Source: Clostridiales bacterium | GTDB taxonomy: Bacteria; Bacillota; Clostridia; Christensenellales; DTU072 | Direction: 5' to 3' | Length of the DNA: 40,451 nt | Assembly: GCA_012800525.1 (NCBI GenBank) | Contig: JAAZJD010000008.1 | Coordinates: 1 to 40,451, forward strand | Part shown: positions 1 to 40,451 of the stretch, piece by piece | Layout of the letters: each line of letters begins with the position of its first letter | Position numbering within the stretch: position 1 is the stretch's first letter | Notes under the pieces: generated by a model | What the model saw: the letters and a program-made list of their open reading frames with translations, nothing else | Databases searched by the model: none | What the model was told of the DNA's origin: nothing | Made by a program: the position numbers and the translations under genes

Positions 1-75
1 AAATCTAAATAAGACCACATCTCCTTACTTTGAGGACATAGGTCTTTGCTTTCACATCTGATTTTGTTTTTTTAA
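1..75 (-). pseudogene. Decayed duplicate of the ychF 3' end
   Basis: Positions 1-66 align with 95-158, the last part of ychF, including identical stretches such as AAATCTAAATAAGA at the left end and CTGATTTTG at the right. The copies differ by substitutions and a net two-base length change, so the duplicate is out of frame and cannot encode the C-terminal TGS segment. It lies directly downstream of the intact gene in the direction of transcription. It may be a partial tandem duplication or the tail of a longer second copy beyond the window edge. Confidence 0.6.
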
Positions 76-85
76 TACAGTTAGG

Positions 86-1171
86 TTAAACATTAAATCT
101 AAATAAGACTACATCTCCCTCTTTAAACACATAGTCTTTGCCTTCACTTCTGATTTTGCCTTTTTCTTTAGCGGCTGTCCAGCTTCCAAGAGCTACAAGC
201 TCTTCCCAGTTTATGACTTCAGCACGAATAAAACCTTTTTCAAAATCAGTGTGGATTTTTCCAGCAGCTTGTGGAGCTTTAGTCCCAATAGGGATAGTCC
301 AAGCTCTTGTTTCTTTTTCACCTGCAGTTAAATAACTCATAAGACCAAGTAGAGTATATGACTTAGAGATTAGCTCATCTAAGCCAGAGGCACTTAGTCC
401 AAGTTCTTCTAAAAACATTTGCCTTTCTTCTTCAGTTAAACTTTGAAGATCTGCTTCATTTTGAGCACATAAAGCGACCACTTCATTACCCTCTTTGCTA
501 GCAAATTCTTTTACTCTTTGTACATATTCATTTTCAGGATTATCGGAGTCTGAAATATTTGCTACATACAAAACTTTTTTATTTGTAAGTAGGAAGCAAT
601 CATCTATAATTTCTTTCTCTTCTTCTGATAGTTTTACACTTCTTGCACCATTCATTTGCTCTAGTGCCTTATAAACTTTTTCCATTGCTTCATATTCTCT
701 AAAATACTTCTTATCTCCGCTTTTCATTGCAGTTTTAGTTTTATCCATTCTGCGAGTTAAGGTTTCCAAATCTGCTAGACAGAGCTCCATATTTATTGTT
801 TCAATATCTCTAATTGGATCGACATCGCCATCTACATGGGTGATGTTGTCATTTTTAAAACATCTAACTACATGAACGATAGCATCAACTTCTCTTATAT
901 GTGACAGGAACTTGTTTCCAAGACCTTCACCTTTGCTTGCGCCTTTAACTAAACCTGCAATATCAAAAAATTCAATTGTTGCATGAATGATTTTTTTGCT
1001 GTTAAAAAGCTCTCCAAGTTTATATAGTCTATCATCTGGTACAGGGACCATTCCGACATTTGGTTCTATAGTGCAAAAGGGGTAGTTTGCTACAGCTGCT
1101 CCAGCCTTTGTTAAAGCATTAAAGAGTGTGCTTTTCCCAACATTTGGCAATCCTACTATTCCTAATTTCAT
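86..1171 (-). CDS. ychF: Redox-regulated P-loop ATPase YchF (Obg family)
   Basis: Full-length YchF of 361 residues. The family comprises cytosolic P-loop NTPases that prefer ATP over GTP, associate with ribosomes and act in translation and stress response. Visible: G1 loop GLPNVGKS at residues 7-14, the DIAGLVKGASKGEGLGNKF switch region near 69-87, and a C-terminal TGS-type domain ending in GDVVLFRFNV. The nucleotide-specificity motif, usually NxxE, reads NISD here, a conservative change. The ATG is preceded by an AAGGA-type ribosome binding site. It starts 18 bases after the sigma factor gene stops, so it is probably the last gene of the mrnC-rlmB-sigH transcript. The gene is not normally part of that operon in Bacillus. 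Confidence 0.95.
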   Translation of the reverse strand: MKLGIVGLPNVGKSTLFNALTKAGAAVANYPFCTIEPNVGMVPVPDDRLYKLGELFNSKKIIHATIEFFDIAGLVKGASKGEGLGNKFLSHIREVDAIVHVVRCFKNDNITHVDGDVDPIRDIETINMELCLADLETLTRRMDKTKTAMKSGDKKYFREYEAMEKVYKALEQMNGARSVKLSEEEKEIIDDCFLLTNKKVLYVANISDSDNPENEYVQRVKEFASKEGNEVVALCAQNEADLQSLTEEERQMFLEELGLSASGLDELISKSYTLLGLMSYLTAGEKETRAWTIPIGTKAPQAAGKIHTDFEKGFIRAEVINWEELVALGSWTAAKEKGKIRSEGKDYVFKEGDVVLFRFNV

Positions 1172-1189
1172 TTTCTTTATTTCCTTATA

Positions 1190-1879
1190 TTATTCTTTTT
1201 TAATGATAGCGTTATTTTTTAAAAGTCTTTCTCGAATTTCTTTAATTTTGTCGTTATTTTTTAGTTTTTCCCTAGCTTTTCTAAGGGCATTATCTACTTG
1301 TTTTTCGGTTATATTTAGTGCATCTGCAATTTCTTTATATGAGTTGCCATTTGTAAAAAGTTCAAAAACATTTCTTTCTCGCTCAGACAATGTGTTTTTA
1401 AAAATATTTTCTATTTTTTCTAGATCTTCTTCGTGGATTAGTTTACCAGTAAAATTAATTGTAGTAAAAAAGATTTCATCGCCATCATCTTTGTCATCAT
1501 TGTTATTATTTTTCTTTTTTTCATACGTATTAAATCTACTTGTTGGAGCTTTTTGCTCTTTTTTAAACCAGTCTAACATTGCATTTTTAATGCATTTTTG
1601 TGCAAAATAAAAAAAACTTTGATTTTTTGTTTTATCATAAGCTTCAATAGCCCGTAGTACAGCTAGCCTTCCTTCTTGTTGAAGGTCTTGTTTTTCTGAT
1701 TCATCTATTTTGCAAGAAGAAGTTGCTGTTAAATTGCTAAGCTCCTGATAAATTAAATTTTCATAATTTTCAATTAAGCGATTTTGTGCCTCACGTGAAC
1801 CTTGTTTTGCTTTTTTTAGAAAATCTTCAAGTTCTTTTGAACTTAATGGTTGTCTTTCTTTCTCTTTCTTTTTACTCAA
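1190..1879 (-). CDS. sigH: SigH-like RNA polymerase sigma factor
   Basis: 229-residue sigma-70 family protein. Region 2 is around residues 60-110, with DLQQEGRLAVLRAIEAYD and AQKCIKNAMLDWF. A low-complexity Asn/Asp insert (NNNNDDKDDGDE) follows. Region 4 is around 165-210, with LSERERNVFELF and the helix-turn-helix YKEIADALNITEKQVDNAL. In Bacillus, sigH lies just downstream of mrnC-rlmB-yacP and controls the transition to stationary phase and sporulation; the same order here, without yacP, supports the name. The start codon is TTG, chosen because AAAGGAG (1888-1894 on the complement) sits eight bases upstream and overlaps the rlmB stop, suggesting translational coupling. The regulon cannot be seen. 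A generic stationary-phase sigma factor is the alternative. Confidence 0.8.
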   Translation of the reverse strand: MSKKKEKERQPLSSKELEDFLKKAKQGSREAQNRLIENYENLIYQELSNLTATSSCKIDESEKQDLQQEGRLAVLRAIEAYDKTKNQSFFYFAQKCIKNAMLDWFKKEQKAPTSRFNTYEKKKNNNNDDKDDGDEIFFTTINFTGKLIHEEDLEKIENIFKNTLSERERNVFELFTNGNSYKEIADALNITEKQVDNALRKAREKLKNNDKIKEIRERLLKNNAIIKKE

Positions 1880-1892
1880 AAATATAACTCCT

Positions 1893-2603
1893 TTATATCC
1901 TTTGCCTTACGGCTTCATACAAAACTATACCAGCTGCCACTGATGCATTTAGTGAGTTGATTTTTCCAAGTTGGGGAAGGGAAATAACACCATCTGCAAG
2001 CTTTTTAGTCAAAGCTTTTACGCCAAGGCCTTCACCACCTATGACTATAGCGACATCGCCATCAAGATTTGCATCATATATTAAATCGCCTTCCATATCA
2101 GTAGCAAAGACTGTTATAAATCTATCTTGCAGTTCTCGTATAGTGTCATTGATATTTGTAACTTTCGCTATTTTAACATGAGCAGTAGCGCCTGCAGATG
2201 TTTTAATAACTGTATCATTTACAGTGACACTTCTATGTCTTGGTATTACAACTCCAGTGGCACCTGCACAATCTGCTACTCTAATTATAGCACCTAAATT
2301 ATGAGGATCTTGAACGCCATCAAGTAGCAAAATTAAATGTGGTTTTTCATTTTGAGCTAAGATTTCATCTAGCGTAAAGTATTTATAGTCTGTAATTTCA
2401 GCAAGGACCTTTTGCACCTTCATTTTAGCCATCGCTTCAAGTTCTTCTTTTTCTAAATAGAATATGCGAATTTTTCTTTCTTTTGCAATGGCAGAAATCT
2501 TTCTTAGTTTTTCTGAAAAAGCACCTTTTTCAATATATATCTTTTCTATTGTTGTACCAGCATCTAAAGCTTCTTGTACTGCATTAAATCCATTTATTAA
2601 CAT
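1893..2603 (-). CDS. rlmB: 23S rRNA 2'-O-ribose methyltransferase (RlmB/TrmH family)
   Basis: 236-residue SpoU-class methyltransferase. RlmB transfers a methyl group from S-adenosylmethionine to the 2'-OH of a guanosine in the peptidyl-transferase region of 23S rRNA. A short N-terminal substrate-binding domain begins LINGFNAVQEAL. The three SPOUT knot motifs are present: LDGVQDPHNLGAIIRVAD (motif 1), VIGGEGLGV (motif 2) and LPQLGKINSLNASVAAGI (motif 3). The ATG has an AGAGGAA ribosome binding site. Its place between mrnC and sigH is the conserved Bacillota arrangement. Family membership is certain; the exact modified base is inferred from orthology. Confidence 0.92.
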   Translation of the reverse strand: MLINGFNAVQEALDAGTTIEKIYIEKGAFSEKLRKISAIAKERKIRIFYLEKEELEAMAKMKVQKVLAEITDYKYFTLDEILAQNEKPHLILLLDGVQDPHNLGAIIRVADCAGATGVVIPRHRSVTVNDTVIKTSAGATAHVKIAKVTNINDTIRELQDRFITVFATDMEGDLIYDANLDGDVAIVIGGEGLGVKALTKKLADGVISLPQLGKINSLNASVAAGIVLYEAVRQRI

Positions 2604-2755
2604 ATTATATTCCTCTTATTTTTATAAATTTTGATTGTCGTGTTCTGCTTAGCATGTAAGCTATTGATTAATATATCATACAATGCAAAGAGATTATTAA
2701 TTTTTTTAGTTGCTATTAACGATATGTCTTTTAGAAGGTTAATGCAAATTACAGT

Positions 2756-3190
2756 CTACTCGACACAAGGCGGGTTATTTAATTCATATGCCTTTTCTAA
2801 AAGTTCTTTTAATCTATCATGGTTTCCTATAAGGTATAAAAATCCAATAAGGCCTTCAAAGCCAGATGCAATATTATAATCAGCAGAATCTGCATTTTTA
2901 GACTTGCTGGGTTTTGTCACATTTCTTGATCTTTTATATACCATAATTTCAAGTTCATTTAGTCCATCAATTATAGCTTTTATAGCCTTTGCTTGTGCTT
3001 TTGCACAAACTTCTTTAGCAACTTTTCTATGTAGTGTACCCGTAGTGTAATCATGCATATCCGAAACCTTAGTTCTTGAGTATAGTGTTTGAACAGCATC
3101 TCCAATGAAGGCTAAAACATTGGCATTTTTTTGCAAAGCCTCAGCTTCAGAAATTGGTGTTGGGTTTATTGGTAAATAATCTTTTTCCAT
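2756..3190 (-). CDS. mrnC: Mini-ribonuclease III
   Basis: 144-residue RNase III catalytic domain without a double-stranded-RNA-binding domain, the layout of Mini-III, which matures 23S rRNA ends in Bacillota. The signature LAFIGDAVQTLYSR carries the metal-binding Asp31, and ASGFEGLIGFLYL carries Glu112. The genomic place upstream of rlmB and sigH agrees with the family (in Bacillus, cysS-mrnC-rlmB-yacP-sigH). The 152-base gap to rlmB holds no gene. No ribosome binding site is visible before the ATG, and the predicted -10 box lies so close that the transcript may be leaderless. Confidence 0.92.
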   Translation of the reverse strand: MEKDYLPINPTPISEAEALQKNANVLAFIGDAVQTLYSRTKVSDMHDYTTGTLHRKVAKEVCAKAQAKAIKAIIDGLNELEIMVYKRSRNVTKPSKSKNADSADYNIASGFEGLIGFLYLIGNHDRLKELLEKAYELNNPPCVE

Positions 3191-3197
3191 ATAGTTT

Positions 3198-3226
3198 ATT
3201 ATATATCACAAGACCTTTTTTGTATA
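3198..3226 (-). promoter_or_regulatory. Predicted promoter of the mrnC-rlmB-sigH-ychF run
   Basis: On the complement, TATACA (3221-3226) and a perfect TATAAT (3198-3203) are separated by 17 bases. Seven bases separate the -10 box from the mrnC ATG at 3190, which puts the expected transcription start at or next to the A of the start codon. Confidence 0.45.
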
Positions 3227-3460
3227 CAAAAGAGCAATCTTACAGGTCATATTTAGACCTAACATTAGACTTAACAATTATTAGATTTATGGTTTTAATA
3301 TTGAGTTTTTCCCAAATGTTATATAAAATTGCACAGAATAATTTTTATAAAAGTTTAGACTAGGATATAAAACATGTTAAAAATGGAGTTATGATATGGC
3401 GACCTGTAAATTAGTCATTGGTACAATTCTTATGTTGGATAACTATTTTTTGGTTTAGTT

Positions 3461-3838
3461 CTATTGAAGATGTTTGTGAATCCATTGGAGAAGAGTAGAG
3501 GTATCTGCATTTCCTTTAGCGACACTTAAGATTATGTTAATGAGATCATCTTGTGTGTATTCCAGCTCGACATTATTTAAAGAAAGGAAAATTAACATTA
3601 CATGAGCTGCAATTCGTTTGTTGCCATCAAAAAAAGGATGATTTGCCACAAGTCCATAGCAAAGCCTTGCGGCTTTTTGCAAAATGGAAGGATATAATTC
3701 AGCCCCTTCAAATGTTACAAAGGGAGATTTGAGAGCAGACTCAAGTAGCCCTTCATCGCGAATCCCGCTCATACCACCAGTTTCTTTTATAAGTTGCTGA
3801 TGAAGTAGTATAACTTGCTCTTTACTTAAACCAATCAT
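3461..3838 (-). CDS. doc: Doc toxin (Fic-fold kinase, death-on-curing)
   Basis: 125-residue Doc-type Fic protein. The core motif HPFFDGNKR (residues 67-75) has the Lys that separates Doc kinases from AMP-transferring Fic proteins, which have GNGR. Doc of phage P1 phosphorylates EF-Tu and stops translation; the substrate here is inferred. The upstream antitoxin gene overlaps it by four bases (ATGA), the usual translational coupling of toxin-antitoxin pairs. The C-terminus ends normally, so the gene appears intact. No terminator is visible in the 97 bases after it. Confidence 0.92.
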   Translation of the reverse strand: MIGLSKEQVILLHQQLIKETGGMSGIRDEGLLESALKSPFVTFEGAELYPSILQKAARLCYGLVANHPFFDGNKRIAAHVMLIFLSLNNVELEYTQDDLINIILSVAKGNADTSTLLQWIHKHLQ

Positions 3839-4077
3839 TTTGCAAGTTCTAGATAAGCTTTGCGATTCTTATCCATAAAGCGGTTTGATAAGGTCAAAAT
3901 ATCCTCATTTGAGGCAAGTTTCTCTTCTTCAAGTTGCTTAAACTCTATGACAACATAGCGAGGTGCATTATTTTTTACAATGACAGCTATGCCCTTCTCA
4001 TCTACGAGTTTTGCTACTTTGGAGAAGTTTTGATTTGCTTCAGTCATAGATACAACCATATTAGTATTAATATTCAT
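3835..4077 (-). CDS. phd: Phd/YefM antitoxin
   Basis: 80-residue antitoxin. The N-terminal Phd/YefM DNA-binding fold is seen in VVSMTEANQNFSKVAKLVD and in IAVIVKNNAPRYVVIE. The C-terminal part after residue 50 (LEEEKLASNEDILTLSNRF) is charged and probably helical, the part that in P1 Phd folds on Doc and blocks it. ATG is preceded by a strong AGGAGGT site (4085-4091 on the complement). It is expected to repress its own promoter with Doc as corepressor. Confidence 0.9.
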   Translation of the reverse strand: MNINTNMVVSMTEANQNFSKVAKLVDEKGIAVIVKNNAPRYVVIEFKQLEEEKLASNEDILTLSNRFMDKNRKAYLELAK

Positions 4078-4097
4078 AATTATTACCTCCTGCTATT

Positions 4098-4136
4098 ATT
4101 ATAAAACAAAAAATAGGATGAATACAACCTATTTTT
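4098..4136 (-). promoter_or_regulatory. phd-doc promoter with palindromic operator
   Basis: On the complement, TTGTAT (4122-4127) and TATAAT (4098-4103) are spaced 18 bases apart. A perfect 9-bp inverted repeat, AAAAATAGG at 4109-4117 and CCTATTTTT at 4128-4136 as read on the plus strand, brackets the -35 box and lies partly in the spacer. This is where a Phd repressor would occlude RNA polymerase. Confidence 0.65.
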
Positions 4137-4217
4137 CTAGAGTGGCGGATTTATTCAGTCAATTATTTCCGAATTTAACTCATTTTTGCAAATTTACATA
4201 AAATGCAGAAATCCCTC

Positions 4218-4246
4218 TTGACAAAGCAGTGGGGTAAAATTGAATA
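4218..4246 (+). promoter_or_regulatory. Predicted promoter for the zinc-ribbon gene
   Basis: A perfect TTGACA at 4218-4223 is followed after 17 bases by the weak -10 candidate TGAATA (4241-4246), about 45 bases before the start codon at 4291. Confidence 0.4.
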
Positions 4247-4290
4247 AAAGAAGAGAAAATGAGTAATTTTAGCTCGAGAGGAGGATTTTT

Positions 4291-4566
4291 ATGAAGTATT
4301 GTGAAGAATGTGGTGTGCTAATGTTTGACGATGATAAGAAATGTTCGAAGTGCAATTATATTGTAAAAGAAGCTACAAGCACTGAAAAAGAAGATAATTT
4401 TCAAAATGTTACGAAAGAACAAGAAGTTGTGGAGGCAGAAGAAAACTATAACATATCTAATGGAAATGTTATGACAGGTAATTCATACGATAATTATGCC
4501 ACAATGTACAGACCGCAAGAATTTAAGGCAAACTACGATTATGTTTTAAAAAATCAAAAACATTAA
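4291..4566 (+). CDS. Small zinc-ribbon protein
   Basis: 91 residues. The N-terminus has a zinc ribbon with CEEC (residues 4-7) and CSKC (18-21), a typical structural zinc site. The rest is acidic, low in hydrophobic residues, and has no membrane segment. Many Clostridia have a similar N-terminal ribbon joined by a charged linker to a transmembrane domain, so this may be a shortened relative. The ribosome binding site GAGGAGGA just upstream is very strong and fixes the ATG. A weak hairpin (AACAAT / ATTGTT at about 4573-4594) follows. Function unknown. Confidence 0.7.
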   Translation: MKYCEECGVLMFDDDKKCSKCNYIVKEATSTEKEDNFQNVTKEQEVVEAEENYNISNGNVMTGNSYDNYATMYRPQEFKANYDYVLKNQKH

Positions 4567-4789
4567 GGAACAATAACTTTTTTCATTGTTTTAGAGATTT
4601 CTTTTGCTAGGATTGTTGTGAGTTCTCTTTTTTTATTAAGAAAGTCCCTTTTTATATGCAAGTCCATATGCTTGACTTTTATGCTGCAGAAGGAATATGT
4701 TAGAGAGAGATTAAAAGGGAATGAGCATTTCTTTTTTGAAATAATGTATATAATCTCAAACGCAAAAATATAGAGGATACTAGCTTTTT

Positions 4790-7744
4790 ATGAAAAAGAA
4801 AAACATTTTTACTGTAGTAGCTTTAATATTATCACTTGTTTTTTTAGCATTTGTTTTAATTTCTTGTGGAGAGGAAAAAACACCTAGTAATGAAACTGAT
4901 AATGGTCTTTTGGGAACATATTTTTATGAAAGAGAAGATTTTTCTTTAGATAACTTAGCTTGGATTGAGATTGTTAATAATAATCAATGGAAAGATTCAA
5001 AAGGGAAAGAAGGGACTTACACAGTTTCTGGTAGTGCCGTTACTTTTTATTTAGGTGGTGAAGAATTTTTAAATGGTGTAATTGATAATGGTGTATTGGA
5101 AGTAAATTATATTACATATAGAAAAGAAGCCAGGACTGAAGAAAAAGAAAATCCTAACACTACTGATACAAGCGATAGGGCAACAATAACAGGGCTAAAA
5201 AATATAAATGTAGAAGCATTTAACATTGATGGATTTAATATATATTTTGAAGTGAGCCCGGAGACAAATAAATTAGATTTTTATAATAATTTTGAGTATA
5301 AAACAGGTGGCACTTATTGTGACTTTTATTCAGACTCAGATTATACTGCAAAAATTTCACAAATTGTAGCACTTGAAGATGGCGAGAATGTCTTTTATAT
5401 CAAAGTAACTACAAATGAAGGTGACCCAAGATATGGAAAGTCTTGTTACAACAAATATACATTAACTATATATAAAAAGATTTATGCAACAATTACATAT
5501 CTAAACGAAGATGGTAGTTTTTATGCGAAAGAAGAAAAAGTTTTAGAAGGTACTGTTTTAAAAAATGGTAAAGAGATTTCTCGTATGGGTTACACATTTA
5601 ATGGCTGGAAAGAGGAAAATGCTACAAATGTTTTTGATTTTACTGCTCCAATAAAAAAAGACACAACATTATACGCAAGTTGGACTGCAAATAAATACAC
5701 TGTTACTCTTGATGCAAAAGGCGGAAAAGTTTCTAAAAACACATGGACAGTGACCATGGATGAACCTTTTTCTTTTCCAGTTGCAACGGATAAATTCGAG
5801 CATAACTTTGGCGGATGGTGTAAATGGCCTGATGGCGATACGCCATATACATATGCAGATGGTAAAGGTAGGGTCCCCAAATGGACAACACCTAGCCATA
5901 TGACTTTATATGCTAAATGGATCCCTAATCAATATAAGGTAACTTTAAACAATACTAATCCCGATGCTGGCACTTTATCTGGTGGTGGCAATAAAGATTA
6001 TGGTAGTGAAGTGACCATCAAAGCTAAAAGAAATAAAGGTTATGTGTTAATTGGTTTATATGATGAAAATGAAACGAAGGTGTCGACTGATGCTAATTTA
6101 ACATATACATTTACTATGTCTAACAAGCCTAAAACCTTTAAAGCAATATGGGAAATAGGAGTATATACCATCACTTACGATCCACAAGATGGTTATATCG
6201 CTCTAAATAGTTTTTCAATTAAATATGGGGACACTTATTCGCTAGAAAAACCCATACCAACTGAAGCATTAAAAGGATATGAATTTATCTATTGGCGATA
6301 TGATGGATGGAGACGTATAGCACTTACTGGTAATTGGCAAGATGAGGGAGATTCTACTTTAGTAGCTGAATGGAGTCCTATTACATACAATATTACATAT
6401 GACTTAGCTGGCGGAAATGTTTCGTCTCAAAATCGAACAACTTATACAGTTGAAACTCCTAATTTTACCTTGAATAATCCAATAAAACCTGGATATACAT
6501 TTATAGGTTGGTCAGGTACGGATATAGAGGGCGAATCTACAACTGTGGAAATACAAAAAGGCAGCATAGGGGTTAGATCATATATCGCAAATTGGGTACC
6601 GACTACTTGTAGAGTAACCTTTGATGCTAATTCAGGAAACAGTACACATGGCGCACAAGATATAACTACAGGAGATAGCATATCAAGTGCAAAAGCATTC
6701 CCAGTAGCTACTCATAGTAATTTAAATATGAAGTTTATGGGTTGGTATAACTCTAAAACTGGTGGTAAAAAAATAACAGATAGTCAAGGCAATGGTTTAC
6801 ATATATGGAATGCAGATAATACAAATACTACTGAAGAACTTTGGTTTAGTGAAGGCGAAGAAATAACTCTTTATGCAAGATGGTTTGATTCAAGCACTAA
6901 GCCGTTATTTACAAGAATAGATGCCGCTGGGAATGAAGACCCTACAGGCGACTACATACTATTTGGTGAGTATCCACAAACAATTAAAGCAAATGATGTT
7001 GAAGTAACAACGGAAAAAGATGTCAATGATAGATATTATCTAGGAAAAGATAATTCGTATTATGCAAAAGTATCTGCAGTACCATATGATAAAAATTGTA
7101 GGTTTTCAAATAATGAATATATCAATAATGGTAGAGTTTATTTTTTCAAGGTAGAGCCTGTCAAATGGAGAATACTTACTTTAACTAATGGTGATAAAAA
7201 TGCACTATTACTATGTGAAAGTATAATTGCAAACAAGAGATATAATGATTGGTCTGAAGGCATGCAAAATGGAGTATATGCTAATAATTACAGAGAAAGT
7301 GAAATAAGCGATTGGCTAAATAATGAACTTTGTAATACAATGTTTTCCCTTGAGCAAAAAGATAAAATTTCAGAAGAGTCTGTAGATAATCGCGCTAGTA
7401 CCACTGGATATGACCCTAATCAATATGCCGACGATAACCCATATGATAGTAGACGTATATTCTTAGCTAGTTATTGTGAAGTTACAGAAGCTCATTATGG
7501 TCTTAGCGCTACAAGTTCAAGACGCAGAGTCGCAAGTGACTATAGTAGGGCAACAGGAGTGCAGATTGAATCAGATAGTAGTGCAGGTTATGGTCGTTGG
7601 TGGCTGCGTTCTCCTCACTATTTTTATAGCGATAGAGTGCGCTTTGTTGGTTTTGAAGGAACAGTTGATGGGGAAGCTGATGTTAAATATGCTGTTGCTA
7701 AAGATATAGGTGTAGTTCCAGCTTTACGACTTAAGCTAGAATAG
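4790..7744 (+). CDS. Surface lipoprotein with InlB-type repeats and a DUF6273-like domain
   Basis: 984 residues. The signal peptide ends in lipobox LISC (Cys26), so it should be lipid-anchored outside the membrane. A beta-sandwich segment (cadherin-like, about 125-230, with EDGENVFYIKV) follows. Then come about six beta-rich InlB B-type repeats (about 235-700), marked by GYTFNGW, TLYASW, GYTFIGW and TLYARW. The C-terminal 280 residues resemble DUF6273: DYILFGEYPQT, FFKVEPVKWRIL, LLLCESIIANKRYN, SDWLN and GRWWLRSP. Two paralogues follow at 13970 and 16855. Such proteins are presumed surface ligand-binding or adhesion factors; no ligand is known here. A GAGGA site precedes the ATG at a long spacing. 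Confidence 0.85.
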   Translation: MKKKNIFTVVALILSLVFLAFVLISCGEEKTPSNETDNGLLGTYFYEREDFSLDNLAWIEIVNNNQWKDSKGKEGTYTVSGSAVTFYLGGEEFLNGVIDNGVLEVNYITYRKEARTEEKENPNTTDTSDRATITGLKNINVEAFNIDGFNIYFEVSPETNKLDFYNNFEYKTGGTYCDFYSDSDYTAKISQIVALEDGENVFYIKVTTNEGDPRYGKSCYNKYTLTIYKKIYATITYLNEDGSFYAKEEKVLEGTVLKNGKEISRMGYTFNGWKEENATNVFDFTAPIKKDTTLYASWTANKYTVTLDAKGGKVSKNTWTVTMDEPFSFPVATDKFEHNFGGWCKWPDGDTPYTYADGKGRVPKWTTPSHMTLYAKWIPNQYKVTLNNTNPDAGTLSGGGNKDYGSEVTIKAKRNKGYVLIGLYDENETKVSTDANLTYTFTMSNKPKTFKAIWEIGVYTITYDPQDGYIALNSFSIKYGDTYSLEKPIPTEALKGYEFIYWRYDGWRRIALTGNWQDEGDSTLVAEWSPITYNITYDLAGGNVSSQNRTTYTVETPNFTLNNPIKPGYTFIGWSGTDIEGESTTVEIQKGSIGVRSYIANWVPTTCRVTFDANSGNSTHGAQDITTGDSISSAKAFPVATHSNLNMKFMGWYNSKTGGKKITDSQGNGLHIWNADNTNTTEELWFSEGEEITLYARWFDSSTKPLFTRIDAAGNEDPTGDYILFGEYPQTIKANDVEVTTEKDVNDRYYLGKDNSYYAKVSAVPYDKNCRFSNNEYINNGRVYFFKVEPVKWRILTLTNGDKNALLLCESIIANKRYNDWSEGMQNGVYANNYRESEISDWLNNELCNTMFSLEQKDKISEESVDNRASTTGYDPNQYADDNPYDSRRIFLASYCEVTEAHYGLSATSSRRRVASDYSRATGVQIESDSSAGYGRWWLRSPHYFYSDRVRFVGFEGTVDGEADVKYAVAKDIGVVPALRLKLE

Positions 7745-7795
7745 TAAAGACTCATTTAGTAAAGTGCAATTTAAGATAATATGGAGAAATAAACG

Positions 7796-8095
7796 ATGAA
7801 AAGGGTTAGAGGAAAGGAATATAAAGTTTTATTGGAACTAGGTTTAATGGAACCTATTTCAAAATCTCAATATGATGATAAAAGCGATAATCAATTAGAA
7901 GTTACGATATATAAATATGGCGGTCAAGAAGTTTTATATTATCAATTTGTTGAAAATTTCGAGAGAGAACTAGATTTAAGAACAAAGCTTCATGGTTATA
8001 AGTATCAAAAAACCACAGCTATCGCCACGACAATCGTGGCAATAATATCAGTTATTTCCATCATTGGAGCTTTAATTGCTTGGATTATTATTTAA
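7796..8095 (+). CDS. Small single-pass membrane protein, unknown
   Basis: 99 residues. The N-terminal two thirds are soluble and charged (KRVRGKEYKVLLELGLMEP; YKYGGQEVLYYQFVENF). The last 25 residues form one strongly hydrophobic helix (ATTIVAIISVISIIGAL), so it should be tail-anchored or have its N-terminus in the cytosol. It begins 51 bases after the repeat lipoprotein stops, with a GGAGA ribosome binding site, so the two may be cotranscribed. I do not recognise a family. Confidence 0.6.
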   Translation: MKRVRGKEYKVLLELGLMEPISKSQYDDKSDNQLEVTIYKYGGQEVLYYQFVENFERELDLRTKLHGYKYQKTTAIATTIVAIISVISIIGALIAWIII

Positions 8096-8181
8096 GATGT
8101 CAAAATTTTTACAAGCCTTTTCCAAATAGTTTTAAAACTAAAGATTTGAAAATATGTTTTAGGGTTATGCAGGTTAAATAA

Positions 8182-9411
8182 TTACAAAGCCCAAACGGGA
8201 ATGATAAGGTTATCTTTATTAAAAGCACTGACACTATTTGCCATACAAATTACAGCTCCTGTTCCAATCTCTAGAGGATATTTATTTAATGTTTGAAAAG
8301 TGCGAGTAATTCGTATATCTGGATTTACAGATTTTTTTATTTCTATAGGATGGAGTTTCCCATCTTTTTCAAGAATAATGTCAACTTCTTTGCCATCGCG
8401 ATCTCTATAAAAATATAAGTTTGGCACTTTTCCTATATTTTGGTAACCTTTCACTATCTCAGAAACAGCATAGTTTTCAAAAAGAGCACCACTCATCGCG
8501 CCATTAAGTGCGACTTCTGGTGATGACCATTTGGTTAGATAGCAAACTAGCCCAGTATCATAAAAGTAAACTTTGGGAGTTTTAATTGTACGCTTTAAAA
8601 CATTGTTTGAATAGGGGTGAAGTAAAAAAATAATGCCTAATGTTTCTAAAATATTCATCCACTCTTTGGCTGTTTGAACAGTTATTTCAGCATCATTAGC
8701 AATTGCTTGAAAGTTAAGCAATTGAGATGTGCGTGCTGCCACTGCAGTGATAAATCTATTGAACTTAAGAGCATCGACTGCACTTGATATATCTTTAACA
8801 TCTCGTGCAATATATGTGGCAAGATATGATGAGTAATATATGTCTCTATCGGCATAAAGACCACTAATTAACCCAGGCATAGAGCCATTCCAAATATTAT
8901 TATATATTTCAAGTGTATCTAATGGTTGTAAATTTGAACTTGTATCCACTAGAGAGTCAAGCTTGATATCAAATATACTAGATGGCTTTTTAGCAATTTC
9001 GCGTTGAGATAAAGGAGACATACTAAGAATAGCAACACGTCCAGCTAAAGACTCTTGAACTCCTCGCATCAAACTGAAAATTTGTGATCCAGTCATCCAA
9101 AAGTCACCTGGATTTAGATATGTATCTATATGTATTTTGATATATGTAAATAATTCAGGTGCATATTGAACCTCATCAATAAGTATTGGCGGTTTATGTA
9201 TATCTAAAAATAAAGCAGGATCATTTTTTGCTAATTCACGAGCAGTTAAATCATCTAGAGACACATATCTCCTCCCTGAATTTTCTTTTTCAGCAAGCAT
9301 ACGTAGCATTGTAGTTTTGCCTGTTTGTCTGGGCCCAGTTAGTAGAATTGCAGGGAAAGAGTCGCTTAACTTAATAATGACCTCTTCTAAATGTCGTGTA
9401 ATATATTTCAT
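8182..9411 (-). CDS. AAA-14 / DUF4143 ATPase
   Basis: 409 residues. N-terminal P-loop ATPase with Walker A GPRQTGKTT (26-34) and Walker B PILIDEVQ (Asp79-Glu80). The C-terminal DUF4143 domain contains a restriction-nuclease-like pattern, DGKEVDIILEKDGK followed by HPIEIKKS, near residues 338-362. These proteins are widespread in Bacteroidota and Clostridia, usually in variable regions; their biochemical role is not established. The start is supported by TAGGAGC upstream and by TATAAT with a TTGATT -35 on the complement around 9445-9475. A distant paralogue lies at 11206-12522, beyond the HipBST operon. Confidence 0.85.
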   Translation of the reverse strand: MKYITRHLEEVIIKLSDSFPAILLTGPRQTGKTTMLRMLAEKENSGRRYVSLDDLTARELAKNDPALFLDIHKPPILIDEVQYAPELFTYIKIHIDTYLNPGDFWMTGSQIFSLMRGVQESLAGRVAILSMSPLSQREIAKKPSSIFDIKLDSLVDTSSNLQPLDTLEIYNNIWNGSMPGLISGLYADRDIYYSSYLATYIARDVKDISSAVDALKFNRFITAVAARTSQLLNFQAIANDAEITVQTAKEWMNILETLGIIFLLHPYSNNVLKRTIKTPKVYFYDTGLVCYLTKWSSPEVALNGAMSGALFENYAVSEIVKGYQNIGKVPNLYFYRDRDGKEVDIILEKDGKLHPIEIKKSVNPDIRITRTFQTLNKYPLEIGTGAVICMANSVSAFNKDNLIIPVWAL

Positions 9412-9482
9412 CTTTATGCTCCTAAAAATTGCTAAATGCTAATAATATTATACATTGTAGGGGAAGTAAAAATCAATATTTT

Positions 9483-9519
9483 TTCGGCTAATCTTATAGC
9501 TTGACAAGGATTAGCCGAA
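9483..9519 (+). terminator. Perfect 11-bp hairpin, terminator-like in plus orientation
   Basis: TTCGGCTAATC (9483-9493) pairs perfectly with GATTAGCCGAA (9509-9519) across a 15-base loop and is followed on the plus strand by GTTTTT. Both flanking genes are on the minus strand, where no U-run follows the stem. It may be a barrier to antisense transcription or a regulatory palindrome upstream of the 9411 ATPase. Confidence 0.5.
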
Positions 9520-9558
9520 GTTTTTCACTTTTTATTATAAAAAAACACGATTATGAAG

Positions 9559-10524
9559 TTAATTTTTTAACCTATTTATACGATTACCGATAAGATTTTT
9601 AAGATTAGATTTTAATGTATCAGAAAGTAGCGATTTATCGCACATATCATAATATACAAGTTCTTTTGATAATACTAAATTAATTAAATTATTTGCTACA
9701 TTGTTTGGAATTTGGCATGTATTGGCAAATTTTAAAAAATCGTTTCGTCTAAGATTACGCTTTTTTCCATTCATAGTTAAAGCAAATTCTTCGGTATCTT
9801 CTGGTATCAAAATATTTACTGGTAATAAATCGTAAGCAGGGGAAAGCATATATTTTTGACTACTTTGCTCTTCTTCTATTAGTGAAAAGTTTTTTAAATG
9901 CATATCTGAATTGCCTACGATGAAGGAAAAAATTAAACGCAAATAAAACTCGGTTAAATCTAGTCCGCTTTGATGTGAATATTTCATTATTACTTTCGCA
10001 CATCGCTCATACGAGCTTTTATACTTGTCTTGAGTGAGACGTTGATCTAACTGGCAAAAGTCTTCCATAGCCAATAATTGAATAGTTCCATTACTTTGTT
10101 TTCTATCAATACGTTTTGTAATATATGCGATGTCATTATTAATTTTTATTAGTGCGCATGGTACAGTTTTTATTCCGGTTAGAGCAGCCATTTTCATTAC
10201 TAAAAATTCAGCTTCAGGTAGATTTTCAAATTCTTTAACTTGTGGTTTTAAAATGTATCCAGTGGGATAGTTAACTAATGTCAATCTTGGCTTATCAACG
10301 AAAGATAGGTGTAGAGATATTTTCTTTTGTACACCAGTTACAGTAAAACCTTTATTCACATTATCTTCAACAAGAGCTTGTAATGATTTTTCGCTTATAT
10401 CTATGATTGGCATAGAGGTAGTGTCAAAGAAATTTTTTACACATCTGTTGTGCCATGAATAATTAATTTCTTCTTGAGAAGCAATTTTTGGATTTATTTG
10501 AGTTCCACAATGCAAGCAGTTCAT
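9559..10524 (-). CDS. hipT: HipT-type Ser/Thr kinase toxin (HipA C-terminal domain)
   Basis: 321 residues, shorter than HipA because the N-terminal subdomain is a separate gene. It opens with a metal-binding-like motif, CLHC then HNRC (residues 3-28). The kinase core shows the glycine/serine loop VTGVQKKIS (62-70), ILKPQ with Lys93, the catalytic loop GNSDMHLKN with Asp207 and Asn212, and the metal-binding Asp232 in SPAYDLLP. In E. coli HipBST the kinase phosphorylates tryptophanyl-tRNA synthetase; the target here is inferred only. Its start overlaps the stop of the hipS-like gene (ATGA). A complete toxin is expected. Confidence 0.88.
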   Translation of the reverse strand: MNCLHCGTQINPKIASQEEINYSWHNRCVKNFFDTTSMPIIDISEKSLQALVEDNVNKGFTVTGVQKKISLHLSFVDKPRLTLVNYPTGYILKPQVKEFENLPEAEFLVMKMAALTGIKTVPCALIKINNDIAYITKRIDRKQSNGTIQLLAMEDFCQLDQRLTQDKYKSSYERCAKVIMKYSHQSGLDLTEFYLRLIFSFIVGNSDMHLKNFSLIEEEQSSQKYMLSPAYDLLPVNILIPEDTEEFALTMNGKKRNLRRNDFLKFANTCQIPNNVANNLINLVLSKELVYYDMCDKSLLSDTLKSNLKNLIGNRINRLKN

Positions 10525-10847
10525 AACTTTGCCTCTTTAATGCCTACATTACCAATGCTGTCTTTACATGCGACAAGTAATAGACCAAAGCGATCATTTT
10601 TATCAATTTTCCAATTGCGTGTTACGATGTTTAACAACCAGCCCTCAGGTATTAGCCCATCAAAAAACGGAAAAAAAACAGTTGATTTATATGGCTCTGA
10701 TCTAAGTGGTAGAGTAAGAGATACAGGGGTACAATCATTTGAAAGTAAATAATTGTTATCGTACTCAAAAATATAGCCCTCATCGGTTTCTGATAAAGTA
10801 CCAGCAAAGGTATTTCGCACATACACATATGCATTTCTAGAGTTCAT
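10521..10847 (-). CDS. hipS: HipS-like antitoxin (detached HipA N-terminal subdomain)
   Basis: 108 residues from the chosen ATG at 10847, which has AAGAGGT seven bases upstream; an upstream ATG at 10886 is less likely because it lies deep inside hipB and lacks a ribosome site. The sequence matches the HipA N-terminal subdomain: AYVYVRNTFAGTLSETDEG, then LTLPLRSEPY and the signature FFDGLIPEG. In HipBST systems this small protein is the actual antitoxin for HipT, while HipB is a repressor that boosts neutralisation. It overlaps hipB by 11 bases and hipT by 4, so the three genes are translationally coupled. Confidence 0.85.
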   Translation of the reverse strand: MNSRNAYVYVRNTFAGTLSETDEGYIFEYDNNYLLSNDCTPVSLTLPLRSEPYKSTVFFPFFDGLIPEGWLLNIVTRNWKIDKNDRFGLLLVACKDSIGNVGIKEAKL

Positions 10848-11049
10848 CGCTAAACCTCTTGATGCCAGGAACTGCTTGCATACCAAACATCGCTAATGCT
10901 TGGTTAACTTTGTCCATACGAACAGTTTCTTTGCCTTGCTCTAGTTCTCGTACAAATCGAAGTCCAAGACCAGAACGAAGTGCAAATTCTTGCTGAGTTA
11001 AACCAGCTTTTTTCCTGCTTTTTTTTATAAATTTTGCTATTTCATTCAT
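10837..11049 (-). CDS. hipB: HipB-like XRE-family repressor
   Basis: 70 residues, almost entirely one XRE helix-turn-helix domain (IKKSRKKAGLTQQEFALRSG ... FVRELEQGKETVRMDKV). It is the first gene of the hipB-hipS-hipT operon and should bind the three operators upstream. No ribosome binding site precedes the ATG; the -10 box ends six bases before it, so the mRNA may be leaderless. Confidence 0.88.
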   Translation of the reverse strand: MNEIAKFIKKSRKKAGLTQQEFALRSGLGLRFVRELEQGKETVRMDKVNQALAMFGMQAVPGIKRFSDEL

Positions 11050-11055
11050 ATTTTT

Positions 11056-11158
11056 ATTTTATACCCTATTGGGTGCATTGTCAATTATTTTTTTCATATT
11101 TATACCTAATCGGGTATAAATACTATTTTGAAACACAAATTATATCTAATCGGGTATA
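11056..11158 (-). promoter_or_regulatory. hipBST promoter with three HipB operators
   Basis: On the complement, TTGACA (11079-11084) and TAAAAT (11056-11061) are spaced 17 bases apart. Three related partial palindromes occur: O1 at 11060-11077 (TATACCCTATTGGGTGCA), O2 at 11101-11118 (TATACCTAATCGGGTATA) and O3 at 11141-11158 (TATATCTAATCGGGTATA). O1 fills the promoter spacer. Centres are 40-41 bases apart, about four helical turns, so bound dimers would lie on one face of the DNA. Confidence 0.75.
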
Positions 11159-11205
11159 AATTATGGTTTATTTTATGATATATATAACCGTAAAGACTTG
11201 TTATG

Positions 11206-12522
11206 CTATAGAAACATAGAAAAATAAATAGGCATATAAATAATATTATCTTTTGTTTTTATTATTCTATCATTTGATAATACATATGCCTTTTTGATGC
11301 TATAATTTTCACTGGTACTTAGGTTACTAAGGGCGCTGTGGCGCGTGTAGTCTTTTCCAGATTTTACTTCTATAGGAACAACAGAGAGAGTGTCGTAATC
11401 ATCTATTAAAAAATCCACTTCACCTTTTTTCTTGTTGTCGTAGTAAAAAAGCTTGTGCCCATTTGATATTAACTCACTTGCAACCACATTTTCATATACA
11501 GAGCCAAGATTAATGCTTTTTACATCATTTAGTATGGCAGTAATATTATGTCCATACAAGATATTAGTTAAAAGTCCAACATCATTTAAGTATAGTTTTA
11601 ACAAATTTTTACCAGAGGATTGAACCAGGGGGAAGGTAGGTAAAGATACAGCTTTAATGTCTAGCGCAATTCCAGCACTTATGAGATAATCAAATTCATC
11701 TTGATAGTGTGAAAATGTTTTACCACGTATGTTTTCAATTTTTTGAGCAAATACACGCTTTTTCCTGTTTTCAAGATTAGACGGAATCATACCATATATC
11801 CTGCGAATTTTTAAGTTTTTCTCAAAATCATATTTTGCTGCATCTATTGCATAATAATTGTGTATTTCAGTTTGTAGAGTGCGAACTTTTTGGATGTTTT
11901 GATCCTTGATAAAAGTATTAACACATTCTGGTAATCCGCCTACTAGTAAATATTTTTTAAATAAATCAAGCAGCTTATTATGTGTAGAGAGATCAAGCGA
12001 CTCTTGATTAAGAAATTTTTGTTTAAGCATATCAATTGAGTAGCTATTAAATCCATTAGCATATAAAAATTCCTCAAAATCTAAAGGGAACATCCTAATT
12101 TTTGATATGCTACCCATAGGAATAGACGTAGTCTCTAACAAAGTGACTCCAAGAAGTGAGCCACTAGCAATATATGTGAATTTAGCATCTTGTTCTAAAA
12201 ATTTTAACAGTGTTAGAAGATGTGGATATGCTTGAATTTCATCAATGAAAATTAAAGTATCATCTATGGTGCCCATTTTGTTTCCTGCTAGCATGCTGAC
12301 TTGTAAATAAAAATCATTTACGGTAGAAACATTTTTAAATAGCTGCCTACCAATTGAGTCTTCTAGCATATTTAATTCTATGAAGTTTTCAAAAAGCTTA
12401 TTGCCCATATGGCGTACAATATAGGTTTTCCCAACTTGTCTAGCTCCATCTATGAGTAAAATTTTAGAAGATTTACTCTTAAAATGCTCAACAATGGTTT
12501 CGGTGATTTTACGATATAACAT
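11206..12522 (-). CDS. AAA-14 / DUF4143 ATPase (second, divergent copy)
   Basis: 438 residues. Walker A GARQVGKTY (26-34), Walker B TLIFIDEIQ (Asp94-Glu95) and sensor-like YIASGSLLG near 137. The C-terminal DUF4143 domain has GEVDFLIDDYD followed by VPIEVKSGKDY, again a restriction-nuclease-like D...ExK pattern. It is the same architecture as the 8182-9411 protein but little more than the motifs are shared. AAAGGAG precedes the ATG. It lies upstream of, and on the same strand as, HipBST, separated by the operator region. Role unknown. Confidence 0.85.
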   Translation of the reverse strand: MLYRKITETIVEHFKSKSSKILLIDGARQVGKTYIVRHMGNKLFENFIELNMLEDSIGRQLFKNVSTVNDFYLQVSMLAGNKMGTIDDTLIFIDEIQAYPHLLTLLKFLEQDAKFTYIASGSLLGVTLLETTSIPMGSISKIRMFPLDFEEFLYANGFNSYSIDMLKQKFLNQESLDLSTHNKLLDLFKKYLLVGGLPECVNTFIKDQNIQKVRTLQTEIHNYYAIDAAKYDFEKNLKIRRIYGMIPSNLENRKKRVFAQKIENIRGKTFSHYQDEFDYLISAGIALDIKAVSLPTFPLVQSSGKNLLKLYLNDVGLLTNILYGHNITAILNDVKSINLGSVYENVVASELISNGHKLFYYDNKKKGEVDFLIDDYDTLSVVPIEVKSGKDYTRHSALSNLSTSENYSIKKAYVLSNDRIIKTKDNIIYMPIYFSMFL

Positions 12523-12622
12523 AACAAATGACTCCTTTCACTTTAAACAGTAGGTTTTTCTCAAAAATAACTTAGTTTTATTACATTAATTGTATACTAA
12601 ATAAAGGCTATCTTCAAGCTTT

Positions 12623-12754
12623 CATTGACATTTCTATATAAAATAATGTAATTTTCATTGACATTTCCATATAAATTAGAGGCGAAAGCATTGACATTTC
12701 TATATTAAAATTTGTCAAATCCATTGACATTTCCATATAAATGTCCGTTTTTGT
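12623..12754. repeat. Four 33-bp units with an 18-bp conserved core
   Basis: The core CATTGACATTTCTATATA, or its T-to-C variant CATTGACATTTCCATATA (third copy ends in TT), starts at 12623, 12656, 12689 and 12722, exactly 33 bases apart. The remaining 15 bases of each unit are unrelated. Regular spacing with unrelated filler suggests protein-binding sites: iterons, or the multiple transposase sites found in IS21-type element ends. Confidence 0.85.
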
Positions 12755-12760
12755 GCTTTT

Positions 12761-12789
12761 TTGACAAGTGGTTATCTACAATATACAAA
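12761..12789 (+). promoter_or_regulatory. Predicted promoter of the membrane-protein gene
   Basis: TTGACA at 12761-12766, a 17-base spacer and TACAAA at 12784-12789. Transcription would begin at about 12796, so the 43-bp repeats would be in a leader of about 185 bases. Confidence 0.45.
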
Positions 12790-12928
12790 AAACATGTTAA
12801 ACTTGAATTAAATAGCCAATACGCAAAGCAAAAAACATGTTAAACTTGAATCAAATAGCCAATACGCAAAGCAAAAAACATGTTAAACTTGAATCAAATA
12901 GCCAATACGCAAAGCAAAAAACATGTTA
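12786..12928 (+). repeat. 43-bp tandem repeat, three copies plus a partial
   Basis: AACATGTTAAACTTGAA recurs at 12791, 12834 and 12877, with a truncated copy (AACATGTTA) at 12920, each step 43 bases. Copies two and three are identical; copy one differs by a single base (T for C). Near-identity indicates a recent expansion. Confidence 0.92.
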
Positions 12929-12980
12929 TATTTTTCTAGGCTTAAAATTAAAATCACGGAATAAGTATTTAAGTAGTGTA

Positions 12981-13730
12981 ATGATTTGGAATATATTTAA
13001 TTTAATTATTGCTTTATTGTATCTTGTATGTGGTATGTACATAATTTTTAGATTTAAAGATAGGCTGCCGTATAAATTTACCACCATTTTTTTAACTTTA
13101 TTAATATTTATTCCACACATACTTCTTTTTATAGAGGCTTACTATTTAGATGTAAAAAATTTTAATGGTTGGAATACTATGAACTTGCTTCCTACAGCAA
13201 ATGTTAGTCCATTTATATTTATTATGGTATTTTTTACATTATTTTTGCCAAAATCTTTTAAGCAACATATGTATTTATTAATTGCTATGCTCTCACTTGG
13301 AATGATAGTAGCAGGACTAGGGGAAGCAATTACATATGCATCATGGGAAAGAAATTATTTCTTTATTACAGTTAGTTGGTTTACGCATTTTACAACGGCA
13401 TTTTTAGGTATTTATTTATTGCTTAGTGAAAAAATAGAACTGACAATAAAAAATTGCATTAAGGCATCGGCTATTATATATTCGACAGTTTTATTTATGA
13501 TTATACATAATGCCATATTTGATACATCATTTTTCGGTCTAGCTTTCAACGGACATCATAATATTTATTATATTATTTTTATTCCAAATCCATATTTATC
13601 GGCTTTTGTTTATGTTGTTGGCTTAACTGGCGTGTTGATTGCTGGATATTGGTTTTTAAAGCTCATGCAGAAAATAGATCAAAAGATAATATCTATGCGA
13701 GATAAAAACAAATCATCAATTAATAATTAA
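12981..13730 (+). CDS. Polytopic integral membrane protein, unknown
   Basis: 249 residues with about seven hydrophobic helices, beginning IWNIFNLIIALLYLVCGMYI. Reading frame continues upstream to 12837, but that part lies in the 43-bp repeats, so the ATG at 12981 is preferred although its ribosome site is weak. Marked features are NLLPTANVSPF near residue 70, GLGEAITYASWERN near 115 and a HN pair in a late helix (MIIHNAIFD). The overall look recalls YwaF/TMEM164-like membrane proteins, but I cannot confirm this. No operon partner. Confidence 0.6.
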   Translation: MIWNIFNLIIALLYLVCGMYIIFRFKDRLPYKFTTIFLTLLIFIPHILLFIEAYYLDVKNFNGWNTMNLLPTANVSPFIFIMVFFTLFLPKSFKQHMYLLIAMLSLGMIVAGLGEAITYASWERNYFFITVSWFTHFTTAFLGIYLLLSEKIELTIKNCIKASAIIYSTVLFMIIHNAIFDTSFFGLAFNGHHNIYYIIFIPNPYLSAFVYVVGLTGVLIAGYWFLKLMQKIDQKIISMRDKNKSSINN

Positions 13731-13969
13731 GCCATTTTGCAAATGATTTTAGCTTGAATAACTTAAAACAAATGGTCCTAAGATAGAAATGAAAGGAGTC
13801 TTGAATAGCTATACAAAGGGCTAAAATTTTTGCTAATGAGCGTGCACTTACTTTTGGAATTAACTTTTTAATCTGAAAAATGAAAAATTTAAGCTTGCAG
13901 TATTTACAAGTGCTTATTTTCTAGGGTAAAATTTACTTAATAGCATCTGTTATCATACAGGGGGTAAAA

Positions 13970-16645
13970 ATGAAAAAAAGAAGTATTTTAATCATTGTTT
14001 TATTATTATTGATAGTCTTATCTGCTGGTGCATTAGCAGCTTGTTCAGGTTGCACGAACTCTCAAAATCAAGAGCCAGACGATGACAAACCACCACAATT
14101 AAGTGGAGAAGCTAGCATAACATCAGTACAAGGTGGACAAATGAATGGTCTTGACTTGATGTTAGAAGTTACAGATGATGACGAGATAATTTTAGCTAAT
14201 ATCTTATCTGCTTCAGAAGGTGCAAACTGGAAAGTATATACAGATGAAAATAATAAAGAAGCAAGCGCTGTAAGTTTTAGTGCTAAATTGACAGACCTAG
14301 TAGATGGTGAAAATATTTTTTATGTCGAAGTAAAGTCTGAAGATGGTAAAAAGAGCCAAATATATACATTGAAAATATTCCAAAATTGTAATGTTACATT
14401 AACTTTAACTAACGATAATTCTGAGGCTGGAACTATCTCTGGTGCAGGGAAAAAAGCTAGTGGTAGTAAAGTAACAATAATAGCAGAAGCTAATGCTGGT
14501 TATGTTTTCCTTGGTTGGTATCAAGGAGAAAATAAAATAGCTGATAGTAATAAATCACCTTATACATACACTATGCCTGATGTTGATAGCACACTGACTG
14601 CAAAATGGGAATATGCAAAATATGATGTAAAAACAAATACCAATAATTCTGGTGCTGGCACTCTTTCTGGTGCAGGAAATTATGCTTATAAAAGTAAAGT
14701 AGTCCTAAAAGCAACAAATAATAAAGAAAGTGCATATATTTTCGATGGTTGGTTTGAAAATTTAGATGAACCAGCAATATCAACAGCTTTAGAGTATAGC
14801 TTCACTATGCCTTCTCGCGCTATAACTTTAATTGCAAAATGGTCAATTAAGGAATATAAGTTAACAATAGTAAAAAATATTGAAGCAGCAGGTACAGTAT
14901 CTTGTGAGAAAATAGAAGGCAGTGAGGGAATGATAAAATATGGCGAAGGCGTAACATTAGCAGTAACGCATGCTAATCCAAATGGTTATTGGTTTGATGG
15001 CTGGTTTGAAGGTGTCACAAATAAGGGAACTCAAACGGAATATAGCTTTACTATGCCAGATTCTGATGTAACTGTTGAAGCAAAGTGGACTGTTAGATCA
15101 TATAATGTAAATGTAAATCATAATATAGAAACAACCCTAATAACTACAACTGGCTCTAATCCTTATGACTATAACACCGAAGTAACCATAGAAACAAGTA
15201 GTAATGCTTATTATGATTTCTTGGGCTGGTTTGATGCTGATAATGTAAAAATCTATAACGATAAAAAAGTGACATTTAATATGCCTGCTTTTGATGTAAA
15301 TTTAACTGCAAAATGGCAAGTTCAACAAATTGAGATTTCTGTATCAGCTTTGCCTTTAGCTGGTGGTTTAATAGGAGGAGCAGTTGAAGGGGGAGGTCCA
15401 CGTGAAGCATATACTTTGATTACATTAAAGGCAACCCCTAATCCTGGCTATATTTTTAGTGGTTGGTATGATAAAGATACTTCCTCCAAAATCGAAGGAG
15501 CAGAAGCAGAATATCAACGCACGAATGATGGTTCTATAACAAAATTTGAGGCACGTTGGGAAGCTATTAAATGTATAGTATCGTTTAATGCAAATGGTGG
15601 TAATGCAATTACAGACACACAAGAGATGTGGACTGGTCAAGAGATTACAGATGCTTCCCCATATTTTAATCAATTCCCAGTAGCCACACATAGTGGTTCA
15701 GGTAAAGTTTTCATGGGTTGGTATACAACTATAGATCCAGCAACTGCTGTGCGTATTACTCGTGCAGATGGAAATGGAATTAAACGTTGGGTTTCACCTG
15801 GTACAACACAAAATGTAACACAAACTCTTTATGCAAAATGGTTTGATACTAATATTGAGGGGAAAGGATATATAAGGGTAAATCAAGATGGTACTCTTAA
15901 TCCAACTGGTGGCTATATTCAGTTTGGGGAGTATCCACAAACCATCAAACCAAAAAGTGTAACCATTCCATCTCCAACACCAGGAGAAAATGGATATTAT
16001 TTAGGAAGTGATGGCAAAAAGTATGCTAAAATTACCGCAGCTCCATTTAAAGGTTATTATAAATTCTCAAATGATGAAGAAGTGGGTACTACAGAATATT
16101 ATTTTGAAGTGAAGCCTCTTATTTGGAAAATTCTTGAAACAAAAGGTAACGATGCTCTAGTATTATGTGAAAGCATTATTACAAATATGGCATATGATGC
16201 TACAAACAGTAAGTATGGAGAAAGTGCTGTAAGGACTTGGTTAATTGAAACATTCTATCAAACAGCATTTCCAAATTTGCAAAAACAATTAATTCATAAA
16301 GTAACAGTAGATAACAGTGCTGCAAGTACAAGATATGAGGATAATCCAAATGCTTCTGCTGATACAGAAGATAGAGTTTTCTTATTAAGTTATCTTGAAT
16401 GCTCTACTTACGGAAATGTTTTAATAGGAAGTACATTAAAAAAGGTAACTGATTATGCTATAGCAACAGGCGCATGTATGGATAATAATATGAGTAGGGT
16501 AGGCTACTGGCGACTACGTTCACCTAATAGTACCTCAGGACAAGCAGAGTGCATAGACCATAATGGTACGGCTCAACCAAATGTAGCGATTACAGCTGCT
16601 GAATATGGTATTGCTCCTGCTATATGGGTATTCCTTGCGGAATAA
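13970..16645 (+). CDS. Surface lipoprotein with InlB-type repeats and a DUF6273-like domain (paralogue 2)
   Basis: 891 residues. Signal peptide with Cys25 in LAAC (a second Cys follows at 28), so it should be a lipoprotein. Residues about 45-135 form a beta-sandwich with VDGENIFYVEVKSEDGKK, clearly homologous to the same segment of the 16855 protein. Then follow about six divergent InlB-type repeats with the pattern AGTISGAG, GYVFLGWY, TYTMPD, LTAKWE. The C-terminal domain has GGYIQFGEYPQT, EVKPLIWKILE, LVLCESIITNMAYD, VRTWLIE and GYWRLRSP. AGGGGGT precedes the ATG. Presumed cell-surface binding protein; ligand unknown. Confidence 0.85.
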   Translation: MKKRSILIIVLLLLIVLSAGALAACSGCTNSQNQEPDDDKPPQLSGEASITSVQGGQMNGLDLMLEVTDDDEIILANILSASEGANWKVYTDENNKEASAVSFSAKLTDLVDGENIFYVEVKSEDGKKSQIYTLKIFQNCNVTLTLTNDNSEAGTISGAGKKASGSKVTIIAEANAGYVFLGWYQGENKIADSNKSPYTYTMPDVDSTLTAKWEYAKYDVKTNTNNSGAGTLSGAGNYAYKSKVVLKATNNKESAYIFDGWFENLDEPAISTALEYSFTMPSRAITLIAKWSIKEYKLTIVKNIEAAGTVSCEKIEGSEGMIKYGEGVTLAVTHANPNGYWFDGWFEGVTNKGTQTEYSFTMPDSDVTVEAKWTVRSYNVNVNHNIETTLITTTGSNPYDYNTEVTIETSSNAYYDFLGWFDADNVKIYNDKKVTFNMPAFDVNLTAKWQVQQIEISVSALPLAGGLIGGAVEGGGPREAYTLITLKATPNPGYIFSGWYDKDTSSKIEGAEAEYQRTNDGSITKFEARWEAIKCIVSFNANGGNAITDTQEMWTGQEITDASPYFNQFPVATHSGSGKVFMGWYTTIDPATAVRITRADGNGIKRWVSPGTTQNVTQTLYAKWFDTNIEGKGYIRVNQDGTLNPTGGYIQFGEYPQTIKPKSVTIPSPTPGENGYYLGSDGKKYAKITAAPFKGYYKFSNDEEVGTTEYYFEVKPLIWKILETKGNDALVLCESIITNMAYDATNSKYGESAVRTWLIETFYQTAFPNLQKQLIHKVTVDNSAASTRYEDNPNASADTEDRVFLLSYLECSTYGNVLIGSTLKKVTDYAIATGACMDNNMSRVGYWRLRSPNSTSGQAECIDHNGTAQPNVAITAAEYGIAPAIWVFLAE

Positions 16646-16687
16646 TGTGGGGACTATGATTACTAGGATTTAAATTATAAATTTCAT

Positions 16688-16715
16688 ATTGCACGCTCGG
16701 TTTCGAACGTGCAAT
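16688..16715. terminator. Hairpin after paralogue 2, without a T-run
   Basis: ATTGCACG (16688-16695) pairs with CGTGCAAT (16708-16715), extended by TCG/CGA around a GTTT loop with one mismatch. It shares the sequence TTGCACGCTCG with the true terminator after paralogue 3, so it looks like a relative that has lost its U-tract. Confidence 0.5.
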
Positions 16716-16854
16716 GTTGATATAAAGGGCTAATAAAGTGAAGGAAAAATATTTGCTTTTGATATATAAAATTACAAGATAAGAAGTGTTTGCAGCTTTT
16801 TATTTTGAAGGACATAGATATAAATATAAAAACATATTTGTACTAGGAGGTAAA

Positions 16855-19596
16855 ATGAAAAAGAGAAGCATTTTAATAATCGTATTAGTATTAGCAATAG
16901 TACTAGCTGTTACGCTTTCTTCTTGTAAGGACAAAAAGGAATTAAATGGCGAAGCGGTCATACAAGGCATAGAAGGTGGATCGTTAGAGGGGCTTGATGC
17001 ATCTTTAGATGTTTCACCCGACACTACAAATGTAGATTTTTCTTCAATTATATCTGCATCTGAAGGTGCAACTTTTAAAGTGCATAAGGATGAAGCAGGA
17101 GAAACTGAAGTTTCTACAGATGCTGCAGTGGAGTTAGAAGATGGTGAAAATATTTTTTATGTCACAATAACTTCTGAAAATGGCGAAGCTAGTGAAACAT
17201 ACAAGTTAAATGTATATAAAAAGTTTAATGTAACTGTAACATACAAAAATGGCGATGCCATAGTTGAAACGGAGGAAGTTGTAACTCGCACAGTTTTGGG
17301 TGCAGGTCCAGAAGCTCCTATCCGCAAAGGATATACATTTGGTGGCTGGGGTTCAGAGGGTCATGTAGTGACAGAGGCTGTGACATTTGATGCAATTTGG
17401 ACAGTTAATCAATATACACTAACTTTAAGCAAAAACATTAATGCAGCTGGAACAGCCAATATATTAGGCGAAAGCAAGAATGATTATGGCAAAAGTGTCA
17501 CTGTAAAGGCAACAACCAACGAGGGTTACAATTTTGATGGTTGGTATGACAAGCAAGTAAAAGTATCAGAGGAGCTAGAATATACATTTGACATGCCCGC
17601 ATATAATAGGGAGCTAAAAGCAACTTGGAAAGCCAATCATTACACATTATCTTTAAGTATGGATAATACCTATCCTAATGCTGGTGATGTAGTTGGAGGC
17701 GGCGAAAAAGAATATGGCAAACAAGTGCAAGCAACAGCAAGAACTAATCTAGGTTATACTTTCTTGGGCTGGTTTGATGAGTTGGGGAACAAAGTCTCTG
17801 ATGAGCCAAATTATGAGTTTACTATGCCAGCTAAAGCTAGGTCACTTCAAGCAAGGTGGAACATCAATAAATATAAGGTAACTATAACAAAAGTTAATGG
17901 AGAAGGAGGCAATGCCTCAGGTGCTGGCGACTATAACTATGGAACTAGCATAACCCTAACTGCAACAAAAAATACTGGTTATAATTTTGAAGGTTGGTTT
18001 GATGAAAATAATAAAAAAGTCTCTGACGGCTCAGATTTGACCTATTCATTTACGATAGCTACTTCTAATAGAACATTTAAAGCAAAATGGAGTATTCAAC
18101 AATATACTATTACATTTAATAGTAATGGAGGAAGTGATGTGCAACCCGTCACTCAAGACTATGGTACTGAAGTAAATGCACCTAGTAATCCAATAAAAAT
18201 AGGACATACATTTGATTATTGGTGCAGTGATGAGGGGCTAACAAATCAATATACATTTGGTGGTACAATGCCAGCACAAAACTTTACCCTATGGGCTAAA
18301 TGGAAAGTCCTAAAATATCAATTAAATGTAAGTTCAGATCCTGCGGGTGCTTGTACACCGACTGGTACTGGAAGCTATGATTATGGCTCTTCTGTAAGTG
18401 CAGAAGCGGTAAGCCCTAATCCTGGCTACTGGTTTGTTGGCTGGTTTGACGAGGTTGGTGTTGTTGATGGGGGTTTAAAGTATACATTTAACATGCCTGA
18501 CAAAACAGTTAATCTTACTGCGAAATGGTCGCCAAACAACTATAAACTAACATTAAACAATGACAACCCTGATGCTGGAACAATTACGGGTGCAGGGACA
18601 TACCCTTATAAAAGAAGTGTAACAATAGAAGCAACAAACAAGCCAGGTTATACATTTGAAGGTTGGTATGAGGGGAGTGAAAGAAAAACTTGGCCAGCAA
18701 AAAAGACATTTGCAATGCCTAATTATGCAATGACACTTACAGCAAAATGGAAACTATATCAACGGATAAACTATGATGGAACTTCTAATCCAACAACTGG
18801 CAACTATATTTTATTTGGTGAATGGCCACAAACACTTAAAGCTGATAATGTAACGATACCAGCTGGCGCATCACCAGAAACTAGTGGTCCTTATAAAGGC
18901 TATTATGCAGGTTATGATGCAAGTGACAATATCGTTGGATATTATGCAGAAGTGACTGCAAGCCCATATAACAGTAGTTATAGGTTTACAGATGAAAATG
19001 GACCAGCTATAGTGAGTGGCACAAAGTATTACTTCAAGGTTGAACCACTAAAGTGGAGAATATTAGAAAGCACAGCTGGCAAAGCGATGATAATATGTAC
19101 AAGCATTATTGAAAGTATGGGCTATGATAACATTAACAACACATATAATGTAGACAATACACATAGTGAATTGAGACGTTGGCTAAATAATGCGTTTTTA
19201 ACAAAAGCATTTAGCACATTAAGACAACAATTAATAGAAAATACTGAGGTAAATAATGCTGCCTCTACTACGCATAATGCTTCTAATCCATATGAGTCTA
19301 ATAATTCAATAGATAAAGTGTTTGCATTGAGCTATTTGGAATTATCAAACAGCAATTATTTTACTGGTAATACAGCAAGGCAAATAGTGACAAGTGACTA
19401 CACTAGGGCAAAGGGCATTAGGATGCAAATAACATCAAGCGGTTATGGAATTGCTCAATGGTGGTCTCGCTCGCCTAGGTCAGAAGCAAACAATATTGTT
19501 ACTGTGGTAGATTTCGATGGTTCATATACTGATAAGAGTGCAACGATTACGACTGGTTCAGTAGGCGTAGTTCCTGTTGTATGGATAAAATTATAG
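16855..19596 (+). CDS. Surface lipoprotein with InlB-type repeats and a DUF6273-like domain (paralogue 3)
   Basis: 913 residues from the ATG at 16855, chosen because AGGAGG lies at 16845-16850 and the signal peptide begins there (MKKRSILIIV, nearly the same as in paralogue 2). The lipobox is LSSC. Domains: beta-sandwich (EDGENIFYVTI), a classic InlB repeat (GYTFGGWG), about seven divergent repeats (GYNFDGWYD, GYTFLGWFD, FTMPA, LTAKW), then a DUF6273-like domain with GNYILFGEWPQT, FKVEPLKWRILE, MIICTSIIESMGYD, LRRWLNNA and QWWSRSP. The repeat region is longer than in paralogue 2. It ends at a clear terminator. Confidence 0.85.
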   Translation: MKKRSILIIVLVLAIVLAVTLSSCKDKKELNGEAVIQGIEGGSLEGLDASLDVSPDTTNVDFSSIISASEGATFKVHKDEAGETEVSTDAAVELEDGENIFYVTITSENGEASETYKLNVYKKFNVTVTYKNGDAIVETEEVVTRTVLGAGPEAPIRKGYTFGGWGSEGHVVTEAVTFDAIWTVNQYTLTLSKNINAAGTANILGESKNDYGKSVTVKATTNEGYNFDGWYDKQVKVSEELEYTFDMPAYNRELKATWKANHYTLSLSMDNTYPNAGDVVGGGEKEYGKQVQATARTNLGYTFLGWFDELGNKVSDEPNYEFTMPAKARSLQARWNINKYKVTITKVNGEGGNASGAGDYNYGTSITLTATKNTGYNFEGWFDENNKKVSDGSDLTYSFTIATSNRTFKAKWSIQQYTITFNSNGGSDVQPVTQDYGTEVNAPSNPIKIGHTFDYWCSDEGLTNQYTFGGTMPAQNFTLWAKWKVLKYQLNVSSDPAGACTPTGTGSYDYGSSVSAEAVSPNPGYWFVGWFDEVGVVDGGLKYTFNMPDKTVNLTAKWSPNNYKLTLNNDNPDAGTITGAGTYPYKRSVTIEATNKPGYTFEGWYEGSERKTWPAKKTFAMPNYAMTLTAKWKLYQRINYDGTSNPTTGNYILFGEWPQTLKADNVTIPAGASPETSGPYKGYYAGYDASDNIVGYYAEVTASPYNSSYRFTDENGPAIVSGTKYYFKVEPLKWRILESTAGKAMIICTSIIESMGYDNINNTYNVDNTHSELRRWLNNAFLTKAFSTLRQQLIENTEVNNAASTTHNASNPYESNNSIDKVFALSYLELSNSNYFTGNTARQIVTSDYTRAKGIRMQITSSGYGIAQWWSRSPRSEANNIVTVVDFDGSYTDKSATITTGSVGVVPVVWIKL

Positions 19597-19641
19597 CCTT
19601 ATTTAAAATTTTAAAGATGTTATATAACTAACCACAATATT

Positions 19642-19669
19642 TGCACGCTCGAAAGGGCGTGCATTTTTT
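19642..19669 (+). terminator. Intrinsic terminator
   Basis: TGCACGC (19642-19648) and GCGTGCA (19657-19663) form a GC-rich stem with an 8-base loop, followed by TTTTTT. It ends the paralogue 3 transcript. Confidence 0.85.
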
Positions 19670-20105
19670 ATTAAGATATATTGAGGTAATATTAGTTTTA
19701 GGTGGTTAAGTTCGGAAAATGTTCTTGGGCTTAACATTTTATGTTCTTAAAAGTGTGTTTTGTAGAACGTTTTTGGAACTTATGTTAAAAAAGGCATTGA
19801 TTGATCTATTATAAACTATAAAAATTTTAGACGATATTTATGTTTGTTTTTTAAGAAAGAATGCTTTAATGAGAGATTGAGTTTGGACAAAAGTTTTATA
19901 ATCTTTCAGATTCATAAAACAAGAAAGGTCTGAAAGATTTTTTAAGATAAGTTAGAGTGTAGATTGTTTTTTAGAATATAGTGTGCATAAAGCCCAAATA
20001 AATGGCAAATTGCATTTTTTCTCTTTGTATAAAATAATCTCAATTTTTAATTTTATGTCCCATAAAAGTCATATAAAAGATTTTAAAAAAATTCACATTC
20101 AAATA
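19670..20105. other. Gene-free stretch with a terminator-like hairpin
   Basis: No credible open frame. AATCTTTCAGA (19900-19910) pairs perfectly with TCTGAAAGATT (19929-19939), followed by TTTT, a plus-strand terminator with no gene before it. A weak promoter-like TATTAT near 19809 could produce a short RNA of about 130 bases ending there. ATGTTCTT occurs twice near 19718 and 19740 without obvious meaning. Confidence 0.4.
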
Positions 20106-20154
20106 TTGACAATAGTTTTTAGTAATGGTATTCTATAAAAAGAACGGGATGTTC
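20106..20154 (+). promoter_or_regulatory. lexA promoter with SOS box
   Basis: TTGACA (20106-20111), a 17-base spacer and TATTCT (20129-20134) are followed by the palindrome AGAACGGGATGTTCT (20141-20155). The half-sites GAAC and GTTC match the Bacillota LexA box but are five bases apart instead of the usual four. Position just downstream of the -10 box fits autorepression. Confidence 0.7.
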
Positions 20155-20186
20155 TCTTATATAAAACACAGCTAAAAGGAAAGAGT

Positions 20187-20855
20187 ATGAAGCCAATTAA
20201 TGAAGTATTGATAAATAAGATATTTGAATATGTTAAAGAATATCAATTAGCAAATGGAATATCTCCAACATTTAGAGAAATCCAAAATACGCTGAAGATA
20301 TCAAGTCTTAGTGTTGTAAAAAGATATGTTGATATTTTAAAAAGTCGTAATGTTTTTTCAGAATCAGAAAATGGGGGAATAGATACTCCAGAGGGATTAT
20401 CGTTAGTTGAAAGCAAGATAGTTCCGCTAGTTGGTAGAGTTGCTTGTGGAAAGCCAATACTTGCCATTGAAAATATTGAAGGAAACTACAAACTTCCCAA
20501 AGATCTTTTAGGAAATGGTAAATACTTTATGCTAGAGGCTACAGGCGATAGTATGATAGGTATTGGAATACATGATGGCGATATTTTGATTGTGAGAGAG
20601 CAGCCTAGCGCTGAATATGGTGAAATAGTGATTGCGTTAATTGATGGTGAAGCTACAGCTAAAACATATAAGCCAGGACATAAGCAAATTGTTTTGCAAT
20701 CAGAAAACCCTTTATATAAAGACATAGTAGTAAAAGGGCAAAAGTTAGAAAAAAATATAAAAGATGACAATGTAGCTTTAGAGATAAAGGCGGATGAATT
20801 TAAGATTTTAGGTGTTGTTGAAAGTTGGATACATCAACACAAGAGGTCAAAATAG
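20187..20855 (+). CDS. lexA: LexA SOS repressor
   Basis: 222 residues. N-terminal winged helix (SPTFREIQNTLKISSLSVVK), then the autocleavage region VGRVACGKPILA, then the S24 peptidase fold with the Ser122-Lys159 dyad (ATGDSM; ATAKTY). LexA represses DNA-damage genes and cleaves itself when RecA filaments form. The scissile pair, Ala-Gly in model LexA proteins, reads Cys87-Gly88 here after Ala86. A LexA-type box lies upstream, so autoregulation is expected. GGAAAGAG precedes the ATG. It is not a phage CI-type repressor by the N-terminal fold. Confidence 0.92.
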   Translation: MKPINEVLINKIFEYVKEYQLANGISPTFREIQNTLKISSLSVVKRYVDILKSRNVFSESENGGIDTPEGLSLVESKIVPLVGRVACGKPILAIENIEGNYKLPKDLLGNGKYFMLEATGDSMIGIGIHDGDILIVREQPSAEYGEIVIALIDGEATAKTYKPGHKQIVLQSENPLYKDIVVKGQKLEKNIKDDNVALEIKADEFKILGVVESWIHQHKRSK

Positions 20856-20955
20856 CCTTTTATAAAATAGCTTGTGCAAGTAGAAATTTAAATACAATAA
20901 TTAAGTTAGTTTTAGAGCTGATATAATAATAAGGTTTATGGAACGGAGGTACTTT

Positions 20956-21303
20956 ATGGGCTGGAAAGATATGTATGATGAGGATAAAAACCCTGAAAGT
21001 GGCAAGAAAAAAGAATCCTTTATGGGTGGTAAATGGGGATATACAAAAGTGTATATTGATGTCATTGTGCTAGTAAGAGCTAATGGAAAAATAAGACCTC
21101 TTGCCTTAATTTGGGATGATGCTAAATACAATATAGATAAATTTGAAGGTCCATTTCAAAGGCCACCACAATATGTGTGGGTAACAGGGCCTACATTAAG
21201 GTTTGGTTTTTATATAAATGGTAAAAAAAGCACTGTATATTATGAAGAAAACACAGGTAGATGGTTTGTTGAAAAGCCAGGTTCAAAGTTTGATAAGCCA
21301 TAA
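20956..21303 (+). CDS. Small conserved protein beside lexA, unknown
   Basis: 115 residues from the ATG at 20956, preferred over 20938 because CGGAGGT lies eight bases before it. Mainly beta-rich: VYIDVIVLVRANGKIRPLAL, IWDDAKYNIDK, LRFGFYINGKKSTVYYEE and GRWFVEKPG. From memory, small proteins with the pattern VYIDV...RPL..IWDD...IDK...GRWFVE lie beside lexA and Y-family polymerase genes in Clostridia; the neighbour here agrees, but no polymerase gene is present. A TATAAT lies at about 20922. Function unknown; an SOS link is inference. Confidence 0.7.
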   Translation: MGWKDMYDEDKNPESGKKKESFMGGKWGYTKVYIDVIVLVRANGKIRPLALIWDDAKYNIDKFEGPFQRPPQYVWVTGPTLRFGFYINGKKSTVYYEENTGRWFVEKPGSKFDKP

Positions 21304-21406
21304 ACATTATATGAGCTTTAGAAAAATATTAAAGAGTGTTTAAAATAGCTAGCTAATTGGACAGCGCAACCGTTAGTTGGTAAAAAAATATAAAGGAGTT
21401 GATTCT

Positions 21407-21580
21407 ATGTACAAATTGAAATGTAGCGTATGCGGAAACGATCTTAGCATATTATTATATTCGCCATCTAAAGTTTTGTATGAATGCCCACATTGTAAAA
21501 TTACTTCAATGATTAAATGTGAAAAAGATGGGATTGTCTTAACATTAAAAAATGTTCCGCAAGTAAAACAAAAAGTCTAA
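21407..21580 (+). CDS. Small zinc-ribbon protein
   Basis: 57 residues from the ATG at 21407, which has AAAGGAG upstream; an in-frame ATG at 21377 has no ribosome site. Two CxxC pairs (CSVC at residues 6-9, CPHC at 27-30) make a rubredoxin-like zinc ribbon. The last codons (KQKV) lie in sequence that is repeated about 340 bases downstream, so the gene's tail has been caught up in, or gave rise to, the adjacent repeat block. Confidence 0.65.
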   Translation: MYKLKCSVCGNDLSILLYSPSKVLYECPHCKITSMIKCEKDGIVLTLKNVPQVKQKV

Positions 21581-22139
21581 TGATTTAAATAAAGATTCAA
21601 GTACAGCAAAAAATATAAAGCCTGCAAAACAAACATAAACCGCACAGTCTAGCAATTAAAATGATAAAAACAAAAACGCTTTAAACAGCATAGACAAATA
21701 TAGTTAAATAATTAAAGTAAAGATTTAAGTACACAAAAAAACATAAAGACTGCAAAACAAATATAAATCGCACAAAATGATAAAAACAAAAACGCTTTAA
21801 ACAGCATAGACAAATATAGTTAAATAATTAAAGTAAATACAAACTACAAATACAAAGCTGATGGAAAGTAACAAAATCCTTAAACAGCATAGACAAGAAT
21901 ATAAAACAAAAGTCTAATAATTAAAGCAAAGATTTAAGTACACAAAAAAACATAAAGCCTACAAAACAAACATAAATCTAACGGTCTAGCCATTGAAAGG
22001 ATTTAACTAAAAAAGTATAAAAGTAGCAGTCTAAGATTTAAAAACTAAATATTAAATGTATCTATGGATGAGGTGCTAGTAGACACGATCAGGTATATTT
22101 AAAGCAAGTAAAGAAAACTATCTATATGAAGTTATTTAT
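21581..22139. repeat. Degenerate A-rich repeat block, no intact gene
   Basis: A unit starting AAAGATTTAAGTACA occurs at 21719 and 21928, and as AAAGATTCAAGTACA at 21591. A 64-base segment is perfectly duplicated at 21658-21721 and 21774-21837. All frames are full of stops, but short stretches in one frame read Lys/Asn/Ser-rich (for example NDKNKNALNSIDKYS), so it could be a decayed low-complexity coding tail. The last 120 bases show nothing. Confidence 0.7.
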
Positions 22140-22177
22140 AAGACCTTGCACTACGAAATCGTAGCAAGGTCTTTTTT
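22140..22177 (+). terminator. Intrinsic terminator
   Basis: AAGACCTTGC (22140-22149) pairs with GCAAGGTCTT (22164-22173); TACG/CGTA extends the stem within the loop, and a T-run follows. It lies only 35 bases before the next start codon, so the 22212 gene needs its own signal or partial read-through. Confidence 0.85.
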
Positions 22178-22211
22178 ATTTATCCCAAAAAATATGAAAA
22201 GGAGATACCAA

Positions 22212-22802
22212 ATGTTAGCAGATAAGGATACGAAAATTAACAAAAACAAAAACAAGGAGATGACAAAAATGATTAATAATTTAAACACAAAATTAAAAGA
22301 TGAAGATGTAATAGCAATTATTGGCTTAATTGAAAGCATAGGAAAAAATCGTAGTAAGGAGACTGAAAGTTTAGGAGGAGAAATGCAACAAGAATTGGAA
22401 TATACATTGTCTAATGGTAATAAGATAAAAATAAAAGTAACACCACAATTTAAAAAGATGTATCTTGCACAAATAAAGAAGGAAAAGCAAATTCATAGAA
22501 AAGAAACAAGGCGACATGTGTCGCTAGAATATTTAGCTGAAAAGAATGTAGAGTTTGCATCTAATATCAAAAATCCTGAAGAAGCATATATTGAAGAAGA
22601 AGAGTCTAATCAAATTAGAAAAGCTTTAAGCTCTCTAACAAAGGAAGAATATAAAACACTAGAACAAATTGCTGAAGATGAATTTTGTTATAAAACATAT
22701 GCCCGTTTGAATAATATTACCATAGAAGCTGCATATAAAAGAATTCAAAGACTAAAAGAAAGGGCTAAAGGTCTTATTGCAATTAGTAAGATTAAAAGGT
22801 AA
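22212..22802 (+). CDS. Sigma-region-4-like transcription regulator
   Basis: 196 residues from the ATG at 22212 (AAAAGGAGA upstream); frame open further upstream runs through the terminator and is rejected. The middle has KMYLAQIKKEKQIHRKETRRH, a Lys/Arg-rich segment followed by VSLEYLAEKN. The C-terminal part is a sigma-70 region-4-like helix-turn-helix: ALSSLTKEEYKTLEQIAED and ARLNNITIEAAYKRIQRLKE. The layout, including the ETRRH...SLE motif, is typical of small sigma-like regulators of conjugative elements and phages in Bacillota, so it may be a relic of such an element. No partner genes are present. Confidence 0.65.
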   Translation: MLADKDTKINKNKNKEMTKMINNLNTKLKDEDVIAIIGLIESIGKNRSKETESLGGEMQQELEYTLSNGNKIKIKVTPQFKKMYLAQIKKEKQIHRKETRRHVSLEYLAEKNVEFASNIKNPEEAYIEEEESNQIRKALSSLTKEEYKTLEQIAEDEFCYKTYARLNNITIEAAYKRIQRLKERAKGLIAISKIKR

Positions 22803-23126
22803 TTTATTTTCGACACCAAAAATGTCGGTGTAAACTACAAAAATGTCAGTCAAAATGCCAGAGCAAACTATAAAAGTGTCGGTGTAAACCATAAAAATGC
22901 TGGTGTAATTGTGTAAATGTCAGTGCAAACCATAAAAATGCTGGTGTAATTGTGTAAATGTCAGTGTAAACCATAAAAATGTCGGTTAAAAAACTTGTGA
23001 TGTTGAACTTTTCAGGAAAAGCGAGAAAAGAAAATTTTTAGTATATACACCTTTTTATATATAATGCTAAAATGTAAATAGATGTTTAAAACATCAAGAA
23101 TAGATTTTATATAGGCAGGTGTCAAT
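22803..23126. other. Intergenic region: repeat array plus promoter
   Basis: Apart from the 20-21 bp array, the only signal is TATAAT at about 23059-23064 some 60 bases before the beta-propeller gene, a likely promoter. No gene seen. Confidence 0.6.
22811..22989. repeat. Nine short repeats spaced 20-21 bp
   Basis: Variants of AAAAATGTCGGTGTAAACYA recur; the ATGTC-like element begins at 22822, 22843, 22855, 22876, 22897, 22917, 22938, 22958 and 22979. All steps but one are 20-21 bases, two helical turns. The leftmost part also forms CGACA/TGTCG. On the complement the unit reads like GACATTTTTATGGTTTACAC, similar in style to the internal repeats of IS21-family ends; no istA or istB gene is near. 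Confidence 0.8.
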
Positions 23127-25094
23127 ATGAGCACTAAAGATACGGGATTTTCTACATTAAAAAGAATTTTCATTATTGTTTTAGTAATGTTCTTTTTAGC
23201 AATGGTAGTTTTGACTACATTTTTGCTTTGCAGACAATATCTACCGATGAAAGAAAGAAATCTTTCTGGGGACGTGTATGCTAGTGAGCCTAAACAGTTT
23301 TCGACAAAAAATGAAGTCAATTCATTTATATCGTCACTTTTTGAATTTAATTCAGCAAGGTCTTCTTTGGACTTTTGGGATTTGGGCATTGTTTTAGGTC
23401 CACAAAAATCTATGGATGCTGCTCCTGATGCTACTATGATGCAAGAAGATTCACCCGCTCAACAAAATGGCAGTTCTCACTCTCAAACGAATGTTCAAGT
23501 GTCGGGGATTGATGAGTCTGATGTAGTTAAAACTAATGGTAAATACATATATAAATTGAGTTACAAAGGTTTAGCAATACTTGAAGTTTTAAATGATAGC
23601 TTAATAGTTAAAAAGGAAATTGAAATCGGCAGTAATGGGCGTACAACTGGTGAAATGATTTTATATGGCAACAAGCTTATCATATCAAGTGATAGAATAG
23701 TGTTTTTAGATGAAGATGGAAAGATAGCTGATGATGGTGGCGGAAGATATTCAAATATTGTTGATACAAGAATATATAATGTTGAAGATGCTGGTAACCC
23801 TGTTTTAGAAAAACAAATGATATATACAGGAAGCAGGGTTGATATGAGATTAAAGGATAATATGTTATATTTCATCATTAACTATTCCTCATATAGCTAC
23901 TACACAGATAAGGATTTTGTTAATCTACCAAAGGAATATATAGGAGATGGCGATGAAGTAAAGGTTGCAGAAAAGCCTCTTGATGAAATCTACTATTTTG
24001 ATGGTATTCCATACTATACTTATTCAATTGTTGGGAAAATTAATTTAGATACAAATGAAGTATCAAGCGTATCATATTTTGGAACAGGTGAAACTGTGTA
24101 TATGTCTCATAACTATTTGTATCTAACTTCTACTGATTATAACAAGGCAGTATACAACAATGGTTTAAGACAAGAAGTTGAATATGGTAAAAATCATACT
24201 AGGATTTTAAGAATTAAGTTAGATGATTTAAATCTTGCTGGAGTTAGCAAAGTAGAAGGTTCTATTTTAAACAAATACTCAATGGACGAATATGATGGTT
24301 ATTTAAGGCTAGCTACAACGACATCAAGTTATGGTTGGAACTTCGAGTCGTATAGCAATGTTTTTATTTTAGATTCAAATTTAAGAGAAGTTGGTAAAAT
24401 AACAAATATTGCACCTGGTGAGAAAATATATTCGGCAAGATTTGATAAAGAAGAAGGTGCAATTGTAACATTTAGACAAGTTGATCCATTGTATAAACTC
24501 AACTTATCAGATCCAGCTAATCCTACAATTTCCGAGGGATTAAAAAAGGATGGTGTTGCATATTATCTCCATAAAGTAAATGATAAATATATGGTTGGAG
24601 TAGGACGCGAAACAACTGCCGATTCTTTCTTTGATGGTATAGAGGTTGTCTTATACAATATGGAAGGAGCCGAAGCTGTAATTTCACATAAAATTGTAAT
24701 AGGCGAAGGTTTAACATATGCTGATGCGCTATACGATCCACATGCCTTCTTAGTAGATTTAGACAACAATCTTTTTGGGTTTGATATTACCCGCTATCAA
24801 TATCAGACTATAGAGCCTGACAATCCTGATGGCGATAATGTCACAAGCTACTATTCTTATAGTGCTAGAAGAGACTTCTTTGTATTTAATTTTTATGAAG
24901 ATGAGAAAGGTGTTGGTAAAATAAAAATAGCTAAAGCTTTAGAAGTTAAAGATGAATATGCTCCTATTAGAGGACTTCGTATAGACCAAAAACTCTATGT
25001 CATTGAAGATACTGAAACAAAAGTATATGACATTGCTGCAGACTATGAACTGCTATATAAAGCAAAATATTTTGTAGAAGAGGTGGTAGGCTAA
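23127..25094 (+). CDS. Membrane-anchored secreted beta-propeller protein
   Basis: 655 residues. One N-terminal membrane helix (IFIIVLVMFFLAMVVLTTFL, about 13-32) without a lipobox, so the protein should be anchored with the rest outside. A linker follows, then the hallmark of the secreted beta-propeller family (Beta_propel), NVQVSGIDESDVVKTNGKYI near residue 122. Repeated blades carry pairs such as LTYADALYDPHAFLVDLD and RGLRIDQKLYVIEDTETKVYD at the end. The family is common in Bacillota; function is undefined. AGGTG lies upstream of the ATG. A strong terminator follows, so the gene is likely monocistronic. Confidence 0.85.
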   Translation: MSTKDTGFSTLKRIFIIVLVMFFLAMVVLTTFLLCRQYLPMKERNLSGDVYASEPKQFSTKNEVNSFISSLFEFNSARSSLDFWDLGIVLGPQKSMDAAPDATMMQEDSPAQQNGSSHSQTNVQVSGIDESDVVKTNGKYIYKLSYKGLAILEVLNDSLIVKKEIEIGSNGRTTGEMILYGNKLIISSDRIVFLDEDGKIADDGGGRYSNIVDTRIYNVEDAGNPVLEKQMIYTGSRVDMRLKDNMLYFIINYSSYSYYTDKDFVNLPKEYIGDGDEVKVAEKPLDEIYYFDGIPYYTYSIVGKINLDTNEVSSVSYFGTGETVYMSHNYLYLTSTDYNKAVYNNGLRQEVEYGKNHTRILRIKLDDLNLAGVSKVEGSILNKYSMDEYDGYLRLATTTSSYGWNFESYSNVFILDSNLREVGKITNIAPGEKIYSARFDKEEGAIVTFRQVDPLYKLNLSDPANPTISEGLKKDGVAYYLHKVNDKYMVGVGRETTADSFFDGIEVVLYNMEGAEAVISHKIVIGEGLTYADALYDPHAFLVDLDNNLFGFDITRYQYQTIEPDNPDGDNVTSYYSYSARRDFFVFNFYEDEKGVGKIKIAKALEVKDEYAPIRGLRIDQKLYVIEDTETKVYDIAADYELLYKAKYFVEEVVG

Positions 25095-25127
25095 AGCTTA
25101 ATTATCTTTATAACAATAACTTAACTA

Positions 25128-25169
25128 TTAGAGCACCAAAAAGATTCTTTTGGTGCTCTAATTTTATTC
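25128..25169 (+). terminator. Strong intrinsic terminator
   Basis: A 14-bp perfect stem (TTAGAGCACCAAAA with TTTTGGTGCTCTAA), a 6-base loop and a T-rich tail end the beta-propeller transcript. The stem would also work, more weakly, in reverse. Confidence 0.9.
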
Positions 25170-25292
25170 TATTTAAACATCATTCGCATTAATTTATTTG
25201 ACGAAAATCCTTATTTTGTCCAAAACAATCTTTTTCATGGCTTTTATATATGGAGAAAACATCATATTGCATATCTTCTACTAAAACAAAAA

Positions 25293-25310
25293 AGCCCATC
25301 GGGCTCTTTT
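25293..25310 (+). terminator. Short hairpin before the micro-ORF
   Basis: AGCCC (25293-25297) and GGGCT (25301-25305) with an ATC loop and CTTTT. It is short for a terminator and lies immediately before a strong ribosome binding site. Confidence 0.4.
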
Positions 25311-25328
25311 GTAAAGGAGGTATCAGCT

Positions 25329-25346
25329 ATGAAAAACAAAAAATGA
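25329..25346 (+). CDS. Five-codon micro-ORF with an ideal ribosome binding site
   Basis: The ORF reads MKNKK then TGA. AAAGGAGG (25313-25320) sits eight bases upstream, one of the best ribosome sites in the window. It may be a leader peptide controlling the gene at 25548, or the stump of a lost gene. I cannot show that it is translated. Confidence 0.35.
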   Translation: MKNKK

Positions 25347-25547
25347 AAACAATAAGTTTATCTATGCCGACATTTATTAAGGCTACCAAGGCAAGAGTAT
25401 GAAAACCAAGGAGCCTATTTATCTTACATATATTATATCATCTTCTCTCTAAAAAACTGGCTTTTTCACATAAGTTTCATATAAAAAAGAGAGGGTGTTT
25501 TAACGAGCGTTTTTTCTCAAATTTTTTAATTTTATAAAGGGGGTATT
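25347..25547. other. Leader-like region upstream of the 25548 gene
   Basis: Contains a bulged stem AGGCT...AGCCT around a direct repeat ACCAAGG (about 25381-25414) and CTCTCT/AGAGAG further on. No known riboswitch core is recognised. Together with the micro-ORF it could be a regulated leader. Confidence 0.3.
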
Positions 25548-26054
25548 ATGTCAGAAGAAGCTAGTAGTCATTTTATAAAAGGTGTTTGGGTTCCGTTTAT
25601 AGATGAGCCAAACAAAGAATCATTTAACGATTTGTATGAAAAGGTTAAGTATAGATTTCCAACAAAAAGAGCTTTCATTAGAGAGTGCCTTCATTTAGGT
25701 GCAGAGCAAATATCGATAGCATATACTGAAAATCTAGAAGGTGGTTTTGCCTTTAAAGAAAATAAAAATACTCTTGAACAATTAAAGTCTTTAGATGAAA
25801 AAAATCAACAACTCTATAGATATCTTAGAACTCAAATCAAGCATGGCTTTGCAAATCAAAGTTTAATAATCACAATGCTCTCTTGCATCTACAACTTATC
25901 AATTTCCCTTGTAGAAGGAAAGCCTCTTCACTACACCAACATCAATGCAGGTCTTTACGATTTATTGCCAATGCGCTTTAATGACATCTACCAAGATCTC
26001 CTCAAGCAATATGGGTTCATCAACAATGTAGATACATATGATAAGAAAAAATAG
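25548..26054 (+). CDS. Unknown cytosolic protein
   Basis: 168 residues, no signal peptide or membrane helix. N-terminal part: YEKVKYRFPTKRAFIRECLH then LGAEQI, a segment reminiscent of the helix pair of a ribbon-helix-helix or relaxosome accessory protein, which is only a guess. The C-terminal half is predicted helical (LIITMLSCIYNLSISLVEG). AAAGGGGGT precedes the ATG. It is separated from the helicase operon by the structured RNA. Confidence 0.6.
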   Translation: MSEEASSHFIKGVWVPFIDEPNKESFNDLYEKVKYRFPTKRAFIRECLHLGAEQISIAYTENLEGGFAFKENKNTLEQLKSLDEKNQQLYRYLRTQIKHGFANQSLIITMLSCIYNLSISLVEGKPLHYTNINAGLYDLLPMRFNDIYQDLLKQYGFINNVDTYDKKK

Positions 26055-26068
26055 TGCCCTTTGTGTAA

Positions 26069-26097
26069 TTTAAAAATTCTTTAAATAATGCTACAAT
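26069..26097 (+). promoter_or_regulatory. Promoter of the structured RNA
   Basis: TACAAT (26092-26097) with a weak TTTAAA (26069-26074) 17 bases upstream. The expected start, about 26104, coincides with the first base of the closing stem of the RNA. Confidence 0.5.
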
Positions 26098-26103
26098 CAA
26101 CAT

Positions 26104-26250
26104 AAGAACCCAAGTCGGATACGAGAGGAATTTATCCTGTAACGGCCGCGCCGCGTGGGGAGCTGTTAGCTTTCTGCAAAGAGTGAGGGTTCTTTAAAGG
26201 ATACGGTGGACTTGACTCCAGGCCATGCAATGGCAACCGTGTCTTTTTTT
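26104..26250 (+). ncRNA. Structured small RNA of unrecognised class
   Basis: About 147 bases, far richer in GC than its surroundings. A first domain is closed by AAGAACCC (26104-26111) with GGGTTCTT (26187-26194). Inside are GGATA/TATCC (26117-26121, 26133-26137), AACGGC/GCTGTT (26141-26146, 26162-26167) around CGCGCCGCG, and CTTT/AAAG. A second domain is closed by GATACGGT (26200-26207) with ACCGTGTC (26236-26243), holds GGA/TCC and GCCAT/ATGGC arms, and is followed by seven Ts, a terminator. It has no open frame. I compared it by eye with T-box, SRP, tmRNA, 6S and common riboswitches and found no match. Confidence 0.7.
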
Positions 26251-26340
26251 GATATAAGAGCATTTTAATTTTGATATACAATTTTAATCATTGATTTGAA
26301 TATATGATAAAATTATATAATTTTTAGATTTGGATTTGTT

Positions 26341-26399
26341 TCTTTAGCATATTAACATTTTAAGGTATAATAATATTAGTTTATTGAGAATGCTAAAGA
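26341..26399 (+). promoter_or_regulatory. Helicase-operon promoter inside an inverted repeat
   Basis: TCTTTAGCAT (26341-26350) and ATGCTAAAGA (26390-26399) are perfect inverted repeats. Between them, TTTAGC (26343-26348) and TATAAT (26366-26371), spaced 17 bases, form a promoter. The right arm overlaps the ribosome site AAAGAGGTGAG. It may be an operator pair, or, in read-through RNA, a stem that hides the ribosome site. Confidence 0.6.
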
Positions 26400-26412
26400 G
26401 GTGAGAAAAGTT

Positions 26413-29400
26413 TTGTTTGGCAATGAAATTACATTTTATGACTTAGAAACACTAGTGGATGCTAATGTAAAGAAAGAAAAAAGCGTTCGCGATATTGGTG
26501 CATTTAGAGGAGGCAAGGAGTTTCATGATGATTCTCTTGAAAAGTTTGGGGACTTTATAAAAGGAAGCAAATTTCTTTGCGGTCATAATATTTTTCAACA
26601 TGATAACTATTATATAAAAAATATAACAGATAGGCTTAATATAAGTAGCTTTATTGATACTTTGTTGCTATCTCCATTACTAGATCCATATAAGCCATAT
26701 CACTATTTAATAAAGGATGATAATATTGTTGGCTCTAGAAACTTTAATGACCCTTTATCAGATTCTAAAGGTGCAGCAAAACTGCTTGAAGATTTCATTG
26801 ATAAATATAAAAATCTTAATAAAAACATGCAAAAAATTTTATATTTTCTTTTGCATGAACATATATATTTTAAAAGTTTCTTTGAATTTATAAATGTTCG
26901 ATTTTCTAAATTTGGTATTAATTTATCTAATCTAATAAAGCGTGAAGTGGGAGATAAAATATGTATTAATGCTCCAATCGATATGTTAATTGATAATAGG
27001 CCGATTGAACTTGCATATACACTTATGCTTTTTTCTCAATATGCAGAACAAAAGAAAAACATTGACTGGTTAAAAGTTAAAACTGAGCTAGATGATGGGT
27101 TTGTTTTTTTAGAAAAACCCAAAGATGGTGATGTACCATATGTTTTAAAAACTCCAGCATGGGTTTTAAGAAACTTTCCTAAAATAGAAGAAGTTGTTCA
27201 TATATTAAGAGGTGTTAGTTGCAAGGCATGTAAATATTGTAAAAACGAATTAGACGAGGTTAAATCTTTAAACAAATTTTTTGGATATGAAAATTTTAGA
27301 CAGTTTGATGGTAAAAACCTACAACATGAGGCGGTAAAGGCTGCTACAGAAGGAGAGTCTATTCTTGTCATTTTTCCTACTGCTGGCGGAAAATCTCTGA
27401 CATTTCAACTGCCAGCATTAATAGCTGGACATGCTGAAAATAGCTTAACAGTTGTTATTTCTCCTCTTCAATCTTTGATGAAAGACCAAATAGATGTTTT
27501 AGAAAAAGAACATAATATTTTTAGTGCAGTAACAATAAATGGATTGCAAGATGTTGTGGAAAGAAAAAATGCAATTGAAAGAATCGAAAAGGGAAGTGCA
27601 AACATTTTATATATTTCACCAGAAAAATTAAGAAGTCAAAGCACAGAGAATCTTTTGCTTAGAAGACATATTGCAAGATTTGTAATTGATGAAGCCCACT
27701 GTTTATCATCATGGGGACATGACTTTAGAGTAGATTACCAGCATATTGGAAAGTTTATAAAAACTCTGCAGGCTAAAAAAGGTGGCAAAAGAATCCCTGT
27801 TTCATGTTTTACTGCTACAGCAAAAGTGGAAGTAAGTGATGAGATTAAAAAATATTTTAAGAAAACTTTAAATCTTGAATTAAGAGAAATAAGTGCAGAT
27901 ACTCGAAGAAAAAATTTAAGTTATTTCCAAATTTCAGTAAAAGACAATGCAGACAAGTTTGATATCTTGTGTAATCTTTTAAAAGAGAAAAGATGTCCAA
28001 CGATCGTTTATGTAGCAAGGGTCCAAAGAGCAAACGATTTAGCCCAAAAGCTTTGTGGTAGAGATTTTAAGGCACGGGCATATAATGCAAAAATGGATTC
28101 CAAAGAAAAGGCAAAAAATCAAGATGATTTTAAAGAAGGCAACATAGATATAATTGTTGCAACTACCGCATTTGGTATGGGAGTTGATAAGAGTGATGTA
28201 GGAATGGTAGTTCACTATAATATATCAGATTCTTTAGAAAATTATGCTCAAGAATCAGGTAGAGCAGGAAGGGACCCTAAAATAACAGCTGATTGCTATA
28301 TCATATACAATGAAGATGATTTAAATGATCATTTTTCAATGTTAAATCATACTAAACTATCTTTAAAAGAAATTAAGGATATATGGAAAGCTGTTAAAAA
28401 TATAACAAAAGATAAACGAAGAAAATTTTCAATGTCTGCTATTGAAATAGCAAAAAGGGCAGGATGGGACTTGGAAGTAAATAAATCAGGCATTGAAACT
28501 AAAGTTACTACTGCAATTAATGCTTTAGAGCAAGGTGGTTTTTTGGAAAGAGGATATAATGCTCCTAGAATATTTGCCGACAGTATTTTGGTAAATAGTG
28601 TAATGGAAGCAAGAAAGAAACTTGAAAACTCTAAACTTTTTAAAGATGACGAAAGAAAAGATAAAGCAATGCAAATACTTGGTTCATTGCTTGGCTCTAA
28701 AAATATAAATCGCAAAAAAACTGATACAGCTGAATCTAGAGTAGACTATATTGCAGAAAATCGCGGTTTTGAAACACAAGAAGTTATGGATATTGTTACT
28801 GACTTAAGGACAGAAGAAATCCTTGGTGATTCTCAAGATTTAGTAATTGATTTTAGTAGTGAAGGATTAATTGGACAAAAGAGAGAAAAACTTAAGAGGC
28901 TTTATGAAATAGAGAAATGTTTTTTAAGTTATCTAAAAAAAGGTACAAATACATATGATTTAAGAGAAATCAATGAAGAAATCCAAAAAATCAATGAGAA
29001 AGCTTCAATCGTAGAATTACAAAAAGTAGTAGGATTTTTAAGTATTGCTGGTTATATCAAAACAGAAAGAGCAGGGAAAAGATATTCATTAAAAATTACC
29101 AGTGTAGAAGATGATAGTGAATATTTAATAAAACATCTAGATCGTAGATTAGATATATCAAATACTTTATTGAGTTACTTAAATGAATTAGACAGAACAA
29201 AGCCAACTGACAAAAGGTTTATTGAGGTGTCTACTAAAATGCTAGTGGACCATTATAACCATAATCTATTAGGTGATATCATCAATTCAAAAGAGGTAGA
29301 GGAAGCTTTGCTATATTTATCAAGAGTAGATATTTTAAGTATAGAAGGTGGCTTTTTAGTTTTATATAATGCAATGCAGATTGAAAGGATAGAATATGGT

Positions 29401-31380
29401 AGAGATTATTTAAAATCAGATTATGCAAAATTAGAGGAGTTCTATGAAAATAGAAAAAGACAAATTCATTTTGTTGGCGAGTATGCTGGATTAATGAAAG
29501 AAGACATGGTTAAAGCTAAAGAGTTCGAAAGAGATTATTTTACTTTAGAATCTAAAGAATTTGAGAAAAAATATTACAAAGGAAGACAAAAGGAACTAAA
29601 ATCGAGTATCACTCCTAAAAAATATGAAGAACTCTTTTCAGACTTGTCGGAAGAACAATTAGAAATAATAGAAGATAAAGATTCTCAATATATAGTTGTT
29701 GCTGCAGGACCTGGTAGTGGTAAAACTAGAATTTTAACAAGAAAACTAGCCTCACTTAGTCTTTTAGAAGATGTCAAAAGTGAACATTTGCTAATGCTTA
29801 CTTTTTCTAGAGCTGCGGTTAATGATTTTAAAGAAAAATTAACGGAATTATTAAAAGAGCAAGCAAAATATATACAAATAAAAACATTCCACTCTTATTG
29901 TTTTGATTTATTAGGAAGACCTGGAAATATTAATGATGACAAAATAATTGCAGAAGCAACAGAAAAAATACGTGCGGGCGAAGTTGATACATATACCTTA
30001 AATAAAAAGACACTGGTTATTGATGAAGCTCAAGATATGAATGAGGAACACTTCGGCTTAATAGAGGCATTAATTGAACAAAATGAAGATATGAGAGTTA
30101 TTGCGGTAGGGGATGATGATCAATGCATTTTCCAATTTAATGATGCCAATCCTCAATTGTTTGGCTCATTGTTATTAAAAGAAAAATCGCAAAAGTATGA
30201 ATTGGTGGATAATTATAGGAGCTATGCAAATCTAGTGAGTTTTTCAAATCAATTTATTGCAAGAGAGAAAAACAGATTAAAGAAAACAGCAATTAAGCCA
30301 GTAAATAAAGTAAATGGCAATATACAAGTTATAGAGGTAGAGTCTGATAATATTGAAGGAGCTGTGGCTGATGCAGTTTTATCGACCAATCTTTCTGGCA
30401 CTACTTGCATAGCAACTAGGACAAATCAAGAAGTTAATATGATAACATCATTGCTTGTTGATAGAGGAAGAGATGCATCAAGAGTTCAGTCAATGATGCA
30501 AACAAATATTTCCTGCTACAAATTAGTAGAAATTAGAGCTTTTCTAGATTACATTGTCAAACTTATGAAGGAAGAAACTCAAAATGAAATTTCTGAAGAT
30601 TTTTGGAATAATGCAAAACAACAAATAAGCAGAGTATATAAATCTAGTAAAAACTTGGATATACTTGAAAACTTTTTTAAAGGTTTTGAAAAGAATTTTC
30701 CAAATGAAAAGTATAAAGATGATCTGCTAGAATTTGCTAGAGAAGTTAGTATTGAAGATCTTAGCGATATTGATGAAAATAAAATTTTCGTATCAACAAT
30801 ACATAAAATAAAAGGCAGAGAATTTGATAATATGTTTATTATGTTGGGCGAAAGTTTTCCTGAAAGGTTATCAGCTGAAGATAACAAACTTATATATGTT
30901 GCACTTACAAGAGCCAAGAAAAATATGTGTATACTTTGCAAGAGAAACCCCTTTATATATATCAATGTAGACAATCTAAAAAGGTACAAAAACAATAAAA
31001 ATTATGAGTTGCCTCGAGAAATTACCTTAAGATTTACATACTCTGATGTACATTTAGGCTATTTTGATTACGAACCAACCCAACGCAAAATAAACAAATT
31101 AAAAAGTGGGGATAAATTATATTGTGATGTAGATGGTGAAAAACTCTTTTATAGAGAAAACTCAAATAAAAATGATTGCATTTATCTTTCCAGTGCTAAG
31201 CAAAAGGAAGTCAAAGAATTAATGGAAAAAGGTTATGTTATGCATCAAGCCTCAATTAAAGATATTGTTTACTGGATTAAAGACAAAGATTTAGCAACAG
31301 CAAAAGAAATAAAAGTAATTTTGCCAGAATTGACTCTAAAGTTAAAAGATAAAGTCGAATCATCTACTCAATTAACTTGA
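26413..31380 (+). CDS. Exonuclease-RecQ-UvrD helicase fusion protein
   Basis: 1655 residues from TTG at 26413, preferred to GTG at 26401 because GAGGTGA lies at the right distance. Residues 1-150: DnaQ-like 3'-5' exonuclease region (YDLET with Asp10/Glu12; GHNIFQHD with Asn59, Asp64). About 270-276: a CxxCxxC metal-binding motif. About 290-640: RecQ-like helicase, Walker A FPTAGGKS (Lys327), DEAH box at 426-429, AFGMGVDKSD and QESGRAGRDP. About 650-1070: winged-helix and linker region. About 1080-1520: UvrD-like helicase, AAGPGSGKTR (Lys1104), IDEAQD (1203-1208), DNYRSY, STIHKIKGREFD and VALTRAKK. A helicase with two motors should process DNA; the exonuclease activity is inferred from motifs. 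Followed by MazG-like and HNH genes. Confidence 0.9.
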   Translation: MFGNEITFYDLETLVDANVKKEKSVRDIGAFRGGKEFHDDSLEKFGDFIKGSKFLCGHNIFQHDNYYIKNITDRLNISSFIDTLLLSPLLDPYKPYHYLIKDDNIVGSRNFNDPLSDSKGAAKLLEDFIDKYKNLNKNMQKILYFLLHEHIYFKSFFEFINVRFSKFGINLSNLIKREVGDKICINAPIDMLIDNRPIELAYTLMLFSQYAEQKKNIDWLKVKTELDDGFVFLEKPKDGDVPYVLKTPAWVLRNFPKIEEVVHILRGVSCKACKYCKNELDEVKSLNKFFGYENFRQFDGKNLQHEAVKAATEGESILVIFPTAGGKSLTFQLPALIAGHAENSLTVVISPLQSLMKDQIDVLEKEHNIFSAVTINGLQDVVERKNAIERIEKGSANILYISPEKLRSQSTENLLLRRHIARFVIDEAHCLSSWGHDFRVDYQHIGKFIKTLQAKKGGKRIPVSCFTATAKVEVSDEIKKYFKKTLNLELREISADTRRKNLSYFQISVKDNADKFDILCNLLKEKRCPTIVYVARVQRANDLAQKLCGRDFKARAYNAKMDSKEKAKNQDDFKEGNIDIIVATTAFGMGVDKSDVGMVVHYNISDSLENYAQESGRAGRDPKITADCYIIYNEDDLNDHFSMLNHTKLSLKEIKDIWKAVKNITKDKRRKFSMSAIEIAKRAGWDLEVNKSGIETKVTTAINALEQGGFLERGYNAPRIFADSILVNSVMEARKKLENSKLFKDDERKDKAMQILGSLLGSKNINRKKTDTAESRVDYIAENRGFETQEVMDIVTDLRTEEILGDSQDLVIDFSSEGLIGQKREKLKRLYEIEKCFLSYLKKGTNTYDLREINEEIQKINEKASIVELQKVVGFLSIAGYIKTERAGKRYSLKITSVEDDSEYLIKHLDRRLDISNTLLSYLNELDRTKPTDKRFIEVSTKMLVDHYNHNLLGDIINSKEVEEALLYLSRVDILSIEGGFLVLYNAMQIERIEYGRDYLKSDYAKLEEFYENRKRQIHFVGEYAGLMKEDMVKAKEFERDYFTLESKEFEKKYYKGRQKELKSSITPKKYEELFSDLSEEQLEIIEDKDSQYIVVAAGPGSGKTRILTRKLASLSLLEDVKSEHLLMLTFSRAAVNDFKEKLTELLKEQAKYIQIKTFHSYCFDLLGRPGNINDDKIIAEATEKIRAGEVDTYTLNKKTLVIDEAQDMNEEHFGLIEALIEQNEDMRVIAVGDDDQCIFQFNDANPQLFGSLLLKEKSQKYELVDNYRSYANLVSFSNQFIAREKNRLKKTAIKPVNKVNGNIQVIEVESDNIEGAVADAVLSTNLSGTTCIATRTNQEVNMITSLLVDRGRDASRVQSMMQTNISCYKLVEIRAFLDYIVKLMKEETQNEISEDFWNNAKQQISRVYKSSKNLDILENFFKGFEKNFPNEKYKDDLLEFAREVSIEDLSDIDENKIFVSTIHKIKGREFDNMFIMLGESFPERLSAEDNKLIYVALTRAKKNMCILCKRNPFIYINVDNLKRYKNNKNYELPREITLRFTYSDVHLGYFDYEPTQRKINKLKSGDKLYCDVDGEKLFYRENSNKNDCIYLSSAKQKEVKELMEKGYVMHQASIKDIVYWIKDKDLATAKEIKVILPELTLKLKDKVESSTQLT

Positions 31381-31440
31381 TGTTTTATAGAACCCACTTT
31401 ATTGATATAATGTAAAAAATAAACAAATTGAAGTAGCAAT

Positions 31441-31770
31441 ATGAAAACAATAAAATATAATAAATTAATCCGTGATAAAATACCACAAATAATAGAAGCA
31501 TCTGGCAAGAAATGTAAAACTCGCATTTTAGATGAAGTTGAATATAAAGAACATCTTAAACTAAAACTTCAAGAGGAACTAAATGAGTATTTAGAAAGCG
31601 ATAATGTTGAAGAACTTGCTGACTTATATGAAGTGTTAAAATCAATTCTCGATTTGGAAAATATTTCACTTGAGGAGTTTAATAAAATAGTGGATTCTAA
31701 AAGCGATAAACGTGGTGGCTTTAAAAAAAGACTCCTGTTAATAGAAGTTTCAGAAGAAGATAAGGAATAA
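31441..31770 (+). CDS. MazG/HisE-like nucleotide pyrophosphohydrolase
   Basis: 109 residues, all-alpha NTP pyrophosphatase type. The N-terminal signature YNKLIRDKIPQII is characteristic of the phosphoribosyl-ATP pyrophosphohydrolase-like family. Metal ligands lie in LQEELNEYLE and VEELADLYEVLK (the EExxE...ExxD pattern). The C-terminal SKSDKRGGFKKRLLLIEV is also typical. Such enzymes hydrolyse nucleotide triphosphates to monophosphate and pyrophosphate; substrate unknown. It starts 60 bases after the helicase stop; a TATAAT in the gap may give extra transcription. The ribosome site is weak. Confidence 0.85.
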   Translation: MKTIKYNKLIRDKIPQIIEASGKKCKTRILDEVEYKEHLKLKLQEELNEYLESDNVEELADLYEVLKSILDLENISLEEFNKIVDSKSDKRGGFKKRLLLIEVSEEDKE

Positions 31771-31797
31771 AATATTGTAAAATTTGTAGGTATAAAA

Positions 31798-32835
31798 ATG
31801 AGTATACCAGGTTATTTGTTAAAAGAAGGTCCAGTAAAACCATATGCTTCAGAAGAGGAAATGTGGGAAAATCTTAGTGCTTTTTTTATTGGTAGAGCTA
31901 AGTTTGATACTACATATAAATTTGCACTTTTAAAAAGCATATTGGATAATTTGTTTAATGTTGAAAAAGATTTAACTTTAAGTTTCGACTCCATATTTGC
32001 AAAGTTTAGTGAACTATATTGGAGTTTAGTAGCAAAGTATGAGCTAAATCAAAAAGCAGCAAATGTTCGAAATGCAAGAAGTAAAGTAGAGCAAATAATA
32101 GATAAATATCTAATAGAATATGACATAGACAGGGATACCCCATTTGATTCTTTGTCCTCTAGTATCCAGCTTAAATTAGTAAAAGAAATTGGGAAAGAAT
32201 GTAGGCACAATGTGTTTGGTGCTTTTTACGGAGATACTGATGGATTTATATATGGTTTTAGCAAAAAAGAAGAAAAAATATATTTAAGCAAAGCTTCTTA
32301 CGCATTTCTTTGTAAGCATAAAACTGTTATAGAAAAAAGCAATTATTTTGAGTGGGTTAAATTTTTAGAAAAAGTTAATCCCATGGAGAGCTCGTATCAA
32401 TTAGCTAAAAAATTAGATGATTCAACAAAGCGAGAAAATCTTGGATTTTATCGAGACTATTTACTAAAAGAGTTTCATATTAAAAATTGTTTTTATTGCT
32501 CTAAAACCTTAGCACGTAAAATTGAAGTAGATCATTTTATTCCTTGGTCATTTGTAAAAGATGATAAATCATGGAATTTAGTTTTAGCATGTAAAGATTG
32601 CAATAGTTCAAAAAGCGACACTTTGGCTCATAATAAGTTTATACCTATCATACAAAAACGAAATTGTGAGCTTTTAGATATGTCAAAAAAGGAAATAATT
32701 ACTAGTTCAAGCAAAGTTAAAAGAGAGAAAGATTTTATCATCAAAGATTTTCAAAATTATGATAATGAAAAAATAAATAGAGTATACAATACAGCAGTTT
32801 CAAATGGTTTTAAGGCTGGTTGGTTACCTAGATAA
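31798..32835 (+). CDS. HNH endonuclease
   Basis: 345 residues. The C-terminal third carries an HNH nuclease: zinc pair CFYC (Cys231, Cys234), catalytic VDHFIPWSF (Asp245-His246), WNLVLACKDCN and the second zinc pair CKDC. The N-terminal 220 residues have no familiar domain but are mixed helical (ISWSLVAKYE-like charged segments) and may recognise DNA or partner proteins. It starts 27 bases after the pyrophosphohydrolase, presumably in one operon with the helicase. Its last 12 bases overlap the convergent fic gene. Confidence 0.85.
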   Translation: MSIPGYLLKEGPVKPYASEEEMWENLSAFFIGRAKFDTTYKFALLKSILDNLFNVEKDLTLSFDSIFAKFSELYWSLVAKYELNQKAANVRNARSKVEQIIDKYLIEYDIDRDTPFDSLSSSIQLKLVKEIGKECRHNVFGAFYGDTDGFIYGFSKKEEKIYLSKASYAFLCKHKTVIEKSNYFEWVKFLEKVNPMESSYQLAKKLDDSTKRENLGFYRDYLLKEFHIKNCFYCSKTLARKIEVDHFIPWSFVKDDKSWNLVLACKDCNSSKSDTLAHNKFIPIIQKRNCELLDMSKKEIITSSSKVKREKDFIIKDFQNYDNEKINRVYNTAVSNGFKAGWLPR

Positions 32836-33720
32836 AACACTATCTTTCTCATACGGAATTTTGAATTGATCAAGTAGGGCGATTACTCTTGCTTGACCGC
32901 TTTTATAGGAATCGCGGAGGTATGGGCTAACACCTGATTCATCAAAGCCATTATAATAAAATAGTTTAATATCATTTTCAATGATACAAGGGATAAAGTT
33001 GTTTTTTAAAGATTCTTTAAACATTATTAATCTACCAACACGACCGTTACCATCTTGGAAGGGATGGATGCGCTCAAATCTACTGTGAAATTCTAAGATG
33101 TCATAAAATGGGGTTTCTGGCTCTTCATTATATTTTTTAAGGAGAGCTTTCATTTTTTGAGGAACTGCTTCTGGTAAAGCTAATTTGGTGTGATAAATGG
33201 GTTTATGAGGTAGTTTTTTATATTCTCCAGCTGTAGTGTCTGTGGTTCCGTTTTTGAGGGTGAAATGTAGCTTTTTTATAAACGTTTCATTTAGCTTTTT
33301 TGACACATTTTCTAACATTAAATCAAAGCACTTGAAGTGATTTATAGTTTCAATAATATCATCAGTGTTATAAGATTTTTTTGTAGGATTAAAAGTATTT
33401 GTTTTGTAAATTTCTTCAACCTCTTTGCGTGTTAATTTGTTATCTGCCATTGCGTTTGATTCAAAAGCAAAGTCAATTTGAATGGCTTCATAGATGCCAC
33501 CGCTTGTTTTGTTTTTCATTTCATCAAGTAGGGTGTTAAGTAAGACCATTGGCTTTTTTGCAGCATTTATTCTTTCTGGTTTTTTAGCATTGTCTGGAAT
33601 AAGCCACATCTTACCTGTAAGAAAAGCGCCTTCAATGCGCTCATTTGCACAATAATTTCTAACACTTCTTGGAGATATCCCCCATTTTTTTGCAATTTGT
33701 TCTACTGATATATACCACAT
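32824..33720 (-). CDS. Fic-domain AMP transferase with N-terminal helix-turn-helix
   Basis: 298 residues. Residues 1-42 form a helix-turn-helix with a wing (VEQIAKKWGISPRSVRNYCA; FLTGKMWLIP). The Fic motif HPFQDGNGRVGR (219-230) is complete, so AMP transfer from ATP to a hydroxyl side chain is expected. The N-terminal inhibitory motif, usually SxxxE(G/N)N, reads SNAMADN (88-94): the inhibitory Glu is Ala92. AAAGGAG precedes the ATG. The gene converges on and overlaps the HNH gene. The target is unknown; autoregulation through the helix-turn-helix is suggested by the palindrome upstream. Confidence 0.88.
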   Translation of the reverse strand: MWYISVEQIAKKWGISPRSVRNYCANERIEGAFLTGKMWLIPDNAKKPERINAAKKPMVLLNTLLDEMKNKTSGGIYEAIQIDFAFESNAMADNKLTRKEVEEIYKTNTFNPTKKSYNTDDIIETINHFKCFDLMLENVSKKLNETFIKKLHFTLKNGTTDTTAGEYKKLPHKPIYHTKLALPEAVPQKMKALLKKYNEEPETPFYDILEFHSRFERIHPFQDGNGRVGRLIMFKESLKNNFIPCIIENDIKLFYYNGFDESGVSPYLRDSYKSGQARVIALLDQFKIPYEKDSVLSR

Positions 33721-33752
33721 AAGCTTAAACTCCTTTTGTTTGTGATATTAAT

Positions 33753-33816
33753 ATTGTAAAACATTATCGGCAAAAAGTAAAGACAAAAAATATATTTTTA
33801 AAATTTCTTGCCGATA
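33753..33816 (-). promoter_or_regulatory. fic promoter and putative operator
   Basis: On the complement, TTTACT (33776-33781) and TACAAT (33753-33758) are spaced 17 bases apart. A perfect 9-bp inverted repeat, TATCGGCAA (33765-33773) and TTGCCGATA (33808-33816) on the plus strand, places one half-site in the promoter spacer and one upstream. Confidence 0.55.
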
Positions 33817-34240
33817 GGTAGAAAAAGTTAGGAGTGGTTTGTGAAAGTCGTATTATAAATAAGCAGCTAACAAGAGTTGGTGTGAAAGTCATATTGTAAA
33901 TAAGCAAGTTTGCTAATAGATAATAAGATTTGGGGTAAAAGCCGTATTATAAATAAGTAAGTTTGCCAATAGGTAGCAAGAGTTGGATGAAAGTGATATT
34001 GCAAATACGCATGTCGATAGGTGGGAAGAGCCATAGGTGGATGTCGTATTATAAATAAGCAGGTAGCAAGAGTTGGTGTGAATGTCATGTTGTAAATAAG
34101 TAAGTTTGCCAATAGGTAAAAAGAGCTAGGAGTGAATGTCGTATTGTAAATAAGTAAGTTTGCCGATAGATAATAAGATTTGGATGAAAGTCATATTGTA
34201 AGTAAGTTTGTCGATAGATAAGAAAGATTTGATGTGAGGG
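33808..34240. repeat. Array of eight 41- to 54-bp units containing fic half-sites
   Basis: GTCGTATTATAAATAAG or close variants start at 33847, 33888, 33941, 33993, 34043, 34084, 34138 and 34190, steps of 41 or 50-54 bases. Long units add GTAAGTTTGCCAATAGG; short units lack it. GCCGATAG or a one-base variant occurs seven times, matching the half-site upstream of fic. Copies are diverged, so the array is old. No open frame of interest. Confidence 0.85.
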
Positions 34241-34531
34241 ATTAAGATAGTTAATTGTTTTTAGTAAAAAGTTATGTTTGCATAAGTCAATATTAAAATT
34301 GTTGTTATAAAGTGATGCAGCTTAGATGTGTTAAGTGATATTTGTTTATTTTATTAAAAAAAGTGATTGTTTTTTGAGTGCTTGTGTTATTATATATTAA
34401 AGATAAAATAATTCATTTATTTTTAAATGTAGGAAATAGTTTTTCGCACCATTTGGATATTTTGAATATAGTATCAAAAAATTAAAAATTGTATTAAATT
34501 GTATTAAATAAATTTTATGGAGGAAAAGAAC
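34241..34531. other. AT-rich upstream region of the 34532 lipoprotein
   Basis: No gene. It has a tandem 10-base repeat TTGTATTAAA near 34490 just before the ribosome site, and several TATATT-like -10 candidates without a clear -35 partner. Confidence 0.4.
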
Positions 34532-37246
34532 GTGAAATCAATGAAAAAAACATTTTTTGTTGTGCTATGTGTTTTAGTAGCTTTTACACTAGCTATAGGT
34601 TTAGTAGCTTGTAAAGATGCCGAAGAACCAAGCTCTACCTATCTATATGTTTCAGCAACTGAAACTGGAGATAAAGCATATTCAGCTAATGTCTCTGTAG
34701 AAGGGGAAGAGTTGACTTTTTCTAATATCGATAAAGCAAATTATGGTATGGAAGTTGTTAGTGTTGCAAGCTTAGATGAGGCAGTTCGTCAAATAGCAGA
34801 ATTTAACATAACTGAAGTGTCCGCTACTGAAATAGAGATATCTTTTGTCGATACTGATTATTTAGGAGAAGGTGACAGCTTTAGGCTTTATAGTAAATCT
34901 CCTGTACTAAGTGATAATAGTAATTTAGATTGCTCAATATATCTACAATCTGTTTCATATGGACTTTTAAGTAGTGAGAGTGATATCAATAGATATGATA
35001 ATAATATTGTATTGACAATGTCTTTAACAGACGGCACATTAGTAGATACTTTAACTAAAGAAAATATTGATGTCAGTGGAGCTTTATATGGAAAAGAATA
35101 CACTCTTACAAGAGTTAATGATACAACATTTTCTTTAACATATGTTGATGCTTTTAAAGATGACGTATCTTCTTCACCCCAAACTACCATTACTTTATCT
35201 TCAAAGGCAATAAAGGGCAATAGACCTTTTAATGTATTTATGGATTTTGAAATAAAAACACCATCTGCAGAAATTGATAGTTCTGCAATACAATTGATTA
35301 CTGTTGGAGATGGGACGAAAGTAGTAGTACCAATCACTTTAAGCGATGATTTTGCTAAAACAATTAATTCTACAGATGTATCGGTAGTAGGAGTTGATGG
35401 ATTTACAGTTGAACAAGTAGATCTTGTAGGTGATAACTTCATGATTGTTACACTAAAAACAGCCCTTAACAGCGCTGGATGCCTAGAAAATCTTAATGTT
35501 GCAAAGCTTGAAATGAAAGGAAGCGCAGTTAATCTTGGTGGAGAAAAAGCTAGCATGTCATTTGGTAATTTTAAAAGTGACATAATAGTTACAGCATTTT
35601 GCAATTATTTAGATGAAGGATTTGATGGTTATGTTTTAAACATAAGTGCTAAAAACGGCACATTTGAAAACTATGATTCAATAGTAGCAGATGATATACA
35701 AATTAAAAATACAAAGGATGAGCCTTATAACTTTACATTAACATCAAAGTCAGAAAAAATGCTTGTTGTAAAACTAAATGCAACTGATACGACAATTGCT
35801 GGTAGTGTAACTATTGGTAGTGCTTTAATAGATAGTAGATTTGGACTCATTGATGCTGATTTAAAAGGTACATTTAACGCTGCATATATTGAAGATGATA
35901 AAAGTTTTACAGCAATTGCTTTGCCTATTTTGACTAATATGGCAAAAAGCCTTGCAACTTCTGCCGCAAGTACAGTTGGATCAAAAATAGGGGCTGCGAT
36001 AACACCATATATTATGGACTTTTTGGGTCTAGAAAGAACACCAACTCTCAATGAAATAAATAAGAATGTAAGTCAGCTTGGCACACAGTTATATGATTTG
36101 CAACAATCTGTTAATGCAGCAAGAGCCACGATAGAAAGAGATGTAGCAAACTCTGCTTATATGGCTTTGCTTGATGATTATACTGGTGAATATAATGATT
36201 TTACACTCTATCTTGTTGATGCATATGGTAATACAAATGGACTTGCTAAAATGTTAATGCTAGAAAAAGAAGCAATGGGCGAAGATAATGAAATGTCTAA
36301 TTCGGAATTAGCAACACTAGAAGCAAAGCAAGAGTATCAAGATGCAAAAAATGTATTTGTAACTGAATTTGAAAAATTTGGAGCATTTTTCCCTTCTAGA
36401 ATAAAAACTTTTGGAGACAATCTTAAGGCAAAAGGTGCTGGTATCGGTTATGGATATTACCATGCTTATTGGGGTTTAATGGAAAATGCTCATCTATGGG
36501 ATATACAAACGATTACACATAAGGAAACGTTTATTAAAGCTTCTGCATCCACATATTATTTAGCGATGTCTACAGCTTTGCGTTATCTTGGGATAAAAGG
36601 TTCTTCCTTGGTTGCAACTTATAAAGCAAGCCTTAACGACACCATAAACGTTATTGAAAGTTATACAGCAAATCTACGTGAATCTATAAATAGAAGATCT
36701 ATAAGGGCAACACTAGAATATTCAACTGGTAAAGTTGTAAATCTTCATATTGTCAAATATCAAGCTAAATCTAGTGATAATAAATCTACTAATCTGTCAG
36801 GGACTTTAAGTGTAAATCATCCTATTACTAGCTTTTTAAATGAACAAGATTTTGACAAGATTCTAAAGACAGCAAGAACTAAAAAAGTTGAATTTTTAAA
36901 ATCTCTAAGAGATGCTGGTTTTTTTGGTGCACCTAGTGAAGGCACAAAAAGTATAAGGATTGATATGAGGCGCTCACAATCAAGTCAAAATAATTATGGA
37001 TATGTGCCAAGTGGACGATATAATGTTAGAAAAGCAATTGTAGGTATGACATTTTTTTATAATATTCACTATGTTACCTATACTCAAAATGTTGAAAATG
37101 GTATATTAGGTGGTACTATAAGCGCAACAGCATCTAGCACATATGCAACGATAAAATCTGATATGCAATCAAATAGACAAGTTCTTACTTATGTTGATAC
37201 AGCAAATGAATATTACATGTTTGATAGCCCATATTATATGTTGTAA
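34532..37246 (+). CDS. Large lipoprotein with a helical, possibly membrane-active segment
   Basis: 904 residues from GTG at 34532, chosen because GGAGGA (34519-34524) is seven bases upstream and overlaps an in-frame ATG at 34517. Signal peptide with classical lipobox LVAC. Residues about 30-460 look like several beta-sandwich (Ig-like) domains. A glycine/alanine-rich hydrophobic stretch (about 475-505: ALPILTNMAKSLATSAAS, then SKIGAAITPYIMDFLGL) is followed by a coiled coil (LNEINKNVSQLGTQLYDLQQ) and a helical region to about 730. The order hydrophobic stretch then coiled coil is seen in helical pore-forming proteins, an analogy only. Monocistronic, with a terminator after it. Confidence 0.75.
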   Translation: MKSMKKTFFVVLCVLVAFTLAIGLVACKDAEEPSSTYLYVSATETGDKAYSANVSVEGEELTFSNIDKANYGMEVVSVASLDEAVRQIAEFNITEVSATEIEISFVDTDYLGEGDSFRLYSKSPVLSDNSNLDCSIYLQSVSYGLLSSESDINRYDNNIVLTMSLTDGTLVDTLTKENIDVSGALYGKEYTLTRVNDTTFSLTYVDAFKDDVSSSPQTTITLSSKAIKGNRPFNVFMDFEIKTPSAEIDSSAIQLITVGDGTKVVVPITLSDDFAKTINSTDVSVVGVDGFTVEQVDLVGDNFMIVTLKTALNSAGCLENLNVAKLEMKGSAVNLGGEKASMSFGNFKSDIIVTAFCNYLDEGFDGYVLNISAKNGTFENYDSIVADDIQIKNTKDEPYNFTLTSKSEKMLVVKLNATDTTIAGSVTIGSALIDSRFGLIDADLKGTFNAAYIEDDKSFTAIALPILTNMAKSLATSAASTVGSKIGAAITPYIMDFLGLERTPTLNEINKNVSQLGTQLYDLQQSVNAARATIERDVANSAYMALLDDYTGEYNDFTLYLVDAYGNTNGLAKMLMLEKEAMGEDNEMSNSELATLEAKQEYQDAKNVFVTEFEKFGAFFPSRIKTFGDNLKAKGAGIGYGYYHAYWGLMENAHLWDIQTITHKETFIKASASTYYLAMSTALRYLGIKGSSLVATYKASLNDTINVIESYTANLRESINRRSIRATLEYSTGKVVNLHIVKYQAKSSDNKSTNLSGTLSVNHPITSFLNEQDFDKILKTARTKKVEFLKSLRDAGFFGAPSEGTKSIRIDMRRSQSSQNNYGYVPSGRYNVRKAIVGMTFFYNIHYVTYTQNVENGILGGTISATASSTYATIKSDMQSNRQVLTYVDTANEYYMFDSPYYML

Positions 37247-37302
37247 TTGAATCTAGATATAATGGTTTTATAGCTTGTAATATAGCTAGATAATTAAATT
37301 TG

Positions 37303-37339
37303 CACCATCAAGAGATTATTCTTTTGGTGGTGTTTTTTT
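37303..37339 (+). terminator. Intrinsic terminator
   Basis: CACCATCAAGAG (37303-37314) pairs with CTTTTGGTGGTG (37321-37332), 12 bp including two G-U pairs, then seven Ts. Confidence 0.9.
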
Positions 37340-37513
37340 ATTTTATATTTGCTATATATTTAATAGCTCAACAATGGTAAAATATAAGAAACAAAGAGAT
37401 TTTGAATTTAAAAACTTTGCGTAAAAGAGAGTTCAAATGCTAAATATAAAATAATGTTAATAGCTATTTATGTTGACTAAATTCTAATAATAGCATTATG
37501 CGAGGAAAAAAAT

Positions 37514-37945
37514 ATGAGTGATAAAAATAAAGATAACAAAAATAAAAACTTAGATGGTGCTGTAAAAAATGAAACTGAAAAGTTCGAAAATCATGATGAA
37601 CTTATTGCAAGAGTTAATAAAAAATTAAGGGCAGTAGAAAAGCGTATTAATCAAGTTGCAAATGAGCATGGTGATTATGTAAAAGTTTATTTTGATTTTA
37701 ATGAAGTTTTTGGTACATATGATGAAGGCCCAACGGGTAGTGGCAAAAAGGAAAGTAGGAATCCGATGAAATATATATACACATTAGAGATTTATAGCCC
37801 ATATAAGGATGAAGGCGAAGTCCCCCAGATAATAATAGAAACATATCCAGATTTTAAAACAGCAAAAGAATATGAGGATGATGCAAATATAAAGGTTATT
37901 GAAGATGAATTTATAGAAAGCCTATATGAAGAATATGTTTTTTAA
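37514..37945 (+). CDS. N-terminal half of a split two-domain protein
   Basis: 143 residues, cytosolic, Lys/Glu-rich. KFENHDELIARVNKKLRAVE and KVYFDFNEVF correspond to residues 27-70 of the 316-residue protein at 38500. The reading ends in EEYVF at a run of six Ts (TATGTTTTTTAATG, about 37936-37944). With one T fewer it would read on into the next gene in register with the single-chain relative. So it is either a recently split gene or one read by slippage. GAGG precedes the ATG; TTGACT at 37473 may be the -35 of its promoter. Function unknown. Confidence 0.6.
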   Translation: MSDKNKDNKNKNLDGAVKNETEKFENHDELIARVNKKLRAVEKRINQVANEHGDYVKVYFDFNEVFGTYDEGPTGSGKKESRNPMKYIYTLEIYSPYKDEGEVPQIIIETYPDFKTAKEYEDDANIKVIEDEFIESLYEEYVF

Positions 37946-38417
37946 TGAAATTAATAAAGACTCTGACTTTATAGATGAGATATATGAAGAAGAAAAGGGT
38001 AAAAAATATAGTGTAAATTATAAAAAGTTTCCAAATAACAAAGATTTTCTTATCAAAATAAACACAAAGTTGAATGTAGAAAGGAGAAACTTAAATGAAC
38101 ATTTTGAACCCCTTGGTTTTTGTTGTGTAATGTTTTTTGATTTTATACCACTACTTAACTTAAATGGTGAAAAAGATTTTGATATTGTAAACGACCGATA
38201 TGAAAGTGTGGCACAATTAAAAAAGCCTAGATATACATTTACTGCTGAAATATATGCCAAAACCGAAAAGAAAAGCGAGCCAGTAAAGATTATTTCATTA
38301 GCAGATTGCAGGGGACATGATACTGAAAAAGAATATGAAGATTATATAGATTGGTTTTGTTCAAAAGTTCAACATGAACTTAAGCGTTGTGTATTCTTAG
38401 CTGTATTAGAGAAATAA
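37926..38417 (+). CDS. C-terminal half of the split two-domain protein
   Basis: 163 residues if it initiates at the ATG at 37926, inside the previous gene; the overlap is 20 bases. FPNNKDFLIKINTKLNVERRN, VMFFDFIP and DCRGHDTEKEYEDYIDWFC match the second half of the 38500 protein (FPNDDAFIKKINEILE, ISFDFYTP, DCRGHDTKEAYEKYAYWFC). The first residues (MKNMFF) have no counterpart, which favours a frameshift over an independent start. Each half itself resembles the other, so the ancestral protein is a tandem domain duplication. No recognised family. Confidence 0.6.
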   Translation: MKNMFFNEINKDSDFIDEIYEEEKGKKYSVNYKKFPNNKDFLIKINTKLNVERRNLNEHFEPLGFCCVMFFDFIPLLNLNGEKDFDIVNDRYESVAQLKKPRYTFTAEIYAKTEKKSEPVKIISLADCRGHDTEKEYEDYIDWFCSKVQHELKRCVFLAVLEK

Positions 38418-38499
38418 AACTAGAATTGTTTTATAATGAAGATAATGAAACATAAAAATTTTAGATTAAATTTTAAATTTTAAAAAGTGAGGTGGAAAA

Positions 38500-39450
38500 A
38501 TGTATAATAAACAACAAGAATATATGCTTAGGCTGTCAAGGGAGATTTTAGAAGTTAAAGAAAACTTTCAAACAAAAAAGTTTGAAAATAATGATGAGCT
38601 TATTGAAAAAGTAAATAAAAAATTAGAAATAGTAGAAAAACGCCTTAATAGATTTGCAAAAAGATACGACCAATATGTTAAGCTCAGCTTCGGTTTTAAA
38701 AAGCCTTTTAGAAAATTTACTAAAAAGGATGAAATTTCTGCAAAAGAACAAGCTAGGCGAAATCAAGAAAAATATACATACACATGCGAAGTTTATAGAC
38801 TAGAAGATAAGTTTTTAGAAGAAAAGGATGAAAAAATTTATCCAGAAAATGTATGGGAATTATATCCATTTTTTGACAAAGCAAAAGACTATGAAAATTA
38901 TGTAAAAATATTAGAGCCCCAGATTGAAGAAGCTTTATTTAAAGAACATATACGATATACGATATATAAAGATTCTAGTTTTATGGATGACGACTATGAT
39001 GCAAAGCATGGTGCAGATTGGGATTATAAACTTGATAGATTTCCAAATGATGATGCCTTTATTAAAAAGATAAATGAAATATTAGAGGCGGAAGCAAATA
39101 AACTTAATGAGAAATATGCAAATGAAGGCATTTATTGTGGAATTAGTTTTGATTTTTATACTCCTTATTTTGTTGAAACCGATCCAGAGATTTTAAAAGA
39201 AATGACTAAAGAGGAAATTGCTGAAATGGAAGCACCTAAATATGGTTTTTATTGTGCAATATTTAAATCTGAAGAAGATCCACTAGCTGAGGAAGAAGAG
39301 CTTTTTGAAATGGAAGATTGTAGGGGACATGATACTAAAGAAGCATATGAAAAATATGCATATTGGTTTTGCAAAAAAGTGGATTATGAACTTACACGTA
39401 GTCAGTTGATACTTACAGTTCGTAAAGCGATGCCCGATATATTAGATTGA
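38500..39450 (+). CDS. Intact two-domain paralogue of the split pair
   Basis: 316 residues, cytosolic, highly charged. Domain 1 (about 25-150): KKFENNDELIEKVNKKLE, QYVKLSFGFKKPF. Domain 2 (about 160-300): RFPNDDAFIKKINEILEAEA, GIYCGISFDFYTP, DCRGHDTKEAYEKYAYWFC. The domains share a pattern of an N-terminal helix pair followed by a beta strand ending in FxF, so they arose by duplication. AGGTGG precedes the ATG. No homologue is known to me; a species-restricted family is likely. Confidence 0.7.
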   Translation: MYNKQQEYMLRLSREILEVKENFQTKKFENNDELIEKVNKKLEIVEKRLNRFAKRYDQYVKLSFGFKKPFRKFTKKDEISAKEQARRNQEKYTYTCEVYRLEDKFLEEKDEKIYPENVWELYPFFDKAKDYENYVKILEPQIEEALFKEHIRYTIYKDSSFMDDDYDAKHGADWDYKLDRFPNDDAFIKKINEILEAEANKLNEKYANEGIYCGISFDFYTPYFVETDPEILKEMTKEEIAEMEAPKYGFYCAIFKSEEDPLAEEEELFEMEDCRGHDTKEAYEKYAYWFCKKVDYELTRSQLILTVRKAMPDILD

Positions 39451-39756
39451 TACAAAGTTTTTATTAACTTCTTTAAAAACAAAGGATATTTAAATGATAA
39501 ATATACGGTTAAATTCTAATCATAAGATGTAAATATTATACGAGGCAAAAATATGAGATAATTGTTTGCAAAAAACTTAACTTAAAAAGCTAGCAGTGAG
39601 TAAAATCATTGCTGTTTTTTTGTTGAAAATAAGTTCAAAGTTTACATTTATGCAAATATGTTAAATTTAATAAATTTATGCATCTTGAGATTTTCATTAT
39701 AGTAGGAGTATAATTTAAATAATAATTTACGAAAGTCCGTTGGGGGGAAGAAAAAA
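39451..39756. other. Gap with a remnant leader copy and a terminator
   Basis: 39510-39570 resembles the leader of the 37514 gene (TAAATTCTAAT; ATTATACGAGG; an ATGAG start), but here the start reads ATGAGATAA, stopping after two codons. It appears to be a third, deleted copy of the gene family. A terminator follows at 39592. Confidence 0.5.
39592..39621 (+). terminator. Intrinsic terminator
   Basis: AGCAGTGA (39592-39599) pairs with TCATTGCT (39606-39613), followed by G and seven Ts. It ends the 38500 transcript. Confidence 0.85.
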
Positions 39757-40451
39757 ATGAAAAAAAGAAAGATTTTTGGTTTAGTAATAATAAGTATTTT
39801 GTTGCTTACATTTTTGTTTGCAATAACAGCATGTGACAAGAACAGGAACGAGGAAGCAAACAAAGATGGAATACCTATTGTGACAGGAACTCTAGCTGAA
39901 AGATGGGATGCTGCCGAAGAATTATTAGCGGCTATGTGGAAGTATGATGAAGACCTTATGGAGGGTGAGGCTGAGGAAGTAAGATATAATACTTTTTCTG
40001 TAAAAGTTAAATCAGTTGATGTTTGCTGTGTTGGCGCTGAAGATTATGGTCTTATACATGCTTTTGAGTGTGATGACGAGATATATAATAGTGAGGAACT
40101 TGAATATTTGCTAGAAGATTCTACTACTGCAAGTGAATATTATGGAACTAACTTAATGACATATGTCAAAGTTCCTAATACAAATATCTATGCTACAAAG
40201 CGTTATGGTATATGGAATGTTTTAGCTAACGATGTATTAAAAATTGGAGATGCCTATTATTCAAAAGATAAGACTAGCCTTTTGAGTTATGTTGGTAAAG
40301 AAACGACATTTAAATTCCCTGAAGAAACTAAATATATAGCGGATTGGGCTTTCTATGCTTGTAGAACTTTAACTAGTATAGAATTACCAAGTGGTATCAC
40401 TAGTATTGGGGAAGGTACATTTGCTAAATGCTCTAGCCTTACTAGTATAAC
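39757..40451 (+). CDS. BspA-like leucine-rich-repeat lipoprotein (cut by the window end)
   Basis: 231 complete codons are visible and the frame is open at the edge. Signal peptide (KKRKIFGLVIISILLLTF) with lipobox ITAC, Cys26. Residues 45-185 have no recognised domain. From about 190, EETKYIADWAFYAC, RTLTSIELPSGITSIGEGTF and AKCSSLTSI are BspA-type leucine-rich repeats, which in related surface proteins mediate binding to host or partner surfaces. A G-rich site (TGGGGGGAAG) precedes the ATG. The full length cannot be judged. Confidence 0.85.
   Translation, partial: MKKRKIFGLVIISILLLTFLFAITACDKNRNEEANKDGIPIVTGTLAERWDAAEELLAAMWKYDEDLMEGEAEEVRYNTFSVKVKSVDVCCVGAEDYGLIHAFECDDEIYNSEELEYLLEDSTTASEYYGTNLMTYVKVPNTNIYATKRYGIWNVLANDVLKIGDAYYSKDKTSLLSYVGKETTFKFPEETKYIADWAFYACRTLTSIELPSGITSIGEGTFAKCSSLTSI

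Follow-up and report, generated by a model that had tools for sequence, protein, structure and literature searches.

The 40,451-nt stretch of DNA analysed here (the window) very probably contains a real but rare RNA gene at positions 26104-26250 of the plus strand. Our best reading of the sequence comparisons is that it represents a new RNA family, which would lie outside Rfam and be of a familiar kind. We think it rather likely that it is a free-standing small RNA gene, with a transcript of about 147 nt that carries a conserved multibranch domain and most likely acts in trans. The decisive support for the predicted structured RNA is comparative.

The conserved domain occupies positions 26104-26194 of the plus strand, as delimited by folding and by comparison with a homologue, and a terminator module follows separately downstream. 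An 8-bp closing stem found by folding, P1 (26104-26111/26187-26194), encloses four hairpins. The first of these, P2 (26115-26124, UCG-GAUA-CGA), is a weak 3-bp hairpin of low pairing probability, and an alternative pairing of GGAUA at 26117-26121 with UAUCC at 26133-26137 is possible. P3 (26126-26138, AGGA-AUUUA-UCCU) was likewise obtained by folding. The stem of P4 (26143-26153, CGGC-CGC-GCCG) is free of any change between the two copies, and the 10-bp hairpin P5 (26155-26177) carries a two-sided change from G-C to A-U together with a G-U to A-U change. Two blocks are invariant in the alignment with the homologue: GGATACGAGAGG at 26117-26128, a candidate recognition segment, and TCCTGTAACGGCC at 26135-26147, which comprises the 3' strand of P3, a GTAA linker and the 5' strand of P4. 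The 92-nt domain has a GC content of 52%, compared with a window mean of 32%; this value is reached by 63 of 40,359 segments of 92 nt, located around the 26104 site and near 17250 and 18300. The earlier view that such GC richness is 'almost diagnostic' of a functional RNA was overstated. Judged against dinucleotide shuffles, the folding energy of the whole element is clearly low (z -3.1, 1/200; z -2.9, 5/1000), that of the 92-nt domain alone shows a modest excess (z -2.1, 29/1000), and the opposite strand folds no better than shuffles (z -1.0).

A DNA search of 98 relatives returned a single significant homologue, with 80% identity over 90 nt (E 4e-17). It lies in a Clostridiales metagenome-assembled genome, G010 (C97:46427-46518, contig JAAZLE010000039.1), which belongs to a different genus of the same family as the window genome. 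The RNA-strand alignment comprises 92 columns without gaps, 73 of them identical, and the similarity ends at P1 on either side. Folded independently, the G010 copy gives the same structure, with 97% of the pairs in common. Transitions account for 15 of the 19 substitutions. Paired columns carry six of the substitutions and the 34 unpaired columns the other 13, and 29 of 29 base pairs remain standard in both copies. The chance of keeping all pairs is P ~0.0008 if 19 random changes are simulated anywhere in the domain, and P ~0.012 if only the six paired-site changes are redealt. The overlap of the MFE pairs, 0.97, compares with a mean of 0.23 for random mutants, and none of 2000 mutants reached 0.97. 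Formal covariation is thin, consisting of one two-sided change and four one-sided changes, and a column-shuffle control (241/500) is uninformative for an alignment with two rows only. The sequence-only reading had named compensatory changes in the closing and terminal helices as its check; in the alignment every pair is kept, the single two-sided change lies in P5 and the terminal helix is absent from the homologue. We consider the evidence for the predicted conserved fold good but not deep, because there are two sequences only and the structure was first drawn on the window copy.

Upstream of the domain, a sequence match on the plus strand (26069-26097) resembles a promoter, with a weak -35 TTTAAA, a 17-nt spacer, a -10 TACAAT and a TG before the -10, and ends 6 nt upstream of P1. 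The G010 copy has a promoter-like site, TTGATT-16-TATACT, which ends 8 nt upstream of the aligned start. Sites of this type arise readily by chance (6 seen versus 2.5 expected in 601 bases); at a matching position in both copies the two sites are jointly suggestive, each being weak by itself. Downstream, folding predicts a branched intrinsic terminator on the plus strand (26196-26250, -20.8 kcal/mol alone) that ends in T7 at 26244-26250. A simple terminator scan misses it because its loop is branched: the stem (26196-26207/26236-26247) surrounds hairpins at 26208-26219 and 26222-26234. Sequence reading and folding thus bear out the closing stem, the inner helices, the terminal helix and the T7 tract described before, with the correction that the terminal helix, at 12 bp, is longer than had been stated and encloses two small hairpins. 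The branched terminator is absent from the G010 homologue, where a T6 tract, as a sequence feature, stands directly 3' of P1, whereas in the window copy P1 is followed by three T only and then by the separate terminator. Consequently, it is the domain that is conserved as a unit, with a variable ending. As far as sequence features go, each copy has a terminator of its own, as a free-standing small RNA would (branched stem with T7 in the window, T6 in G010). The same-fold homologue and the matching promoter-like site, together with the blank Rfam search reported below, support the earlier proposal that this is a structured RNA whose class is not recognised and which has a predicted promoter and terminator of its own.

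Based on these features, we infer that the RNA is transcribed. A sigma-A-type promoter would start transcription at or beside 26104, and transcription would end at the T7 tract at 26250, giving the transcript of about 147 nt. Within it, the first 91 nt would fold into the multibranch domain, with P1 closing P2-P5, and the remainder would form the terminator. Selection would keep the domain; the terminator would be replaceable, because in the homologue the T6 tract takes its place directly after P1. P1, P4 and P5 would serve as a scaffold and display the invariant strands GGAUACGAGAGG and GUAA for a partner, either an mRNA or a protein, and these invariant segments may thus be the partner contact. 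The domain most likely acts in trans, since the genes beside it in its two hosts are unrelated; the absence of a common neighbour is the one observation from which we infer this. A further reading, which we regard as tentative and rather doubtful, sees here a new compact multibranch RNA class, perhaps a protein-binding RNA or an accessory or defence RNA on small islands, with the invariant GGAUACGAGAGG/GUAA core as its functional contact.

A covariance model, R1, was built from the window and G010 copies. It detected the RNA in 2 of 40 family genomes, with one copy per genome, and scans of order, class and phylum samples (1,185 genome scans, partly overlapping) gave no further genuine copy among the matches examined (L036, L041, L046 and L047). 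Weak R1 matches outside the family had E values of 0.0005-0.08, including L037, L038 and L048 at E 0.04-0.08. On comparison with reading frames, the matches L036, L041 and L046 were rejected, as they lie inside an iron hydrogenase-like gene, inside an alpha/beta hydrolase-like gene and in a GC-rich coding stretch, respectively. Match L047 (1501-1618, minus strand, G888) is due to chance and carries a T-box-like sequence, AATTAGGGTGGTACCGCG. An exact-core pattern scan of 84,980 species genomes, a type of scan that can overlook diverged copies, yielded G010 itself and, apart from it, a single chance match in coding DNA of Cohnella. Seven viral-contig scans yielded four single matches, none of which was matched by R1, and BLAST searches of phages and plasmids gave chance-level matches only.

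In the window, the neighbours of the RNA are a 168-aa ORF and a helicase operon. In G010, the RNA lies downstream of tRNA-Pro(CGG), at a distance of about 270 nt, with a gene for an AsnC/Lrp-like regulator on one side and one for an IS30-like transposase on the other (both proteins were named by eye). With two loci to compare, there is neither a common neighbour gene nor a fixed downstream gene. Since the positions differ, either the gene moved or its surroundings did, and mobility of the RNA gene is possible. If the RNA belonged to a mobile element or a genomic island, as an accessory or defence RNA moving between hosts, this would agree with the non-syntenic copies, with the tRNA-Pro and transposase close to the G010 copy, with the lack of a copy in the AsnC-like/tRNA-Pro region of the sister genome G022, and with the restriction/defence-like helicase-HNH operon that adjoins the window copy. 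However, none of the ORFs listed next to the window copy is a recombinase, each genome holds a single copy, and phages, plasmids and viral contigs gave nothing beyond chance. In addition, for the beta-propeller protein encoded next to the RNA in the window, identity is 65% in G010 as compared with 34-44% in others; hence G010 and the window genome may be closest relatives that inherited the RNA from a common ancestor, and simple descent with rearrangement is possible. We regard an origin on a mobile element as unlikely.

Other features of the surrounding window are recorded here in their own right. The 168-aa ORF (25548-26054) has no Pfam, PADLOC or convincing PHROG match; its only genome matches, in two order-level genomes, are weak and distant (29% over ~75 aa). 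Just 3' of the beta-propeller gene, an inverted repeat whose perfect 15-bp arms are separated by a 6-nt loop (ATTAGAGCACCAAAA/TTTTGGTGCTCTAAT, 25127-25162) is probably a two-way terminator. Two genes upstream of the RNA, a 218-aa ORF (22146-22802) is similar to RNA polymerase sigma factors of the phage type (PHROG 1740, E 8e-5). Three large secreted-protein ORFs (4790-7744, 13970-16645 and 16786-19596) with GW..F.AKW-type repeats, read by eye, have similar C-terminal domains and are apparently paralogues.

The helicase operon downstream of the RNA (26401-32835) encodes a 1659-aa fusion helicase, a 109-aa protein and an HNH protein. One half of the helicase is RecQ-like (DEAD/Helicase_C) and the other UvrD-like, and the PADLOC models DpdF and GajB match these two halves; the 109-aa protein has no Pfam match, and the HNH endonuclease has PtuB/Cas9-like HNH matches. 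The operon is a candidate defence system. A perfect 10-bp inverted repeat, TCTTTAGCAT/ATGCTAAAGA (26341-26350 and 26390-26399), flanks a helicase promoter-like site; its left arm contains the -35-like TTAGCA, its right arm extends into the ribosome-binding region, and the arrangement suggests an operator for a repressor or a hairpin in the mRNA.

The position of the RNA could point to a cis-acting leader, in which a 91-nt ligand- or protein-sensing aptamer with a terminator attenuates transcription of the helicase operon. A compact multibranch domain is indeed followed directly by a strong terminator upstream of the same-strand gene at 26401, and GGATACG occurs both in the domain and in the 5' strand of the terminator, so that UAUCCU (26133-26138) might conceivably pair with one or the other. 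However, in simulated growing transcripts no antiterminator and no pairing that sequesters the 5' strand of the terminator appeared, and P1 stayed intact at all lengths; on these folds, a riboswitch or attenuator for the helicase operon is therefore unlikely. Moreover, the helicase has a promoter-like site of its own (26344-26371) downstream of the RNA's terminator, and the G010 homologue, without the branched terminator, is followed by its next same-strand gene only after ~450 nt, an unrelated one. Nor do the two features travel together: among the 40 family genomes, helicase homologues were found in G001 (strong match) and G017 (split matches), both without the RNA, and G010, which has the RNA, gave no helicase match at E <= 1e-50. 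The suggestion that the RNA is the regulatory partner of the operon is thus not supported, and a cis-acting leader appears to us quite improbable. An antisense role toward the helicase leader or the start of the 168-aa ORF was also considered; the duplex energies were no better than those of shuffles.

The RNA might, in contrast to the small RNA gene that we prefer, be non-functional, that is, a chance GC-rich stretch or a degenerate remnant. While its rarity and the only moderately better folding of the domain alone would fit, the sharp borders of conservation and the retention of all pairs between two genera make this very improbable. A coding origin of the conservation was rejected as well. 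With a lower limit of 20 aa, only two ORFs overlap the RNA itself, a TTG frame of 49 aa on the minus strand and a frame of 20 aa; one 30-codon frame is open in both homologues, without an in-domain methionine start. Substitutions in this shared frame number 5, 7 and 7 by codon position and thus show no bias. Such ORFs are few and poor, and we take the RNA to be non-coding.

A search of the whole window against 4227 Rfam 15 families gave no match at the gathering cut-off. At E <= 10, only chance-level matches were obtained, namely ncr1241 (13.5 bits, cut-off 60) and SNORD56 (12.7 bits, cut-off 36) for the RNA region and sroE (10.7 bits, cut-off 51) for the G010 homologue; thus no known family was matched by either copy, the search on which the sequence-only reading had made its novelty depend. 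ARAGORN found no tRNA or tmRNA within the window. Bacterial SRP RNA (RF00169) was rejected, as the genome's match, an SRP RNA of the small type, lies on another contig (C85:23472-23570, 56.4 bits, over the cut-off). The 6S RNA model RF00013 had no match in the genome at E <= 0.001, a model that matches only 5 of 14 control genomes, so that the genome may still encode a 6S RNA. A housekeeping RNA, as suggested earlier, is not supported either, given an RNA found in two of the 40 family genomes and an SRP RNA elsewhere. Short RNAs may become too divergent to be detected; even so, that this is a diverged member of a catalogued family missed by the Rfam models is scarcely credible, as scores of 10.7-13.5 bits stand against cut-offs of 36-60, tRNA and tmRNA do not apply, and the SRP RNA has its own locus. 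The invariant block UACGAGAGG is identical over 9 nt with the sarcin-ricin loop of 23S rRNA; this likeness was dropped, since a 92-nt query compared with 2.9 kb of rRNA should give about as much by chance.

In bacteria, GC-rich intergenic regions are known to contain rare structured ncRNA candidates (e.g. PMC6429828, PMC8632094, PMC11109978). Such motifs are numerous, and the authors of the largest surveys call function assignments for rare motifs highly speculative (PMC11109978). Like terminator-controlling riboswitches, the RNA described here has a closed multibranch domain followed by a terminator; unlike them, it has no antiterminator pairing, no conserved downstream gene and no conserved terminator. 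With free-standing trans-acting bacterial small RNAs it shares a short unit, a predicted promoter and intrinsic terminator of its own, and restriction to a lineage, whereas its conserved part is a compact multibranch domain instead of a short seed plus terminator. It resembles the GC-rich intergenic candidates in being structured, non-coding, found by composition, supported by comparison and unassigned to a class; it differs in that only two members are known here and the downstream gene is not consistent, and thus we make no riboswitch assignment. A tempting but probably wrong link between the RNA and the helicase operon is removed. Taken together, the list of rare structured RNAs of bacteria would gain a well-bounded two-member family outside Rfam, and in an AT-rich genome, inspecting GC-rich islands can reveal real RNA genes that are too rare for standard comparative pipelines.

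Follow-up and report, generated by a model that had tools for sequence, protein, structure and literature searches.

Enzymes resembling each part of the locus analyzed here have been described. The phosphorothioate-dependent type IV restriction enzymes ScoMcrA and SprMcrA combine a sulfur-binding domain (SBD) with an HNH nuclease domain. In the SBD sulfur pocket, residue R/K117 contacts the phosphorothioate, and P165, located at the pocket base, is essential (PMC6224610). Phosphorothioation is also sensed by the nickases SspE and DndI, which are HNH nucleases with a DUF262-DUF1524 NTPase-nickase architecture. Nucleoside triphosphate (NTP) pyrophosphohydrolases of COG4997 are house-cleaning enzymes, and MazG-type domains are predicted, unvalidated defence domains (PMC13092281). 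Among the helicases, the RecQ family includes WRN, in which an exonuclease is joined to a RecQ motor, and DinG of Staphylococcus aureus is an exonuclease-helicase with a motor of the XPD/DinG type.

The window, which is the whole 40,451-nucleotide stretch of Clostridiales DNA analyzed, contains three genes that recall these enzymes, all on one strand and separated by gaps of 60 bp (helicase to MazG-like) and 27 bp (MazG-like to HNH) (Table 1). The three open reading frames (ORFs), of which the longest spans positions 26401-31380, are present as described in the sequence-only reading. Its gene content and motifs, namely, an exonuclease, a RecQ and a UvrD helicase in one chain with a CxxCxxC motif, a MazG-like hydrolase, and an HNH nuclease, agree with the Pfam and NCBIfam matches, the motifs, and the structure models. 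The proposal that the three genes constitute one three-component operon or system did not survive the comparison with other genomes. With middling confidence, we instead read the stretch as two independent units: a solo helicase-exonuclease, and a cassette of a MazG-like and an HNH gene with a proposed restriction role.

Table 1. Features of the helicase, MazG-like, and HNH genes in the window
Feature	Position	Strand	Remarks
Promoter-like site upstream of the helicase gene	26344..26371	+	TTAGCA-16-TATAAT; consensus match only
Fusion of a predicted DEDD exonuclease with RecQ (SF2) and UvrD (SF1) helicases	26413..31380	+	1655 aa from TTG 26413; ORF opens at GTG 26401
Domains of the fusion (1659-aa numbering)			Exonuclease ~1-160; Cys motif 274-280; RecQ ~283-660; linker 660-1080; UvrD 1080-1515
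Promoter-like site between helicase stop and MazG-like start	31384..31411	+	Extended -10, TTTATA-16-TGATATAAT (TTTATA-16-TGnTATAAT); consensus match only
COG4997/MazG-like nucleoside triphosphate pyrophosphohydrolase	31441..31770	+	109 aa; HNH partner gene
HNH endonuclease	31798..32835	+	345 aa; predicted N-terminal SBD-like domain 18-211, Cas9-type HNH 213-338

Because the GTG that opens the helicase ORF overlaps a Shine-Dalgarno-like sequence, AAAGAGGTGAG (26395-26405), the TTG at 26413 is the likely start codon. Translation from this TTG yields exactly the number of residues first stated, and numbering from the GTG gives 1,659 aa. Structured DNA upstream of the helicase had no match in Rfam. 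The promoter-like site downstream of the helicase stop suggests that the MazG-like gene may lie in a transcription unit apart from the helicase; sites of this kind are not more numerous than expected by chance, and the site is not evidence alone.

The helicase protein carries two complete motors. Pfam matches were obtained for DEAD (E 3e-31), Helicase_C (E 4e-23), UvrD-helicase (E 6e-29), and UvrD_C (E 2e-21), and the RecQ core scores 276 bits against the NCBIfam RecQ family model TIGR00614 (cut-off, 219.8). The RecQ motor displays the Walker A motif PTAGGKS at 326 and DEAH at 430, the UvrD motor GPGSGKT at 1103 and DEAQ at 1208. Members of both families translocate 3' to 5'. The CxxCxxC motif (C274/C277/C280) lies immediately before the RecQ core; in relatives it takes the form CxxxCxxC, and it is missing in one distant homologue, from Aliarcobacter.

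The exonuclease region has no match in Pfam. Its AlphaFold2 model, generated with 25 homologues as input (pLDDT 82), matches DEDD exonucleases, in line with the exonuclease first read from the motifs. For the first 275 residues, the closest fold is that of the S. aureus DinG N-terminus, with 219 residues aligned at Z 13.4. Residues D14, E16, D68, and D121 are kept across homologues, and an invariant Asn (N116) occupies the position of the DEDDh His. A DEDD 3'-5' exonuclease domain is thus predicted to precede RecQ. Similar to WRN, the fusion has a RecQ motor, matched above cut-off, after a DEDD domain. It differs from RecQ helicases and WRN in its extra UvrD motor, in the Asn at the DEDDh His position, and in having no Pfam match to the zinc-binding and RQC domains that follow the core in RecQ helicases, and it differs from DinG in its motors, RecQ and UvrD instead of XPD/DinG. 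The DpdF model of the Dpd system (NF041063) matched only the RecQ core, with 228 bits against a cut-off of 550, and an assignment to DpdF was rejected. Gabija was rejected as well: no GajA lies beside the UvrD helicase, and the genes around it encode the MazG-like and HNH proteins, a Fic protein, and a 168-aa product that has no Pfam match. A description of an exonuclease-RecQ-UvrD fusion was not found in the literature, within incomplete coverage.

The helicase homologues compared comprise about 100 loci, drawn from several phyla and including at most 10 kb of flanking sequence. A scan of genome contigs with the single helicase sequence had given no matches, whereas a profile of the N-terminus yielded 80 loci. 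Full-length relatives share 34-48% identity and come from Bacteroidota, Bacillota, Spirochaetota, Lentisphaerota, Balneolota, a deltaproteobacterium, and plasmids. No neighbour is conserved, the largest unrelated neighbour family being generic ATPases in 9 of the ~100 loci. A homologue of the window-type HNH gene is present in none of them, and MazG is found near the helicase only as a HIT-MazG fusion, three genes away, in two closely related loci (L050 and L052). Among 398 Bacillota genomes, the helicase N-terminus (E < 1e-30) is present in 15 besides that of the window and the HNH family (E <= 1e-15) in 10; the window's genome alone carries both. Within the host's own family, the helicase (G021, L063) and the HNH gene (G030, L180) occur apart.

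The helicase gene tree largely tracks host phyla, with 6 label changes compared to 15.2 in shuffles. Known defence genes are not visibly enriched near the helicase: when PADLOC families beside the gene were compared with those further off in the same loci, a weak test over the best 25 families, the top families of the 148 had 3 versus 2 members each. Given the lack of conserved neighbours, a tree that tracks the hosts, and PADLOC families that are not denser nearby, we infer that the helicase is a widespread, solo accessory DNA-processing enzyme, for which DNA-end processing or repair is the default reading over defence. As judged from its distribution and domain logic, a role in repair or recombination is most likely. 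The protein would probably process DNA ends or forks as a single chain: its two motors would unwind the DNA, and its DEDD domain may trim single strands.

A competing explanation is that the helicase provides defence by itself, as a nuclease-helicase that resembles RecBCD but consists of one protein and breaks down DNA that is invading or stalled. Its patchy occurrence in the Bacillota sample is consistent with this, as are its variable locations, plasmids included, and the many copies that are split or partly deleted, to which assembly errors may contribute. The sequence-only reading would be refuted by a helicase found mostly alone in core genome positions, and this applies in part: the gene stands alone, but its positions vary. 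Some loci also adjoin RloAB-like, AbiEii, SLFN-g3, or SBD-HNH genes, and the helicase domains resemble parts of DpdF and GajB. However, many neighbours are housekeeping genes, and both the host-following tree and the flat PADLOC comparison speak against it, so that we regard a defence function of this gene as possible but somewhat unlikely. The solo processing enzyme remains our preferred reading, and the defence makeup assigned to the whole trio is unproven for the helicase, whereas for the MazG-like and HNH genes it is plausible, in view of their recurrence, the SBD-like plus HNH architecture, and their defence neighbours.

The MazG-like and HNH genes are a real pair that recurs as a two-gene cassette. 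The HNH family was seen in about 27 loci, where it recurrently adjoins one small nucleotide or SAM-dependent enzyme: a COG4997 MazG-like protein, MazG, HIT, or Methyltransf_11. COG4997 genes are found beside HNH in the window, on Paenibacillus plasmids (L146 and L183), in one Bacillota genus (G734 and G593; L171 and L177), and in G801 (L175). The other partners are MazG (PF12643; L175 and L181, in genomes G096 and G801), HIT on two betaproteobacterial plasmids (L151 and L188), and Methyltransf_11 in at least 6 loci (L148, L164, L173, L180, L181, and L189). Partner and HNH genes often overlap by a few bases; in about ten loci, no such enzyme is encoded next to the HNH gene. Because COG4997 genes are infrequent (0.15 per genome, from 44 matches in 299 genomes, with a single copy in the window genome), their adjacency to HNH in at least 4 independent lineages within ~24 loci has a probability of about 2e-12 under random placement, an estimate that assumes 2,500 genes per genome and ignores the clustering of accessory genes. 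Homologues of the HNH protein in phages amounted to one weak, partial match. As far as our incomplete literature coverage extends, no MazG + HNH system was found described.

The MazG-like protein of the window shares 54% identity with a protein annotated as an NTP pyrophosphohydrolase, the annotation its relatives carry, and contains the EExxE...ExxD motif, with E45, E46, E49, E58, and D61 invariant in 8 sequences. It has no match above cut-off to MazG or PRA-PH in Pfam. While it shares identity and motif with the COG4997 house-cleaning enzymes, it differs from them in being encoded alongside a nuclease.

The HNH core of the partner protein matches Pfam HNH_4 (E 9e-12). Its catalytic residues D245, H246, N260, N269, and K272 are present and conserved in the family and correspond to D839, H840, N854, N863, and K866 of SpCas9. 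The core is of the Cas9/IscB-like type, and its HNH residues are intact. The model of the protein (pLDDT 84, pTM 0.83), for which the input alignment left out plasmid homologues, places the core at residues 213-338, with Z 8.3 to a Cas9. PtuB models of the Septu system also match mainly the HNH core, and no gene for a PtuA-type ATPase is adjacent; membership in Septu was rejected.

For the N-terminal region of the HNH protein, structure prediction gave a lead. In the VIA-align rows covering this region, the best solved matches are the SBDs of SprMcrA (Z 7.1 and 6.9) and ScoMcrA (Z 6.7). Few non-SBD folds are among the matches listed, and none ranks above the SBDs. The SprMcrA match aligns 129 residues with an rmsd of 3.3 Å at a Z of about 7, which is under the level trusted for helical folds, and Foldseek returned no match with E <= 0.001. 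A profile comparison with SBD-HNH proteins (E 0.0019, 56 columns) aligns the family motif TYKfALL with the SBD motif AP(H/Y)KPiLLL. In this alignment, the positively charged K41, conserved in at least 90% of the family, falls on the lysine of HKP, the phosphorothioate-contacting position R/K117 (PMC6224610). For P165, no conserved proline follows the YW motif in the HNH family alignment, in a part where the alignment is uncertain.

The protein therefore looks like an SBD-HNH enzyme in its predicted fold. We do not file it as a member, because no P165 equivalent is evident, in a part where the alignment is uncertain, and a Z of about 7 is too low to be trusted for a helical domain. It shares with ScoMcrA and SprMcrA the order of an N-terminal SBD-like predicted fold and a C-terminal HNH domain and differs from them in having no recognizable P165/HKP/PFxxL sulfur pocket and in its genetic pairing with small nucleotide or SAM enzymes. 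In addition, the SBD-HNH protein examined for comparison (L071) has HNH_2, in contrast to the Cas9-like HNH_4 of the window protein.

The genomic company of the HNH family supports a restriction role. The closest homologue among annotated records, from Treponema (L012; about 44-45% identity), lies beside SspA/B/C-like genes. In G734 (L171), the HNH + COG4997 pair is divergent and head-to-head with dndB and dndC (NCBIfam, above cut-off) and with two more genes that occupy the places of dndD and dndE, with no DndFGH in view. Other HNH loci adjoin BREX, CRISPR I-F, McrBC together with a type I restriction-modification system, or a SauUSI-like type IV enzyme with an SLFN-g3 helicase. A specific link to phosphorothioation is only a lead.

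This lead would be explained if the HNH protein were a phosphorothioation-gated effector like SspE or DndI, nicking DNA that lacks the host's sulfur marks. The two homologues beside Ssp and dnd genes and the SBD-like N-terminus point in that direction. However, they are the only 2 of the ~27 loci linked to such genes, the window protein has neither the DUF262 nor the DUF1524 domain of SspE and DndI, and the window genome (G000, 95% complete) yielded no match to DndC (TIGR03183) or SspB (PDLC02768). DndC is likewise missing from 11 of the 12 HNH-bearing genomes tested. Membership in a Dnd or Ssp system therefore applies to the Treponema and G734 homologues and was rejected for the window, and we judge a gated effector of this kind unlikely.

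On our preferred reading, the two genes make up a candidate cassette for modification-dependent restriction, in which the partner would sanitize nucleotides. The HNH protein would scan or read DNA with its N-terminal domain, which is predicted to resemble the SBD of ScoMcrA and SprMcrA, and the Cas9-type HNH domain would cut DNA bearing (or lacking) a mark, in a type IV-like restriction dependent on modification or structure. The exchangeable partner (COG4997, MazG, HIT, or Methyltransf_11) may hydrolyze or alter modified or foreign nucleotides. This could starve the phage, or it could keep modified nucleotides out of the host DNA and so spare self from the nuclease. Restriction enzymes composed of a reader and an HNH domain are known; a branch with a Cas9-type HNH and exchangeable nucleotide-enzyme partners was not found described, within the same incomplete literature coverage. 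Tentatively, the pair may represent a class of restriction cassette, linked to modification or phosphorothioation, that has so far gone undescribed. In it, a Cas9-type HNH would be joined to an SBD-like reader, and a swappable small nucleotide or SAM enzyme, typically encoded alongside, would clean modified nucleotides, whereby modified or unmarked foreign DNA would be recognized without attack on self; we consider this full picture a possibility on the lower side.

Alternatively, the pair could be an abortive module: the MazG-like enzyme would drain the cell of NTPs or dNTPs, and the HNH protein would degrade host and phage DNA alike. The presence of a nucleotide pyrophosphohydrolase gene next to that of a nuclease and the predicted, unvalidated place of MazG-type domains in defence (PMC13092281) fit this scheme, but HIT and Methyltransf_11 are not obvious nucleotide depleters, and we hold it to be quite improbable. 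Finally, one anti-phage operon of all three genes, with the helicase-exonuclease finding or unwinding invader DNA, the HNH protein cutting it, and the MazG-like enzyme depleting NTPs, would accord with the shared strand, the short gaps, and the HIT-MazG fusions of L050 and L052, but is highly improbable given that HNH and helicase neither adjoin nor share a genome outside the window's in the loci and genomes compared, that the helicase has no conserved neighbours, and that the MazG-like + HNH pair exists without it in several lineages.

The three-gene operon thus proves to be an accident of neighbourhood, and the definition of a wrong system is avoided. The lone helicase, with its order of exonuclease, RecQ, and UvrD, is unusual in being a bacterial counterpart of WRN (exonuclease-RecQ) to which a second motor has been added. 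If the MazG-like + HNH pair is a restriction cassette, it would link MazG, HIT, and SAM methyltransferase enzymes directly to a DNA cutter with a modification-reader fold. It would also provide a concrete, testable function for MazG-type domains, which have been predicted but not validated in defence (PMC13092281).

The element upstream of the exonuclease-RecQ-UvrD helicase gene, which is structured and has the appearance of being transcribed, has an outer closing stem (AAGAACCC...GGGTTCTT) that encloses several hairpins, followed on its 3' side by a further hairpin (GATACGGT...ACCGTGTC) and a T-run. Its fold z-score is -2.7, and an Rfam search returned no match. A copy with approximately 80% identity over the core is found in the relative G023 (locus L196), where it lies close to lrp/ald genes and has its own T-run. 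The element is a candidate small RNA of no Rfam family.

Within the window, the Fic gene convergent with the HNH gene strongly matches the PADLOC candidate PDC-S04 (E value, 4e-77). The three surface-type paralogues carry InlB/Listeria-Bacteroides repeats and a C-terminal DUF6273 domain. Among the genes adjoining helicase homologues, the small conserved family encoded in two Clostridia (L066 and L086) has no Pfam match.

Features of the window and of other loci (L numbers)
Feature	Sequence	Position	Strand	Context
Structured element	Window	26100-26250	+	Upstream of helicase
Fic domain, N-terminal HTH	Window	32824-33720	-	Convergent with HNH gene, 12-bp overlap
Second Fic gene, short	Window	3461-3838
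Large surface-type paralogue	Window	4790-7744	+
Large surface-type paralogue	Window	13970-16645	+
Large surface-type paralogue	Window	16786-19596	+
HIT-COG4997 MazG-like fusion	L050	4270-4977		Three genes upstream of helicase
HIT-COG4997 MazG-like fusion	L052	6353-7105		Three genes upstream of helicase
SLFN-g3 (DUF2075) helicase	L068	7900-9888		Immediately 5' of exonuclease-RecQ-UvrD gene; Bacteroidota
SLFN-g3 (DUF2075) helicase	L083	277-2397		Immediately 5' of exonuclease-RecQ-UvrD gene; Bacteroidota
Small conserved protein	L066	232-804		Immediately 5' of helicase, same strand
Small conserved protein	L086	9361-9990		Immediately 5' of helicase, same strand
SBD-HNH protein	L071	2554-3516		Immediately 5' of helicase homologue; matches solved SBDHga1
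SBD-HNH protein	L192	61-1050		Adjoins DndB gene
GIY-YIG-SLFN-g3 helicase, MazG, HNH, Methyltransf_11	L181	3906-7499		Compact operon
SLFN-g3, MazG, COG4997, HNH, 169-aa protein, SauUSI-like type IV enzyme	L175	2130-9420		Compact operon
dndB, dndC, two genes at dndD/dndE positions	L171	914-7350		Divergent from HNH-COG4997 pair

The compact operons at L181 and L175 are possibly enlarged forms of the cassette that pairs an HNH gene with a small partner enzyme. At L171, no DndFGH genes were seen within the stretch, and the HNH protein could constitute the restriction arm at this locus.
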